Of a stretch of DNA of 64,000 bases, positions 1 to 64,000 are shown in pieces (within the stretch, counting starts at the first letter, position 1; the number at the start of each line of letters is the position of its first letter). The DNA comes from Pseudoxanthomonas broegbernensis (lineage in GTDB: Bacteria > Pseudomonadota > Gammaproteobacteria > Xanthomonadales > Xanthomonadaceae). Under the pieces are notes generated by a model. It was not told where the DNA came from. It saw only the letters and a program-made list of their open reading frames with translations, and made no database searches. The stretch spans positions 62,001 to 126,000 of the forward strand of contig NZ_JACHGU010000004.1 in NCBI RefSeq assembly GCF_014202435.1. The letters run 5' to 3'. Made by a program: the position numbers and the translations under genes.

Positions 1-147
1 ACCGCCAGCTTCGGGGTGTGCCTGGACACGGCCGCCGCCGACCTGGCCGAGCTGCAGCGCCGCGCCGACGAGGCCTTGTACGCGGCCAAGCGCGGCGGCC
101 GCAACCGGGTGGTCCTGCATGCCGGCGAGCAGCCGGCCATGGCCTGA
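1..147 (+). CDS. C-terminal end of a GGDEF diguanylate cyclase (5' truncated by window)
   Basis: Reading frame 1 is open from the first base and ends in TGA at 145-147, giving the last 48 residues of a protein. The visible part has the typical end of a GGDEF domain: the strand ASFGVC, then a helix with RRADEALYAAKRGGRNRVV, matching the family's A-D-x-A-L-Y-x-A-K-x-x-G-R-N signature. GGDEF domains condense two GTP into cyclic di-GMP, or act as degenerate sensors; the catalytic motif itself lies outside the window, so activity cannot be judged. The gene converges on tyrS, whose stop lies 18 bases further on. Confidence 0.8.
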   Translation, partial: TASFGVCLDTAAADLAELQRRADEALYAAKRGGRNRVVLHAGEQPAMA

Positions 148-165
148 GTCGCTCGCCCTGCCCGG

Positions 166-1404
166 CTAGCCGGCGACCAGGCGCACCCGGGCGAAGTTGC
201 GCTTGCCCACCTGCAGCACGCCCTGGAAGCCGGGCGCGAAGGTGGCGCCGGGGTCCTCGACCACCGCGCCGTCGACCTTCACCGCGCGCTCCTTGAGCTT
301 GCGGTTGGCCTCGGAGTTGGAGGGGGTGATGCCGGCGGCGGTGAGCAGCGCGGCGATGCGCAGCCCCTCGGCCGGCACCGGCACGTCCTGCAGCGGCACG
401 GCCGAGGTGTCGCCCTGGCCGGTGACCACCGCCTGCCAGCCGGCGACGGCCTGCTCGGCCGCGGCGGCGCCATGGAAGCGGGTGGCCAGCTCGCGCGCCA
501 GGCGCAGCTTGACCTCGCGCGGGTTGAGCGCGCCCGATGCCACGTCCGCGCGCAGCCCGGCCGCCTCGGCGGCGGAGATGTCGAAGCTGAGCAGTTCGAT
601 CCAGCGCCAGGTCAGCTCGTCGCCGACCTTCATCGTCTTGGTCACGATGTCGATCGCCGGCTCGGCGATGCCGATGTAGTTGCCCAGCGACTTGCTCATC
701 TTGTTGACCCCGTCCAGGCCTTCCAGCAGCGGCATGGTCAGCACGATCTGCGGGGCCTGGCCGTGGTGCTCCTGCAGGCCGCGGCCCATCAGCAGGTTGA
801 ACTTCTGGTCGGTGCCGCCCAGCTCCACGTCCGCGCGCAGGGCCACCGAGTCGTAGCCCTGCACCAGCGGGTAGAGGAACTCGTGGATGGCGATGGACTG
901 CTGCGCCGCGTAGCGCTTGGCGAAGTCGTCGCGCTCGAGCATGCGCGCCACCGTGTGCTGGCCGGCCAGGCGGATCATGTCGGCCGCGCTCATGTTGCCG
1001 AACCACTCGCTGTTGAAGCGCACCTCGGTGCGCTCCCGGTCCAGTACCTTGAACACCTGGTCGGCATAGGTCTGCGCGTTGGCCAGCACGTCCTCGCGGG
1101 TCAGCGGCTTGCGGGTGGCGCTCTTGCCGGAAGGGTCGCCGATCATCCCGGTGAAGTCGCCGATCAGGAAGATCGCCTGGTGCCCCAGGTCCTGGAACTG
1201 GCGCATCTTGTTCAGCAGCACCGTGTGCCCCAGGTGCAGGTCCGGCGCGGTGGGGTCGAAGCCGGCCTTGACCCGCAGCGGACGGCCCCCCGCCTTCATC
1301 GAAGCGGTCAGCCGCGCCTCCAGCTCGTCGCGCTTGAGGATCTCGTCGGCGCCGCGGCCGATCAGGGCAAGGGATTGTTCGACGGACGGCACAGGCGGCT
1401 CCAC
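166..1404 (-). CDS. tyrS: tyrosyl-tRNA synthetase
   Basis: Charges tRNA-Tyr with tyrosine in the cytoplasm. The 412-residue product has the class I signatures: HLGH at residues 57-60 (HIGH motif) within [20 protein letters not shown], and KMSKS at 235-239. [13 protein letters not shown] near 196-208 belongs to the tyrosine-binding core. The C-terminal ~65 residues fit an S4 RNA-binding domain. Length is normal for the bacterial enzyme with one S4 domain. It is divergent from the M23 peptidase gene, and the gap of about 140 bases holds promoters for both. The start at 1404 is the first ATG; nothing in the sequence contradicts it. Confidence 0.96.
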
Positions 1405-1487
1405 GTTGCGGGGGTCTACAAAGTTGAATGCGATGTTAAGTGCGCGTTAACCGGAACGCCAGCGAAAAGGCCAGGTTCTTCAATGGT

Positions 1488-1516
1488 TTGACGCACAGAT
1501 TTGAGCTGACTATTTT
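1488..1516 (+). promoter_or_regulatory. sigma-70-type promoter for the M23 peptidase gene
   Basis: TTGACG at 1488-1493 and TATTTT at 1511-1516 are separated by exactly 17 bases, a good match to the housekeeping promoter, in an unusually AT-rich patch between tyrS and the peptidase gene. The predicted transcription start is about 25-40 bases before the peptidase start codon. This is consensus matching only. Confidence 0.6.
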
Positions 1517-1546
1517 ACCGCCCCATGGGCCGCATTCCGGGGTCCC

Positions 1547-2989
1547 GTGAAGGAAGCCGACCGCATGCCCCTGACCGACCACGGCTCCGTCCGCCGGCAC
1601 CAGTTCCACGAACGCCTCGGCGTCCTCCACGGCAACCACCTGCACCGCACCCTCAAGGAACGCTTCCCGGCCGCCTTCAACACCCGCTGGACCCGCCGCC
1701 ACTGGCTGCATGCCAGCCTGTTCGCCACCGTGGGCGCGCTGCTGGCCACCATCGTCCCGGGCTTCTCCTCGCAACTGCAGCCGGCCCTGCCGCTGCACGC
1801 CACCCTGCCGCTGAGCCTGCCGCCGCAGACCGTGCGGCCGCCACTCGCCAGCCAGCCCGGCCAGCCGTGGGACGTGCTCCAGGTGCAGCCGGGCCAGACC
1901 CTGGGCGGCCTGTTCCAGTCCATGGGCGTGCCCGCCGAGACCATGCACCGCATCCTCGAACAGCCGGGCAACCGCGAGACGCTGACCCGGTTGCGCCCCG
2001 GCGCCGAGCTGGCCTTCGCCCGCGGCGAGGACGGTGCGCTGCTGGGCTTCCGCTTCGACCGCAGCCCGACCCAGCGCGTGGAGCTGAGCCTGGCCGGCGG
2101 CAAGGTCCGCGAGAAGGTGCTGGAGCGGGCCACCACCACCCGCGTGGCCGTGGCCGGCGCCGAGATCGACCACTCGCTGTACGCGGCCGGGCGCAAGGCC
2201 GGCCTGAGCCCCGCCGCCATCGCGGTGATGACCGACGAGATCTTCTCCTACGACATCGACTTCAAGGACGTGCAGCCGGGCGACCGCTTCAGCGCGGTGG
2301 TGGAGGAGACCTGGCGCGACGGCGAGCGGATCGGCTCCGGCCGCATCCTCGCGGCCACCTTCACCACCGGCGGCAAGACCTACACCGGCTTCCGCTTCGA
2401 GCGCGACGGCAAGGCCCAGTTCTTCACCCAGGACGGCCGCCCGCTGAAGAAGAGCTTCATCCGCATGCCGATCCCCTATGCGCGCCTGTCCTCCAAGTTC
2501 GGCGCGCGCCGGCACCCGGTGCTGGGCAGCATGCGCATGCACAAGGGCGTGGACTACGCCGCCGCCTCCGGTACCCCGATCATGGCCGCCGGCGACGCGC
2601 GCGTGCAGTTCGTCGGCCAGCAGCGCGGCTACGGCAACGTGGTGATCCTGGACCACGGCCGCGGCCACACCACGCTGTACGCGCACATGTCGCGCTTCGG
2701 CAAGATCAAGCGCGGCCAGCAGGTGGCGCAGGGCTCGGTGATCGGCTACGTCGGCTCCACCGGCATGGCCACCGGCCCGCACCTGCACTACGAGTTCCGG
2801 GTCAACGGCGCGCACCGCAACCCGCTGTCGGTGACCATGCCGCCGCCCGAGCCGCTCAAGGGCGCCGAGCTGGCCGCCTTCCGCGCCCAGGCCGCACCGG
2901 CCCTGGCCCGGATCGAGTCGATGGAAAAGCTGATGTTCGCCACCGCCGCGGCGGCGCCCCAGGACAAGCCCCGCGACAAGCGCGGCTGA
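1547..2989 (+). CDS. M23 family metallopeptidase (LytM-type murein endopeptidase), membrane-anchored
   Basis: A 480-residue envelope protein predicted to cut peptidoglycan cross-links. There is a short basic N-terminus, one membrane segment around residues 53-72, a LysM/OapA-like substrate-binding region (about 100-290), and a C-terminal M23 domain. The zinc ligands are visible: HKGVD near residue 332 and HLHYE near 412-416, with the usual G-x-G-N-x-V-x-x-D-H-G segment between them. All metal ligands are present, so it is expected to be active rather than a degenerate activator. The frame opens with GTG at 1547; ATG at 1565 (MPLTDHGS) has an AAGGA about 10 bases upstream and is an equally good start. 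Confidence 0.93.
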   Translation: MKEADRMPLTDHGSVRRHQFHERLGVLHGNHLHRTLKERFPAAFNTRWTRRHWLHASLFATVGALLATIVPGFSSQLQPALPLHATLPLSLPPQTVRPPLASQPGQPWDVLQVQPGQTLGGLFQSMGVPAETMHRILEQPGNRETLTRLRPGAELAFARGEDGALLGFRFDRSPTQRVELSLAGGKVREKVLERATTTRVAVAGAEIDHSLYAAGRKAGLSPAAIAVMTDEIFSYDIDFKDVQPGDRFSAVVEETWRDGERIGSGRILAATFTTGGKTYTGFRFERDGKAQFFTQDGRPLKKSFIRMPIPYARLSSKFGARRHPVLGSMRMHKGVDYAAASGTPIMAAGDARVQFVGQQRGYGNVVILDHGRGHTTLYAHMSRFGKIKRGQQVAQGSVIGYVGSTGMATGPHLHYEFRVNGAHRNPLSVTMPPPEPLKGAELAAFRAQAAPALARIESMEKLMFATAAAAPQDKPRDKRG

Positions 2990-3096
2990 GCCGGCGCCCG
3001 CGCGGCCACGCTTGTCGCCATCGCAAACGCCGGATGCGGCAGCGGCCAGGCCGGCGCGGCGGCAGCCCCCGCTGAGCCGGCATCATGTCGCTGGCC

Positions 3097-3113
3097 GGAG
3101 CCGGCTCCTACAA
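3097..3113 (+). repeat. GTAG-type palindromic repeat fragment overlapping the anmK promoter
   Basis: GGAGCCGGCTCCTACAA is the same core seen in several other intergenic gaps of this window (read on the minus strand as TTGTAGGAGCCGGCTCC). Such repeats resemble the GTAG-type REP elements known from Stenotrophomonas and relatives. Its last bases, TACAA, plus the next T form a TACAAT -10 element at 3109-3114. Confidence 0.55.
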
Positions 3114-3120
3114 TGGCCGC

Positions 3121-4233
3121 ATGTCGCACCTGTTCATCGGACTGATCTCCGGCACCAGCGCCGACGGCATCGACGCGGCCTTGGTCGAGTTCCCCGGCGC
3201 CAACGCAACCGAGGGCCTGCGCCTGCATGCCGCGCGCGTGCATGCCTGGGCGCCGGCGTTGCGCGAGCGCCTGGTTGCGCTGGGCCAGGGCGGCGAGCCG
3301 GCCTCGCTGGACGAACTGGGCCGGCTGGACGTGCAGGTGGCCCAGGCCTTCGCCACGGCCGCCCTGGCCTTGCTGGAAGACGCGGGCGTCGCTTCGGCCC
3401 GGGTCGCGGCGATCGGTTCGCACGGGCAGACCGCGCGCCACCGCCCGCATGGCGATGCCCCGTTCACGATGCAACTCGGCGACGGCAGCGTGATCGCCGA
3501 GCGCACCGGCATCGCCACCGTGGCCGACTTCCGCCGCCGCGACGTGGCCGCCGGCGGCCAGGGCGCGCCGCTGGTGCCGGCCTTCCACGCCGCGCTGCTG
3601 CACGCGCCGCACGAGGACCGCGCCGTGCTCAACCTCGGCGGCATCGGCAACTACACCCTGCTGCCGCGCACGGGACAGGTGCGCGGCTTCGACACCGGGC
3701 CGGCCAACGCCCTGCTCGATGCCTGGTGCCTGCGCCACACCGGCGCCGCGTACGATGCCGACGGCGCCTTCGCCGCCAGCGGCACGGTCGACGACGCCCT
3801 GCTCGCGCGCCTGCTCGGCGAACCGTGGTTCGCGCAGCCGCCGCCCAAGAGCACCGGCCGCGAGCAGTTCCACCTGGACTGGGTGCAGGCCGGCCTGCGC
3901 GGCGGCGAGTCGCCGGCCGACGTCCAGGCCACCTTGCTGGAACTGAGCGCGGCCACCCTGGCCGACGCGCTGCGAGCGCACCAGCCCGGCACCGCGCGGG
4001 TACTCGCCTGCGGCGGCGGCGTGCGCAACGGGCCGCTGATGCGGCGCATCGCCGCGCGCCTGCCCGGGGTGGCGGTGGAGTCCACCGCCGCGCACGGCCT
4101 GGACCCGGATTTCGTGGAGGCCATGGCCTTCGCCTGGCTGGCGCGCGAGGCTTTGGCCGGGCGGCCGGGCAACCTGCCGGCGGTCACCGGCGCGCGCGGG
4201 CCGCGGGTGCTGGGCGTGGTGCATCCGGCCTGA
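3121..4233 (+). CDS. anmK: anhydro-N-acetylmuramic acid kinase
   Basis: Recycles cell wall: opens the 1,6-anhydro ring of anhydro-MurNAc and phosphorylates it with ATP to MurNAc-6-phosphate. The 370-residue product begins [20 protein letters not shown], where GTSxDGxD is the family's nucleotide-binding signature. [22 protein letters not shown] and NLGGIGNYT are the sugar-site and phosphate loops of the ASKHA fold. ATG 3121 is chosen over an in-frame ATG at 3085 because homologues start just before [16 protein letters not shown] box ends only six bases before this ATG, so the mRNA may be leaderless. The preceding M23 peptidase also acts on the wall, but the promoter between them suggests separate transcription. 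Confidence 0.95.
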
Positions 4234-4350
4234 AGGGGGCCGCACAGCGGCCTACGCATGGCTGGCGGGCCGTTGGCCGCCGGTTCCTGCCGGGGGTCGC
4301 CGGCCAAGCCGCCTCCACCGGCGGATGCGGCAACCGGCGATACGCCGCGC

Positions 4351-4578
4351 TCAGAAACCCTTGCCGGCCGGCAGCATCTTCAGCGCGGCGATCGCATCGG
4401 ACAGGGCGACCACCTCGACGTTCTCGAAGCCGCCGCGCACTTCCTGCTCGGAGGCGAACAGGCCCTGCTCGAGCAGGCGCAGGAGGGTCTCGTCCACGCT
4501 CCAGCCACGGGCCGCGGCCACGCGGCGGATGCGTTCGGCCAGGATCGGATCGATGTCGCGCAGCACCAGGTCGGTCAT
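4351..4578 (-). CDS. small ribbon-helix-helix-like protein (FitA/antitoxin-like)
   Basis: 75 residues starting MTDLVLRDIDPILAERIRRVAAARGWSV (by pieces), the pattern of FitA-like Arc/MetJ ribbon-helix-helix DNA-binding proteins: a short strand, then two helices with L-A-E-R-I-R-R-V-A. No PIN-domain or other toxin gene is next to it; on one side is the permease and on the other anmK, converging. ATG at 4578 is preferred to the upstream in-frame ATG at 4620 because the fold begins at MTDL and an AAGG lies upstream of it. It is probably a stand-alone regulator or an orphan antitoxin. Function is inferred from fold resemblance only. Confidence 0.65.
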   Translation of the reverse strand: MTDLVLRDIDPILAERIRRVAAARGWSVDETLLRLLEQGLFASEQEVRGGFENVEVVALSDAIAALKMLPAGKGF

Positions 4579-4654
4579 GGCGTCGACAGCCTTGCGGAGG
4601 ATTGCGGCGAAGACTGCCACGGATTGACGGTGGCGGGGAATCGCCCCGGCGTCG

Positions 4655-5989
4655 CTAGCCGGTGGGCGGCGGCGCCTCGCGGATGCGCGGCCACAGCCAG
4701 GCCAGCAGCAGCAGGGTGGGCACCACGGTCAGCGCGCTGAGCACGAAGAAGGCCGAATAGGAGCTGGCCTGGACCACGTACCCCGACACGCCGCCGGCGA
4801 ACTTGCCCGGCAGGTTGGCCAGCGACACCAGCAGCGCGAACTGGGTGGCGGTGAAGTTGCGGTCGGTCAGCGAGGACATGAACGCCACCAGCACCGTGCC
4901 GGCGAAGCCCTGCGACACGTTGTCGGCGGTGATGGCCGCGTAGAACGCCCAGATCTGCGAGGGATACTGCGCCATCAGCAGGAACGCCAGGTTGGACAGC
5001 GCCACCCCGAGCGCGGCCACGAACAGCATCTTCCGGAAACCGAACGCGGCCACGCACAGCCCGCCCAGGAACGCCCCGCCGATGCCGGCCCAGATGCCGT
5101 ACAGCTTGGACACGGTGGCGATGTCGGCCTTGGTGTAGCCCGAATCCAGGTAGAACGGCCCGGCCATCACCCCGATCACCTGGTCGGGGAACTTGAACAG
5201 CCCCACGAACACCAGCAGCGCCAGCCCCAGCGCCCAGCCGTTGCTGGCGAAGAAGCTGGAGAACGGCTGCCAGAACGCGCCGATGAAATCGATCCGCCGC
5301 TGCACCGTGGCTTCCGGCGCGGCCGGCTCGCGCGACAGCAGCGTGGCCAGCAGCGGCAGCGCCATAAGCGCGGCCATGCCCAGGTAGGCGGCCTTCCAGT
5401 CGGCGAACTCGGCCAGGTACAGCGCGCCGGCGCCGCCCAGGATCAGGCCGATGCGGTAGCCCAGGGTGTAGGTCGCCGCCAGCGCGGCCTGGGCCTGCAC
5501 CGGGGCGATCTCGATGCGGTAGGCGTCCACCACCGAATCCTGGGTCGCCCCGGCGAAGGAGGTGAACAGCACCCAGCCCACCAGCGGCGCCACGCCCAGC
5601 TCCGGCCGGGTGAAGGCCAGCGCCGCCAGGCCCGCGGCCACGCCCAGTTGCGCGGCCAGCAGCCAGGAGCGGCGCCGGCCCAGCGGCCCCAGCGGCGCGA
5701 ACACGTAGCGATCGATCAGCGGCGCCCACAGGAACTTGAGCAGGTAGAAGAAGCTGGCCAGGCTGATCAGGCCGATGCTGCCCAGGTCCAGCCCGGAATC
5801 GCGCAGGCGCGTGGACAGCGTCATCGAGGCGATCGGCAGGAACGGCAGGCCGCAGCCGAAGCCCAGCACCGCCATGGTCAGCGCCGAGGGCGTGCCGAAG
5901 GCGCGGCGGATGCCGGCCCAGCCCCTGTACGGCGGCTTCTTCGCCGCCGCATCGCCCGCCCGGGCCTCGGGCCGTACGGCCTGGCTCAC
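4655..5989 (-). CDS. AmpG-like MFS permease (muropeptide transporter family)
   Basis: A 444-residue inner-membrane carrier with about 12-14 hydrophobic segments. The N-terminal half (FGCGLPFLPIASMTLSTRLRDSGL, LASFFYLLKFLWAPLIDRY) and the TQDSVVDAYRIE segment match the AmpG family, which imports GlcNAc-anhydroMurNAc peptides for wall recycling. anmK lies about 420 bases further on, so a recycling role fits, though several AmpG-like paralogues in this family have unknown substrates. The likely start is GTG 5989, whose GTGA overlaps the stop of xthA (5986-5988), indicating translational coupling. No ATG lies near the start of the conserved sequence. Confidence 0.85.
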   Translation of the reverse strand: MSQAVRPEARAGDAAAKKPPYRGWAGIRRAFGTPSALTMAVLGFGCGLPFLPIASMTLSTRLRDSGLDLGSIGLISLASFFYLLKFLWAPLIDRYVFAPLGPLGRRRSWLLAAQLGVAAGLAALAFTRPELGVAPLVGWVLFTSFAGATQDSVVDAYRIEIAPVQAQAALAATYTLGYRIGLILGGAGALYLAEFADWKAAYLGMAALMALPLLATLLSREPAAPEATVQRRIDFIGAFWQPFSSFFASNGWALGLALLVFVGLFKFPDQVIGVMAGPFYLDSGYTKADIATVSKLYGIWAGIGGAFLGGLCVAAFGFRKMLFVAALGVALSNLAFLLMAQYPSQIWAFYAAITADNVSQGFAGTVLVAFMSSLTDRNFTATQFALLVSLANLPGKFAGGVSGYVVQASSYSAFFVLSALTVVPTLLLLAWLWPRIREAPPPTG

Positions 5990-6810
5990 CGGCCGGCGCC
6001 CGCAGGGCCCGCGGTGGCGTAGTCCACGGTGAACGGCGCGTGGTCGGAGAAGCGGTCGGCACGGTGGATCGAGCAGGCGCGCAGCCGCTCGCGCAGCGAG
6101 GGGGTGACGAACTGGTAGTCGATCCGCCAGCCCACGTTGTTGGCCCGGGCCGCGCCGCGGTTGCTCCACCAAGTGTAGTCCTGTCCCTGCGGATGCAGCG
6201 CGCGGTAGGCGTCGACCCAGCCGCGGCCGGCGTTCGCGTCGGCCTCCTCGGCCGTGTCGGCGCACAGGCCGTTGAGCCAGTCGCGCTCCGGCGGCAGGCA
6301 GCCGGAGTTCTTCTGGTTCGACCTCCAGTTGCGGATGTCGCGCTCGGTGCGGACGATGTTCCAGTCCCCGCACAACACGTAGTCGCGGCCGCTGGCCAGC
6401 CACTGGTCCAGGATTGGCTTGAGCCACTCCATGACCTGGAACTTGTAGCCCTGGCGCAGCTCGCCCGAGGAGCCGGACGGGATGTAGAACGACACCACGC
6501 TCAGGTTGCCGAAGCGCGCCTCGATGTAGCGGCCTTCCTCGTCGAACTCCGGCCAGCCCAGCGCGGTGCGCACCTCGTCCGGCTCGCGCCGGGCGTAGAT
6601 GGCCACGCCGCTGTAGCCCTTCTTGGTGGTGGCGTCGCGGAACCACGCCCGGTAGCCGGCGGGCAGGAACCCGGGGCCGGCCAACTGGTGTTCCTGCGCC
6701 TTGGTTTCCTGCACGCACAGCGCGTCCGCGTCCTGCGCGGCGAACCAATCGAAGAAACCCTTGCTGGCGGCCGAGCGCAGGCCGTTGGCGTTGAAGCTGA
6801 TGATGCGCAT
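5986..6810 (-). CDS. xthA: exodeoxyribonuclease III (AP endonuclease)
   Basis: DNA base-excision repair enzyme of the exonuclease III/AP-endonuclease family: cleaves at abasic sites and has 3'-5' exonuclease activity. The 274-residue product starts MRIISFNANGLRSA and shows the metal and catalytic motifs LCVQETKAQ, GDWNIVRTERDIRNW, and the C-terminal RIDYQFVT and SDHAPFTVDY. ATG 6810 is chosen because the fold begins at MRIISFN; the open frame extends 14 residues further upstream without resemblance. It is the first gene of a two-gene unit with the AmpG-like permease (4-base overlap). Confidence 0.95.
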   Translation of the reverse strand: MRIISFNANGLRSAASKGFFDWFAAQDADALCVQETKAQEHQLAGPGFLPAGYRAWFRDATTKKGYSGVAIYARREPDEVRTALGWPEFDEEGRYIEARFGNLSVVSFYIPSGSSGELRQGYKFQVMEWLKPILDQWLASGRDYVLCGDWNIVRTERDIRNWRSNQKNSGCLPPERDWLNGLCADTAEEADANAGRGWVDAYRALHPQGQDYTWWSNRGAARANNVGWRIDYQFVTPSLRERLRACSIHRADRFSDHAPFTVDYATAGPAGAGR

Positions 6811-6911
6811 GCGGTCGATACGGAGACGAAAATTCGCCGTTAGCCTAACCAATCCCCACGCACGCCGCCTCCTTTCGCCATCGCCTGCGGCGGCCGACCC
6901 GTCGCCATCCT

Positions 6912-6936
6912 TGTAGGCACCGACTTCAGACGGCGA
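6912..6936 (+). repeat. diverged GTAG-type palindromic repeat
   Basis: TGTAGGCACCGACTTCAGACGG is a variant of the GTAGGAGC repeats found elsewhere in the window, with the characteristic GACTTCAG centre. It lies in the gap of about 220 bases between xthA and a small hypothetical gene. I see no gene in that gap. Confidence 0.45.
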
Positions 6937-7033
6937 CGCGAGGGCGCGCGAACCTCGAGAGCCGCCTTGCCCTGCAAGATTCCGATGGCAGCCACCGGCC
7001 GGCGGTCCCTCCGCCGGGGAAGCGCCCCCGTCC

Positions 7034-7291
7034 TCACTTCGCTGGCTTGATCAACGCCAGCAAGGCCTGGCGCCGCATGGGCGGCAGCGTCCGATAGCGG
7101 ACCAGCAGGTTCCTTTCTTCGGCGTTTCCGATGTACAGCTCCGACGCCTCCCGGACCACGTCCCGGGGCGCCTGCGAAGACACCGGACCGACGATCAGTT
7201 CATCCAGGGAACGCCCCAGCGCCGCGCGCCGCGCCGGCAACCACCGGAAGCCGGGCGTCTCGCGGCCCGTCATCGGGTTCGCCGGCGGCAC
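7034..7291 (-). CDS. hypothetical protein, possibly a remnant of a larger regulator
   Basis: An 85-residue frame. The second half (EERNLLVRYRTLPPMRRQALLALIK) resembles the C-terminal helix of XRE-type repressors, where a similar R-Y-R-x-L-P-x-x-x-R-x-A-L-L pattern is common, but there is no helix-turn-helix in front of it. ATG at 7291 and at 7273 are both possible starts. It sits head-to-head with another gene fragment (7327-7530), in an area that looks like leftover accessory DNA between xthA and pyrE. It may be non-functional. I do not recognise a function. Confidence 0.4.
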   Translation of the reverse strand: MPPANPMTGRETPGFRWLPARRAALGRSLDELIVGPVSSQAPRDVVREASELYIGNAEERNLLVRYRTLPPMRRQALLALIKPAK

Positions 7292-7326
7292 GGTCGTGGG
7301 CCAGGACCGGCGGTAACCGGCATGAC

Positions 7327-7530
7327 AGAATCCATATCCGCCTCAACCACAGCGATATCGGCGTGCGCTGCCTGCGATGCGGTGCATCGGCGATCACACA
7401 GTCGATCATTGGCGTGCTGGCGGCAGAATGCCCCGATCTCGCCGAGAAGGATGCCTACGAGCTTTCATCGCGCGGTGCGATGGTGGACTGGCTCCGCAAG
7501 CGCGTCCGCACGCTAGCCACCAGCCAGTAC
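7327..7530 (+). pseudogene. fragment of a SAM-dependent methyltransferase-like gene
   Basis: Frame 1 encodes RIHIRLNHSDIGVRCLRCG, then ASAITQSIIGVLAAECPDLAEK, DAYELSSRGAMVDWLRKRV and RTLATSQYM. VRCLRCGAS, YELSSRG and W-L-R-x-x-x-x-x-L-x-x-S-x-Y match, from memory, the start of a class I methyltransferase family that begins with a Cys-x-x-Cys knuckle followed by the SAM-binding region. The frame runs into the pyrE promoter and start without the rest of the domain, and no start codon with a ribosome-binding site precedes it. Only about 70 residues remain, so it is a relic. Assignment rests on pattern recognition. Confidence 0.45.
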
Positions 7531-7583
7531 ATGGTCCGCGACCCGCCGGGTATGCTTTGCCACCCCGCTCCGTCTTTCCGCCC

Positions 7584-8243
7584 ATGTCCGACCACCGCAC
7601 CCGCTTCCTGCAACTGGCCCTGGACGCCGACGCCCTGCGCTTCGGCGAGTTCACCCTCAAGTCCGGCCGGGTCTCGCCCTACTTCTTCAACGCCGGGCGC
7701 TTCGACCGCGGCGCCCGCCTGGCGGCGCTGGCCGCCTGCTACGCCGACGCGATCGACGCCGCCGGGCTGGAGTTCGACCTGCTGTTCGGCCCGGCCTACA
7801 AGGGCATCCCCCTGGCCACCGCGCTGGCCTGCGAGTACGCGCGCCGCGGCCGCGACCTGCCGCTGGCGTTCAACCGCAAGGAGGCCAAGGCCCACGGCGA
7901 GGGCGGCAGCCTGATCGGCGCGGCGCTGGCCGGGCGCCGGGTATTGGTGGTGGACGACGTGATCACCGCCGGCACCGCCATCCGCCAGGCGCTGGACATC
8001 ATCTCCGGCGCAGGCGGTACCGTCGCCGGGATCGTCGTGGCCCTGGATCGGCAGGAGATCGCCGCCGACGGCGACCGCCGCTCGGCCGCGCAGGCGGTGG
8101 CCGCGCAGGCCGGGGTGCCGGTCCACGCGGTGGCCGGCCTGGCCGACCTGCTTGCATTCGCCGCCGGAAACGACAAACTTGTGGCACACCATGCCCCGCT
8201 CCTGGCCTACCGGGCCCGCTACGGGTGCGATCCGACGGGCTGA
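7584..8243 (+). CDS. pyrE: orotate phosphoribosyltransferase
   Basis: Joins orotate to PRPP to make OMP in pyrimidine synthesis. The 219-residue product has FTLKSGRVSPYFFNAG at the N-terminus (orotate-binding lysine region), GPAYKGIPLA, FNRKEAKAHGEGG (flexible catalytic loop) and the PRPP-binding motif VLVVDDVITAGTA. ATG 7584 matches the usual N-terminus (MSDHRTRFLQLAL); a longer upstream frame overlaps the methyltransferase remnant and is not conserved. The following gene (8263) may be cotranscribed. Confidence 0.96.
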   Translation: MSDHRTRFLQLALDADALRFGEFTLKSGRVSPYFFNAGRFDRGARLAALAACYADAIDAAGLEFDLLFGPAYKGIPLATALACEYARRGRDLPLAFNRKEAKAHGEGGSLIGAALAGRRVLVVDDVITAGTAIRQALDIISGAGGTVAGIVVALDRQEIAADGDRRSAAQAVAAQAGVPVHAVAGLADLLAFAAGNDKLVAHHAPLLAYRARYGCDPTG

Positions 8244-8262
8244 CTGACAGCAGGGGGCTGCC

Positions 8263-8958
8263 GTGATGCCGATCCATTCCCGATCGCTGGCGCCGTGGGC
8301 GATGTGCGTGGCCCTGGTACCGATCCTGGCCACCGCCCAGCAGAAGCCGGCCAGCGCCAAGAAGCTCTACTGCTGGGACCAGAACGGCCAGCGCGTCTGC
8401 GCCGATTCGCTGCCGCCGGAGGCCATGGCCGCCGCGCGCGAGGAGATCAGCCTGCACAGCGGCATGCGCACCGGCGAGGTGCAGCGCGCGCTGACCGACG
8501 AGGAGCGCGCCGCCCGGGCCGAGGAGGAGGCGCGGCGCCGCACCGAGGCGCTGGCGGCCGAGACCCGCCGCCGTACCGACCAGGCGATCCTCACCACCTT
8601 CCAGGACGAGGACGAGCTGCGCCGGGTCTTCACCGAGCGCCTCACCCTGGTCGACAACAGCATCCAGACCGCGCGCTACAACGTGACCAGCCTGCGCGAG
8701 GGCCTGGTCACCCTGCTGCGCGTGGCCGGCGAGCGCGAGCTGGGCGGCAAGCCGGTGCCGGACAAGCTGGCCGACGACATCCGCCACCGCCATGCGCAGT
8801 TGATCTACCACCAGTCGCTGCAACGCAGCTTCGAACGCCAGCGCGGGGCGCTGGATGCGGAGATCGACGAGATCGTGGAACGCTTCCGCACCCTCAAGAG
8901 CAACGATGCGCCGGGCGCGCGCGGCGCGTTCGACCCGCCGGCCGTGTCCGGGGGGTAG
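8263..8958 (+). CDS. exported DUF4124-like protein of unknown function
   Basis: 231 residues with a short N-terminal signal-type segment (WAMCVALVPILATAQQ), then KKLYCWDQNGQRVCADSLPPEA, which looks like the DUF4124 element (aromatic and Cys pair in x-Y-x-C-x-D-x-x-G). The rest is strongly charged and helical, rich in EE, RR and AE runs (about residues 75-120), suggesting a coiled coil. It starts 20 bases after pyrE; a GGGGG tract precedes GTG 8263, with ATG 8266 directly behind as an alternative start. It is probably periplasmic. I do not know a function. Confidence 0.7.
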   Translation: MMPIHSRSLAPWAMCVALVPILATAQQKPASAKKLYCWDQNGQRVCADSLPPEAMAAAREEISLHSGMRTGEVQRALTDEERAARAEEEARRRTEALAAETRRRTDQAILTTFQDEDELRRVFTERLTLVDNSIQTARYNVTSLREGLVTLLRVAGERELGGKPVPDKLADDIRHRHAQLIYHQSLQRSFERQRGALDAEIDEIVERFRTLKSNDAPGARGAFDPPAVSGG

Positions 8959-9003
8959 CGCGGCGCGGCCGTGCCGCGAGAAGACGCGCCGCGCCGGCCA
9001 CGG

Positions 9004-11352
9004 TCAGAACTCCAGCGGTGCATCCTCCGGCAACAGGGTGCGCAACTGCTCGCGGTACAGGTCGCGGATGCGCGACAGCGTGGCCTCGTCGTCGGCCTCG
9101 AAGCGCAGCACCAGGACCGGCGTGGTGTTGGAGGCGCGCAGCAGCCCCCAGCCGTCGTTCCAGTCCGCGCGCAGGCCGTCGATGGTGGTCAGGCGCGCGC
9201 CCGCGAACGGGGCGTCCTCGACCTGCGCGGCCGCGGCGAACCGCGCCACGATCGCGTGCGGGTCGCCGTCCACCGGCACCTTGATCTCCGGCGTGGACAC
9301 CCCGTCGGGCAATTCGTCCAGCACCTCCGAGGGGGCCTCCATGCGGCCGGCCAGGATCTCCAGCAGCCGCGCGGCCGAGTACAGGCCGTCGTCGAAGCCG
9401 TACCAGCGCTCCTTGAAGAAGAAGTGGCCGCTCATCTCGCCGGCCAGCTCGGCCTCGGTCTCGCGCATCTTGGACTTGATCAGCGAGTGCCCGGTCTTCC
9501 ACATCAGCGGGCTGCCGCCATGGCGCAGGATGTAGTCGGACAGCTTGCCGGTGCACTTGACGTCGTAGATCACCATCGCGCCCGGGTTGCGCTGCAGCAC
9601 GTCGGCCGCGTAGAGCATCAGCAGGCGGTCGGGAAAGATGATCCTGCCTTCCTTGGTCACCACGCCCAGGCGGTCGCCGTCGCCGTCGAAGGCCAGGCCG
9701 ATGTCGGCGTCGAACTGCTTGACCGTCTGGATCAGGTCCTCGAGGTTGTGCGGCTCGCTCGGGTCCGGGTGGTGGTTGGGGAAGGTCCCGTCGATGTCGC
9801 AGTACAGCGGGATCACCTCGGCGCCGATGGCCTCCAGCAGGCGCGGGGCGATCTCGCCGGCGACACCATTCCCGGCGTCGGCCACCACCTTGAGCGGGCG
9901 CTCCAACTGCACGTCGTCGGCGATGCGCTGGATGTAGTCCTCGGCCACGTCCTGCTGGCTGAGCGCGCCCGGGTCGGCCTGGTGCAGGCGACCCTCGGCG
10001 ATGCGCGCGTACAGGTCGGTGATCGCCTCGCCGGACAGGGTCTCGCCGCCGACCACGATCTTGAAGCCGTTGTAGTCGGGCGGGTTGTGGCTGCCGGTCA
10101 CCGCCACGCCGCTGCCGGCGCGCAGGTGGTAGGCGGCGAAGTACACCACCGGGGTGGGCACCATGCCCACGTCGATCACGTTGCGGCCGGCGCGGCGCAG
10201 GCCCTCGATCAGGCCGCCGACGAGCTCCGGCCCGGACAGGCGGCCGTCGCGGCCGACCACGATGTCGGTCAGGCCCTGCTCGGCCATCACGCTGCCGATG
10301 GCCTGGCCGATGCGCGCGGCCACCTGCGGGGTGAGCTGCTTGCCGACCACGCCGCGGATGTCGTAGGCGCGGAAGATGCCCGGGTCCAGGGCCACGTCCG
10401 GCATCGACGGCGGCTCCGCCGGCGCGGAACGCTGCGCCGATGCGGCGGATGCGGGCGCGTCGCCGGCCTCGCGCTCGAGGGTCTGGCCGAAGGTGGGCTG
10501 CTCGTCCGGCGTCGCCTCGGCGTTGCCGCGGCGGCGGCGCAGGCGCTGCAGGCGCCCGCTGCCCAGCAGCAGGGCCACGATCGCCAGGAACGCCAGCACG
10601 CCGGCCACCGCCAGGCAGGCCGTCGCGCCGAGCTGGAACGGCGCCGCGTCGGCGTCGGGCACCGCCGCCGCCGCGCGCAGGCCGGTCTTGCCGACCTCGC
10701 GCGAGAGCGCGTCGGCGCTGCCCGACAGCGAGCCGGCGCCGCGCTCGGACACGTTGTAGTTGCCCTGGCGCAGCGCCAGGTAGGTGCCTTCGGGCAACGG
10801 CACCTGCTGGAAGCCGGCGGTCAGCGTGCGCAGCGGCAGGCGCGCGTAGGCCACCGCCGACTCGCCGGCCAGCTCGACCGGCGCGGCCACGCCCAGGCGG
10901 GCCTGTTCGTCGTCGCGGACCACCGCGGCCACCGGCCCGCCGCTGCTGAGCGCACGCTCCAGCAGCGCCAGCCGCGCATAGCCGAAGCCGGCGGCCTCGG
11001 CATAGGCCGCGCCCAGCCCCGCGCGCCAGAACGCGACCTCCTCCACCTGTTCCCAGGCCGCGCGCAGCGCCGCCGCGGCGGCCGCGGCATCGCCTTGCGC
11101 CAGGGCCGACTGCACCTCCGGCGCCTGCAGCCGTTCGGCCAGGCCGCGCTCCTGGGCGCCCACCGCCGCGGCCGTCGCCGCGGCCGCCTGGTCGCGGGCA
11201 TCGGCCAGTTGCTGTTCGCGCGCATCGGCGCGCCACAGGTTCGCGCCGCTCCAGCCGAACCAGGCGGCCAGCAGGATCAGCAGCAGCGCCAGCAGCAACC
11301 CCGCCCGCTTGGTCTGCCCCGATCCGCGCCTGCCTGCATCCATCTCGGTCAT
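9004..11352 (-). CDS. algC: phosphomannomutase/phosphoglucomutase with N-terminal membrane region
   Basis: A 782-residue fusion. The C-terminal ~460 residues are an AlgC-type mutase interconverting 1- and 6-phosphates of mannose or glucose for exopolysaccharide and LPS precursors: catalytic phosphoserine loop VTGSHNPPDYNGFK, metal loop FDGDGDRLG, sugar loop GEMSGHFFF and phosphate loop ASNTTP are all present. The first ~320 residues are extra: a membrane segment (about 18-37), an Ala/Glu-rich region likely outside the membrane, a second membrane segment (about 243-265) and a charged linker. Xanthomonadaceae homologues beside dut share this build. The gene follows dut closely (15 bases), so algC is probably the last gene of coaBC-dut-algC. 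Confidence 0.93.
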   Translation of the reverse strand: MTEMDAGRRGSGQTKRAGLLLALLLILLAAWFGWSGANLWRADAREQQLADARDQAAAATAAAVGAQERGLAERLQAPEVQSALAQGDAAAAAAALRAAWEQVEEVAFWRAGLGAAYAEAAGFGYARLALLERALSSGGPVAAVVRDDEQARLGVAAPVELAGESAVAYARLPLRTLTAGFQQVPLPEGTYLALRQGNYNVSERGAGSLSGSADALSREVGKTGLRAAAAVPDADAAPFQLGATACLAVAGVLAFLAIVALLLGSGRLQRLRRRRGNAEATPDEQPTFGQTLEREAGDAPASAASAQRSAPAEPPSMPDVALDPGIFRAYDIRGVVGKQLTPQVAARIGQAIGSVMAEQGLTDIVVGRDGRLSGPELVGGLIEGLRRAGRNVIDVGMVPTPVVYFAAYHLRAGSGVAVTGSHNPPDYNGFKIVVGGETLSGEAITDLYARIAEGRLHQADPGALSQQDVAEDYIQRIADDVQLERPLKVVADAGNGVAGEIAPRLLEAIGAEVIPLYCDIDGTFPNHHPDPSEPHNLEDLIQTVKQFDADIGLAFDGDGDRLGVVTKEGRIIFPDRLLMLYAADVLQRNPGAMVIYDVKCTGKLSDYILRHGGSPLMWKTGHSLIKSKMRETEAELAGEMSGHFFFKERWYGFDDGLYSAARLLEILAGRMEAPSEVLDELPDGVSTPEIKVPVDGDPHAIVARFAAAAQVEDAPFAGARLTTIDGLRADWNDGWGLLRASNTTPVLVLRFEADDEATLSRIRDLYREQLRTLLPEDAPLEF

Positions 11353-11367
11353 GCCTCTTCCCCTGTC

Positions 11368-11826
11368 TCAGCGTACGCCGGTGTGGCCGAACCCGCCCGC
11401 GCCGCGCGCGCTGGCGGCGAAGGTGTCGACCACCTTGAGTGTCGCTCGCACGATCGGTGCCAGCACCAGTTGGGCGATGCGGTCGCCCGGCCGGATCGTG
11501 AACGCCTCGCGGCCGCGGTTCCAGACGCTGATCAACAGCGGGCCCTGGTAATCGGCATCGATCAGGCCGGTGCCGTTGCCCAGCACGATGCCATGGCGGT
11601 GGCCCAGGCCCGAGCGCGGCAGCACCAGCGCGCACAGGCCGGGGTCGGCGATGTGGATGGCCAGCCCGCTGGGCACCAGCGCCGCGTCGCCCGGCTGCAG
11701 CGCCAGGTCGGCATCCAGCGCCGCGCGCAGATCCATGCCGGCGCTGGCCGCGGTGGCGTACTCCGGCATCGGCCAGGCATCGCCGAAGCGCGGGTCCAGC
11801 AGCTTCACCTCCAACTGGCAGGTCAT
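11368..11826 (-). CDS. dut: deoxyuridine 5'-triphosphate nucleotidohydrolase (dUTPase)
   Basis: Hydrolyses dUTP to dUMP, keeping uracil out of DNA and feeding dTMP synthesis. The 152-residue product has the trimeric dUTPase motifs: SAGMDLRA (motif 1), PRSGLG (2), [13 protein letters not shown] (3), [19 protein letters not shown] (4), and the C-terminal glycine-rich arm [11 protein letters not shown] (5) that closes over the substrate. Start at ATG 11826 has a GGGGG tract just upstream; alternative ATGs at 11838 and 11841 overlap the stop of coaBC. The coaBC-dut order is conserved in many proteobacteria. Confidence 0.96.
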
Positions 11827-11837
11827 GGCGGCCCCCA

Positions 11838-13070
11838 TCATGCGCGCAGCCGCTCGGCGATCAGCTCGACCAGGCCGTCGGCCAGGCGCACCTTGGGCGC
11901 GGGCGGGAAGTCGCGTTCGCCGCCGGGCCAGTAGGCGGTCATGGCGTTGTCGTCGCTCTCGAACCCGCTGCCGGGTACGCCCACCCGGTTGGCCACGATC
12001 AGGTCCAGGCGCTTGGCGGTCAGTTTCTGACGCGCGTAGTCGGCCACGTTGTCGGTCTCGGCGGCGAAGCCGACCACCAGCTTCAGGCCGGCGTCCGCGC
12101 GCTGGGCCACCTCGGCCAGGATGTCCGGGGTGCGCACCAGGTCCAGGACCAGGGACTGGCCGGTGCCGGTCTTCTTGATCTTGCTGGGCGAGAACGCGCG
12201 CGCGGTGTAGTCGGCCACCGCCGCGGCGCCGACGTAGATGTCCGCCGGCAGGGCGTCGGCCACCGCCTGGCGCATCTGCGCGGCCGAGCGCACGTCCATG
12301 CGGCGCACCCCGCGCGGGGTTTCCAGTTGCACCGGGCCGGACACCAGCACCACCTGCGCGCCCTGGCGCGCGGCGGCGTCGGCCACGGCGAAGCCCATCT
12401 TGCCGCTGCTGCGGTTGCCCAGGTAGCGCACCGGGTCCAGGTCCTCGTAGGTCGGGCCGGCGCTGACCACCACCTTCAGGCCCTGCAGTAGGCCGGAAGC
12501 GACTACCGCCGGGCCGGCGGTGCCGGCCAGCGCGGCGACGATGGCCTCCGGCTCGCTCAGCCGGCCGGGGCCGGACTCGCCCTCGGCCAGTGGGCCGTCG
12601 TCCGGGCCGATCACCTGCACCCCGCGCGCGCGCAGCGCGGCGACGTTGGCCTCGGTGGCCGGGTGCCGCCACATGCGGTGGTTCATCGCCGGGACCACCG
12701 CCAGCGGCGCCTCGGTGGCCAGGCACAGGGTCGCGACCAGGTCGTCGGCCAGGCCATGGGCCAGCCGCGCCAGCAGGTCGGCGGTGGCCGGGGCGACGAC
12801 CACCCGCTCGGCCCAGCGCGCCAGTTCCAGGTGGCCCATCGCCTGCTCGGCGGCGCCGTCCCACAGGGTGGTCCGGGTGGGGTGGCCGGACAGGGCCTGG
12901 AAGCTGAGCGGGGTGACGAACTGCTGCGCGCCGGCGGTCATGGCCACCTGCACCGCAGCGCCGGCGTCGCGCAGGCGCCGGACCAGCTCCAGCGACTTGT
13001 AGGCGGCGATGCCGCCGCCCACGCACAACAGTATCCGCTGTCCCGCCAGTGCGGTGGCCGAAGCACTCAC
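11838..13070 (-). CDS. coaBC: bifunctional phosphopantothenoylcysteine decarboxylase/synthetase
   Basis: Makes 4'-phosphopantetheine for coenzyme A: the C-terminal CoaB half ligates cysteine to phosphopantothenate and the N-terminal CoaC half decarboxylates the product using FMN. Visible: [15 protein letters not shown] at the N-terminus, PAMNHRMW (the P-x-M-N-x-x-M-W substrate clamp), [24 protein letters not shown] at the CoaB start, and KIKKTG, the K-x-K-K motif of the synthetase. The likely start is GTG 13070 (410 residues), which lies inside the first copy of a duplicated ~83-bp sequence; the open frame upstream of it translates that repeat and is not expected to be made. Confidence 0.95.
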
Positions 13071-13151
13071 GTGGGAACTTCCTACCCTGAGATTGGCCGC
13101 CAAGCTTACTCCAAGCGCCGCGATGCTCCGATCCCCGGCGCCTGCCATGGC
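13069..13151. repeat. Copy A of a duplicated coaBC/radC 5' region
   Basis: From the coaBC start codon rightwards this ~83-bp sequence is about 85% identical to copy B at 15989-16069, in the same orientation. Shared blocks are GGAACTTCCTACCC, TGGCCGCC, AGC-TACTCC and GCGCCGCGATGCTCCGATCCCC. Copy A abuts coaBC and copy B abuts radC. The rest of the gap, 13152-13455 (about 300 bases), contains no gene I can support. Confidence 0.75.
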
Positions 13152-13455
13152 CCGTTGCACGAGCCGTTGCGCGGCATTGACGCGATGCACCATCGGCACG
13201 TGTCGACGGAAGGGCCTGTGACGGTCCGGCCGGCGTTCGCAGCCCTCCAGCGGGCCATCGGTAGCCGCGGCGCCGGGACACCCAGGACGACAGGGATTTC
13301 GACTGCAGCCCGGGCCGGCAACGTCGATCCGGGAACGCAACGGCCCGTGGCCGCATCGAATGGTCAGACACAACGACGATGGGCAAAGCGGCGGTGGCGA
13401 CGACGCCCTTTGCGGCTTTTCACCATCGGCCAACTCCGACCGCAAGGAGATCGAC

Positions 13456-13794
13456 ATGCTCAACTACGCCGTTACCGTATTCGCAATCGCCGCCCTCGGG
13501 GGTCTCTATCTTGCCGGGCATGTGTTCCGCGGCCGACTGCCCCCCTGGGCTGTCTCGCTCCTGCACGCCGGCCTTGGAGCGCTGGGGCTCATCCTGCTGA
13601 TCGTGGCGTTGGTCCAAGGGGAGGCCTCGCGAGCGGTCCTGATCGGTTTCGGGATCTTGCTGGTCGCGGCCCTTGGCGGATTCCTCCTCGCCTCGTTCCA
13701 TCTGCGCAGGCGCCTGCCGCCCAGGGCCATTGTCGTGGTTCATGCCGGCGTCGCGGTGGCCGGGTTCCTGACCGTTCTCTCCCAGGTCTTCTGA
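13456..13794 (+). CDS. small four-helix membrane protein, unknown function
   Basis: 112 residues, nearly all hydrophobic, with four likely membrane segments. It is an internal duplication: two halves each consist of a helix, a short basic loop (FRGRLPPWAVSLLHAG and LRRRLPPRAIVVVHAG) and a second helix, so R-x-R-L-P-P-x-A-x-x-x-x-H-A-G occurs twice. AAGGAG lies 9 bases before the ATG at 13456, a strong ribosome-binding site. It is the first gene of a four-gene group with a DUF2231 protein, folE and an ECF sigma factor. I do not recognise a function. Confidence 0.7.
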   Translation: MLNYAVTVFAIAALGGLYLAGHVFRGRLPPWAVSLLHAGLGALGLILLIVALVQGEASRAVLIGFGILLVAALGGFLLASFHLRRRLPPRAIVVVHAGVAVAGFLTVLSQVF

Positions 13795-13798
13795 TGCC

Positions 13799-14218
13799 AT
13801 GCGCCATCCCCTGCATCCGGCGCTTGTGCACTTCCCGGTGGCCTGCTGGTCGCTTGCGGTCGCCGCCGACTTCGCCAGCCTCTGGCTGGGAGAAGCCGCC
13901 TGGCGCTGGTCGGGCGGCCTGCTCGCCGTCGGTTGCTCGACTGCCCTGATCGCCATGCTGGCAGGCCTGGTGGAGTTGCCCCTAGTACCCGAGGGCGCAC
14001 CAATGCGGGACGCCTGGATGCACATGGGTGCGATGCTGGCCGCCTTCACATTGTTCCTGGCGCGGCTGCTCCTCCGGCTCGATCACTTGCGGCCGGTCGC
14101 GCCGGATGCATGTTCGCTGCTGCTCGACGCATGCGGGTTCATCGCCCTGACCATCGGCGGCTGGTTTGGCGGGAAGCTGGTCTATGGCCACGGCATCGGG
14201 CGTGGCCGGTCCGGATGA
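13799..14218 (+). CDS. DUF2231 family membrane protein
   Basis: 139 residues opening with MRHPLHPALVHFPVACW, the His-Pro-x-His-Pro-x-x-x-H-F-P signature of DUF2231, followed by four predicted membrane helices. DUF2231 proteins are found in many bacteria; their conserved histidines have led to suggestions of metal or haem involvement, but no function is established that I can cite. It starts four bases after the stop of the previous membrane protein, so they are very likely cotranslated. The gene lies in the cargo between the two copies of the coaBC/radC flanking repeat. Confidence 0.8.
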   Translation: MRHPLHPALVHFPVACWSLAVAADFASLWLGEAAWRWSGGLLAVGCSTALIAMLAGLVELPLVPEGAPMRDAWMHMGAMLAAFTLFLARLLLRLDHLRPVAPDACSLLLDACGFIALTIGGWFGGKLVYGHGIGRGRSG

Positions 14219-14306
14219 ACGCCGTCCCCCAACGTCCCCGGCATCGGCCGGCCACCCGCAACGTGGCACTGCCCGCGCCGCGTCGCGGCCGACCAGGAGT
14301 CTGACC

Positions 14307-15032
14307 ATGCCCAACGCCTTGCGCGCCCCGGCCCTTGCCTGTGAACACACCTCCACATCCAGCCGGATCCGGGCACGGCTCAGGAAGGCCGGACAGATGT
14401 TCCGGGCCAACGACAACATCGCGGCCTTCATCGAGGAAGGCGAACTGGACGAGCTGCGCCTGGAGGTCGAGAACCGGATGAGTGAAGTACTGAACGCCCT
14501 GGTGATCGACACCGGCAGCGATCACAACACCATCCGTACCGCGCACCGCGTGGCGAAGATGTTCGTCGAGGAGGTATTCGCGGGCCGGTATCGCGCAGCG
14601 CCGCCGATCACCAGCTTCCCGAACGTGTCGCGGCTCGATGAGCTGATGATCGTCGGTCCGATCACCGTGCGCAGCGCCTGCTCGCACCACTTGTGCCCGA
14701 TCATGGGAAGGATATGGATCGGCGTGTTGCCCAATGCCGGCGCGGAGCTGATCGGGCTTTCGAAATTCGCGCGACTCTGTGACTGGATCATGCGCCGGCC
14801 GCAGATCCAGGAAGAGGCCGTGATCATGCTGGCCGACGAACTGGAGCGGCGCATCCGGCCCGACGGCCTGGCCGTGGTGATGGATGCGAACCACTTCTGC
14901 ATGCACTGGCGCGGGATCGAGGATGGGCAACCCGTGATGACCACATCGGTCATGCGTGGCGCCTTCCTGGAAAACGATGCTCTGCGGCGCGAGTTCATTG
15001 AACTGCGTGCCCGGGAACATCGATGCGCTTGA
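14307..15032 (+). CDS. folE: GTP cyclohydrolase I (non-canonical paralogue)
   Basis: Converts GTP to 7,8-dihydroneopterin triphosphate, the first step to folate or other pterins. The 241-residue product keeps the zinc ligands: Cys and His in SACSHHLCPIMGR (E. coli STCEHHFV) and the second Cys in NHFCMHWRGI (E. coli HYCVKARGI), plus GLSKFARLCDWIMRRPQIQE. It has about 25 extra N-terminal residues and differs from the usual enzyme at the glutamate of CEHH, here serine. Its place in a small cargo with an ECF sigma factor, rather than in a folate operon, suggests a second, condition-specific copy. Start ATG 14307 is preceded by AGGAG (14296-14300). Confidence 0.88.
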   Translation: MPNALRAPALACEHTSTSSRIRARLRKAGQMFRANDNIAAFIEEGELDELRLEVENRMSEVLNALVIDTGSDHNTIRTAHRVAKMFVEEVFAGRYRAAPPITSFPNVSRLDELMIVGPITVRSACSHHLCPIMGRIWIGVLPNAGAELIGLSKFARLCDWIMRRPQIQEEAVIMLADELERRIRPDGLAVVMDANHFCMHWRGIEDGQPVMTTSVMRGAFLENDALRREFIELRAREHRCA

Positions 15033-15153
15033 AGGCCGCATGCGCAAGAGGCCCCGAATCCCTGGGCGCGCCGTTGGCGGCCGCGATCCAGCCGCCGGGC
15101 CGGGCGCACAATGGCCGGGGCCGGCGGCATTTCCGGAAGCACGGGAGGAGTTG

Positions 15154-15864
15154 ATGCAAAAGGTCGAATGTCCGGCTCCCGCCCTGTACTCCCGGGATGT
15201 CCTGGATGCCGAGTTGGCGAAACTCGCGGCGCAGGGGGACGGCGCCGCCTTCGAGGCGATCATGCGGCGCCATAACCGGCTCCTGTTCCGCACCGCGCGC
15301 GGCATCGTGCGAAGTGACGGCGAAGCCGAGGAGGTCGCACAGGAGGCCTGGATGAGGGCCTGGCGGAGGCTTTCCGATTTCCGCGCCGAGAGCAAGCTGT
15401 CCACCTGGCTGGTCCGGATCGCAGTGAACGAGGCGCTTGGCCGCTTGCGCCGGAAGAGCGCGCAGATCATCCCTCTGGAGACAGCCATGGTGTCGCCCAA
15501 CGACACGCAGTCGGCGCTCACCGAAGCTCCGGACCGCGGACCGGAACAATCGGCCGAGCGGTCGCAGCTCCGGGCCCTCATCGAGGCCCGCATCGGCCTG
15601 CTGCCAGAGGCGTTCCGCAGCGTCTTCATGCTGCGCGCGGTCGAGGAAATGAGCGTGGACGAGGTGGCGGAAGCCCTGGACGTCCCCGCAGCCACGGTGC
15701 GGACACGGTATTTCCGCGCCCGCGCGTTGTTGCGCGAGAGCCTCGAGAAGGAGATCGACATCGCGATCGGCGACGTCTTCAGCTTCGACGGCGAACGTTG
15801 CGACCGCATCGTCGCCAACGTCATGGCGTGGGCCCGTACGGAAGGCCTTTGCAGGGGCGCCTGA
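15154..15864 (+). CDS. ECF-family RNA polymerase sigma factor
   Basis: 236 residues with the two ECF regions: sigma-2 at about 30-95 ([30 protein letters not shown]) and sigma-4 at about 145-200 ([44 protein letters not shown]). After sigma-4 there is a ~30-residue tail, [20 protein letters not shown], with a single Cys, recurrent in one ECF subgroup. No anti-sigma gene with a zinc-binding HxxxCxxC or membrane domain follows. GGAGGAG lies seven bases before ATG 15154. It probably controls its own group (folE and the two membrane proteins); this is inferred from position. The stop is about 220 bases from radC. Confidence 0.88.
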
Positions 15865-15988
15865 TGGCGAACGGGGCACGATCCGGCGGGCAAGGCACGC
15901 CGCGCCGGCCCGAAACATTGACAGGACGTGCAAGCGGCAGCCCACCACCACGCACTGTCCACCAGCGCAGGGCGGGCCGTGGGGCCCG

Positions 15989-16069
15989 CGTGGGGAACTT
16001 CCTACCCGGGAGTGGCCGCCGAGCCTACTCCCCGCGCCGCGATGCTCCGATCCCCGCGCCGGCCACGGC
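15989..16069. repeat. Copy B of the duplicated coaBC/radC 5' region
   Basis: Direct-orientation partner of copy A (13069-13151), with the blocks GGAACTTCCTACCC, TGGCCGCC, and GCGCCGCGATGCTCCGATCCCC in the same order. It ends about 17 bases before the radC start and so is radC's own upstream region. The simplest reading is that coaBC and radC were once divergent neighbours sharing this one intergenic sequence, now present on both sides of a 2.8-kb insertion. Confidence 0.75.
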
Positions 16070-16085
16070 CCTGCATCCTGCGGCC

Positions 16086-16760
16086 ATGCACATCCGCGAC
16101 TGGCCCAGCACCGAGCGTCCCCGCGAGAAACTGCTGGCCCGCGGCGCCGGCGTGCTGTCCGATGCCGAGCTCCTGGCGATCTTCCTCGGTTCGGGCACCA
16201 AGGGCCGCGACGCGGTGCGCACCTCGCGCGACCTGCTCGCCGGCCACGGCCCGCTGCGCACCCTGCTGGACCTCCGCCCCGCCGACCTCGCGCGCCTGCC
16301 CGGCCTGGGCCCGGCCCGCGCCTGCCTGCTGGCCGCCGCGCTGGAACTGGGCAACCGGCACCTGGCGGCGGCGCTGGAGCGCGGCGATGCGTTGACCGAC
16401 CCGGTGGCCGCCGGCCGCTATTTCGCCCGCCGCCTGCGTCCCCACGCGCACGAGGTGTTCGCGGCGCTGTTCCTGGACACGCGGCATCGCGCGCTGGCCT
16501 TCGAGGAAGTGTTCCACGGCACCATCGACAGCGCCGAGGTGCATCCGCGCGAGATCGTGCGCCGCGCGCTGGCGCACAACGCCGCGGCGGTGATCGTGGG
16601 CCACAACCACCCGTCCGGCTGCAGCGCCCCTTCCGCCGCCGACCGCGCCGTCACCCTGCGGCTCAAGCAAGCGCTGTCGCTGGTGGAGGTGCGGCTGCTG
16701 GACCACTTCGTGGTCGGCGACGGCGAGCCGGTGTCGATGGCCGCCCAGGGCCTGGTCTGA
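16086..16760 (+). CDS. radC: RadC family JAB-domain protein
   Basis: 224 residues. The N-terminal part ([38 protein letters not shown]) and a helix-hairpin-helix ([15 protein letters not shown]) precede a C-terminal JAB/MPN metalloprotease-like domain with the zinc motif [10 protein letters not shown], then [30 protein letters not shown]. Despite its name, a role in DNA repair is not established; the protein is widespread and its substrate unknown. Divergent radC-coaBC pairing is common in proteobacteria; here the two are separated by the folE/sigma-factor cargo. Confidence 0.95.
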
Positions 16761-16832
16761 CGGCCCCTTCCGGCCCGGGCCGGGCGGAGCGGTTAAAATG
16801 CCCGGCCCGATCGCACGAATCCACCCCCCCGA

Positions 16833-18521
16833 GTGAAAACCCTCCTCAGCGCCCTGGTCGCCCAGGGCATCGAAGCGCTGCGTGCCGCCGGCACCCTGCC
16901 CGCCGACGCGGCCGTCCCCGATTTCGTCGTCGAGCGGCCCAAGACCCGCGAGCACGGCGACTTCGCCACCAACGCGGCGATGCTGCTGGCCAAGGCCGCG
17001 CGCAGCAACCCGCGCGCACTGGCCCAGGCGCTGGTCGCGGCGCTGCCGGCCAGCGAGGACGTGGCCCGGGTGGAGATCGCCGGGCCGGGCTTCATCAACT
17101 TCCACCTGGCCCCGGCCGCCTGGCAGCGCGAGGTCGCCGCCGCGCTGCGCCACGGCGCCGAGTACGGCCGCAACACCTCCGGCCAGGGCCGCACCGCCGG
17201 CGTGGAGTACGTCTCGGCCAACCCGACCGGCCCGCTGCACGTGGGCCACGGCCGTGCCGCGGCCATCGGCGACTGCATCGCGCGCCTGCTGGACGCCAAC
17301 GGCTGGAGCGTCAAGCGCGAGTTCTACTACAACGACGCCGGCGTGCAGATCGACAACCTGGCCCGCTCGACCCAGGCGCGCGCGCGCGGGCTCAAGCCCG
17401 GCGACGCCGACTGGCCGGCGGAGGCCTACAACGGCGACTACATCCAGGACGTGGCCGACGCCTACCTGGGCGGCGAGGCGGTGCGGATCGAGGGCCACAC
17501 CATCGTCGGCGCCGGCGATGCGCAGGACCTGGACGCGATCCGCCGCTTCGCGGTGGCCTGGCTGCGCGACGAGCAGAACCGCGACCTGGCCGCCTTCGGC
17601 GTGGACTTCGACATCTACTTCCTCGAAAGCTCGCTGTACACCGAGGGCAAGGTGGAGGAGACCGTGCGCGAGCTCGCCGCCAAGGGCCACACCTACGAGG
17701 AAGGCGGCGCGCTGTGGCTGAAGTCCACCGACTTCGGCGACGACAAGGACCGCGTCATGCGCAAGTCCGACGGCAGCTACACCTACTTCGTGCCGGACGT
17801 GGCCTACCACCTGAGCAAGTGGCAGCGCGGCTACGAGCGCGCGATCACCGAGCTGGGCGCCGACCACCACGGCAGCCTGGCCCGGGTGAGGGCCGGCCTG
17901 CAGGCGCTGGACGTCGGCATCCCCCGGGGCTGGCCGGAATACGTGCTGCACCAGATGGTCACGGTCATGCGCGGCGGCGAGGAAGTGAAGCTGTCCAAGC
18001 GCGCCGGCAGCTACCTGACCCTGCGCGACCTGATCGAGGAGGCCGGCCGCGACGCGACGCGCTGGTTCCTGATCGCGCGCAAGCCCGACTCGCAGTTGGT
18101 GTTCGACATCGACCTGGCCCGCCAGCAGAGCAACGACAACCCGGTGTTCTACGTGCAGTACGCGCACGCCCGCGTGGCCAGCCTGCTGCGCCAGGCCGCC
18201 GAGAAGGGCTACGCCCACGACCCGGCCAACGCGCTGGCGAACCTGGCCAGGCTGGACGACGAAGGCTCGCTGGCGCTGATGGTGGAGCTGTCGCGCTGGC
18301 CGGAGACGGTCGAGATGGCCGGTCAGTCGCTGGAACCGCACCAGGTGGCCCAGTACCTGCGCGAACTGGCCTATGCTTTCCACACGTGGTACGGCAACAC
18401 GCCGGTGCTGGTGGAAGGGGCCGACCTGCGCGACGCGCGCCTGGGCCTGGCCCTGGCGGTGCGCCAGGTGCTGGCCAACGGCCTGGACCTGCTCGGCGTG
18501 AGCGCGCCGGAGCGGATGTGA
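16833..18521 (+). CDS. argS: arginyl-tRNA synthetase
   Basis: Charges tRNA-Arg. The 562-residue product starts at GTG 16833 ([19 protein letters not shown]), has the N-terminal additional domain, the HIGH-type motif [12 protein letters not shown] within [14 protein letters not shown], the KMSKS-region equivalent [15 protein letters not shown], and a C-terminal anticodon-binding helical domain ending [17 protein letters not shown] box at 16794-16799 is a candidate -10 element about 34 bases upstream of the start. The SPOR gene follows after 43 bases. Confidence 0.97.
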
Positions 18522-18544
18522 CGCGCCGCGCGATCGCGCACTGA

Positions 18545-20137
<1,593 letters not shown>

Positions 20138-20153
20138 GGACGCTTCCCTCGGC

Positions 20154-20241
20154 GGGAGCCGGCTTCGGCCGGCGGCATGTGCGGCATACGCGGGGGTGCC
20201 GACGCGCATGCATGGCGGTCGCCGGCTGAAGCCGGCCTCCA
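20154..20241. repeat. inverted pair of GTAG/REP-like repeats
   Basis: GGGAGCCGGCTTCGGCCGGC at 20154-20173 and, inverted, GCCGGCTGAAGCCGGCCTCC at 20221-20240 share the AGCCGGCTTCAGCCGGC core of the repeats seen at 3097, 29077 and 37712. They lie between the convergent SDR and speA genes, where such a pair could fold into a long stem and limit read-through. No gene is present in this gap. Confidence 0.6.
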
Positions 20242-20284
20242 GCAAAGCGGTCGCAAGCCATCCGCACGCGCTGGCCGCGCGCGC

Positions 20285-22180
<1,896 letters not shown>

Positions 22181-22338
22181 GCGGCTCGGGAGGCGGAAAG
22201 GACGCGCATTCTACCGCTGCGGTTCACGATGCTCCGTTACAATGCGCGCCCTCCGCCGCCGGCCTTGGGCCACGGCGAAGACCGGCGCGTGCCGCGAAGG
22301 CCGCCCGCGCCGCCCCCCGAGCCCCACCGAGGACAGCC

Positions 22339-23205
22339 ATGACCCCCCTGGACAACTGGTACATCGAGCGTTTCGAGCCGACCGGATCGGCCATCGGCTA
22401 CCGCGTGGAGGCCAAGCTGGACGAGGTGCGCTCGCCGTTCCAGAAGATCGAGGTGTACCGGACCACCGACTGGGGCAACCTGATGCTGATCGACGGCGCG
22501 GTGATGCTCACCAGCCGCGACAACTTCCTGTACCACGAGATGATCGCCCACCCCGCGCTGTTCACCCACGCCGACCCGAAGCGGGTGGTGATCATCGGCG
22601 GCGGCGACTGCGGCACCCTGCGCGAAGTGCTCAGGCACCCGGGCGTGGAGCGCGCGACCCAGTGCGACATCGACGAGCAGGTCACGCGCATGGCCGAGAA
22701 GCACTTCCCCGAACTGTGCCAATCCAACGGCGATCCGCGCGCCGAGCTGCTGTTCGACGACGGCGTGGCCTACATGGCCCAGTGCCCGGCCGGCAGCGTG
22801 GACGTGGTGATCGTGGACTCCACCGATCCGGTCGGCCCGGCCGAGGGCCTGTTCAACCGGTCGTTCTACGAAAGCTGCTACCGCGCGCTGAAGGACGACG
22901 GCATCCTGGTGCAGCAATCCGAATCGCCGCTGGCCCAGCTCGAACTGATCAAGGCCATGCGCTCGGAAATGGGCAAGGCGGGCTTCTCCACCTTCAAGAC
23001 CCTGCCGTTCCCGCAGCCGTGCTATCCCACCGGCTGGTGGAGCGTGACGATGGCCCGCAAGGGCCGGGACTTCGCCTTCCGCGACGGCGACGCGGCGGCC
23101 AAGGGCTTTCCCACCCACTACTACAGCGCGCACCTGCACCACGGCGTGCTGGTGGCCCCGCCGTTCGTGGCGCAGGCGCTGGGCGAAACCTGCGCCCGAG
23201 GCTGA
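22339..23205 (+). CDS. speE: spermidine synthase (polyamine aminopropyltransferase)
   Basis: Transfers an aminopropyl group from decarboxylated SAM to putrescine. The 288-residue product has the dcSAM-binding GGGDCGTLREVLRH (residues 91-104), the acidic loop QCDIDEQV, the catalytic Asp motif VIVDSTDPVGPAEGLF, and QSESPLAQLELI. GGQ-type variation is not seen; GGGDCG instead of the commoner GGGDGG is frequent in this family. A TACAAT box at 22238-22243 is a plausible -10 element about 95 bases upstream, and GAGGACAGCC precedes the ATG. It is divergent from speA. Confidence 0.95.
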   Translation: MTPLDNWYIERFEPTGSAIGYRVEAKLDEVRSPFQKIEVYRTTDWGNLMLIDGAVMLTSRDNFLYHEMIAHPALFTHADPKRVVIIGGGDCGTLREVLRHPGVERATQCDIDEQVTRMAEKHFPELCQSNGDPRAELLFDDGVAYMAQCPAGSVDVVIVDSTDPVGPAEGLFNRSFYESCYRALKDDGILVQQSESPLAQLELIKAMRSEMGKAGFSTFKTLPFPQPCYPTGWWSVTMARKGRDFAFRDGDAAAKGFPTHYYSAHLHHGVLVAPPFVAQALGETCARG

Positions 23206-23400
23206 ACGCCAGTCGACTGGCGAGCCGGCGATGCGGGCCCAAGACGGCCCGGATTCACGAAAATTCAACAAGTGTTGCCGCCGTGCAACACACCAACGGC
23301 CGGGTGGCGTCAATCGGCGCCGCCGCGGGCCGTAGGCTTTCCTCCCCTACGTCATCCGTTTCCGGCCGCGGCTCGTCGCCACGCCGGAACCCATTCGCCA

Positions 23401-24063
23401 ATGCATCTGCCCCTGACCCTGGCCGGCCGGCTCCCGGCCGCATCCCCCGACAATGCGCGGCTGCTCAAGCGCGGCGAACGCCTGCTCGAGCCCGACGTCT
23501 ACGTCACCTGCCTGCACGACGTCCCCACCGTGATGAAGGACTACGGCCGCTACCGGCGCACGATGCTGGCCCCGGTGGCGCGGCTGCTGGTGCGGCGCGA
23601 GGCGCGCACGCTGCGCCGCCTGCGCGGCTGGGCGCACGCGCCGGTGCTGCTGGGCATCGTCGGCGGGCTGGCGCTGGCCATGGAGTTCGTCCCCGGCCAG
23701 CCGCTGGGCACCGAGGCGCAAGTCGACGATGAAACCTTCCGCCGCCTGCGCGGCGCGGTGGCGCACCTGCACGCCAACGGCATCACCCACAACGACCTGC
23801 ACCCGGCCAACGTCATGGTGGACGGCGACCGGGTGGTGCTGCTGGACTTCACCGCCTCGCTGCGGCTGCCGCGCTGGATGCGCAACGCGCCGCTGCTGCG
23901 CGAACTGCGCCGCGGCGACCTGGCCAACGCCTTCAAGATCGAGCAGCGCCTGACCGGGCGCGCGCCCGGCGAATACCTGTCCACGGTGCTGGCCGACCCG
24001 CGCTGGGTGACGGCCGTGCGCGACGGCTGGAAGCGCCTGTACCGCCGGCTGCGCAGCCGCTGA
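23401..24063 (+). CDS. small protein-kinase-like phosphotransferase (RIO/LPS-kinase type)
   Basis: 220 residues forming a compact kinase-like fold: LLKRGERLLEPDVYVTCLHDVPTVMKDYGRY places the ATP-binding Lys (VMKDY), MEFVPGQPL is the hinge, HNDLHPANVMVDGDRVVLLDFTAS holds the catalytic Asp (H-x-D-x-H-P-x-N) and metal-binding Asp (DFT). It resembles bacterial RIO/Kdo-kinase-like proteins and is shorter than eukaryotic-type kinases. The substrate is unknown: LPS-core sugars or a protein are both possible. A palindrome GCCAGTCGACTGGC at 23210-23223 just after speE is a possible terminator stem. Confidence 0.75.
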   Translation: MHLPLTLAGRLPAASPDNARLLKRGERLLEPDVYVTCLHDVPTVMKDYGRYRRTMLAPVARLLVRREARTLRRLRGWAHAPVLLGIVGGLALAMEFVPGQPLGTEAQVDDETFRRLRGAVAHLHANGITHNDLHPANVMVDGDRVVLLDFTASLRLPRWMRNAPLLRELRRGDLANAFKIEQRLTGRAPGEYLSTVLADPRWVTAVRDGWKRLYRRLRSR

Positions 24064-24090
24064 CGGCCGCCCGGCGGGAGCGCCGCGCGC

Positions 24091-24902
<812 letters not shown>

Positions 24903-24912
24903 CCGGCCGGCC

Positions 24913-26421
24913 ATGAGCCTGGCGCTGGTGCACAGCCGCGCCCGGTCCGGCATCCAGGCCCCGCCGGTCCAGGTCGAGGTCCACCTCTCCGGCGGCCTGC
25001 CCAGCACCCAGATCGTCGGCCTGCCGGCCGCGGCGGTACGCGAATCGCGCGACCGCGTGCGCGCGGCCATCCTGTGCGCGCGGTTCGAGTACCCGCAGCG
25101 GCGCATCACCATCAACCTGGCCCCGGCCGACCTGCCCAAGGACGGCGGCCGCTTCGACCTGCCCATCGCCCTGGGCATCCTCGCCGCCAGCGGCCAGATC
25201 GACCGCGACGCCCTGGCCGGTTGCGAGTTCCTCGGCGAACTGGGCCTGACCGGCGAGCTGCGCCCGGTCGACGGCGTGCTGCCGGCGGTGCTGGCCGCCG
25301 CGCGCGACGGCCGCCGCCTGGTGGTCCCGGCCGGCAGCGGCGCCGAGGCCGGGCTGGCGGGCGGGGCCGAGGCCTATGTCGCCCGCACCCTGCTGGAAGC
25401 CTGCGCCGGCCTGGGCGGGCGCACCGCGCTGCCGCGCGCCCGGGCGCATGCCGCCACCGCGCCGCCCGACGCCCCCGACATGGCCGACGTGCGCGGCCAG
25501 GCCCAGGCACGGCGCGCGCTGGAGGTGGCCGCGGCCGGCGGCCACCACCTGCTGATGAGCGGCCCGCCCGGCTGCGGCAAGACCCTGCTGGCCACGCGTC
25601 TGCCCGGCCTGTTGCCGGAGGCTTCCGAGGCCGAGGCGCTGGAGACGGCGGCGGTGGCCTCCATCAGCGGCCGCGGGCTGGACCCGGCCCGCTGGCGCCA
25701 GCGCCCCTGGCGCAGCCCGCATCATGGCGCCAGCGCCGTGGCCCTGGCCGGCGGCGGCAGCCCGCCGCGGCCGGGGGAGATCTCGCTGGCGCACAACGGT
25801 GTGCTGTTCCTGGACGAACTGCCCGAATGGAGCCGCGCCGCGCTGGAAGTGCTGCGCGAGCCGCTGGAATCGGGCCGCATCACCGTCTCCCGGGCCGCGC
25901 GCAGCGCCGAGTTCCCCGCGCGCTTCCAGCTCGTCGCGGCGATGAACCCCTGCCCCTGCGGCTGGGCCGGCGACCCGTCGGGCCGCTGCCGCTGCTCCCC
26001 GGACATGGTCCGCCGCTACTGGGGCCGGCTGTCCGGGCCGCTGCTGGACCGGATCGACCTGCATCTGGCCATGGCCCGGCTGCCGCCGGCCCTGCTGCGG
26101 CCCGACGCGCCGCCCGGCGAATCCAGCCGGGCCATCCGCGCCCGGGTACAGGCGGCCCGCCGACGCCAGCGCGACCGCGGCGGCCGCCTCAATGCCCAGC
26201 TCGAACAGGCCGGGCTGGCCGAGGCCTGCCGCCTGGACGCCGCCGACCTGGGCCTGCTCGAACAGGCCGGCGAACGCCTGCAGTTGACCGCGCGCAGCCT
26301 GCACCGGGTACTGCGCGTGGCCCGCACCATCGCCGACCTGGACGCCAGCCCCGCCATCGCCACCGCGCACCTGGCCGAGGCGCTGGGCTACCGGATGCCG
26401 GCGCCCAGCCCCGGAACATAG
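24913..26421 (+). CDS. comM: ComM/YifB family AAA+ ATPase (Mg-chelatase-like)
   Basis: 502 residues. N-terminal Lon-protease-like domain (LVHSRARSGIQAPPVQVEVHLSGGLPSTQIVGLP; NLAPADLPKDGGRFDLPIALGILAASGQI), then the AAA+ core with Walker A GPPGCGKT (about 214-221), Walker B VLFLDELPEW, MNPCPCGWAGDPSGRCRC (a four-Cys cluster) and the DRIDLHL sensor. ComM is a branch-migration helicase that aids integration of transforming DNA in naturally competent bacteria. It follows ubiK closely and converges on the GGDEF gene. Confidence 0.93.
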   Translation: MSLALVHSRARSGIQAPPVQVEVHLSGGLPSTQIVGLPAAAVRESRDRVRAAILCARFEYPQRRITINLAPADLPKDGGRFDLPIALGILAASGQIDRDALAGCEFLGELGLTGELRPVDGVLPAVLAAARDGRRLVVPAGSGAEAGLAGGAEAYVARTLLEACAGLGGRTALPRARAHAATAPPDAPDMADVRGQAQARRALEVAAAGGHHLLMSGPPGCGKTLLATRLPGLLPEASEAEALETAAVASISGRGLDPARWRQRPWRSPHHGASAVALAGGGSPPRPGEISLAHNGVLFLDELPEWSRAALEVLREPLESGRITVSRAARSAEFPARFQLVAAMNPCPCGWAGDPSGRCRCSPDMVRRYWGRLSGPLLDRIDLHLAMARLPPALLRPDAPPGESSRAIRARVQAARRRQRDRGGRLNAQLEQAGLAEACRLDAADLGLLEQAGERLQLTARSLHRVLRVARTIADLDASPAIATAHLAEALGYRMPAPSPGT

Positions 26422-26469
26422 GCGGGCCGCGCATGCCGGCGGCGCACCGGGCGGGCGCCGTGGCCGCTT

Positions 26470-27513
26470 TCAGTCCGCCGGCGGCGCATCGGCCTCGTCG
26501 ACCCAGTGCACGCGGTTGCCGCCCTGGCGCTTGGCCTCGTACAGGGCCGCGTCGGCGCGCGCGTACCAGTCGTTCCAGTCGCCTTCCGGATCGACCAGGC
26601 AGGCGCCCACGCTGACCGCGCAGATGGTCGGCACCGCCTGTTGCAGCCGCAGCAGGCTGCGGGTGGTGGCGATGACGAATTCCGCGTAGCGCATGACGTC
26701 CTCGCGCTGCTGGGCACTGACCAGCAGGCAGAACTCGTCGCCGCCCAGGCGGCAGGGGAAGTCGTCGGTGCCGGCGACCGAGCGCAGGATGCCGGCGATG
26801 TTCTGCAGCACGCGGTCGCCCACCAGGTGGCCGTGGTCGTCGTTGACTTGCTTGAAGCGGTCGCAGTCCACCAGCAGCAGGCCCATGCCGGCGCCGGCCG
26901 CGAGCGCGCGGCGCTCCTGCAGGTGCAGGGCCAGGCCGCGGCGGTTGTACAGGCCGGTGAGCTCGTCGATGCGGATCAGCGCCTCGGTGCGGCTGAGCTG
27001 GTGGGTGGTGACGTGGAGGTTGTCCAGGGCCGCCTCCAGGTCCTGGTTGCGGCGCCGCAACTGGCGGATGAGGTTCTGCTCGTTGAGCACCACCCGGGTG
27101 ATCGAGCGGCGCAGGAACTGCGCCACCAGCACCGGGTCGCGCTCCAGCAGGCGCTGGAAACCGGCCTGGCCCAGTTCCACCAGGCGGCCGTCGCCGACGG
27201 CCACCGCGTCGGCGCCGCGGGTGTGCTCGCCGATCAGCAGGCCCAGTTCGCCGAAGAACTCCTGCGGGCCGAGGTGCTTGACCGGCAGGTCGCCGCCGGA
27301 GTCCAGCTCGATCCGGCCTTCGGCGACCAGGTACATGACCTCGCCGAGATCGCCGCGCCGGAAGATGCGCTCGCCGGCGTGGACCACGCGCTCGCGTCCG
27401 ACCGTGGCGAACAGGTCGAACTCGCGCGCGGCCAGCACCTCCGCCGCGCCGCTGCCGCCGGCGTCCTGGCCGGCTCCGTCCCGGACACCGCGCTGCATGG
27501 CGTCGATTTCCAT
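26470..27513 (-). CDS. cyclic-nucleotide-binding domain plus GGDEF diguanylate cyclase
   Basis: 347 residues in two parts. Residues about 25-140 form a cNMP-binding domain (LFATVGRERVVHAGERIFRRGDLGEVMYLVAEGRIEL, GPQEFFGELGLL), and 180-340 a GGDEF domain (DELTGLYNRRGLALHLQ, LLVDCDRFKQVNDDHGHLVGDRVL, RLGGDEFCLL, YARADAALYEAKRQGGNRV) with the GGDEF residues intact, so cyclic di-GMP synthesis is likely. The FGELGLL segment lacks the Arg usually seen for cAMP binding, so the ligand is uncertain. ATG 27513 begins MEIDAMQRG; the open frame extends upstream without conserved sequence. The RxxD inhibitory site is absent. Confidence 0.88.
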   Translation of the reverse strand: MEIDAMQRGVRDGAGQDAGGSGAAEVLAAREFDLFATVGRERVVHAGERIFRRGDLGEVMYLVAEGRIELDSGGDLPVKHLGPQEFFGELGLLIGEHTRGADAVAVGDGRLVELGQAGFQRLLERDPVLVAQFLRRSITRVVLNEQNLIRQLRRRNQDLEAALDNLHVTTHQLSRTEALIRIDELTGLYNRRGLALHLQERRALAAGAGMGLLLVDCDRFKQVNDDHGHLVGDRVLQNIAGILRSVAGTDDFPCRLGGDEFCLLVSAQQREDVMRYAEFVIATTRSLLRLQQAVPTICAVSVGACLVDPEGDWNDWYARADAALYEAKRQGGNRVHWVDEADAPPAD

Positions 27514-27721
27514 CCCGCACCCCTGCCTGGTCCCCTTCCAGGCCAATCGCCAACGATACCATTCCCTTCGTTTTGTGACCGGCATCTCAGCCAACATGCG
27601 ATGAACGGTCCCTTCCGCCCCTTGGGCGGACACCGGACGTCCGGTGGCGGACGGCGCCGAAGCGGGAACTCCGCCCCCTCCCCCCGCCGGCGCATGCGCC
27701 GGTGGAGGGCCTCCACCCGCG

Positions 27722-29029
<1,308 letters not shown>

Positions 29030-29076
29030 GGCGGTTCTCCATGGGGCGGGGGTCGTGGCGAAGAGGGGGTTCTTCC

Positions 29077-29107
29077 GTAGGAGCCGGCTTCAGCCGACTC
29101 CTGCAAG
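29077..29107 (+). repeat. GTAG-type palindromic repeat in the aceB-aceA gap
   Basis: GTAGGAGCCGGCTTCAGCCG followed by ACTCCTGCAAG: an imperfect stem (GGAG-CGGCT with AGCCG-CTCC). It is nearly identical, inverted, to the element at 37712-37736 and is the best-preserved copy in the window. Lying inside a probable operon, it could stabilise or process the aceBA mRNA, as other REP elements do. Confidence 0.65.
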
Positions 29108-29151
29108 GGCCTTCCACCGCGATCCCGGAGGGACGGGATCGCGACGGTCGG

Positions 29152-30846
29152 TCAATCGATCCGCGCGTAGGCCGGCAGGGTCAGGAACTCGACCAGGTGG
29201 CAGGCGCGGGTCAGCGCGTCGAGCAGGGCGGTGGCCTCGGCGATGCGCGCGCCGCCCGGCAGCGCGGCGGTATCGCCCAGCCGGCCCGGCAGCGCGGCCA
29301 GGGCCTGCTCGAACAGGGCGAAGTCGATCGCCGTGCCGTCGTCCAGGTGCACCGGGCGGCCCTCGGCGTGGCGGCCGCGCGGGTCGGACAGGTGCAGCCA
29401 CTGCCACAACTGGGCGCGGGCGATCTCGGCGGTGGCCGCGTCCTCCATCATCCCGTGGATCGGCACGCAGCCGTTGCCGTCCAGCCACGCGGCCAGGTAG
29501 CGCACGCAGACCTCGACGTTGTTCTCGAACCCGGCGCGGGTGATGGTGCCCTCGCTGGGACGGATCAGGTCGTCGCGGGTGACGTGCACGTCCTGCCGCA
29601 GCACGTGGTGCTGGTTGGGCGTGGGCATGTGCGCGTCGAAGATCGACCGCGCCACCGGGATCAGCGCCGGGTGTGCCACCCAGGTGCCGTCGTGGCCGGC
29701 GGCGACCTCGCGCAGCTTGTCCGCGCTCACCCGCGCCATCGCCCGGGCGTTGGCCGTCTCGTCGCCGGCGATCGGGATCTGCGCGGCCATGCCGCCCATG
29801 GCGTGCGCACCGCGATGGTGGCAGGTGCGGATCAGCAGTTCCGAATAGGCCTTCAGGAACGGCTGGGCCATGGTCACCTGGCCGCGCTCGGGCAGCACCT
29901 TGTCGGCATGGGCGCGGAAGGTCTTCAGGTAGGAGAAGATGTAGTCCCAGCGCCCGCAGTTCAGGCCGACGACGCGGTCCTTCAGTGCGTGCAGGATCTC
30001 GTCCATCTCGAAGACCGCCGGCAGGGTCTCGACCAGCACGGTGACCTTCATCTGCCCGTGCGGCAGGCCCAGCATCGCCTCGGCGTGCGCCAGCGCGGCC
30101 TCCCACAGCGCCGCCTCCTCCATGCTCTGCAGCTTGGGCAGGTAGAAGTACGGGCCGCGGTCGTTGGCCGTCAGCGTGCGCGCGTTGTGCCAGGCGAACA
30201 CGGCCATGTCGAACAGGCCCGCGGCGATCGGCTCGCCATCCACCCGCACGTGCTTCTCGTCCAGGTGCCAGCCGCGCGGGCGCACGATCAGCACCGCGCG
30301 ATCGTCGTACGGGCGCAGGCGGTATTGGCGGCCGTCGCCGGCGGTGTACGCCAGGGTGCCGTCCACCGCCGCGGCCAGGGCGCGCTGGCCGGCCAGCAGG
30401 TTGCGCCAGGTCGGCGCGGTGGAATCCTCGAAGTCGGCCATGTAGCACTGCGCGCCGGAGTTCAGCGCGTTGATCACCATCTTCGGGTCGGTCGGCCCGG
30501 TGATCTCCACGCGACGGTCGCGCAGCGCGCGCGGGATCGGCGCGACCTTCCAGTCGTCCTGGCGGATGGCGGCGGTGTCGGCGCGGAAGTCCGGCAGGCC
30601 GCCGGCGTCGAAGAAGGCCTGGCGCTCGCGGCGCGCGGCCAGGCAGGCACGGCGCTCCGGTTCGATGGCGCGGTGCAGGGACACCAGCAGGCCCAGCAGC
30701 GGCGCCGGCAGCAACCGCTCCTGGCCGGCGACGCGCTCGGTCAGCGCAAGCCCGACCGAAGGACGCGGGACGGCGGCCACGGCGGCGAAGCGGCCGGCGG
30801 GACGGGGCGGCGGGATGGAAGTCGCGGCGGCGGCGGTGGGGGACAT
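29152..30846 (-). CDS. aceB: malate synthase A
   Basis: Condenses glyoxylate with acetyl-CoA to malate, the second glyoxylate-bypass reaction. The 564-residue product has the AceB-type motifs: VEITGPTDPKMVINALNSGAQCYMADFEDSTAPTW (by pieces), RPRGWHLDEKHV, KLQSMEEAALWE, VTVLVETLPAVFEMDEILHAL (with the catalytic region), LNCGRWDYIFSYLK, and THDGTWVAHP-like GHDGTWVAHPALIPVA. ATG 30846 is the first in frame. It is first in aceB-aceA; the promoter is shared with the divergent LysR gene, where a 21-bp palindrome lies between the two. Confidence 0.96.
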   Translation of the reverse strand: MSPTAAAATSIPPPRPAGRFAAVAAVPRPSVGLALTERVAGQERLLPAPLLGLLVSLHRAIEPERRACLAARRERQAFFDAGGLPDFRADTAAIRQDDWKVAPIPRALRDRRVEITGPTDPKMVINALNSGAQCYMADFEDSTAPTWRNLLAGQRALAAAVDGTLAYTAGDGRQYRLRPYDDRAVLIVRPRGWHLDEKHVRVDGEPIAAGLFDMAVFAWHNARTLTANDRGPYFYLPKLQSMEEAALWEAALAHAEAMLGLPHGQMKVTVLVETLPAVFEMDEILHALKDRVVGLNCGRWDYIFSYLKTFRAHADKVLPERGQVTMAQPFLKAYSELLIRTCHHRGAHAMGGMAAQIPIAGDETANARAMARVSADKLREVAAGHDGTWVAHPALIPVARSIFDAHMPTPNQHHVLRQDVHVTRDDLIRPSEGTITRAGFENNVEVCVRYLAAWLDGNGCVPIHGMMEDAATAEIARAQLWQWLHLSDPRGRHAEGRPVHLDDGTAIDFALFEQALAALPGRLGDTAALPGGARIAEATALLDALTRACHLVEFLTLPAYARID

Positions 30847-30901
30847 GGCAGGCTCCTGAGCGGCTTGGTTCGGGAGCCCACGCTGCAGTGCGGCAAACTA
30901 T

Positions 30902-30922
30902 TTGACAAAACAGTTTTGTCAA
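30902..30922. promoter_or_regulatory. Perfect 21-bp palindromic operator with overlapping divergent -35 boxes
   Basis: Arms TTGACAAAAC and GTTTTGTCAA flank a single A (30912). Each end reads TTGACA outward, so the same palindrome supplies a consensus -35 box towards the LysR gene (30902-30907; TATTGC after 17 bases) and towards aceB (30917-30922 on the minus strand; TAGTTT after 16 bases). It lies in an AT-rich patch. Protein bound here would block both promoters. The adjacent LysR regulator is the obvious candidate, but the dyad is longer than a typical LysR box, so another repressor is possible. Confidence 0.7.
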
Positions 30923-30962
30923 TGTATTGCATAAGTTTCACTAATATATAGGCACAACTCCC

Positions 30963-31925
30963 GTGCCGGCGCCCGCAAGCCCCCGTTTTTCCTATAAATC
31001 CGACCGGCTCAAGCCGTTGCGGGCGTTCTGCCAGACGGTGCGCCTGGGCTCGGTATCGCGGGCCGCGGAAGCGCTTTTCGTCAGCCAGCCGGCCATCAGC
31101 CTGCAGTTGCAGGCGCTGGAGCGCGACCTGGGCGTGCCGCTGCTGGAGCGCAACGGACGCCGCCTGGCGCCCACCCGCCAGGGCGAGGTGCTGTACGAGA
31201 TGGCGCTGCCGCTCGTGGAGCAGCTCGACGGGCTGGAAGCGGCCTTCCGCGACCGGGTCCGCGGCCTGGACGCGGGCGAGCTGAGGATCGCCGCCAACGG
31301 ATCGACCATCCTCTACCTGCTGCCCAGAATCGTGGAGGCGTTCCGCGCCAGGCACCCGGAGGTGCGCCTGGCCCTGCACAACGTGGTCACCAGCGAGGGC
31401 ACCGACCTGCTGCGCGAGGATGCGGTGGAACTGGTGGTGGGCACCCTGCTGGACGTGCCCGCGGACCTGAGCTACGAGGCGGCCTACCGCTTCGAGCAGT
31501 TGCTGATCGCCCCGCCCGGCCACCCGCTGCTGCGGAAGCCGCGCCTGTCCCTGCAGGACCTGGCCGAGCACCCGCTGATCCTGCCGCCCAAGCGGCAGAT
31601 CACCTGGCGCCTGGTGGACCTGGTGCTGCAGCAGAACCGGGTGCCGTACACCGCGGCGCTGGAAGTCAGCGGCTGGGACGTGATCAAGCAGTACGTGGCC
31701 ATGGGCATGGGCGTGTCGATCGTGCCGTCCATCTGCCTGGGCGAGGCTGACCGCGACCGCCTGGCCTCGCGCTCGCTGGCCGCCTTCTTCCCCTCGCGCA
31801 CCTACGGCGTGGTGGTGCGCAAGGGCCGGGTGCTCTCGCCGCAGGCGCGCGCCTTCATCGCCCTGATCAAGCCGGACCTGCTGGCGCCGCGCGAGTACGA
31901 CCAGAGCGGGCATTCGGAGCGCTGA
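30963..31925 (+). CDS. LysR-family transcriptional regulator beside aceBA
   Basis: 320 residues. Helix-turn-helix at about 18-60 (FCQTVRLGSVSRAAEALFVSQPAISLQLQALERDLGVPLLERNGRRLAPT), then the periplasmic-binding-protein-like effector domain (about 100-310). It starts with GTG 30963, close to the promoter palindrome. Gene position, divergent from aceB, makes it the likely regulator of the glyoxylate bypass; no function is shown. The upstream sequence of 116 bases contains the palindrome at 30902-30922. Confidence 0.85.
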   Translation: MPAPASPRFSYKSDRLKPLRAFCQTVRLGSVSRAAEALFVSQPAISLQLQALERDLGVPLLERNGRRLAPTRQGEVLYEMALPLVEQLDGLEAAFRDRVRGLDAGELRIAANGSTILYLLPRIVEAFRARHPEVRLALHNVVTSEGTDLLREDAVELVVGTLLDVPADLSYEAAYRFEQLLIAPPGHPLLRKPRLSLQDLAEHPLILPPKRQITWRLVDLVLQQNRVPYTAALEVSGWDVIKQYVAMGMGVSIVPSICLGEADRDRLASRSLAAFFPSRTYGVVVRKGRVLSPQARAFIALIKPDLLAPREYDQSGHSER

Positions 31926-32018
31926 ACCGCCGGGCCGCACCGTCCTCGGGAGCCGGCCCGGCGGCCCGTTGCATGCGCGCGCGCTATCGTGGCGGCCTCG
32001 CCCCTCGCAGCGGCCCGC

Positions 32019-32729
32019 ATGCGCAGCTTCCTCGACTTCAGCTCCTGGTCCTCCCTGCTCACCACCGTGCTCGGGCTGGTGCTGGTATCGCTGGTGGCGA
32101 TCGGCATCCGCCTGGTGTTCATGCAGACCCTGCAGCGCCGGCGCGAGCGTGAGAACCGCCAGATCAACGAACGCCTGAAGACACTGATCGCCGCCTACAA
32201 GACCCTGGGCGGCTCGTTCACCGGCGAACTGGGGGTCGATCCCCGCCACCTGCGCGACCGGCTGCGCGGTACCGACACGGCGCAAGCGCCCGCCGACGAC
32301 GAAGAGCCGGCGGGCACCGGCGCCGAACGCCGGCGCCGCATCCGCGACGCGGTCGAGGCCGCGCTGTCGGACGTGATCCTGCTCGGCACCGAGGAACAGG
32401 TGCGCCTGGCCGCGCGGGCCGCCGACGACATGGTCGCCGGGCGCAGCATCCAGACCGCGGCGCTGGTGGCGTCCCTGCGCGGCTTCATCCGCCAGGCGCT
32501 GGACCTGGAGCCGATCCCGCCGGACCTTTCCGTTCCCAACCAGGGCCCGCTGCGGGTGGTGGTCGCCGGCGGCGGCAAGAAGGGCGAGGGCGACAAGGGC
32601 GGTGGCGGTGGACGCGGTGGCGGTGGCGGAGGAGGAATGGCCGCGGGCGCCGGTGCGGGTGCAGGCATGTCCCTGGGCCGCAGGGGTGCGTCCGGGGCAT
32701 CCGCCGATCCCGACCCGGCCGACCCATAG
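32019..32729 (+). CDS. conserved membrane-anchored protein of unknown function with glycine-rich tail
   Basis: 236 residues. One membrane segment at about 12-35 (LLTTVLGLVLVSLVAIGIRLVF), then MQTLQRRRERENRQINERLKTLIAAYKTLGGSFTGELGVDP, a strongly conserved block I recognise from burkholderial and xanthomonad proteins of unknown function, then RRRRIRDAVEAALSDVILLGTEEQVRLAARAADDMVAGR, a helical block. The tail (about 187-236) is nearly all Gly, Ala, Arg and Lys, probably disordered. ATG 32019 is preferred; GTG 31989 is in frame upstream. It is not obviously linked to its neighbours. Confidence 0.7.
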   Translation: MRSFLDFSSWSSLLTTVLGLVLVSLVAIGIRLVFMQTLQRRRERENRQINERLKTLIAAYKTLGGSFTGELGVDPRHLRDRLRGTDTAQAPADDEEPAGTGAERRRRIRDAVEAALSDVILLGTEEQVRLAARAADDMVAGRSIQTAALVASLRGFIRQALDLEPIPPDLSVPNQGPLRVVVAGGGKKGEGDKGGGGGRGGGGGGGMAAGAGAGAGMSLGRRGASGASADPDPADP

Positions 32730-32924
32730 CCTCCTCGTACGGCTCAGCGGGGGAAGACGGCCGCTGCGGCACCCGGCGTGTGCCGGCACAGGCGGCCCCG
32801 GTCACCGGCAGGCAGGCGAAAAAGAGACCCGGGGCTTCCGGCGCCCTCGCCCGCCAGGCGCCGCGGCATGCAGCCGGCCGGCGCCTGCGGCCAATCCGCC
32901 CCGCGATCGCGGCGACGCGCACGT

Positions 32925-33530
32925 TCAGACCGTGCCGCGGTTCCTGCCCATCCACGGCCGGTACCACGCGCGGATAGCCGCCATGTCGGCCTGCATGTCG
33001 CCGGTGGTGCGGAACAGCGGGCCGATGCCGATGGTCCTCTCCGGATAATGGAAGTACGCCATCAGCACCGGCACCTGCGCCGCGTCGGCGATCTTCCAGA
33101 AGCCGCTCTTCCACCGCGCGACCCGGCTGCGCGTGCCCTCGGGCGTGAGCGCGAACCACATCCGCGGCGAGTCGCGGATCATCTCCACCGCCTGCTCCAC
33201 CACGCCCTGCGGCCGGCTGCGGTCCACCGGGATCACCCCAAGCCGGTGCAGCAGCGGCGACAGCGGCCACCAGAACAGCGAGTCCTTGCCCAGCACGCGC
33301 ACGTCGAAGCCCAGCGCCAGCTTGGCGGCCATGCCCCACACCCCGTCCCAATTGGACGAATGCGGCGCGGCGATCAGCACCAGCCTGGGCACATCCGGCA
33401 GGGTGCCGGCCACGCGCCAGCCGCCCACGCGCAGCACGCTGCGACCGATCCAGCGGGAGAGGCGGTGCTGGCGCCCGACCTGCGGCATGCTCGGCGGGAT
33501 CGCCGGCAGCAGCGGCGCGCGCGCGGCCAT
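32925..33530 (-). CDS. 1-acyl-sn-glycerol-3-phosphate acyltransferase-like protein
   Basis: 201-residue PlsC-fold protein. The acyltransferase motif HX4D is HSSNWDG (about residues 57-63), followed by GKDSLFWWPLSPLLHRLGVIPVDRSRPQGV and the substrate motif FALTPEGTRSRV. It lacks the two-helix N-terminal anchor of full PlsC and is short, like the group that acylates lipids of unknown identity. ATG 33530 lies only four bases after the arfB stop, so the two are probably cotranslated. Confidence 0.85.
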   Translation of the reverse strand: MAARAPLLPAIPPSMPQVGRQHRLSRWIGRSVLRVGGWRVAGTLPDVPRLVLIAAPHSSNWDGVWGMAAKLALGFDVRVLGKDSLFWWPLSPLLHRLGVIPVDRSRPQGVVEQAVEMIRDSPRMWFALTPEGTRSRVARWKSGFWKIADAAQVPVLMAYFHYPERTIGIGPLFRTTGDMQADMAAIRAWYRPWMGRNRGTV

Positions 33531-33534
33531 GGCG

Positions 33535-33966
33535 TCAGTCCCAGCCGCGCGTGCTGCGCCCGCGCTTGATCTGGCTGCGCTCGCGCTTGCCCTGCAGGCG
33601 GCGCTGCTGGGAGCCGCGCGTGGGCTTGGTCTGGATGCGCGGCTTGGGCACCGACAGCCCGGCGGCGACGAAGGCGGCCAGCCGCTCGCGTGCATCCTGG
33701 CGGTTGCGGTCCTGGGTACGGAAGCGCTGGGCGTCGATCACCAGCACGCCCTCGTCGGTGAGGCGGCGATCGCGCCGCGCCAGCAGCCGGGCGCGCAGGG
33801 CTTCCGGCAGCGAGGGCGAGCCGGCGACGTCGAAGCGCAGCTCCACCGCGCTGGAGACCTTGTTGACGTTCTGCCCGCCGGCGCCGCTGGCGCGCACGAA
33901 GCGCTCGACGATCTCCGCTTCGGGAATCGCCAGGCCGGGGCTGATGATGAGTGCGTCGGCGGGCAT
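33535..33966 (-). CDS. arfB: peptidyl-tRNA hydrolase ArfB (YaeJ), ribosome rescue
   Basis: 143-residue class I release-factor-like protein that frees stalled ribosomes without a stop codon. It has the GGQ motif in RASGAGGQNVNKVSSAVELRF and the long basic C-terminal tail (KRERSQIKRGRSTRGWD region) that enters the empty mRNA channel; the codon-recognition domain of true release factors is absent. ATG 33966 gives the standard length. The acyltransferase follows within four bases. Confidence 0.95.
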   Translation of the reverse strand: MPADALIISPGLAIPEAEIVERFVRASGAGGQNVNKVSSAVELRFDVAGSPSLPEALRARLLARRDRRLTDEGVLVIDAQRFRTQDRNRQDARERLAAFVAAGLSVPKPRIQTKPTRGSQQRRLQGKRERSQIKRGRSTRGWD

Positions 33967-34049
33967 GGAACGATTGTATGTACGTGCCCGGCCCGCTGGC
34001 GAACCTGGGCGCCGGGGACGCGGGCGCCGGGTCGCGGTCGGGCCCGCTC

Positions 34050-34751
34050 CTACAGCGGCGAAGGCGGCTGCCAACCGAACAGGTCCAGCGCCCTGCCGTA
34101 CTCGGCGTCCAGCGGCGCCTGCACCCGCAGCGCGCGGCCGTCGTGCGGATGCGGGAAGCCCAGCACCCACGCATGCAGCAGCATCCGGTGCACGCCGCGC
34201 ATGCGGAAGATGCGGTTGTGGCGGCCGTCGCCGTGGCTGGTATCGCCGATCAGGTGGTGGGAGGCGTGCTTGAGGTGGCGGCGGATCTGGCGGAAGCGGC
34301 CGGTCTGCGGCGCGCACTCCAGCAGCGCGTAGCGCGAGGTGGGGAAGCCGGAGGCGGGCACCTCCAGCTCGCCGGTCGCCAGCCTGCGGAAGCGCGTGAC
34401 CGCCTCCTTCTTCTGCGGCTTGCCCGGCCCGCCGTCGAGCGGGTGGTCGATGGCGAAGTCCTGTTCCGGCCAGCCGCGGCACACCGCCAGATAGCGCTTG
34501 TGCAGGCGCTGGGCCATCACCGCCCTGCCCAGTGCCGAGGCGGCCTCGCGGTCGAAGGCCAGCAGCAGGCAGCCGCTGGTGGCGCGGTCCAGGCGGTGGA
34601 CCAGATGGATCGGACGGCCGAACTGCGCGCGCAGGCGGTCGGCGGCGAAGTCGGTCTCGCCGGCGGCCAGCACGCTGTCGTGCACCATCAGCCCGGCGGG
34701 CTTGTCCACCACCGCCAGCCACGCGTCCTCGTACAGCACCGGCAACCGCAT
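34050..34751 (-). CDS. truC: RluA-family pseudouridine synthase, TruC-like
   Basis: 233 residues. The catalytic motif is HLVHRLDRATSGCLLLAFD (Asp in H-R-L-D); VLYEDAWLAVVDKPAGLMVH opens the fold and ETGRFRQIRRHLKH-like PQTGRFRQIRRHLKHASHHLIGDTSHGDGRHN closes it. GDTSHGDGRHN is typical of TruC, which modifies U65 of tRNA-Ile1 and tRNA-Asp. ATG 34751. The stop overlaps a CTCCTACAG sequence resembling a repeat end (34046-34055). Confidence 0.88.
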   Translation of the reverse strand: MRLPVLYEDAWLAVVDKPAGLMVHDSVLAAGETDFAADRLRAQFGRPIHLVHRLDRATSGCLLLAFDREAASALGRAVMAQRLHKRYLAVCRGWPEQDFAIDHPLDGGPGKPQKKEAVTRFRRLATGELEVPASGFPTSRYALLECAPQTGRFRQIRRHLKHASHHLIGDTSHGDGRHNRIFRMRGVHRMLLHAWVLGFPHPHDGRALRVQAPLDAEYGRALDLFGWQPPSPL

Positions 34752-34832
34752 GCATCCTCTCCGCGCCGCTGGGCGGCATCTGCGAAACTGTCGGGCGACG
34801 GGCTTGCCCATGCCTGCCCATGGAAACCACGG

Positions 34833-37619
34833 ATGATTCCCACCCGACCGATTCTCGCATTCGCACTGGCCTTCGCACTTGCGCTGTCGGCCGTCCCGGC
34901 CGCGGCGCAGGCTCCCGCGCCGCCGAAGGGCATGACCGCCGGCCCCAGCATCGAGGGCATCAGCGAATACACCCTGGACAACGGCCTGCGCGTGCTGCTG
35001 TTCCCCGACCCGACCAAGCCGGCGGTCACCGTCAACCTGGTCTACGGCGTCGGCTCCGCGCACGAGGACCACGGCCAGACCGGCATGGCCCACCTGCTCG
35101 AACACCTGCTGTTCAAGGGCACGCCGGCCCACGCCGACATCAGCGGGGAAATGAAGCGCCGCGGCATCGCCTTCAACGCCACCACCTCGCTGGACCGCAC
35201 CAGCTACTTCGCCTCGTTCCCGGCCAGCGAGGACACTCTGGCATGGGTATTGCGCATGGAGGCCGACCGCATGGTCGACTCGCGCCTTGCGCAGTCCGAC
35301 CTGGACAGCGAGATGACCGTGGTCCGCAACGAACTGGAAGCCGGCGAGAACAATCCGTCCGCCGTGCTCATCCAGCGCCTGCGCTCCACCGCGTTCCTGT
35401 GGCATGCCTACGGCCGCTCCACCATCGGCGCGCGCTCCGACGTGGAGGCCATGGACATCGGCCGGCTGCGCGCCTTCTACCGCACCTGGTACCGCCCCGA
35501 CAACGCCACCTTGGTGATCGCCGGCCGGATCGACCCGGCGGCCGTGCTGGGCCAGGTGCGCGCCGCGTTCGGGCCGCTGCGCAAACCCACCGCCGCGCTG
35601 CCGCAGGCGCCGACCGTGGAGCCGGCGCAGGACGGCGAGCGCGAGGTCACCGTGCGCCGCAGCGGCGACCTGCGCCTGGTCGCCGCCGCGTACCACATTC
35701 CCGCCCGCGCCCATGCCGACAGCGCCGCCTTGGCCGTGCTGGTCCAGGTGCTGGGCCACACGCCCGGCGGCCGCCTGCACCGGGCGCTGGTGGAACCGCA
35801 CATCGCCGCCGGCATCGGCGCCAGCGCCGAGGCGCGCGCCGCGCCGGGTCTGCTCACCGCGGTGGCGGTGCAGCCGAGGGAGGGCGACCCGCAGCGGGCG
35901 CAGGAGGCGCTGCTCGCGCAACTGGAGGGCATCGCCGCGCAGCCGGTCACCGAGGAGGAGACGGCCCAGGCGCGGCAACGCCTGGCCAACGACTACGCGC
36001 TGTACTTCACCGACGTCAACGCGGTGGGCATGGGCTTGTCCGAGTCCATCGCCGCCGGCGACTGGCGGCTGCTGTTCACCAGCCGCGACGCCATCGCCGC
36101 GGTGACGGCCGAGGACGTCAACCGGGTCGCGTCGGCCTACCTGCGCGCCAGCAACCGCACCCTGGCCCGCTTCGTGCCCACCGACGCGCCCGACCGCGTG
36201 GAAGTGCCGTCCGCGCCGGCGGCGGCGGACGTGGTGGCCGGCTACGCGGGGCGGGAGGCGGTGGATGCGGGCGAGCACTTCGAGGCCACCCCCGCCAACA
36301 TCGAGGCACGTACCCGGCGCGTCGTCCTGGGCGAGGGCCTGAAGGTGGCGCTGCTGCCCAAGCGCACCCGTGGCGGCACGGTAGTGGCGACCGGCAGCTT
36401 CCGGTTCGGGGACGCGGCCTCGCTGGCCGGGCGCGGCCACGTCGCGGGGCTGGTCGGCGCGATGCTGATGCGCGGCTCGCAGGGCATGGACCGGGTGCAG
36501 ATCGACCGCCGCCTGGAAGCGCTGCAGACCAAGGGCGGGGTGGGCGGCGGCCTGCAGGGTGCGGACCTGTCGCTGCTCAGCCGCCGCGAGCACCTGCCCG
36601 AGGCGCTGGCGCTGATGGCCACGCTGCTGCGCGAACCGGCATTCCCGCAGGACGAGTTCGAGCAGTTGCGGCTGCAGGCCATCACCGGCCTGGAAGCCTC
36701 GCGCAAGGAACCGGGCAGCATCGCCGGCCAGGCGCTGGCGCTGCACTTCGACCCGTGGCCGGCCGGCCACCCGCTGCACGTGGACACGCTGGACGAATCG
36801 CTGGCCAAGGTGCGCGCGCTCACCCGCGAGGACCTGGTCGCCTTCCACCGCGATTTCTACGGCACCGCGCAGGGCGAGATCGCCATCGTCGGCGACTTCG
36901 ACGCCGAGGCCATGCAGGCGCAGTTGCAGGCGCTGTTCGCCGGCTGGCGCAGCGCGCACCCGTACGCGCCCATCGACACGCGCCACACCGACGTGGCCCC
37001 GCTGCGCGAGCGCCTGCCCGCACCCGACAAGCCCAACGCCGTGCTGCTGGCGCGGCACAACCTGGCCTTGCGGGTCACCGATGCGGACTACCCGGCCATG
37101 GTCGTGGCCAACCGCGTGTTCGGCGGCGGCGCGCTGAAGTCGCGGCTGGGCGACCGCATCCGGCAGAAGGAGGGCCTGAGCTACGGCGTCTCCAGCGCGC
37201 TCAGCGCCGACGACAGCCTGGATGGACAGGACGACGCGGGCGCCTTCGCCATCCAGGCCATCGCCGCGCCGCAGAACATGGACCGGGTGCAGGCGGCCAT
37301 CGGCGAGGAACTGGTCCGCCTGGTGGCCGACGGCATCACCGCCGAGGAGTTGCGCGACGGCGTGTCCGGCCTGATGACCGAGCGCGAGCAGGCCCGCGGC
37401 AGCGACGCCACCGTCGCGGCGATGCTGCGCGACCAGTCGTTCTTCGGCCGCACGATGCGCTTCACCGCCGACCTGGACGACACGTACCGCGCCCTCACCC
37501 TGGAGCAGGTCAATGCCGCCATCCGCCGCCACCTGCGCCCGGACGCGCTGAGCGCGATCGCCGCCGGCGACTTCGCCGCGGCGGTGGAGGACGTGCCGGA
37601 GGCCGTGGCCGCGCCCTAG
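34833..37619 (+). CDS. exported M16 zinc peptidase (pitrilysin family), two-domain
   Basis: 928 residues with a signal peptide (AFALAFALALSAVPAAAQA). The first M16 domain has the inverted zinc motif HLLEHLLFKG with the distal Glu in MTVVRNELEAGENN, so it should be active. The second domain (about 480 onward) aligns to M16 proteins but lacks HxxEH (RGHVAGLVGAML in its place), as usual in this type. Predicted to degrade peptides in the periplasm. ATG 34833 is preceded by an ACGG; there is no clear operon partner. A related gene lies at 46392-49253. Confidence 0.9.
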   Translation: MIPTRPILAFALAFALALSAVPAAAQAPAPPKGMTAGPSIEGISEYTLDNGLRVLLFPDPTKPAVTVNLVYGVGSAHEDHGQTGMAHLLEHLLFKGTPAHADISGEMKRRGIAFNATTSLDRTSYFASFPASEDTLAWVLRMEADRMVDSRLAQSDLDSEMTVVRNELEAGENNPSAVLIQRLRSTAFLWHAYGRSTIGARSDVEAMDIGRLRAFYRTWYRPDNATLVIAGRIDPAAVLGQVRAAFGPLRKPTAALPQAPTVEPAQDGEREVTVRRSGDLRLVAAAYHIPARAHADSAALAVLVQVLGHTPGGRLHRALVEPHIAAGIGASAEARAAPGLLTAVAVQPREGDPQRAQEALLAQLEGIAAQPVTEEETAQARQRLANDYALYFTDVNAVGMGLSESIAAGDWRLLFTSRDAIAAVTAEDVNRVASAYLRASNRTLARFVPTDAPDRVEVPSAPAAADVVAGYAGREAVDAGEHFEATPANIEARTRRVVLGEGLKVALLPKRTRGGTVVATGSFRFGDAASLAGRGHVAGLVGAMLMRGSQGMDRVQIDRRLEALQTKGGVGGGLQGADLSLLSRREHLPEALALMATLLREPAFPQDEFEQLRLQAITGLEASRKEPGSIAGQALALHFDPWPAGHPLHVDTLDESLAKVRALTREDLVAFHRDFYGTAQGEIAIVGDFDAEAMQAQLQALFAGWRSAHPYAPIDTRHTDVAPLRERLPAPDKPNAVLLARHNLALRVTDADYPAMVVANRVFGGGALKSRLGDRIRQKEGLSYGVSSALSADDSLDGQDDAGAFAIQAIAAPQNMDRVQAAIGEELVRLVADGITAEELRDGVSGLMTEREQARGSDATVAAMLRDQSFFGRTMRFTADLDDTYRALTLEQVNAAIRRHLRPDALSAIAAGDFAAAVEDVPEAVAAP

Positions 37620-37711
37620 CGGCCGCGCCCGGCGATGCGGCGCCGCCATGCGGGGGCCGGGGGGCGGGCGACCGCCGCCGATGTGCCGACCCTGTGCATG
37701 CGGCGCATGCC

Positions 37712-37736
37712 GCCGACTGAAGCCGGCTCCTACGGA
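37712..37736 (-). repeat. GTAG-type palindromic repeat
   Basis: On the minus strand it reads CCGTAGGAGCCGGCTTCAGT followed by CGGC, almost the same as the element at 29077. It sits in the 137-base gap between the M16 peptidase and ubiB, two convergent genes, where I see no other gene. Confidence 0.6.
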
Positions 37737-37755
37737 GGGGGGCGGTATCCCCGCG

Positions 37756-39414
37756 CTAGCGCCGCGGCAGCGCCGCCAGCAGCGCCCACAGGCCGCCGAT
37801 CCCGGCGATCCAGGCCGATGCCGGCACGCCCAGCAGCCGCGGGCCGCCGGCCTCCAGCGCGTACAGCACCGCGGCCACCAGCAGCAGGCCGCTGCCGAGG
37901 ATGGCGGCCACCGAACGCCGCTGCATCACCTTGAGCGCATGCGCCAGTTCGGCCAGGTCGTGCGAGCGCACCTCCACCGCGTGCCGGCCCTGCACCTGCT
38001 GTTCCAGCCAGGCGTGCAGCAGGCGCGGCATGTCCGGGGCGCGGGTCATCAGTTCCGGGGCGCGCGTGCGCAGTTCGCGCAGCAGCCGGCGCGGGCTGTA
38101 GCGCTCGCGCAGGATGCGCTCGAGCACCGGGCGGGCCACCGCCCAGATGTCCAGGCGCGGGTCGAGCTGGCGGCCCACGCCCTCGATGTTGAGCAGGGTC
38201 TTCTGCAGCAGGATCAGTTGCGGCTGCAGGGTCAGCTCGTAGCGCTGCGCGGTGCGGAACAGCTTGGCCAGCACCTGCGCCAGCGAGACCTCGCTCAGCG
38301 GCCGGGTGAAGTACGGCTCGCACACCGCGCGCGCGGCCGCCTCGAGCTCGTCGATGCGCACGGTGGCCGGCATCCAGCCGGCCTCCACGTGCAACTGCGC
38401 GATGCGGCGGTAGTCCTGCTGGAAGATGGCCATGAAGTTCTCGGCCAGGTAGTACTGGTCCCGCGCCGAGAGCTGGCCGACGATGCCGAAGTCGAGCACG
38501 ACGAAGCGCGGGTCGTCGCGCCGCGCCGGGTCGTCGTCGACCCAGATGTTGCCGGCGTGCGCGTCGGCGTGGAAGAAGTTGTCGCGGAACACCTGCGTGT
38601 AGAACACGCGCACGCCCTTGGCCGCCAGCACCCGGCGGTCGATGCCGGCCGCGTCCAGCGCGGCGATGTCGTCGGAGGGAATGCCACTGACCCGCTCCAT
38701 GGTCAGCGCCCGCTGCGCGGTGTGGCTCCAGACCACCTCGGGCACGTACAAGTCCGGGGAGTCCTTCCACAGCCTGCGCATCACGCTGGCGTTGGCGCCC
38801 TCGCGCTGCAGGTCCAGCTCGGCGGCCAGGGTGGCCTGGATCTCGGCCACCACCGCCTGTGGGCGGATCTTGTCGGCGTTGGGATGGGTGCGCTCGACCA
38901 GGGCGGCCAGCGAACGCAGCAGGGCAAGGTCGGCGTCGATCTGCCGCTCGATGCCGGGGCGCAGCACCTTGACCACCACCTCGCGGCCGCCGTGCAGGCG
39001 CGCGGCGTGCACCTGGGCGACCGAGGCCGAAGCCAGCGGCACGGTATCGAACGCGGCAAAGGCCTCGGCCACCGGCCGGCCCAGCGCCTGCTCGACGATG
39101 GCGCGCGCCGCGTCGCCGTCGAACGGCGCCACCTGGTCCTGCAGCAGGGCCAGCTCGTCGGCGATGTCCGCCGGCAGCAGGTCGCGGCGTGTGGAAAGGA
39201 TCTGCCCGAACTTGACGAAGATCGGCCCCAGTTCCTGCAGCGCCAGGCGCAGGCGCGCGCCACGCGGGCGCGCGGCCACGTCGGCCGCCGCGCGCGGCAC
39301 GAACGGCTTGCCCAGGCGCAGCCAGCGCCCGGCGGCGGTACCGTCGAGCAGCGCGTCCAGGCGATAGCGCAACACCACCCGGCCGATGCGCCAGGCGCGC
39401 AGCGCGGCCCTCAC
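37756..39414 (-). CDS. ubiB: UbiB, ABC1-type atypical kinase for ubiquinone synthesis
   Basis: 552-residue membrane protein needed for ubiquinone synthesis in vivo. KxGQ motif in [22 protein letters not shown]-binding [22 protein letters not shown] (catalytic Asp and Asn), [11 protein letters not shown] (DFG). Two C-terminal membrane segments (about 505-520 and 530-550). Start is GTG 39414; its GTGA overlaps the ubiJ stop (39411-39413), so the two genes are translationally coupled. Confidence 0.93.
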
Positions 39415-40043
39415 GATATGCGCTCCGCGGCGGACAGCCGGGCCACGCGCGCGGCCAGCCGTTCGACATCGTCGCGCAGCGCGTCCACGTCGTCGTGGAA
39501 GGCGGACAACTCGGCGGCGGCCACCACCTCGCGCGCCTCCTCGGTGAGGTACTCGGCACCGGAGCGGGCCAGCCCGGCGGCGGTTCTGCGCGCGCCGCGC
39601 AAGGCGGCGGCGGCGGCGTTGGCCACCTGTACGCCGATCACTTCTCCGAACGCGGCCACGAACGGCTGCTGCCAGTCCGGGTCGAAACCGGCGGCCATCC
39701 GCTGCAGGCGGCGGGCCAGGTCGGCGTCGCCGGACATATGCAGCCGTCCGGACGGGCGCCCGCGCGCTACATCGGCGAAGAACGGAAGCTGCCCCAGGAG
39801 CCCGCCGAGGGTGCCGCGCACGGCCAGGTCCGCCTCGCGCAGCGGCGGGCCGACCTGCAGGTGGCCGCCATGGACGCTGATGTCCAGCGCCAGCGGCGGT
39901 GCCTCCAGTGCCAGCGACACACGCCGGCCATCCATCGCCGACAGCGCGTCCCGGGTATCGGGATCGAGCGCCACCGCCCGGTTCAGTGCGGTTTCCAGGG
40001 CACGGCCGGCCAGCGGCTTGAGGGCATCGAGAGGCGTGGACAT
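39411..40043 (-). CDS. ubiJ: UbiJ, ubiquinone biosynthesis accessory protein (SCP2 domain)
   Basis: 210 residues with an SCP2-type lipid-binding fold in the first ~110 residues ([40 protein letters not shown]) and a C-terminal coiled coil ([23 protein letters not shown]). It scaffolds the soluble Ubi complex together with UbiK. ATG 40043 ([16 protein letters not shown]) is chosen over the in-frame ATG eight codons upstream. ubiJ-ubiB here lacks ubiE in front, unlike E. coli. Confidence 0.88.
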
Positions 40044-40115
40044 GGCCGGCATTCTACCGGCCGCCACCGGGGGTGCGCTGCGCCGGGACGCTCCCCCCGG
40101 AAGGTGCCGCGAGCG

Positions 40116-40274
40116 CTAGGCCCGGCGGCCGCGCAGCAGCGAAACCGCGCCCAGGACCAGGAACACCACGAACAGGATCCAGGCGATGTTGGTGGCGGCG
40201 CCGGCGATGCCGCTGAAACCCAGCAGCGCGGCGATGACGGCGATGACGAAGAAGACGACGGCGTAGTGCAGCAT
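40116..40274 (-). CDS. DUF1328 (UPF0391) small membrane protein
   Basis: 52 residues: [19 protein letters not shown] then [20 protein letters not shown] and [13 protein letters not shown], two hydrophobic helices with the [22 protein letters not shown]-type signature of DUF1328. Too short and overlapped by other frames to be noticed easily. The family is common in proteobacteria, often stress-induced; no function is known. It lies between ubiJ and oleD. Confidence 0.88.
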
Positions 40275-40343
40275 GTGAGGCGATCCCTTGGTGAGCGCCG
40301 CTCGGGGCGGTTGCCATGCATGGTGCCGGGACGGCGGTCGTCG

Positions 40344-41351
40344 TCAGGTGACGGCGCCCGCCCTCGCCCACGCTTCCTTCAGCCGGGCGAGTCCTTCGTC
40401 GAAGGACACCTGCGGCACGTAGCCGAAGTCGCGCCGTGCAGGCTCCATGCTGTACCAGTGCGCGGTGCTGAGCTGCTCGGCCAGGAAGCGGGTCATCGGC
40501 GGCTCGCCGCGCAGGCGCAGCAGCGGCCACAGCCGCTCGCACGCCGCGCCGATCCGGTAGGCGGCCTTGAACGAAATCGTCCTGGTCACCGGCGGCGCGC
40601 CGGCCGCGGCCAGCAGGCGGTCGAGCACCTCGCGGATCGGCAGCGGCTCGCCGTTGGAGATGAAGTACGCCTTGCCGGCGCAGGCCGCGCCAGGCTGCAG
40701 GCGTTCGAGCGCATCCAGGTGCGCCTGCGCGGCGTTGTCGATGTAGGTGGTGTCGACGAGGTTGTCGCCGCTGCCGACGATGCGCAGGCGCCCGGCGCGC
40801 GAGCGCTCCACCAGCCGCGGCAGGATCTGCGCATCGCCCGGCCCCCAGATCAGGCGCGGACGCAGCGCCACCACCGCCAGCGCGGCGTCGCTGGCGGCCA
40901 GCGCCTCGCGCTCGGCGAGGGTCTTGGTCGCCGCGTAGGGCGCCTGGAAGTCCTCGCCATAGGGCACCTCGTCCGCGCCCAGCCCCTCCACCGGATGCGT
41001 GGCGCGGTGGGTGACGCTGGGGGTGGAGGTGTAGACCAGGCGGCCGATGCCGTGCGCGCGGCAGGCCGCGATCACGTGGCGCGTACCCACCACGTTGGCC
41101 TGGAAATAGCTGTCGTAGCTGCCCCAGGCGCCGGCCTTGGCGGCATTGTGGAACACCGCGTCGACGCCGTCGGCCGCGTGCGCCACCGCGTTGGCGTCGG
41201 CCAGGTCACCGCGCACCTGGCCCACGCCCAGCGCGGCCAGTTCCGGCGAGTGCCGGCGCTGGAAACTGACCACCTCGTGCCCGCGCGCGCGCAGTCCGCG
41301 GCACAGCGCCAGGCCGAGGAAACCGCCGCCGCCGGTCACCAGGATCTTCAT
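40344..41351 (-). CDS. oleD: OleD, 2-alkyl-3-oxoalkanoate reductase
   Basis: 335-residue extended SDR (3-beta-HSD-like). Reduces the beta-keto acid made by OleA to a 2-alkyl-3-hydroxyalkanoate. NADP-binding [16 protein letters not shown] (residues 5-20), [13 protein letters not shown], the catalytic YAATK (Tyr and Lys), and [13 protein letters not shown] 41351 overlaps the oleC stop (ATGA at 41348-41351), so oleC and oleD are translationally coupled. Identity rests on the neighbouring oleC, oleB and oleA. Confidence 0.93.
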
Positions 41352-43033
41352 CGGGCCTCGCCTTCCTGTTTGTTTCCCTCCCCGGCGCCGCGCGCGAGGG
41401 GGGTGGAAGCGGCGGCCCATCGCGCCAGCGCCTCGCGCCCGATCTTGGCGTTGTGGCGGATGTCGACCGGGAAGCCCGGATGGCGCAGGAACCGGCCGAT
41501 GCGCGCGGTATGCGGGTGGCGCGCGCCGATCTGCCGCAATTCGTCCTCGATGCGCGCGAACCCGGCCGCGCGCACGCCCGGCGCCAGTTCCACGCACAGC
41601 ACCGGCACCTGCGCGCCGGGCGCGCCGACGCCGACCAGCGCGGTGCGGCGCACCTGCGGATGCACGTTGAACACCGGCTCGGCCTGTTCGGTGTACAGCG
41701 GGCCATCGGCCGCCTCCACCCGCTGGGTCTTGCGGCCGCAGAACCACAGCCGGCCCTCGGCGTCGAAGTAGCCGACATCGCCCATGCGGTGGACCACGCG
41801 CACGCTGCCGTCGGCCCGGCGCTCTGCGATCTTGGCCGCGCGCGTGGCCGCCTCGCGGTTGAAGTAGCCGTCGGTGGCGGTGGGGCCGGCGACGGTGATC
41901 TCTCCCACCTGCCCGGGCGCCAGTTCGCGCACGCCGGACCAGTCGGCGATGGGCGCATCGTCGATGGCGACGATCCGGACTTCGTTCGGCGGCACCGGGC
42001 GGCCCACGCAGGTGCCGGCGCCGGCCTCGGTGGCCGCGCGCGTCCGCTCCAGCTCGCGGCCCTCGATCACGGCCACCGGCAGGCACTCGGTGGCGCCGTA
42101 GGGCGTCCAGAACTGGGCATCGTCCGGCAGCAGCGCGCGCATCCTGGCCACCACCTCCGGCGGCACCGGCGCACCGGCCGAGGTGACCCGGCGCAGCGTC
42201 GGCAGCGGTGCGCCATGGTCGGCCAGCACCTTCATCAGCGCCGGCGAGCCGAACAACTGGGTCGCGCCGAAGCGGGCGATGGCCGCATGCAGCTTGCGCG
42301 GGTCGGCCCGCGCCGGGCGCGTGGGGTCCATGTCCGGGATCACCGAGGTCAGCCCCAGCGCCGGGTCGAACAACGCGAACGGCGGGAAGGTGGGCAGGTC
42401 CACGCCGCCGGCCTGGATGCCGAAGGCCTGGCGCATCATGTCGATCTGGGCGACGAAGTGGCGATGGCGGTAGACCACGCCCTTGGGTACGCCGGTGGAG
42501 CCGCTGGTGAACAGGATCGCGGCGACCTCGTCCGGCGCGGTATCGGCCAGTTGCGGGCCCGCGGCCGCGCCGGCGCGCTCGATCCTCGCCAGGGTGGTCC
42601 CGCCCCAGCCCCAACGGCGGCCGACCGTGACCAGGCACCGCGCCGACCGGGCCCATCCCAGCGCCAGGCGCGCCACGTGCGCCAGCGGGATGCCGACGAA
42701 GGCCTGCGGCCGCGCCTCGTCCAGGCACTGCTTCAGCGCGCGCCGGTCGATGCCCGGATCGACCAGCACCGGCACCGCGCCGGCCTTGAACAGGGCGAAC
42801 ATCAGCGCGAAGAATTCCGGCGAGGGCCGCACCATCACCACCGTGCGCATGCCGCGGCCGATGCCGTGGCCGGCCAGGCCAGCGGCGAGGGCGTTGCTGC
42901 GCGCGTCCAATTGGGCGTAGGTCATCACCAAGGCGTAGCCACCATCGCGCCCGGGGCAGTGCATCGCCACCCGGTCCGGCGCCGCGGCCGCCAGCCGGGG
43001 CAGCGCCGCGGCGATGTTGCAGGGATCGCTCAT
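41348..43033 (-). CDS. oleC: OleC, beta-lactone synthetase (AMP-binding family)
   Basis: 561-residue acyl-AMP-ligase-fold enzyme that turns the OleD beta-hydroxy acid into a beta-lactone using ATP. P-loop-like [18 protein letters not shown] (about residues 174-191), [44 protein letters not shown], and the hinge/C-terminal lysine [16 protein letters not shown] 43033 ([11 protein letters not shown]). It probably has its own promoter, because a divergent gene (43293) separates it from oleB. Confidence 0.93.
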
Positions 43034-43292
43034 GCCCGGATTATCGCCCGCGCCGGCCACGGCGGGCAGCGCGCGCAGGCGGCGCCAGGAAGATGCGCCG
43101 CACGGCGGGCGGCGGCACGCGCATGGCGGCCGTGCATGGCCGAACCCGGCCGGCATTCACAGGCACGGCCCGGTCCGCCGCACCGGCGCCCGGCCGCCCC
43201 GGCCCGGCCCGGCCCGCCTCTTGCGCATCGGGCCGGGCCGGAAAAGAATCCGCGATCCTTCCCCCGCTGCTGCCGCGCAAGGCCCGGCTCCC

Positions 43293-43721
43293 ATGCACCC
43301 CTGCCTGACCTGCGGCGCCTGCTGCACGCAGTACCGCGTCGCCTTCCACTGGATGGAATCGGACGAGTTCGCCCAGGGCGGGGTGCCGGCGGAGCTGACC
43401 GAGCGCTTGGACCCGCACCGGCTGTGCATGCGCGGTACCCGTTCGGCGCCGGTGCGCTGCGTGGCCCTAGACGCGGAGATCGGCGTGCGCTCGCGCTGCA
43501 GCATCCATCCGCATCGCCCGTCGGTGTGCCGGCAGGTGGATGCGTCCTGGGAATTCGGCGCGCCCAGCCCGCAGTGCGACCGCGCTCGCCTCGCCCACGG
43601 GCTGCCGGTGCTGAACGCCGGCGACTGGCGCTGGCGCGACGACGCCGGCAACGACGACAGCCATCCCGACGACAACGGCAACAGCCCTTCCTCGCCGCCG
43701 CTCACCCCGATCGCCGCATAG
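43293..43721 (+). CDS. YkgJ family CxxCxxCC metal-binding protein
   Basis: 142 residues. CLTCGACCTQYRVAF has the C-x-x-C-x-x-C-C motif of the YkgJ/UPF0153 family (zinc or iron-sulphur chelating), and C-S-I-H-P-H-R-P-S-V-C-R with CDRARLAHGLP completes it. The tail is low-complexity (Asp, Asn, Ser, Pro). It lies inside the olefin cluster but on the opposite strand: divergent from oleC and convergent with oleB (32-base gap). Function unknown. Confidence 0.85.
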   Translation: MHPCLTCGACCTQYRVAFHWMESDEFAQGGVPAELTERLDPHRLCMRGTRSAPVRCVALDAEIGVRSRCSIHPHRPSVCRQVDASWEFGAPSPQCDRARLAHGLPVLNAGDWRWRDDAGNDDSHPDDNGNSPSSPPLTPIAA

Positions 43722-43753
43722 GCCGGCGGGCGGGCGGGGCCGTGCGCCCGGGC

Positions 43754-44671
43754 CTACGGCGTGGGCGGATGCGCATCGAGGAACGCGCGGATCGCCGGCA
43801 CCAGCACCTCGTGCTTGTCCTCCAGCACGTAGTGGCCGGCATCGTCGAAGGCGTGCACCTGCGCCTGCGGCAGGTCGGCGCGGAAGCGTTCCAGGAAGTG
43901 ACGGTCGAACACGAAATCCTTCAGCCCCCAGCCGATGAAGGCCGGGCGGTCGGCGAAGGACGGCAGCGCCTTGCCCGCCGCCTCCAGCAGCGGCCAGGCC
44001 GCATCCTTAGGCGACAGCGGGATGTCCTGCATGAAGCGCACGGTGGAGATGCGGTTGTTCCACGAGTCGTACGGGGCCACGTAGGCGCGGCGCACCTCGG
44101 GGGGCATCTTCCGCCTCACGCCCAGGTGCGAGGCCCCGGCGGAGAACGCGTTGAAGGTGCGGATCAGCACCTCGCCGACGAAGTAGTCGCGGCCCAGCGC
44201 GATCTGCCAGGGCATCGCCTTGGCCGCCGGCATCGGGAACGCGGCGGTGTTGAGGATCACCAGCCGCCGCACCTGCGCGGCGTGCGCCAGCGCCCAGCCA
44301 AAGCCGATCATCCCGCCCCAGTCGTGCACGGCCAGAGTCACCGGGGTGGCGTCGTCGATGCCGGCGTGGCGCAGCAGCGCCTCCAGGTCGTCCACCCGCG
44401 AGCGCAGGGTGTAGTCGTAGCGCGGCGTGGCGGCGAGCCGGTCGTCCGGCTTGTCGGACAGGCCCATGCCGACGTGGTCGGGGACGATGACGCGGTACGT
44501 GTCCGCAAGCCCGGCCACCAGCGTGCGCCAGTAGTAGCTCCACGACGGGTTGCCGTGCAGGGCGACGATCGCTTCGCCGTCGCGCGGGCCTTCGTCCAGG
44601 TAGGACATGGCGATGCCCGGACGCACCTCGAAGCGCTTCGGGCCGGGGGGGTAACCGGGAAAGTCCGTCAT
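43754..44671 (-). CDS. oleB: OleB, beta-lactone decarboxylase (alpha/beta hydrolase)
   Basis: 305-residue haloalkane-dehalogenase-type hydrolase that removes CO2 from the OleC beta-lactone to leave a cis-olefin. LHGNPSWSYYWR (oxyanion region), the nucleophile Asp in AVHDWGGMIGFGW (about residue 117), and the catalytic His in FDDAGHYVLED. ATG 44671 follows GGAGG closely; GTG 44680 is in frame. It follows oleA (66 bases). Family resemblance alone would suggest a dehalogenase; the ole neighbours decide. Confidence 0.92.
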   Translation of the reverse strand: MTDFPGYPPGPKRFEVRPGIAMSYLDEGPRDGEAIVALHGNPSWSYYWRTLVAGLADTYRVIVPDHVGMGLSDKPDDRLAATPRYDYTLRSRVDDLEALLRHAGIDDATPVTLAVHDWGGMIGFGWALAHAAQVRRLVILNTAAFPMPAAKAMPWQIALGRDYFVGEVLIRTFNAFSAGASHLGVRRKMPPEVRRAYVAPYDSWNNRISTVRFMQDIPLSPKDAAWPLLEAAGKALPSFADRPAFIGWGLKDFVFDRHFLERFRADLPQAQVHAFDDAGHYVLEDKHEVLVPAIRAFLDAHPPTP

Positions 44672-44737
44672 GGCCTCCACCTGTGCGAAGGGCCGGACGG
44701 GCCGGCCCTCGCGCTCACTTCCGGCGCGCGTCCCGCA

Positions 44738-45754
44738 TCACCACTCCACCTCGGCCATCGAACAGTTCAGCCCGGAGCCGATTCCCAGCAGGGCGATGCG
44801 GTCGCCCTTCTTCAGGCGGCCCAGCTCCTTGAGCTTGCTCAGCACGATCGGCACCGAGGCCGGGCCGATGTTGCCGTGCTCGCCGAAGATGGTCATGACC
44901 TTCTTCGGGTCCACGCCCAGCGACTTGATGAAGGCCTGGGTGTGCGGGCGGCTGACCTGGTGGATGACGAACTGGTCCAGCTCGTCCACCGCCCAGCCCA
45001 GCGCCAGCTTGGCCGCGGCGAAGGTCTTGGTGGCCAGCTTGATGCCCTCGATCAGCAGCAGCCGGGTGTCGGTGACCATGCGGTCCAGGTTGCCGCGGCA
45101 CAGTTGGTTGAACTCGGTGGCCGAGCGGGTCACCCCGCCCTTGTAGCGCGGCGCGTCCGGGACCAGCTCGCGGCGCGCCAGCACCATCGCCGCCGCGCCG
45201 CTGCCCAGGGTCAGGGCGGCCATCTCGTCGCGGAACTGCTGCTCGGTCATGTCCGGGGAGGCCATGCGCTCCAGGGTCTTCTCGTAGACCAGGTTGGCGG
45301 TCTCGCCATCGACCACCAGGGCGTAGTCGATCTCCCCGCGCTCCAGCATGCGCGCGGCGATGTCCATGCCGTTGATGAAGGCCAGGCACGCGTTGGCGAC
45401 GTCGAAGGTCATGCACTCGTCGCCGACGCCGAGGTTGCCGGAGACGATGGACGCGGTGGAAGGCTCCAGGTAGTCGCGGCTGACCGAGGTGTTGACCAGC
45501 AGGCCGATCTTCTCCACGCCGATGCCGGCGTCGATCAGGGCCTTGCGCGCGGCCAGGGTGGCCACGTCGGACGCCTGCTGGCCGTCGTCCCACATGCGGC
45601 GCGCGTGGATGCCGGCGATGTCGCCGAGCACGTCGATGCGGATGCCCAGCCGGTCCAGCGTCGGCTTGAGCCGTACGTTGATTTCCTGCGAGGTCAGCGT
45701 GTGCGGCGCGTCGATGTGCGCAAGTCCCGCGATGGAGACGTTCTTGAAAAGCAT
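44738..45754 (-). CDS. oleA: OleA, acyl-CoA condensing thiolase
   Basis: 338 residues, thiolase fold. Joins two long-chain acyl-CoAs by non-decarboxylative Claisen condensation to a 2-alkyl-3-ketoacid, the first step of hydrocarbon synthesis. Visible catalytic residues: Cys123 in VANACLAFING, His265 in FVIHQVSRPHTQ, Asn295 in EHGNIGPASVP and Glu97 in RDYLEPSTAS; the spacing equals that of X. campestris OleA (C143, H285, N315, E117 in its published numbering, a constant offset of 20). It is the first gene of the cluster. Confidence 0.94.
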   Translation of the reverse strand: MLFKNVSIAGLAHIDAPHTLTSQEINVRLKPTLDRLGIRIDVLGDIAGIHARRMWDDGQQASDVATLAARKALIDAGIGVEKIGLLVNTSVSRDYLEPSTASIVSGNLGVGDECMTFDVANACLAFINGMDIAARMLERGEIDYALVVDGETANLVYEKTLERMASPDMTEQQFRDEMAALTLGSGAAAMVLARRELVPDAPRYKGGVTRSATEFNQLCRGNLDRMVTDTRLLLIEGIKLATKTFAAAKLALGWAVDELDQFVIHQVSRPHTQAFIKSLGVDPKKVMTIFGEHGNIGPASVPIVLSKLKELGRLKKGDRIALLGIGSGLNCSMAEVEW

Positions 45755-45850
45755 GGCAGGGGCGCGCCGATCGGCGAAAGGGCCGACAATTCTACCGGTT
45801 GGCCGTGGTTACCGCACCTTCGAGTACGGAAGCGCCGGGGCGCGGGCCTC

Positions 45851-46174
45851 TCAGGGGGCGCAGCGCCAGGCGGCGAAACGCTGGCTGCCCGCGGCCGGCT
45901 CGCCCAGCGGCTGCAGGACGTTGGCGCCCAGGCCGGGCGCCTCGTTGCGCGCCAGGGTCTCCAGTTCGTCGCGGACCTTGACCGCATTGCGCTCGTACAG
46001 GGCGACGTTGTGCTTGACCGAAACCTCGATGTCGCCCTGCTTGGCGCAGCCGGCCGGCGCCGCCCCGGCGGGGATCACGCGCACCGCCCGGGCCTCGGGC
46101 TGGAGCGATACCCAGGTGCAGGCGGCCAGGGGAACGACCAGGAGGAGCAGGACGGGCAGGCGGAAAATCGACAT
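45851..46174 (-). CDS. DUF4156 lipoprotein
   Basis: 107 residues with a lipoprotein signal: MSIFRLPVLLLLVVPLAAC gives the lipobox LAAC, so cleavage and lipidation at Cys19 is predicted. The mature part (VRVIPAGAAPAGCAKQGDIEVSVKH, VRDELETLARNEAPGLGANVLQPL, WRCAP) matches DUF4156, with three Cys. Located between oleA and an M16 peptidase, with no clear link to either. Function unknown. Confidence 0.85.
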   Translation of the reverse strand: MSIFRLPVLLLLVVPLAACTWVSLQPEARAVRVIPAGAAPAGCAKQGDIEVSVKHNVALYERNAVKVRDELETLARNEAPGLGANVLQPLGEPAAGSQRFAAWRCAP

Positions 46175-46391
46175 GGATCGGGTCCCGGGCGGTGAAGAGG
46201 CGGTCGGCCGCAAGCCTGCCGGCCGACGGATGAATGATGTCCGAGCGGGAAGCCCGTGGCAAAGGCCGGCCGCGCCGTCGCACCGTCGCACCGGCGACGG
46301 CGACGGCGACGGGCCGGAGGCGCATTCCTGCGCGAACCTGCGCCTCGGCCAGCGTCGCCGATGCGCAGCGCCGGCCTGGCGGACGCCGCGC

Positions 46392-49253
46392 CTATTCCGC
46401 CGCGGCCGCCGGCCGGCCGTCCGCGTCCACCACCCGAACCTCGCCCAGGCCCAGCGCGCGCACCGGCTGCTCGACCTGCTTCAGGTCGCCCACCACCACC
46501 CAGACCAGCCGGTCCGGGTCCAGGGCGGTGGCGGCCTGCTTCACCTGGTCCACGGTCAGGCTCTCGATCTCGGCCTTGCGCCGGACCACGTAGTCGTCCG
46601 GGCGGTCGTAGCGGACGATGCCGCCGATGGCGCCCATCACCGCGCGACCGGTCTCGTAGGCGCCGGGCAGGCTGCGGATCTCGGTGGCCTGGATCTTGGC
46701 GACCTCGGCCGCGCTCGGCGGCGCCTTGCCGCTGGCGTACTGGCGCACCTCGCGGTCCAGCTCGGCCAGCGATTCGGCGGTCCGGTCGATCTGCACCGGG
46801 GCGAAGGCCATCCACGGCCGTTGGCCCAGCGCGCCGGAGGCGAAGCTGTAGGCGCCATAGGCCCAGTGCTTGTCCTCGCGCAGGTTCATGTTCAGGCGCG
46901 AGGAGAACTCGCCGCCCAGCACCGAGTTGGCCACGTCGAAGCGGATGCTGCCCGGGTCCTTGGTCGAGGGCACCACCTGGCCGGCGAGGAGGGTGGCCTG
47001 CACCGCGCCGGGCTGGTCGATCAGGTAGACCGCCGGCCGGGCCGGGCGCTGCACCGCCGGGATCGCCTCGGCGGCGATGGCCGGGGCGCCGGCCTTCCAG
47101 TCGCCGAAATGCTTCTCCAGCAGCGGCACCACCTCCGCCAGGGTGGTATCGCCCACCACGATCAAGGTGGCGCCGTCCGGGCGCACCCACTGGCGATGGA
47201 AGGCGGCCAGGTCGTCGCGGGTCAGCGCGGCGATGGAGGCCTCGGTGCCGCTGCCGCTGAACGGGATCGCATAGGGGTGGCCTTCGCCGTACAGCAGCGG
47301 CGGCAGCACGCGCTGGGCGGCGCCGTTCGGGCGCGCTTTCTCCTGGGCGATGCCGGCCAGCCAGGTGGCGCGCACGCGGTCGATCTCCTTCTGCTCGAAG
47401 CGCGGGCGCCGCAGCATGTCGGCGTACAGGCCCAGCGAGGCGTCCAGGTTCTCCTTCAGCGCCGACAGCGAGGCGTTGGCGCCGTCCAGCGAGGCGCCGG
47501 CGGCAAGGCTGGCGCCCAGCGACTCGGCGCGGTTGGCGAAGCCCAGGGCGTCCAGCTCGCCGGCGCCCTCGTCGAGCATGGCCATGGTGAAGCTGGAGGT
47601 GCCCAGCTTGCGGCCGCGGTCGGCGGCGAAACCGCCCTTGAACTCGTAGCTGAACTGCACCACCGGCACCGCGTCGCGACGGGCCAGGATCACCGCGGTG
47701 CCGTTGCTCAGCGTGGCCCGCTCCAGCGCCGGGAACTTCAGGTCCGGGAAGCGCTCGGGCATCGGCACGCCGCCGCTGCGGTCCACCTTGCCATCGGTCG
47801 TGGCGTATTTCGCGTCCGGCCTGGGCAGATCGAACGGCGCCGGCGTGGGCGAGGGCTCCTCCTCCAGCACGGTGCGCTCGCCCGGCAGCACCACCAGGGT
47901 GTGCGAGCCGTCGCCCAGCCAGGCACGGCCGGCGCGCTGGAGGTCGGACGCGGTGGCGCGCTCGATCGCCGCCAGGCTGTCGCGGTAGCAACCGGGATTG
48001 CCGGTATAGACCGCGCATTCGGCCAGCGCATCGGCCTTGCCGCCGAAGCCGCCGATGCGCTCCACCCCGCGCACCACCTGCGCCTTGAGTACGGTCTGCG
48101 CCTGCTGCAGTTCGGCGGCGGTGGGGCCTTCGGCCAGCAGCCGGGCGATCTCCTCGCCGATGATCGCCTCCACCCGGGCCGGGTCCACGCCCTGCTTGAC
48201 GTCGGCGCTGACGTAGAAGGTGGAGGCCAGCTCGAACGGCTGCACGTAGGCGCTGACCTTGTCGGCCAGCTTCTCGTCGAACACCAGGCGCCGGTCCAGG
48301 CGCGAACTCTTGCTGCCGCCCAGCACCCGGGCCAGCACCGTCAGGTATTCCAGGTCGGTACTGCCGTAGCGGTCCACGCTCCAGGCGCGGTAGATGCGCG
48401 CCTGCGGCACCTTGTCGGTCATGGTCGCGCGCGTGGCATCGCGCCGGGCGGGACCGGCCTGCACCCGCGGCAGGGCCGGGCCGGCGGGAATGCCGCCGAA
48501 ATAGCGGGCGGCCTTCTCCCGGGCCGTGGCCAGGTCGATGTCGCCGGCCAGCACCAGCACCGCGTTGTTGGGGCCGTACCAGGCGCGGAACCACTGCTTC
48601 ACGTCCTCCAGCGAGGCCGCGTTGAGGTCGTTCATCGAGCCGATGGTGCTGTGGTGGTACGGGTGGCCCTTGGGGTAGAGGGCGCGGTAGATCTCGTCGT
48701 CGGCCTGGCCGTAGGGCTGGTTCTCGCCCTGGCGCTTCTCGTTCTGGACCACGCCGCGCTGCTCGTCCAGGGTCTTCTGGTCGATCGCGCCCAGCAGGTG
48801 GCCCATGCGGTCCGACTCCATCCACAGCGCCAGGTCCAGCGCGGTGGTGGGCACGTTCTGGAAGTAGTTGGTGCGGTCCAGCCAGGTGGTGCCGTTCATG
48901 TCGGTCGCGCCGACCAGCTCGAACGGCTCGAAGTATTCGCCCGGGTGGTTCTCCGAGCCGTTGAACATCAGGTGCTCGAACAGGTGGGCGAAGCCGCTGC
49001 GCCCGGCCGGCTCGTCCTTGCTGCCCACGTGGTACCAGACGTTCACCGCCACGATCGGCGCCTTGCGGTCGGTATGCACGACCACGCGCAGGCCGTTGGG
49101 CAGGGTGAATTCCTCGTAGGGGATCAGCGCCTGCGCGGCGCCGGCAGCGGCGTCCTTGGCCTTCGCGGGCGGGGGCGCCAGCGCCGCCAGGCCGAGCGAG
49201 GCGGCGATGGCCAGGACCAGGGCGGCCGGACGTGGCCTGCGGGATACCGTCAT
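46392..49253 (-). CDS. exported M16 zinc peptidase (pitrilysin family)
   Basis: 953 residues with a signal peptide (ALVLAIAASLGLAALAPPPAKA). Zinc motif HLFEHLMFNGSENHPG (HxxEH) and distal Glu in RGVVQNEKRQGENQPYG; PYHHSTIGSMNDL follows, as in the pitrilysin/PqqL group. The second half holds a degenerate M16 domain. A periplasmic peptide-degrading protease is likely. It is a different subtype from the one at 34833 (about 25% similar by eye). The gap to the next gene (240 bases) holds the GGTG-N16-CACC operator of the following gene. Confidence 0.9.
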   Translation of the reverse strand: MTVSRRPRPAALVLAIAASLGLAALAPPPAKAKDAAAGAAQALIPYEEFTLPNGLRVVVHTDRKAPIVAVNVWYHVGSKDEPAGRSGFAHLFEHLMFNGSENHPGEYFEPFELVGATDMNGTTWLDRTNYFQNVPTTALDLALWMESDRMGHLLGAIDQKTLDEQRGVVQNEKRQGENQPYGQADDEIYRALYPKGHPYHHSTIGSMNDLNAASLEDVKQWFRAWYGPNNAVLVLAGDIDLATAREKAARYFGGIPAGPALPRVQAGPARRDATRATMTDKVPQARIYRAWSVDRYGSTDLEYLTVLARVLGGSKSSRLDRRLVFDEKLADKVSAYVQPFELASTFYVSADVKQGVDPARVEAIIGEEIARLLAEGPTAAELQQAQTVLKAQVVRGVERIGGFGGKADALAECAVYTGNPGCYRDSLAAIERATASDLQRAGRAWLGDGSHTLVVLPGERTVLEEEPSPTPAPFDLPRPDAKYATTDGKVDRSGGVPMPERFPDLKFPALERATLSNGTAVILARRDAVPVVQFSYEFKGGFAADRGRKLGTSSFTMAMLDEGAGELDALGFANRAESLGASLAAGASLDGANASLSALKENLDASLGLYADMLRRPRFEQKEIDRVRATWLAGIAQEKARPNGAAQRVLPPLLYGEGHPYAIPFSGSGTEASIAALTRDDLAAFHRQWVRPDGATLIVVGDTTLAEVVPLLEKHFGDWKAGAPAIAAEAIPAVQRPARPAVYLIDQPGAVQATLLAGQVVPSTKDPGSIRFDVANSVLGGEFSSRLNMNLREDKHWAYGAYSFASGALGQRPWMAFAPVQIDRTAESLAELDREVRQYASGKAPPSAAEVAKIQATEIRSLPGAYETGRAVMGAIGGIVRYDRPDDYVVRRKAEIESLTVDQVKQAATALDPDRLVWVVVGDLKQVEQPVRALGLGEVRVVDADGRPAAAAE

Positions 49254-49443
49254 GGTGGCGCTCCTTGCATGAAAGGGGTTGGGCCGATCCTAACCAGCGC
49301 CCGCGGCCTCGTGCATAGGCCACAAGGCATGCCGCCGGGCCGGCGTCTCCTCCACGGCGGGTGCGCTGGCCGGATGCGCCGGCTGAACCAACCCCCAATC
49401 GCACTCCCGGCAGCGGTCGAGGGGCTTGCGCTCACCATGTTCT

Positions 49444-49467
49444 GGTGTTTTACTTTACTACAACACC
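49444..49467. promoter_or_regulatory. GGTG-N16-CACC inverted repeat overlapping a promoter
   Basis: GGTG at 49444 and CACC at 49464 are exactly 16 bases apart, extended to TGGTGTT and AACACCA arms. I recall this motif as the binding site of a YtrA-type GntR regulator in Xanthomonas; treat that as recollection. It overlaps a weak -10 region (TTTACT at 49449 following TTGCGC at 49426), so binding would repress transcription of the small exported-protein gene starting at 49494. Confidence 0.6.
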
Positions 49468-49493
49468 ACCTCTCAAGAACACGAGAACGCATA

Positions 49494-49865
49494 ATGAACG
49501 CCCAAGCAGCCAAGATCCTGTCCCTCGCGCTGGCCCTGTCGCTGGCCGCCCCCTCCCTGCTCGCCTCGGCCGCCGAACTGCGGGTCGACCACGTGGTCGA
49601 CCTGCCGGCGGTCCAGGTCCGGCCGGACGCCGCCACGCCCAGGGTCGACCACATCGTCACCCTGGAGACCGTCCAGGTCCGCCCCGATGCCCCGCGGCAC
49701 GCCGCGCTGGCGTCGGTGCGCGAGCGCGTGGTCACTCTGGCCACCGTCTACGTACGGCCCACCGCCAAGCAACTGGCCGAACATGCGGCGACCCTCGCCG
49801 CCCGCCAGGCCGGGACGCTGACCACCCACCTGGCGTCGGACCTGGCCAGGCAGGCGCGCCCGTAG
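49494..49865 (+). CDS. small exported protein with three RVDHVVxLxxVxVRP repeats
   Basis: 123 residues. Signal peptide ILSLALALSLAAPSLLASA, then three repeats: RVDHVVDLPAVQVRPDA (30-46), RVDHIVTLETVQVRPDA (50-66) and RERVVTLATVYVRPTA (76-91), and a helical end. The repeat is a beta-prone unit ending V-x-V-R-P. Likely secreted or periplasmic. A GGTG-N16-CACC site lies about 27 bases before the start. I do not recognise a family with a known function. Confidence 0.7.
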   Translation: MNAQAAKILSLALALSLAAPSLLASAAELRVDHVVDLPAVQVRPDAATPRVDHIVTLETVQVRPDAPRHAALASVRERVVTLATVYVRPTAKQLAEHAATLAARQAGTLTTHLASDLARQARP

Positions 49866-49934
49866 CCATCGCGCGATGCCGCACCCGCCGGCCGGACGTC
49901 ACGGGCGGCGGCGGGTTCCCACGGCGCCCTTGGC

Positions 49935-49940
49935 TAGAAT
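49935..49940 (+). promoter_or_regulatory. -10 element (TAGAAT) close to the trmL start
   Basis: TAGAAT ends seven bases before the trmL ATG at 49948, so transcription should begin at or next to the start codon, giving a leaderless mRNA. No Shine-Dalgarno sequence is available. The same arrangement occurs at anmK (TACAAT 3109-3114, ATG 3121). Confidence 0.45.
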
Positions 49941-49947
49941 GGGCCGG

Positions 49948-50424
49948 ATGCACGCGCCCGTCTTCGACGTCCTGCTGTACCAGCCCGAGATCCCGCCCAA
50001 TACCGGCAATGCGATCCGGCTCTGCGCCAACGCCGGCGCGCGGCTGCACCTGATCGAGCCGCTCGGCTTCCAGATGGACGACAAGCGGCTGCGCCGCGCC
50101 GGCCTGGACTACCACGAGTTCGCCCGGGTGCGGGTGCACGCCAGCCTGGCGGCGGCGCTGAACGCGATCCGGCCGCCGCGCCTGTTCGCCCTGAGCACCC
50201 GGGGCCAGGTCCGCTTCGACCGGCCCCGCTACGCCGACGGCGACGCCTTCCTGTTCGGCGCGGAGACCCGCGGCCTGCCGGCCGACGTGCTGGAGGCGGT
50301 GCCGCAGGCCCAGCGCCTGTGCCTGCCGATGCGACCGGACAACCGCAGCCTCAACCTTTCCAACGCGGTGGCGGTGGTGGTGTTCGAGGCCTGGCGGCAG
50401 GCCGGCTTCGCCGGCAGCCGGTAG
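49948..50424 (+). CDS. trmL: tRNA (cytidine(34)-2'-O)-methyltransferase
   Basis: 158-residue SPOUT methyltransferase modifying the wobble base of tRNA-Leu. FDVLLYQPEIPPNTGNAIRLCANAGARLHLIEPLGF at the N-terminus, and the knotted SAM site FGAETRGLP, LPMRPDNRSLNLSNAVAVVVFEAWRQ at the C-terminus. The length fits TrmL rather than the longer TrmH. ATG 49948 has no Shine-Dalgarno. Confidence 0.95.
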   Translation: MHAPVFDVLLYQPEIPPNTGNAIRLCANAGARLHLIEPLGFQMDDKRLRRAGLDYHEFARVRVHASLAAALNAIRPPRLFALSTRGQVRFDRPRYADGDAFLFGAETRGLPADVLEAVPQAQRLCLPMRPDNRSLNLSNAVAVVVFEAWRQAGFAGSR

Positions 50425-50871
50425 CGCCGGCTTTCCCTTCCCGGCATGCGTCTCTTCCCCCGGCTCCGGCCTGCCGGAGCGCGGCCGGGCGTGGCTTGTC
50501 CACCAGAAGATACCGTTATCATTTTTTGCTTCCAGCGCTGTCAGTACCTTGGCGTCTGTTGGCGGTGGAAATGGGCTCGGACGACAGCGGGAACGGTCCG
50601 CCGCGGGGCTCGGATGGTGGAATTGGAAGTTCCACTTAATATATAAAAATCAATTACTTGAATTAAATTTTCGGGGGTTTTGCGCAAAATTCCTGCTGCA
50701 ACGCACCATCCTGAATCGATGTTAGCGGTACATCGTTTGTTTCTACGTCGTATTCCCTCCTTACGTTTGACAACGCTGTCACGGTTGTTTCCAAATGCGG
50801 CCGCGCGGAGACGAACGGTCCGCGCCATGACAACTCAATTTCTATTCGTGTATCCCGGGGAGGGACGTTTC
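50425..50871 (+). promoter_or_regulatory. AT-rich control region upstream of the TonB receptor, with LacI-type operators
   Basis: About 450 bases without a gene. It contains TGACAACGCTGTCA at 50768-50781, a perfect match to the LacI-family pattern TGNNARCGNTNNCA and overlapping TTGACA (50767-50772); a near match TGTTAGCGGTACAT at 50720-50733; and on the minus strand TGATAACGGTATCT at 50508-50521. An AT-rich run lies at 50637-50675. A GGGGAGGG Shine-Dalgarno (50857-50864) precedes the receptor start. No lacI gene lies nearby. Confidence 0.55.
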
Positions 50872-53800
50872 ATGAAGCAGTTGCACGCCATACCCAAGAA
50901 GCGGCTGTTGACGACCGCCTTGCTGCTGGCACTGGCATCGCCGGCCATCGCGCAGGAGCAGCCGTCCGCGGCCGCCGGCCCGCAAGGCGAGATCAGCGAA
51001 CTGGACACCGTGGTGGTCACCGGCATCCGGGCCAGCCTCGAGTCGTCGATGAACCTCAAGCGCGATTCCCAGGGCCTGGTCGACGGCATCGTGGCCGAGG
51101 ACATCGGCAAGTTCCCGGACACCAACCTGGCCGAATCGCTGCAGCGCATCAGCGGCGTGTCGATCGACCGCAACAACGGCGAAGGCTCGCGCGCCACCGT
51201 GCGCGGCGTCGGCCCGGACTTCAACCTGGTGCTGCTCAACGGCCGGCAGATGCCGACCGTCACCGGCGGCCGCGCCTTCGAGTTCAGCAACCTGGCCTCC
51301 GAGTCGGTCTCGGCGGTGGAGGTCTACAAGACCAGCCGCGCCGAGAACCCCACCGGCGGCCTGGGCGCGACCATCAACATCAAGACCGCGCGCCCGCTGG
51401 AGAACCCGGGCACCCGCGTCAACGTCGGCATGAAGGGCGTGTGGGACACCTCCGACGACGACATGCCCAAGCGCGTGCGCGGCGATACGGTGACCCCGGA
51501 ACTGTCCGCCATCTTCAGCACCACCTCGGCCGATGGCCGCTTCGGCGCTGCGGTCAGCGCCAGCTACCAGGAGCGCGACTCCGGCTCGGCCCGGGCCCAC
51601 GTGGCCGCCGGCTGGCGCGAGTTCATCGACACCCCGCAGGCCAGCGGCGAGGGCGGCGGCTCGATGCTGCCCCTGCCGGGCACGCCCGGTTCGGAGAACA
51701 TCACCAACCGCCCCGGCCCCAACGACGTCTACGGGCTGCCGCAGAACCTGGAGTACGTGGTCACCCGCACCCAGCGCCAGCGCACCAACGCGCAGGTGAC
51801 CCTGCAGTGGGCGCCGACCGACAACCTGACCGCCACCCTGGACTACACCTACGCCCAGAACAAGGTCCAGGCGCAGTCCAACAACATGTCGGTGTGGCAG
51901 GGCTTCAACCCCGATTCCAGCACCTGGACCTCCGGGTCGGGCGCCTCGCCGGAGGTGCTGCACGAGTCCTATCCGTGGATCACCGACTTCGCCAACGGCG
52001 CCTCGGACACGGCCACCCGCTACAAGAGCGACTCGGTCGGCCTGAACCTGGCCTGGGACGTGAGCGACAACCTCAGCCTGGGCCTGGACTACCACCATTC
52101 CGAGGCCACCAACGAGCCCGACGGCCCGTACGGCTCCAACAACGTGGTGGCCGCCCTGGGCAACTTCCGCCTCGGCAACACGCTCGACTTCAGCCGCGAC
52201 TTCCCGGTGCTGACCATCGACATGCTCCCGGGCATGACCGAGGTCGACCCATCGATGATGATGGTGGCCGGCTCGATCTTCGGCGCCGGCTACCAGCACG
52301 CCGAGATCGACCAGGCGCAGGCCAGCGGCGAGTTCCGCTTCGGCAACTACTCCAAGCTGAACTTCGGCGTGGCCGCGACCGACTACAAGAACCACTCGGC
52401 CAGCACCAACGTGCAGTTGGACACCTGGGGCGGCGCCACCAATCCAGGCGACTATCCCGACGAGGTGTGGCCGCTGGCCCACATGGGCGACTTCTTCAAG
52501 GGCCTCAGCGGCCATGACGACCCGGCCTTCAGCGACGGGTTCTTCCTGTACGACTTCAAGACCATGCGCGACCTGGCGGAGAAGGCGTGGGTGGCCAGCG
52601 GCAAGGGCATCGCCGCGGACTACTGGCCCACCTTCGACTACAGCTTCGCCGGCACCCAGGTACCCGGCACCGCCGCCAACCGCTCCAACTCGGTCAGCCA
52701 CGTGCGCGAGAAGTCCAAGAGCGTCTACCTGCAGTGGAGCAGCACCTTCGACTGGGCGATGCCGGTGGACATCGCCGCGGGCGTGCGCTGGGAGAAGACC
52801 GAGGTGGAAGCCTCGGCCCAGCAGTCGGCGCCGTCGGGCATCGACTGGATCTCGGAGAACGAGTTCGTCATCCGCTACAGCGGCTCGGAGTTCCGCTCCC
52901 TGGGCGGCAAGTACGACTACGTCCTGCCCAACCTGGACATCGCCCTGAACCTGACCGGCGACATGAAGCTGCGCGCCAGCTACGGCGAGACCATCGGCCG
53001 CGCCAACTGGGGCGATCTGAACCCGGCGCTGGGCGTCGGCGGCCAGACCCGCTACGACGGCGGCAACGGCGGCTCGGGCAACCCGGCGTTGCTGCCGCTG
53101 GAATCGCGCAACATCGACCTGTCGTGGGAGTGGTACTACGGCGATTCGAGCTACCTGTCGGTGGGCTACTTCCACAAGAAGATCGACAACTTCATCGCCC
53201 GCCAGGTCAGCACCCAGACGCCGTATCCCAACCTGCACACGCCGTCCGGCGGCGCCTACTGGGACGCGGCGATCGCCTCCGGCTGCACGCCCGCCAACCG
53301 CGTGTGCATCCGCGACTACATCTTCGCCAACTACGACGGCCAGCCCGGCGTCGACGCCGCCGCCGGATCGATCAGCGGCCTGCCCAGCGACCCGCTGGCC
53401 GACTTCAAGATCGACTATCCGGTCAACAACCGCTCCGACAAGCTCGACGGCTGGGAATTCAACATCCAGCACGTGTTCGGCGATTCCGGCTTCGGCCTGG
53501 CGGCCAACTACACCCTGGTCGACTCCGGCCTGACCTACGATGCCGGCCGCCTGGGCACGCAGTTCGCGATGACCGGCCTGAGCGATACGGCCAACCTGGT
53601 CGGCTTCTACGACAAGGGCCCGTGGCAGGTGCGTGCGGCCTACAACTGGCGCGACAAGTTCCTGGCCGGCCTGGGCTCGACCCCGACCTACGTGGAGGCC
53701 TACGGCCAGATCGACCTGAACGTCAGCTACCAGGTCAACGACCACCTGTCGCTGTCGGTGGAGGGCATCAACATCACCGACGAGAGCACCCGCGCCCACG

Positions 53801-53877
53801 GCCGCAACAGCCGCCAACTGCACAACATCACCCAGTTGGGGCCGCGCTACATGTTCGGCCTGCGCTACAGGTTCTGA
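50872..53877 (+). CDS. TonB-dependent outer-membrane receptor
   Basis: 1001 residues with a signal peptide (LLTTALLLALASPAIAQ), a TonB-box-like ELDTVVVTGI, a plug domain (IVAEDIGKFPDTNLAESLQRISGVSIDR, VRGVGPDFNLVLLNGRQMP, VEVYKTSRAENPTGGLGATINI) and a 22-strand barrel ending in FGLRYRF with the C-terminal Phe. It belongs to the large group of xanthomonad carbohydrate-type receptors, commonly placed beside tryptophan-halogenase-like genes, as here (53990). ATG 50872 is selected by GGGGAGGG and the signal peptide; the frame is open 64 codons further upstream. The ligand is unknown. Confidence 0.93.
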   Translation: MKQLHAIPKKRLLTTALLLALASPAIAQEQPSAAAGPQGEISELDTVVVTGIRASLESSMNLKRDSQGLVDGIVAEDIGKFPDTNLAESLQRISGVSIDRNNGEGSRATVRGVGPDFNLVLLNGRQMPTVTGGRAFEFSNLASESVSAVEVYKTSRAENPTGGLGATINIKTARPLENPGTRVNVGMKGVWDTSDDDMPKRVRGDTVTPELSAIFSTTSADGRFGAAVSASYQERDSGSARAHVAAGWREFIDTPQASGEGGGSMLPLPGTPGSENITNRPGPNDVYGLPQNLEYVVTRTQRQRTNAQVTLQWAPTDNLTATLDYTYAQNKVQAQSNNMSVWQGFNPDSSTWTSGSGASPEVLHESYPWITDFANGASDTATRYKSDSVGLNLAWDVSDNLSLGLDYHHSEATNEPDGPYGSNNVVAALGNFRLGNTLDFSRDFPVLTIDMLPGMTEVDPSMMMVAGSIFGAGYQHAEIDQAQASGEFRFGNYSKLNFGVAATDYKNHSASTNVQLDTWGGATNPGDYPDEVWPLAHMGDFFKGLSGHDDPAFSDGFFLYDFKTMRDLAEKAWVASGKGIAADYWPTFDYSFAGTQVPGTAANRSNSVSHVREKSKSVYLQWSSTFDWAMPVDIAAGVRWEKTEVEASAQQSAPSGIDWISENEFVIRYSGSEFRSLGGKYDYVLPNLDIALNLTGDMKLRASYGETIGRANWGDLNPALGVGGQTRYDGGNGGSGNPALLPLESRNIDLSWEWYYGDSSYLSVGYFHKKIDNFIARQVSTQTPYPNLHTPSGGAYWDAAIASGCTPANRVCIRDYIFANYDGQPGVDAAAGSISGLPSDPLADFKIDYPVNNRSDKLDGWEFNIQHVFGDSGFGLAANYTLVDSGLTYDAGRLGTQFAMTGLSDTANLVGFYDKGPWQVRAAYNWRDKFLAGLGSTPTYVEAYGQIDLNVSYQVNDHLSLSVEGINITDESTRAHGRNSRQLHNITQLGPRYMFGLRYRF

Positions 53878-53895
53878 TCGAAGCGTCCTCAGCAC

Positions 53896-53968
53896 CCGCC
53901 GCCGTGACCTCTCCCGGCACGGCGGCGGCTTTCCCGGACCGCCGTCCCCCTACGGCGGTCCGCCTTTT
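53896..53968 (+). terminator. two tandem hairpins between the receptor and the halogenase gene
   Basis: First stem: CCGCCGCCGTG (53896-53906) pairs with CACGGCGGCGG (53918-53928). Second stem: GGACCGCCGT (53936-53945) pairs with ACGGCGGTCC (53952-53961), followed by GCCTTTT. The second looks like an intrinsic terminator. They would lower transcription into the halogenase gene, 22 bases later. Confidence 0.6.
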
Positions 53969-53989
53969 CCCGGGGGAACGGGAGACACC

Positions 53990-55522
53990 ATGAACGCGAA
54001 CGATGTCGCCGCGGTGCCCGACCGGCCGGTCAGGCGCGTGGTGATCGCCGGCGGCGGCACCGCCGGCTGGATGGCCGCCGCGGCCATCTCCAAGGTACTG
54101 GGCGAGGCACTGGAGATCGTCCTGGTCGAATCGGAGCAGATCGGCACCGTCGGCGTCGGCGAGGCCACCATCCCCAGCCTGACCACCTTCCACCGCCTGC
54201 TGGAGATCGACGAGCGCCAGTTCCTGGCGGCCGCGCAGGGCACGATCAAGCTGGGCATCTCCTTCGAGAACTGGCGCACCCAGGCGCACCGCTACATCCA
54301 CGCCTTCGGCAACACCGGCCGCGACCACTGGAGCGCCGGCTTCCAGCATTTCTGGCGCCGCGGGCGCGAACTGGGCCTGGCCGGCGGCTACGAGGAATAC
54401 TGCATCGAGCTGCAGGCCGCGCTGGAAGCGCGCTTCGCGCACCTGCCCGACCATCGCATGCACTACGCCTACCACCTGGACGCCAGCCTGTACGCGCGCT
54501 TCCTGCGCGCGATGAGCGAGCGCCACGGCTGCCGGCGGGTGGAGGGCAGGATCGTCGAGGTCCTGACCGACCCGGAATCGGGCTTCGTCACCGCCCTGCG
54601 CCTGGAGCACGGCGAACGGGTCGAGGGCGACCTGTTCGTGGACTGCACCGGCTTCCGCGCGCTGCTGATCGAGAAGACCCTCGGGGTCGGCTTCGAGGAC
54701 TGGTCGCACTGGCTGATCAACGACCGCGCCATCGCCGCCCAGACCACCGCCGTGCGCGACGCGGTGCCCTACACCCGCGCCATCGCCGGCAAGTGGGGCT
54801 GGCAGTGGCGCATCGCCCTGCAGCACCGGGTCGGCAACGGCATCGTGTACTCCAGCCGCCACGTCGGCGACGACGAGGCCAAGGCGCACTTCCTGGCCAG
54901 CGTGGAGGGCGAAATCATCAAGGAACCGTGGCCGGTGCGCTTCCGTCCCGGGCGCCGCCTGCAACTGTGGAACCGCAACTGCGTCGCCCTGGGCCTGGCC
55001 GGCAGCTTCATCGAGCCGCTGGAGTCCACCACCATCCACCTCATCCAGCGCGGCATCACCCGCCTGGTGCAGTCGTTCCCGCACGTGATCCGCCAGGTGG
55101 GCATCGACGAGTACAACCGGCGCATGGCCGACGAGCTGGAGCACGTGCGCGACTTCGTGGTCCTGCACTACCACGCCACCGAGCGCCGCGACACGCCCTA
55201 CTGGGAATACGTGGCGAACATGCCGCTGCCCGACACCCTGCGCCATCGCATCGAGCTGTTCCGCCAGACCGGCACCGTGTTCCACGTGCCCGGCGAACTG
55301 TTCGCCGAGGATTCCTGGGTCCAGGTGCTGCTGGGCCAGGGCATCGAGCCGCGCGAATACCACCCGGCCGCCGACGCGCTGGAGGAAGCCGAACTCAAGC
55401 GCTTCCTCGACGACAACCGCCGCTATGTGGAAGGCACCGTGCGCCGGTTGCCCACGCACATGGACTACCTGCGCCGCTACGCCCCCGCGGCGGTGCCCGA
55501 GGCGGTGGCACGGGCGCACTGA
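53990..55522 (+). CDS. tryptophan-halogenase-like flavoprotein
   Basis: 510 residues of the FAD-dependent halogenase family. GGGTAGW (21-27) binds FAD; GVGEATIPSL and Lys87 in TIKLGISFENW correspond to the catalytic Lys of PrnA-type enzymes; Glu342 lies in SFIEPLESTTIHL. The halogenase signature W-x-W-x-I-P is present as WQWRIA (271-276) with Ala in place of Pro. In this family such genes are often found with TonB receptors, and the substrate is then generally unknown; tryptophan may not be one. ATG 53990 follows GGGAGAC. Confidence 0.88.
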   Translation: MNANDVAAVPDRPVRRVVIAGGGTAGWMAAAAISKVLGEALEIVLVESEQIGTVGVGEATIPSLTTFHRLLEIDERQFLAAAQGTIKLGISFENWRTQAHRYIHAFGNTGRDHWSAGFQHFWRRGRELGLAGGYEEYCIELQAALEARFAHLPDHRMHYAYHLDASLYARFLRAMSERHGCRRVEGRIVEVLTDPESGFVTALRLEHGERVEGDLFVDCTGFRALLIEKTLGVGFEDWSHWLINDRAIAAQTTAVRDAVPYTRAIAGKWGWQWRIALQHRVGNGIVYSSRHVGDDEAKAHFLASVEGEIIKEPWPVRFRPGRRLQLWNRNCVALGLAGSFIEPLESTTIHLIQRGITRLVQSFPHVIRQVGIDEYNRRMADELEHVRDFVVLHYHATERRDTPYWEYVANMPLPDTLRHRIELFRQTGTVFHVPGELFAEDSWVQVLLGQGIEPREYHPAADALEEAELKRFLDDNRRYVEGTVRRLPTHMDYLRRYAPAAVPEAVARAH

Positions 55523-55814
55523 AACACCCGCGCAGCGACCGGATGGTGGGGCGTGGGAACCGCCTGCGGCCGGGGGCGCGATGGGCCGTGCGGCGAATGC
55601 GCGCGGCCCGACAGGCCCGGACGCGCGGCCGGCCCCGTCGTGCCGTGCCGGCTGCATCCGCTGAACGGACGCACCGGCCATGCGGCCCGCCCCTGGGTTG
55701 AACATCCCCTTCACCGGCAATGGACCCGGCGCCAATGCGCGCGTCGCTAGCGTGGGCCGCGTTCCGTCCCCCCTGGAACGCCCCTTCAGCCGACCGACCC
55801 CCCGGGAACACGCC

Positions 55815-56321
55815 ATGAGCATCAAGACCATCGAAGAACTGTTCGTCCACGAACTGTCCGACATCTACAGCGCCGAGAAGCAACTGACCAAGGCCCTGCC
55901 GCGGCTGGCGCGCGCGGCCGACGATCCCGCCCTGGCGGACGGCTTCCGCACCCACCTGGCCGAGACCGAAGGCCAGATCGAGCGCATCGACCGCATCGTC
56001 GAGATCCTCGACATCCGCCTCAAGCGGATCAAGTGCGCGGCGATGGAGGGCCTGGTGGAAGAAGGCAAGGAGATCATCGACTCGATCGAGGCCGGCCCGC
56101 TGCGCGACGCGGCGCTGATCGGTGGCGCGCAGAAGGTGGAGCACTACGAGATCGCCGCCTACGGCACCCTGGCCGCCCTGTCCAAGCAGCTCGGCTACAA
56201 GGACGCCCTGCCGCTGCTGCTCGACACCCTTGAGGAAGAGAAGGCGACCGACAAGAAGCTAACCCTGCTGGCCGAGCAGGGCGGCAACCAGCGCGCGGCG
56301 CGGGAACGCAAGGCCGCCTGA
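55815..56321 (+). CDS. DUF892 (YciE-like) ferritin-like protein
   Basis: 168 residues. MSIKTIEELFVHELSDIYSAEKQLTKALPRLARAADDPAL is the DUF892 start; EHYEIAAYGTLAALSKQLG and LLDTLEEEKATDKKLTLLAE supply the carboxylate and His residues of a four-helix di-iron bundle. YciE/YciF-type proteins are stress-induced. ATG 55815 begins the conserved part; the 292-base gap upstream holds no other gene I can see. Confidence 0.9.
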   Translation: MSIKTIEELFVHELSDIYSAEKQLTKALPRLARAADDPALADGFRTHLAETEGQIERIDRIVEILDIRLKRIKCAAMEGLVEEGKEIIDSIEAGPLRDAALIGGAQKVEHYEIAAYGTLAALSKQLGYKDALPLLLDTLEEEKATDKKLTLLAEQGGNQRAARERKAA

Positions 56322-56349
56322 GCCGCGCGGCGGCGCGAGGACGTCCATC

Positions 56350-56389
56350 GCCGCGCCGATGCCGTCCGTGACGGACGCATCGGCGCGGC
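56350..56389. terminator. strong hairpin downstream of the DUF892 gene
   Basis: GCCGCGCCGATGC (56350-56362) pairs with GCATCGGCGCGGC (56377-56389); the inner GTCCGT and ACGGAC also pair around a single G, giving about 19 base pairs. No T-run follows, so it may act as a Rho-assisted or bidirectional terminator, or protect the mRNA end. Confidence 0.5.
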
Positions 56390-56589
56390 CTTGCGTTTGC
56401 GTTCGGCCCGGGCATCCGGGCCTGAAAGTTCCCGGATCGCCGCCGCAATTCATGTACCGGTCAGTTCTGAATTCAGGCGAGGTTGCCGTGGTTCTCGAAT
56501 AATCCACATGCCCTCCGGCACCCCTCCCCCGCGGAGGAATGCATCGGGGCCGAGACAACCACAACAACTAGAAAGCGAGTCAACCCCCT

Positions 56590-57150
56590 ATGAAGAAGAA
56601 CACTTCCGTGCTCGCCCTGGCCCTGCTGGCCACCCTGCCCTTCGCCGCCTCCGCCGCCGAGGGCGTGTCCTACAACTACGTGCAGGGCGGCTATGCGGCC
56701 ACCGACACCGACGGCGGCGACGCCGACGGCTGGGGCGTGGACGGCTCGGTCGCCATCGCGCCCAACTTCCACCTGTTCGGCAGCTACAGCAACCAGGAGA
56801 TCGACCGCACCCCCATCGATTTCGACCAGTGGCGCGTCGGCGTGGGCTACAACCGCGAGATCGCCCCGCGCGCCGACCTGGTGACCCGCGTGGCCTACGA
56901 GAAGTTCGACGCCGGCCGCGGCTTGGACTACGACGGCTGGAGCGCCGAGGTTGGCGTGCGCGGCGCGCTGGCGCGCAACTTCGAAGGCTACGCGATGGCC
57001 GGCTACGAAGACGGCGACGAGTACGACGGCGAGTTCTACGGCCGCCTCGGCGCGCAGGTGAAGTTCAACCCGAACTGGGGCGTGAGCGGCGACGTGAAGT
57101 TCGTCGACGGCGACACCCAGTGGTTCGTGGGCCCGCGCTTCACCTGGTGA
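56590..57150 (+). CDS. ax21: Ax21 family outer-membrane beta-barrel protein
   Basis: 186 residues, with signal peptide (SVLALALLATLPFAASAA), then EGVSYNYVQGGYAATDTDGGDADGWGVDGSVAIAPNFHLFGSYSNQ, which is the Ax21 family pattern known from Xanthomonas and Stenotrophomonas. Alternating aromatic/small residues and a terminal W indicate an 8-strand barrel. Exact role is unsettled: earlier claims of it being a secreted immune elicitor were withdrawn, and outer-membrane vesicle association is better supported. A terminator follows (57251). Start by ATG 56590. Confidence 0.9.
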   Translation: MKKNTSVLALALLATLPFAASAAEGVSYNYVQGGYAATDTDGGDADGWGVDGSVAIAPNFHLFGSYSNQEIDRTPIDFDQWRVGVGYNREIAPRADLVTRVAYEKFDAGRGLDYDGWSAEVGVRGALARNFEGYAMAGYEDGDEYDGEFYGRLGAQVKFNPNWGVSGDVKFVDGDTQWFVGPRFTW

Positions 57151-57250
57151 TCCGCACGCGTTCGACGCGCAGGTTCAGGGCGGTCCTCTCTCCCCTGCCC
57201 CGGGCCTGCGCAACCTTTCTGGCGTGTTCCCTCCCCCACGCCAGTCCCCG

Positions 57251-57280
57251 GAGCCCGGCGCATGCCGGGCTCTTTTTTTT
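57251..57280 (+). terminator. rho-independent terminator of ax21
   Basis: GAGCCCGGC (57251-57259) and GCCGGGCTC (57264-57272) form a perfect nine-base stem with a four-base loop, followed by eight T (57273-57280). This is the clearest intrinsic terminator in the window. Confidence 0.9.
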
Positions 57281-57417
57281 CGCGCTTTTCGCGGCGGCCG
57301 GCGCATAGTCCGGATGCTCATTTCGTGATGAGCATCCGGCATCCCGCCGGCGGATGCGCGCGCATCGCGCTGTGCCAGACTGCGGTGGATGGCATGCATA
57401 TCCAAGACCGCGCGGCG

Positions 57418-58410
57418 ATGACCCTCACCCAGCTCCGCTATTTCACCGCGATCGTCGATGCCGGGCTGAACATCACCCTGGCGGCCAAGAAGGTCCATGC
57501 GACCCAGTCGGGCCTGTCCAAGCAGATCAAGCTGCTGGAGGACGAACTGGGCTTCCTGCTGTTCACCCGGCGCGCGCGCAGCCTGTCCGCGCTCACCCCC
57601 GCCGCCGCCCGCGTGCTGGAGCATGCGCGCCCGCTGCTGGCGCATGCCGGCAACATCCGCGCGCTGAGCGAGAACCTGCGCCGGGAAACCGAAGGCGAGC
57701 TGCACATCGCCACCACCCACACCCAGGCCCGGCACGTGCTGCCGGTGATGCTGGCCCGGCTCAAGCGCAGCTATCCCAAGATCGCCATGCACCTGGCGCC
57801 GGGCGGCGATGGCGAATCGCTGGCGCGGCTGGCGCGCGGCGAGGCCGACCTGGCCATCGTCAGCAGCAGCGGCGCGGCGCCGGCCGCCGACATCCGCCTG
57901 CCGCTGTTCCAGTGGGAGCGCGTGGCCATCGTGCCGGCCCGCCATCGCCTGACCCGGCTGGGGCGGCCGCTGCAGCTCGAGGACCTGGTGCACTACCCGC
58001 TGGTCAGCTACGAGTCCAGCCGCGAACGCGGCTCCTCGCTGCAGCGCGCGTTCGAGGCCGCGGGCCTGGAGCCGCAGATCGCGATGACCGCGCGCGACGC
58101 CGACCTGATCGCCACCTACGTGCGCAACGGCCTGGGCATCGGCATCGTCGCCGAGATGGCGATGGAAGCGATCGAGGGCGACGACCTGGCGGTGCTGCCG
58201 ACCGACCACCTGCTGCCCACCTGCACCACCTGGCTGCTGCTGCGCCGCGACCGCCTGCTGCGCGACCACACCGCCGACCTGATCGCGCAGATGCTGCCGG
58301 GCGCCGATGCGCGCACGGTGCGCCGGGCGATCGAGGCCGAAGGCGAGCTGCCGCAGGCGGTCCCGCACTGGCGCGACCAGGGCAATCCTTTCCTGGCCCG
58401 GCGCCGCTGA
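57418..58410 (+). CDS. CysB-like LysR transcriptional regulator
   Basis: 330 residues. MTLTQLRYFTAIVDAGLNITLAAKKVHATQSGLSKQIKLLEDELGFLLFTRRARSLSALTP (by pieces) is the CysB/Cbl helix-turn-helix, and EGELHIATTHTQARHVLP with GLGIGIVAEMAME is the effector domain of this subgroup (sulphate or thiosulphate sensing in CysB). ATG 57418 fits the CysB N-terminus. It faces the thiol/peroxide operon, with a 27-base convergent gap to bcp, so it does not share a promoter with it. Confidence 0.85.
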   Translation: MTLTQLRYFTAIVDAGLNITLAAKKVHATQSGLSKQIKLLEDELGFLLFTRRARSLSALTPAAARVLEHARPLLAHAGNIRALSENLRRETEGELHIATTHTQARHVLPVMLARLKRSYPKIAMHLAPGGDGESLARLARGEADLAIVSSSGAAPAADIRLPLFQWERVAIVPARHRLTRLGRPLQLEDLVHYPLVSYESSRERGSSLQRAFEAAGLEPQIAMTARDADLIATYVRNGLGIGIVAEMAMEAIEGDDLAVLPTDHLLPTCTTWLLLRRDRLLRDHTADLIAQMLPGADARTVRRAIEAEGELPQAVPHWRDQGNPFLARRR

Positions 58411-58437
58411 GCGCGTGGCGGCCGCCCGCCTCCCGGG

Positions 58438-58995
58438 TCAGCCGCCGGCCGCGCCGGCACGGCCGATGTCGGCCAGCACCTGGGCCACGTTGGCCTGCGG
58501 GTCGACGTCGCGGTAACGGCGCACCACCGTGCCCCCTGCATCGATCAGGAAGGTCTCGCGGCGGCTGTAGTCGCCGCGGCCCTCGCGCCAGGCGAGCACG
58601 CCGTAGCGCCGCGCCGTCTCCTTGCCCGCATCCGACAGCAGCGGGAACGGCACCTGGTACTTCTCGGCGAACTCCGCCTGCGAGGCGACCTCGTCCAGGC
58701 TCACGCCCACGACCTTCGCCCCGGCCTTGCGCAGGGCGACGATGTCGTCGCGGAACGCGCATGCCTGGTCGGTGCAGCCGGGGGTGAAGGCCTTCGGGTA
58801 GAAGTACAGCACCAGCCAGCCGCCGCGGTAATCCTGCAGGCGGTGCACGCGGCCGTGCTGGTCGGGAAGCTCGAAGTCCGGCGCCGGCGCGCCGGCTTCC
58901 GGGCCGCCCGCCGGGATCGCGGCGGCCAGCGCCGCCGTCCAGAGCAGCAGCGCACCGGCGAAGGCGCGCGCGGCCGCGCACGCGCGCAGGCTCAT
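58438..58995 (-). CDS. exported peroxiredoxin (Bcp/PrxQ-like)
   Basis: 185 residues with a signal peptide (FAGALLLWTAALAAA), then a Bcp-type peroxiredoxin: APDFELPDQHGRVHRLQDYRGGWLVLYFYPKAFTPGCTDQACAFRDDI with the peroxidatic Cys in F-T-P-G-C-T and a second Cys five residues later (PrxQ-type pair). A secreted version is unusual against cytoplasmic Bcp. The ATG at 58995 overlaps the yceI stop (ATGA). Last gene of the operon. Confidence 0.88.
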   Translation of the reverse strand: MSLRACAAARAFAGALLLWTAALAAAIPAGGPEAGAPAPDFELPDQHGRVHRLQDYRGGWLVLYFYPKAFTPGCTDQACAFRDDIVALRKAGAKVVGVSLDEVASQAEFAEKYQVPFPLLSDAGKETARRYGVLAWREGRGDYSRRETFLIDAGGTVVRRYRDVDPQANVAQVLADIGRAGAAGG

Positions 58996-59570
58996 GCGCC
59001 GGCCTCGGCCACCGCCAGCAACTGGATGCGGATCTCCAGCTCGTCGCCGATGTTGGGCAATTGCTGGACCAGGCCGAAATCGCTGCGCTTGATCTTCGTG
59101 CTTGCCTGCAGGCCCAGCGCCGGCGCGTTCTTGGCCGGGTGCGCGCCGGCCTTGTTGATCGCCGCGTCCAGCACCACCGGCCGGGTCACGCCGCGCAGGG
59201 TGAGCTCGCCGCTCACGCGCAGGCGGTCGCCCTTGACCTCGACCGAGGTGCTGACGAAACGCGCCTGCGGATGGTTGGCCGCATCGAAATAGTCCTCGCG
59301 CTGCACGCGCTGGTTGAGGCGGTCGACGTGGCCGTCGAAGCTGGCGATCGGCAGGGTCACCTCGACCGACGAGGCGGACGGACGGGCCGCGTCGTAGACC
59401 ACGCGCCCGGTGGCCTCCAGCCGCGCCGACGGGCGCGCGAAGCCGAGGTAGTCCCAGCTCACCAGCACGTCGGTATGGGTCGGGTCGATGGTGTAGCCGA
59501 CCGGCGCGGCGAAGGCGGCGGCGCTGGAAGCGAGCAGGACGGCGGCGGCGAGCAGGCGATGCAGGGTCAT
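58992..59570 (-). CDS. YceI family periplasmic lipocalin-like protein
   Basis: 192 residues, signal peptide (LLAAAVLLASSAAAFAA) followed by the YceI fold: YTIDPTHTDVLVSWDYLGFARPSARLEATGRVVYD, FVSTSVEVKGDRLRVSGELTLRGVTRPVVLD. YceI proteins bind polyisoprenoids such as ubiquinone precursors or dehydrosqualene. It lies between the TlpA-like and Bcp-like genes, 42 bases after the former, and its stop overlaps the bcp start. Confidence 0.9.
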   Translation of the reverse strand: MTLHRLLAAAVLLASSAAAFAAPVGYTIDPTHTDVLVSWDYLGFARPSARLEATGRVVYDAARPSASSVEVTLPIASFDGHVDRLNQRVQREDYFDAANHPQARFVSTSVEVKGDRLRVSGELTLRGVTRPVVLDAAINKAGAHPAKNAPALGLQASTKIKRSDFGLVQQLPNIGDELEIRIQLLAVAEAGA

Positions 59571-59612
59571 GCGGAGATCTCCGGAGCGGTGGGTGGAGGG
59601 GTGGGTTGAGGG

Positions 59613-60128
59613 TCAGCGGTGCAGCGCGCCCTGCCAGGCGGCCAGTTCGGCGGCCGTCAGCGGGCCGGCCTTGCTGCGCACGACCCGGCCCTGCGCATCG
59701 AGCAATACCGAGTACGGCAGCACGCCGTGCGCGTTGCCGTAGCGGGCGGAACTGCCGCTGTCGCCGTACTCGACCGCCTCGACCAGGACCGGGTAGCGGA
59801 CCGGCTTGCGCGCCAGGTAGGCCTTCACGCTGCTGGCCTCGTCCAGGGCGATGCCGACCACCTGCACGCCACCGGCGCGCGACTGGGTGCCGGCGAAGGC
59901 GTCCAGCTCGGGCATCTCCTTGATGCACGGGCCGCACCAGGTCGCCCAGTAGTTGATCAGCACCGGCTGCCCGCGCCATTGCGAAAGGCTGCGGGTCTTG
60001 CCGTCCAGGTCCGGCAGGCGCAATTCGCCCGCGGCCGCCACCGCGGCCAGCGTGGTCAGCGACACCAGCAGGGCGGCGCAGGCGCGCAGCCAGCGGCGCG
60101 ATACATAGATGGTGTGCCGGGTCTTCAA
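59613..60128 (-). CDS. TlpA-like periplasmic thioredoxin
   Basis: 171 residues. Membrane anchor or signal (LRACAALLVSLTTLAAVAAAG), thioredoxin fold with WATWCGPCIKEMPEL (the CGPC active site), and the family's C-terminal proline in HGVLPYSVLLDA. The likely start is TTG at 60128, overlapping the DsbD stop (TTGA) and preceded by GGAG, because no ATG or GTG lies near. This is start choice by elimination. Functions as a likely DsbD client. Confidence 0.85.
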   Translation of the reverse strand: MKTRHTIYVSRRWLRACAALLVSLTTLAAVAAAGELRLPDLDGKTRSLSQWRGQPVLINYWATWCGPCIKEMPELDAFAGTQSRAGGVQVVGIALDEASSVKAYLARKPVRYPVLVEAVEYGDSGSSARYGNAHGVLPYSVLLDAQGRVVRSKAGPLTAAELAAWQGALHR

Positions 60129-61900
60129 ATCCTGTCTCCTTGCAGCGCGGCCTCGACCTGCGCGCGGGTGGGCACGGTGGACAGCACCGCGCCCTCGGCC
60201 TGGCCAGGGCGGAACACGACGTACAGGGGCACGCCGACCGCGCCGTGCTGTTCCAGGAAGCGGGTGATCGACGGGTCCATCCGGGTCCAGTCGCCCTTGA
60301 CGTAGACCGCGTCGTGCCCGGCCAGGGCCTGGCGGAAATCCTCGGTGGCGAACAACCGGCGCTCGTTGGCCTTGCAGGTCACGCACCAGTCGGCGGTCAT
60401 GTTCACGAACACGGTGCGGCCGCCATCGCGCAACCGCGCCAGTTGCTGCGGCGAGAACGGCACGCTGCCGTCGTCGGCCAGTTGCTGCGTGCCCGCCGGT
60501 GCCGGCGGCGGCAGGCGATGGATCTGCCACAACGGCCACAGCGCGAACAACGACAGTGCCAGCGCCAGCGGGCGCAGCGCCGGCCAGCGCGCGTAGCGCA
60601 GGCGTTCGCTGGCCCACAGCCCCAGGGCCAGCAGCAGCAGGCCGGCCAGCAACCAGCCCAGCGCATCGCTGCCGTGCTGGCGACTGAGCACCCAGGCCAG
60701 CCAGGCGGCGGTGGCATACAGCGGGAACGCGAGCGCCTGCTTCAGCGTCTCCATCCACGCGCCCGGCCGCGGCAGGCGCGAGGACAGCGCCGGCACGAAC
60801 CCGACCAGCAGGAACGGCAGCGCCAGCCCCAGGCCCAGGGCCAGGAACACCAGCAAGGCGACCGCGCCGGACAGGGCGAAGGCGGCGGCCAGGGCCACGC
60901 CCATGAACGGCGCGGTGCACGGACTGGCCACCACCACCGCCAGCACCCCGGTGAAGAAATCGCCGCTGATGCCTTCGCGCGTGGCCAGGCGATGGCCGAC
61001 GCCGCCGAGCCGGGTGGCGAACAGGACCACCCCGGACAACGCCAGCCCGAGCGCCAGCATCACGTAGGCCAGCACGGCCACGACCACCGGCTGCTGCAAC
61101 TGGAAGCCCCAGCCCAGGCCGACCCCCGCCTTGCGCGCGGCCAGGGCCAGCGCGCCGACGGCGACGAAGCTGGCCAGCACGCCGACGGTATAGGCCAGCG
61201 CGCGGCGGCGCGCCTGCGCGGCATCCACGCCCGCCCCGGCCAGCGACAGCACCTTCAGCGAGAGGACCGGCAGCACGCACGGCATCAGGTTGAGCAACAG
61301 CCCGCCCAGCAGCGCCGAGAGCAGGATGCCGGCCAACGGCGCCGCGCCGGTGCGGGAGGCGATGGTCGGCGCCCCCCCGGAAGAAACAGCGGACGATGGT
61401 GCGGCGCGCGTGGCCTCCGGACGAACGCCACCGCCGTCCAGCACGAACGTGGCCGCATGCGGCGGATAGCAGACCAGCGGTTCGACCTCGTGGCAGCCCT
61501 GCGCAACCACGCGCAGGCGCACCGGCGCGGTGGCGTCCGCGGCCGGCGCCAGCCGCAGCCGCGCGGACACGCGCTCGCGGTAGACCTCGACCTGGCCGAA
61601 ATACTCATCCTGCTTGTTCGCACCCTCCGGCAACTCCAGCGTGGCCTCGCGCCCACCGTCCAGCACCTCCACCCGGATACGGTCGCGATAGAGGTAGTAG
61701 GCGTCGGCGATGCGCCAGTCCAGGCGCAGGCCGGTGCCGTCCGCCGCCACCTGCAGGGCGAAGGCCTCGCCCACCGGCAGCAGGCCGTCCTGCCCGGCGC
61801 CGGCCTGGGCGCGCGCCGGCAGCACGAGCGTGGCCACCGGCAGCAGCGCGGCCAGCAGCGCCAGCGCCCGGGCCACGGCGCGCGGCGCCGGCCGGGTCAT
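60125..61900 (-). CDS. dsbD: thiol:disulfide interchange protein DsbD
   Basis: 591 residues. It carries electrons from cytoplasmic thioredoxin across the membrane to periplasmic reductases. The alpha domain at about 35-165 has the Cys pair in QGCHEVEPLVCYPP; the membrane beta domain has NLMPCVLPVLSLK and VVASPCTAPFMGV with its two Cys; and the C-terminal gamma domain has TADWCVTCKANERRL. All six Cys are present. ATG 61900 overlaps the stop of the peroxidase gene (61897-61899). Confidence 0.94.
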   Translation of the reverse strand: MTRPAPRAVARALALLAALLPVATLVLPARAQAGAGQDGLLPVGEAFALQVAADGTGLRLDWRIADAYYLYRDRIRVEVLDGGREATLELPEGANKQDEYFGQVEVYRERVSARLRLAPAADATAPVRLRVVAQGCHEVEPLVCYPPHAATFVLDGGGVRPEATRAAPSSAVSSGGAPTIASRTGAAPLAGILLSALLGGLLLNLMPCVLPVLSLKVLSLAGAGVDAAQARRRALAYTVGVLASFVAVGALALAARKAGVGLGWGFQLQQPVVVAVLAYVMLALGLALSGVVLFATRLGGVGHRLATREGISGDFFTGVLAVVVASPCTAPFMGVALAAAFALSGAVALLVFLALGLGLALPFLLVGFVPALSSRLPRPGAWMETLKQALAFPLYATAAWLAWVLSRQHGSDALGWLLAGLLLLALGLWASERLRYARWPALRPLALALSLFALWPLWQIHRLPPPAPAGTQQLADDGSVPFSPQQLARLRDGGRTVFVNMTADWCVTCKANERRLFATEDFRQALAGHDAVYVKGDWTRMDPSITRFLEQHGAVGVPLYVVFRPGQAEGAVLSTVPTRAQVEAALQGDRI

Positions 61901-62901
61901 CGCCGCGCTCCGCGGCCGGCAGCGGCGGCGAAACGGTCGTCGGTCAGGGCCACCAGGAAGCTCTCCAGGTCGTCGATCTCGTCCGCGGTGAGCTGCAGCG
62001 CGGCCTGCATCGAGGCATCGCGCCCGTGCGCGTCCGGCACCACCCGGTCGGGGTCGTTGTAGTACTCGATCACCTCGCGCAGGCGGGCGAACATGCCGTT
62101 GTGCATGTACGGCGCGGTCACCGCCACGTTGCGCAGCGACGGCACCTTGAACTGGCCGTCGTCGGCCGGATCGCCGGTGATCGCGCCGCGCCCGCGGTCG
62201 TCCAGCGAGCCGCGGTTGAACAGGCCGATGTTGCGGAAGCGGTCGGAGGTGAAGTCCTCGCCGGAATGGCATTCGGCGCACTTGGCCTTGCCGATGAACA
62301 GCAGCCGGCCACGCTTGGCCGCAGCGCCGATGGCCGCGTCGTCGCCTTGGGCGTAGCGGTCGTAGGGCGAGTCGGTGGTGTCCAGGGTCTTCTGGTAGGC
62401 GGCCAGCGCGCGGCCCAGCGTGCGGGCCGTCGCCGGTCCGCCATAGGCGGCCTCGAAGGCCTGGGCGTAGCGGGGATCGTCGTTGAGCCGCCGCAGCGCG
62501 TCGGCGATCGGCAGGTCCATCTCCAGCGGGTTCTCGATCGGGAAGATCGCCTGGTCCTCCAGGGTCTCGGCGCGCCCGTCCCAGAACATGGAAGTGCGCC
62601 CGGCGCTGTTCATCACCGTCGGCGTGTTGCGCGTGCCCAGGCGGCCGGCCACGCCGGGGCTGACCGCCACGTCGTCGGCGAAGGCGTGCTCGGGCTTGTG
62701 GCAGGAGGCGCAGCTCACCGTGCGGTCGCCGGACAGCACCGGGTCGAAGAACAGCCTGCGCCCCAGCTCGGCGCGCGCCTGGCGCGGATCGTCCGGCAGC
62801 GGCAGCGGCGCGTCCTGCGACGTGGCCCCCAGCCACGGGGCCGCCAGGATGGCGGCCGTGGCCAGGGCGACGGCGAATGGAAGGGGAAGGCGTGCGGACA
62901 C
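61897..62901 (-). CDS. MauG/cytochrome c peroxidase-type di-haem protein
   Basis: 334 residues with a signal peptide (PLPFAVALATAAILAAPWLGATS). Two c-type haem sites: CASCHKPEHAFAD and CAECHSGEDFTSD. LGRRLFFDPVLSGDRTVSCASCH and NTPTVMNSAGRTSMFWDGRAETLEDQA are hallmarks of the MauG/CcpA family; it might reduce peroxide or modify a protein. GTG 62901 is the likely start. Its stop overlaps dsbD, coupling them. DsbD could help supply the reduced cysteines needed for haem attachment. Confidence 0.92.
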   Translation of the reverse strand: MSARLPLPFAVALATAAILAAPWLGATSQDAPLPLPDDPRQARAELGRRLFFDPVLSGDRTVSCASCHKPEHAFADDVAVSPGVAGRLGTRNTPTVMNSAGRTSMFWDGRAETLEDQAIFPIENPLEMDLPIADALRRLNDDPRYAQAFEAAYGGPATARTLGRALAAYQKTLDTTDSPYDRYAQGDDAAIGAAAKRGRLLFIGKAKCAECHSGEDFTSDRFRNIGLFNRGSLDDRGRGAITGDPADDGQFKVPSLRNVAVTAPYMHNGMFARLREVIEYYNDPDRVVPDAHGRDASMQAALQLTADEIDDLESFLVALTDDRFAAAAGRGARR

Positions 62902-62935
62902 GGGGGCTCCGGGGAGGGGACGGCGACGGCCTGGG

Positions 62936-63433
62936 TCATTCCAGGGCGACGGCGAACGGCGCCCTGAACAGCGTGCACAACCCGCTTTCCTCGTGGCAGC
63001 TCTGCCCGTTGAGCACGCCGCTGACCTCCCTGGCCCCGGGTTCCACCCGCACGCGCTGGCGGAAGGTGGCCGCATCGGCGAAGTAGGTGTAGCGGTACTC
63101 GCCGGCGAAGTTGCGGTCGCTGCGCGCATGCGCGCCCACCGACCGCGCCGGCTGCAGCACCTCGCCACCGGCGTGCACCGCCACCCTGGCCGGGCGCGGG
63201 CCGAAGTCGCCGGCCTCGAAGTCCGAGCCGTACACGATCCAGCCGTGCCGGATCGGCGCGGTGAACACCAGCTCCACGTCGTGCGTCCCGGCCACCGGTT
63301 CGGCGCGCCACTGCCATTCCAGCTCGCCGGCGTCCTGCGCCCGCAGCGGCAACGCCGCGGCCGCCAGCACCAGCGCCAGCGCGATCCCTGCCGGCCCGCG
63401 CCGTTGCCGCCATTGCATGCTCTTGCCCTTCAT
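62936..63433 (-). CDS. stand-alone DsbD alpha-domain-like exported protein
   Basis: 165 residues with signal peptide (GPAGIALALVLAAAALPLRAQ). The remaining sequence matches the DsbD N-terminal domain: HGWIVYGSDFEAGDFGPRP and, near the C-terminus, GQSCHEESGLCTLFRAPFAVAL, with one Cys pair like the alpha domain's. There is no membrane or thioredoxin part. It is therefore a free alpha-like module, in addition to the one in DsbD. ATG 63433, or 63418 as an alternative. It follows the TlpA-like gene at 63484. Confidence 0.85.
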   Translation of the reverse strand: MKGKSMQWRQRRGPAGIALALVLAAAALPLRAQDAGELEWQWRAEPVAGTHDVELVFTAPIRHGWIVYGSDFEAGDFGPRPARVAVHAGGEVLQPARSVGAHARSDRNFAGEYRYTYFADAATFRQRVRVEPGAREVSGVLNGQSCHEESGLCTLFRAPFAVALE

Positions 63434-63483
63434 CCGTATCGCCTCGGTGGGGTCCGCCGCCGGCTGGCGGCGGATCGTGCCTG

Positions 63484-64000
63484 TCAGTGCGCCGCCGCCA
63501 GGCGCGGCGGTGCGTCCACGCCGTCCGCTCCGCCGGCGTCCTGCGCCGTGCGCGCGTACGGGTCGGGCTCGGCCAGCAGCTCGTCGAGCAGCGCGTTGAA
63601 CTTGGCCACGTACTGCGCGTAGTACTCGCCGGTGACGGTACCGGTGTAGCCGGTGTAGATCTCGCGCACCTCGCCCTTGCGGTCGATGATGATCGTGGTC
63701 GGGAACGCGGCCATGTAGTTCAGGCCCCGGAGCTTCTCGGTGGCCACCTTCTTGTCGGCCAGGCCGCCGAACACGATGTCGTACTCGATGTCGAAGTACT
63801 GCTTGAACTTGCCCAGCACCTTCTGGAAATACGCGAAGCTGTCCTCCTGCTCGAAGGCCACCGCCACCGCCTCCACGCCGCGATGCCGGTTCTGCTTGAA
63901 CCACGGCGACAGGAAGTAGGTCTGGTCGGTGCAGTTCGGGCACCACGTGCCGATCACCTCCACGATCACCACCTTGCCCTGGTACTTGTCGTCGCGCAGG
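63484..64000 (-). CDS. TlpA-like thioredoxin domain protein (5' end beyond the window)
   Basis: The visible ~170 residues begin LRDDKYQGKVVIVEVIGTWCPNCTDQTYFLSPWF, with the CPNC active site in a thioredoxin fold, PTTIIIDRKGEVREIYTGYTG with the cis-Pro region, and a charged C-terminus. The beginning, including any signal sequence, is outside the window. It precedes the DsbD-alpha-like gene by 50 bases and is probably the upstream member of the same operon. Confidence 0.85.
   Translation of the reverse strand, partial: LRDDKYQGKVVIVEVIGTWCPNCTDQTYFLSPWFKQNRHRGVEAVAVAFEQEDSFAYFQKVLGKFKQYFDIEYDIVFGGLADKKVATEKLRGLNYMAAFPTTIIIDRKGEVREIYTGYTGTVTGEYYAQYVAKFNALLDELLAEPDPYARTAQDAGGADGVDAPPRLAAAH

Follow-up and report, generated by a model that had tools for sequence, protein, structure and literature searches.

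An ECF sigma factor operon of alphaproteobacterial type between two copies of the coaBC-radC control region in Pseudoxanthomonas broegbernensis

In the genome of Pseudoxanthomonas broegbernensis, a four-gene operon lies between two direct copies of an intergenic region that is present once, and uninterrupted, between the divergent genes coaBC and radC of its relatives. The locus, on contig C4 (one of the 32 contigs of the assembly), was analysed within a 64-kb window, to whose positions all coordinates refer. In all likelihood, a foreign operon was inserted in this particular lineage into the coaBC-radC control region, with duplication of the target stretch. A preliminary description of this DNA had proposed that one shared intergenic region was duplicated when the cargo entered, and the single empty site of all 16 sampled congeners supports that proposal.

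The repeat copies and the empty site

On the left side of the locus, coaBC (11838-13070, minus strand; TIGR00521, 426 bits against a cut-off of 219.7) starts with a GTG at 13070, and on the right side radC occupies 16086-16760 of the plus strand (NF000642, 249.6 bits, cut-off 180). A whole-genome search finds a direct repeat formed by copy A (13073-13153) and copy B (15993-16071), with 88% identity over 81 columns (E 1.2e-20), close to the 85% or so described earlier; the comparison of the left with the right flank gives 87.7% (E 3.8e-22). The sequence matches at these two places only in the whole genome, and a dispersed repeat, which had been named as the possible refutation, is thereby ruled out. 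The pairwise alignment extends to 13011-13159 in A and 15934-16075 in B, and the full-window profile match spans 15929 through radC, with a secure left limit of the similarity at B near 15955. From the alignments and the profile, copy A, made up of the 5′ coding end of coaBC and the intergenic region, is placed at 12998-13159, its left limit lying anywhere in 12998-13038 according to the extent of the remnant next to B that one accepts; genome search, alignments and profile place copy B of the intergenic region, adjoining radC, at 15989-16075. The duplication ends about 10 bp short of radC.

Copy A contains TTCCTAC at 13079-13085 (minus strand, congener alignment), that is, GTAGGAA, which from its position would be the ribosome-binding site of coaBC. 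The same stretch is found by sequence and alignments at 15999-16005 (minus strand) in copy B, where no coaBC gene adjoins it; this and the foreign character of the cargo fit the duplicated junction envisaged earlier. A conserved 13-mer, AGCTTACTCCAAG (13103-13115, minus strand), is identical in A and in 15 of the 16 congeners and, read by eye, probably represents the -10 element of the coaBC promoter. Comparison with A and the congeners shows that it has undergone three changes in B, where it reads AGCCTACTCCCCG (16022-16034, minus strand). Scans of 12950-16200 found no sigma-70 promoter and no intrinsic terminator.

The repeat aligns with the host coaBC-radC region of the congeners. A DNA search with copy A gave E ≤ 0.001 in 11 of 60 genomes, namely its own, nine congeners and one genome of another family (a 33-bp match); the remaining seven congeners were reached through radC and alignment. 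In all 16 congeners, none of them above 90% RadC identity to the window genome, coaBC and radC are directly divergent and about 95-126 bp apart, which leaves space for one repeat copy, and carry no cargo between them. The divergent arrangement, anticipated in the preliminary description, extends to every one of the 136 family genomes scored (247 sampled), with gaps of 85-324 bp in 134. A large gap is seen only in the window genome and in genome G026, whose unrelated insert holds a putative TonB-dependent receptor gene, so read on inspection of its translation by eye; neither a duplication nor a long repeat at its flanks was found.

As for the age of the duplication, A and B have 22 consecutive bases in common, at which the congeners agree with A in 9-15 positions; because this block varies among the congeners, both copies would derive from the lineage of the window genome. 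Over the 81-column core, A agrees with B at 66 positions and with one congener at 64, so that A is nearly as near to that congener as to B and the lineage-specific dating therefore rests on the 22-base block.

The sequence to the left of B (15929-15988, minus strand) looks like a decayed piece of the coaBC 5′ coding end, firmer to the right of about 15955. None of 250 random window segments fits the coaBC 5′ coding sequence of the congeners as well as this flank does. Against this reading, the match in an insert-only profile search starts only at 15955, with a large bias, the remnant alone (15801-15988) gave no significant profile match (E 0.23), and the extension test with A only was weak, 17 of 379 random segments being as good (4 of 250 in a second run). 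Since a piece resembling the coaBC 5′ end adjoins B, the duplicated stretch is probably some 120-160 bp long and reaches into the coaBC coding end; the repeat of about 83 bp described earlier thus exists, its length having been set too low. On the other side, no radC remnant was found 3′ of A (135 of 379 random segments were as good), and a profile search of 13160-13460 for such a remnant had no match. Among profile-aligned columns that are the same in at least 15 of the 16 congeners, those proximal to coaBC are retained at 24/24 in A and 21/24 in B, and those proximal to radC at 4/8 in A (four gapped) and 8/8 in B. An initial multiple alignment with a one-column displacement of A gave 20/24 in A and 21/24 in B for the coaBC-proximal set.

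The cargo operon

The four genes expected between the copies are indeed present, all on the plus strand. They encode a small, hydrophobic membrane protein of 112 residues (orf1, 13456-13794), a DUF2231 membrane protein (13799-14218; PF09990, 81.5 bits), a GTP-cyclohydrolase-I-like protein (14307-15032; PF01227, 142 bits) and an ECF sigma factor (15154-15864; NF008888, 290.8 bits, above the cut-off of 204). No Pfam or NCBIfam family was found for the orf1 product, which has homologues in operon loci L062, L063, L158, L144 and L148. The cyclohydrolase-like protein is a divergent FolE paralogue that scores below the FolE equivalog cut-offs (NF006824, 145 against 202; TIGR00063, 138.7 against 181.6), and a separate canonical-like folE is located at C4:286910. 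Among the six proteins searched, namely the four of the cargo, CoaBC and RadC, Pfam revealed no transposase or integrase, as had been noted before.

Homology of the operon to L062 and L063 spans 13328-15876 and breaks off sharply at either end. Upstream of it, a motif of ECF promoter type, GGGAACG-N15-GCATCGAATG (13331-13362, plus strand), is common to L062, L063 and L158 and has its sole exact match in the genome here; it was not found at the two operon copies of the same family. The GC content of the insert is 67.2%, compared with 72.0%, and in the tree the cargo FolE groups with three alphaproteobacterial sequences (SH-aLRT 99), the two same-family copies lying outside the group. Judged on these sequence comparisons, the cargo operon is foreign, and its nearest relatives appear to be alphaproteobacterial. 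It had no match among phage records, and of the 79 plasmid records retrieved none covered 80% of it.

Between the operon and the host sequence lie a left filler (13160-13327) and a right filler (15877-15928), each of which matches only itself in its own genome. Against 60 genomes, 13160-13340 gave four short matches of 32-44 bp in three genomes, in two unrelated coding contexts, and these were taken as chance; 15865-15987 gave two short matches in two genomes. No source of either filler was found in these searches.

Regarding function, a light-response role is a conceivable candidate, and neighbouring genes in three other records hint weakly at a role connected with nitric oxide. Our literature searches returned no paper combining DUF2231, GTP cyclohydrolase and a sigma factor, nor one combining GTP cyclohydrolase I, an ECF sigma factor and photolyase, and of the two papers listed for nitric oxide neither has GTP cyclohydrolase.

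Possible routes of entry

We propose that an operon of about 2.5 kb and alphaproteobacterial type, equipped with an ECF sigma factor and an ECF-type promoter of its own, entered the divergent coaBC-radC control region in a single event, in the lineage of this genome once it had separated from the 16 congeners sampled. The host target that thereby came to flank the operon as direct repeats would measure about 120-160 bp, starting within the first 11-24 codons of coaBC and ending about 10 bp short of radC. Since this stretch includes what lies upstream of either old gene, both would have kept a full upstream set, and the halves made useless, namely the fragment of coaBC next to B and the part of A proximal to radC, would have been decaying since. 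The ends may have been joined illegitimately, the target stretch being copied as the incoming DNA was taken in at a staggered break or through a replication switch. We lean towards this route rather than single-crossover integration or an earlier tandem duplication, at something close to an even chance; the recombination-mediated integration suggested earlier is one of several possible routes. The attachment-like site also suggested is not supported.

A Campbell-type single crossover, in which a DNA circle that bore the operon together with a coaBC-radC piece from the host itself or a near relative recombined with the chromosome, is a less likely candidate. It would yield exactly two direct copies flanking the cargo, and PMC3240628 describes single crossovers of circularised incoming DNA; it needs, however, a carrier with the host region beside the operon, and such sequence accompanies 0 of the 5 other complete operons. 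Among phage records the cargo is unmatched, and none of the plasmid records covers 80% of it. Tandem duplication of the intergenic stretch, followed later by the harmless landing of the operon between the copies, is likewise rather unlikely: it has an identical end product and accounts for the fillers that lie between the copies and the operon, but it requires two events, and the longer coaBC-radC gaps tested, those of 260 bp or more in the 60 from the family, show no tandem copy, their top scores exceeding the best of 15 shuffles by no more than 2.

An origin of the copies as attL and attR of a small integrative element, since deprived of its integrase, is very improbable. Direct repeats at both ends and a position at a gene boundary are what such an element would leave, yet no integrase was found among the cargo proteins searched, the insert of G026 occupies the same gap with no repeat, and the repeat is ordinary host control sequence. 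Because comparable repeats are missing from the flanks of all five other complete operons, the repeat is sequence of the host target and neither an element end nor an attachment site. It is hardly credible that coaBC and radC simply have similar promoters with no duplication: each copy does lie directly upstream of a gene, but it is relative to the chromosome, and not relative to the genes, that the two are oriented alike. In addition, the ribosome-binding stretch of coaBC and a remnant resembling that gene are found at B, and 22 consecutive bases are identical where congeners vary.

Relation to known insertions and significance

The kind of insertion seen here is already known, as insertion with long target duplication (Nobusato et al. 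2000, Gene 259:99-108, as relayed in passages of PMC1643837, PMC3031569, PMC3154945 and PMC4978471), and this locus appears to be a clear further case of it, its cargo being unusual. As far as those passages describe it, the likeness comprises cargo between long direct copies of host target, related genomes with a single copy at an empty site, a repeat of variable length that belongs to the target and not to the mobile DNA, and no need for a transposase or integrase. The differences are that the cargo here is an ECF sigma factor operon and not a restriction-modification system (frequent there, not required, according to the citing papers), that the host is not Helicobacter, that the target combines a divergent control region with the 5′ end of a gene, and that species and not strains are compared. 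Homology-facilitated illegitimate recombination, as presented in PMC3240628, also brings foreign DNA into a chromosome without a recombinase of its own; it needs homology at one incoming end, and none is visible in the relatives of the operon. A transposon likewise duplicates its target directly at both ends, whereas the repeat here is an order of magnitude longer, with no transposase and no terminal inverted repeat seen at the insert. Direct end repeats are shared with integrase-type genomic islands, in contrast to which no integrase occurs among the cargo proteins searched and the repeat does not accompany the operon at other sites.

The operon brings its own ECF sigma factor together with the one matching promoter of the genome. 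A speculative and rather doubtful suggestion has two parts, to be taken together: the operon would be a transferable and self-contained module of regulation that has passed between alpha- and gammaproteobacteria, and long target duplication would offer such operons a general entry, free of recombinases, into compact divergent promoters, with neither neighbour silenced. Such promoters should resist insertion, since an insert severs one or both genes from their control sequences; duplicating the whole control region upon insertion avoids cutting the genes off. The present case is dated and can be dissected, with an empty site in 16 congeners, decaying halves and a foreign operon. Its host is not Helicobacter and its cargo no selfish restriction-modification system, so that the pattern may mark recombinase-free gene acquisition in general and could be counted across genomes.

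The interrupted coaBC-radC site

In the 3.47-Mb genome of P. broegbernensis, assembled in 32 contigs with the window lying on C4, minus-strand coaBC and plus-strand radC flank four plus-strand genes, encoding a small membrane protein, a DUF2231 protein, a FolE-type GTP-cyclohydrolase-I-like protein and an ECF sigma factor, the layout that the preliminary description had reported. The direct repeat noted there was recovered in a whole-genome search, where 81 columns align 13073-13153 (copy A, beside coaBC) with 15993-16071 (copy B, beside radC) at 88% identity, with an E value of 1.2e-20. No further match was found in the whole genome, so the sequence is not a dispersed repeat, the case named as refuting a duplicated junction. 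Comparison of the 4-kb left and right flanks of the operon returned the same pair (E 3.8e-22), the runner-up plus-strand match among those listed having E 0.001.

RadC is present in 17/17 genomes of the genus, our own counted, and coaBC directly adjoins radC, divergently, in the 16 other sampled genomes (congeners), including one that is 57% complete and in whose locus, L032, the coaBC frame is broken into pieces. In the family, 136 of 247 sampled genomes were scored (76 from listed matches for both genes and 60 from fetched stretches), the remaining 111, some without one gene, standing outside the gap count. The two genes are divergent in 136/136. The gap measures 3018 bp in our genome, 2501 bp in G026 and 85-324 bp in the other 134. 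G026, of another genus, carries a different gene in the gap, so that the site has been entered twice, independently; a long repeat around the G026 insert was not found. That insert (L142, G026:C19:157000-163000, at ~1793-4093) is a single large gene, TonB-receptor-like by eye.

Source of the operon and of the repeat

The insert has a GC content of 67.2%, versus 72.0% for the window. In blastn, Oricola nitratireducens (L062) aligns to 13328-15876 at 77.8% across 2558 columns, Roseovarius lutimaris (L063) aligns to 13328-15852 at 76.6% across 2548, and L062 and L063 align with each other between the same ends. The genome collection gave 126 confirmed loci, and among the 80 of them that were kept, all four genes occur together in L062 and L063 only; further complete operons lie on a Roseibium aggregatum plasmid and in G262 and G251, of another genus of our family, the G262 operon being ~317 kb from radC. 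FolE of the cargo type occurs in 16/395 family genomes, our own counted, and a quick FolE tree with 97 rows groups the window with three alphaproteobacterial rows (SH-aLRT 99), leaving two same-family rows outside (support 93). The cargo protein (14307-15032) is a second, divergent GTP-cyclohydrolase-I-like protein, a canonical-like folE lying at C4:286910-287389; related copies are widespread among the Betaproteobacteria loci found. In L063, the operon is preceded, at a distance of a few hundred bases, by a DDE transposase gene (3659-4735).

An ECF-type promoter motif, GGGAACG-N13 to 15-GCATC(A/G)AATG, precedes the operon at 13331-13362 and in three alphaproteobacterial copies (L062, L063, L158); it was not found in the other seven loci scanned, including both same-family copies. 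An exact-pattern search gave one match in the whole genome and zero in controls. Elsewhere the operon neighbours a cbb3 oxidase, DUF2189 and a copper protein, with NnrS near the sigma factor alone, a weak hint at low-oxygen or nitric-oxide metabolism.

All five other complete operons lack a long direct repeat spanning them; their best plus-strand flank matches, among the best four per locus, are 18-29 bp long (E 0.004 or worse). The repeat is therefore host sequence that did not travel with the operon, and the attachment-like site suggested earlier loses its footing. In the left filler between copy A and the operon (13160-13327), 13227-13269 has 32-44 bp matches within coding sequence of three congeners; the contexts are of two unrelated kinds, and the matches are probably chance.

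Extent and probable decay of the duplicated target

Congener alignment places a putative ribosome-binding stretch directly before the coaBC start. A 13-mer, AGCTTACTCCAAG, which copy A shares unchanged with 15/16 congeners, is, read by eye, probably part of the coaBC promoter; a sigma-70 scan found no promoter in the region. Copy B holds both elements (the 13-mer with three changes) without coaBC after them. Pairwise alignment stretches the repeat to 13011-13159 (A) and 15934-16075 (B). When the left flank of B is aligned with the 5' coding end of coaBC from each of the 16 congeners, the mean score is 26.4, reached by 0/250 random window segments; the same test with A alone is weaker (17/379 and 4/250 random segments as good). 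A profile of the 16 congeners aligns on the whole window from 15929 unbroken through radC, starts at 15955 on the insert alone, with large compositional bias, and finds no match on B's left flank by itself. Sequence comparison thus points, more firmly, to a coaBC remnant at ~15955-15988, and possibly also at 15929-15954. Flank alignment and profile found no radC remnant to the right of A, and together these limits would put the duplicated target at 120-160 bp, ending ~10 bp before radC; the ~83 bp first proposed holds as a repeat and falls short in length, the coaBC 5' coding end being included.

Among columns kept in at least 15/16 congeners in the profile alignment, A retains 24/24 on the coaBC side and 4/8 on the radC side (the other four are gaps), and B 21/24 and 8/8; another alignment, with A shifted one column, gives 20/24 for A and 21/24 for B on the coaBC side. 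Each copy thus tends, over few columns, to retain the half needed by its own gene, the expected direction. The two copies share an unbroken block of 22 identical bases; in this block the congeners agree with A at 9-15 positions and with B at 8-16 (best of five offsets). Over the 81-column core, by contrast, A stands about as near to L027, a congener locus (64/81), as to B (66/81), and B matches any congener at 55 at most. We read this as a duplication that probably arose within the lineage itself, after which B would have changed faster.

Route of insertion and known counterparts

The foreign operon sits between two direct copies of its host target, an arrangement for which we infer one event. 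The operon DNA may have been joined illegitimately, where a break was staggered or replication switched, which would copy the target stretch and require no donor homology; we give this route about an even chance. A single crossover would require the donor to have carried the host region, and is unlikely. Tandem duplication of the target, with the operon arriving later, would require two events and is about as unlikely. That a shared intergenic region was duplicated at insertion, as initially proposed, is supported by the empty sites and the host-derived repeat; the recombination invoked with it is one of several possible routes.

Nobusato et al. (2000) reportedly named insertion with long target duplication. 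The structural features tested here, as citing papers describe them, are all present at our locus, and the difference lies in the cargo, which is not the usual restriction-modification genes. In the citing papers such insertions are described as frequent with those genes, the duplications being long and variable (PMC1643837, PMC3031569, PMC3154945, PMC4978471). On these shared features we class the locus with the insertions of this kind, its cargo and its target being different ones.
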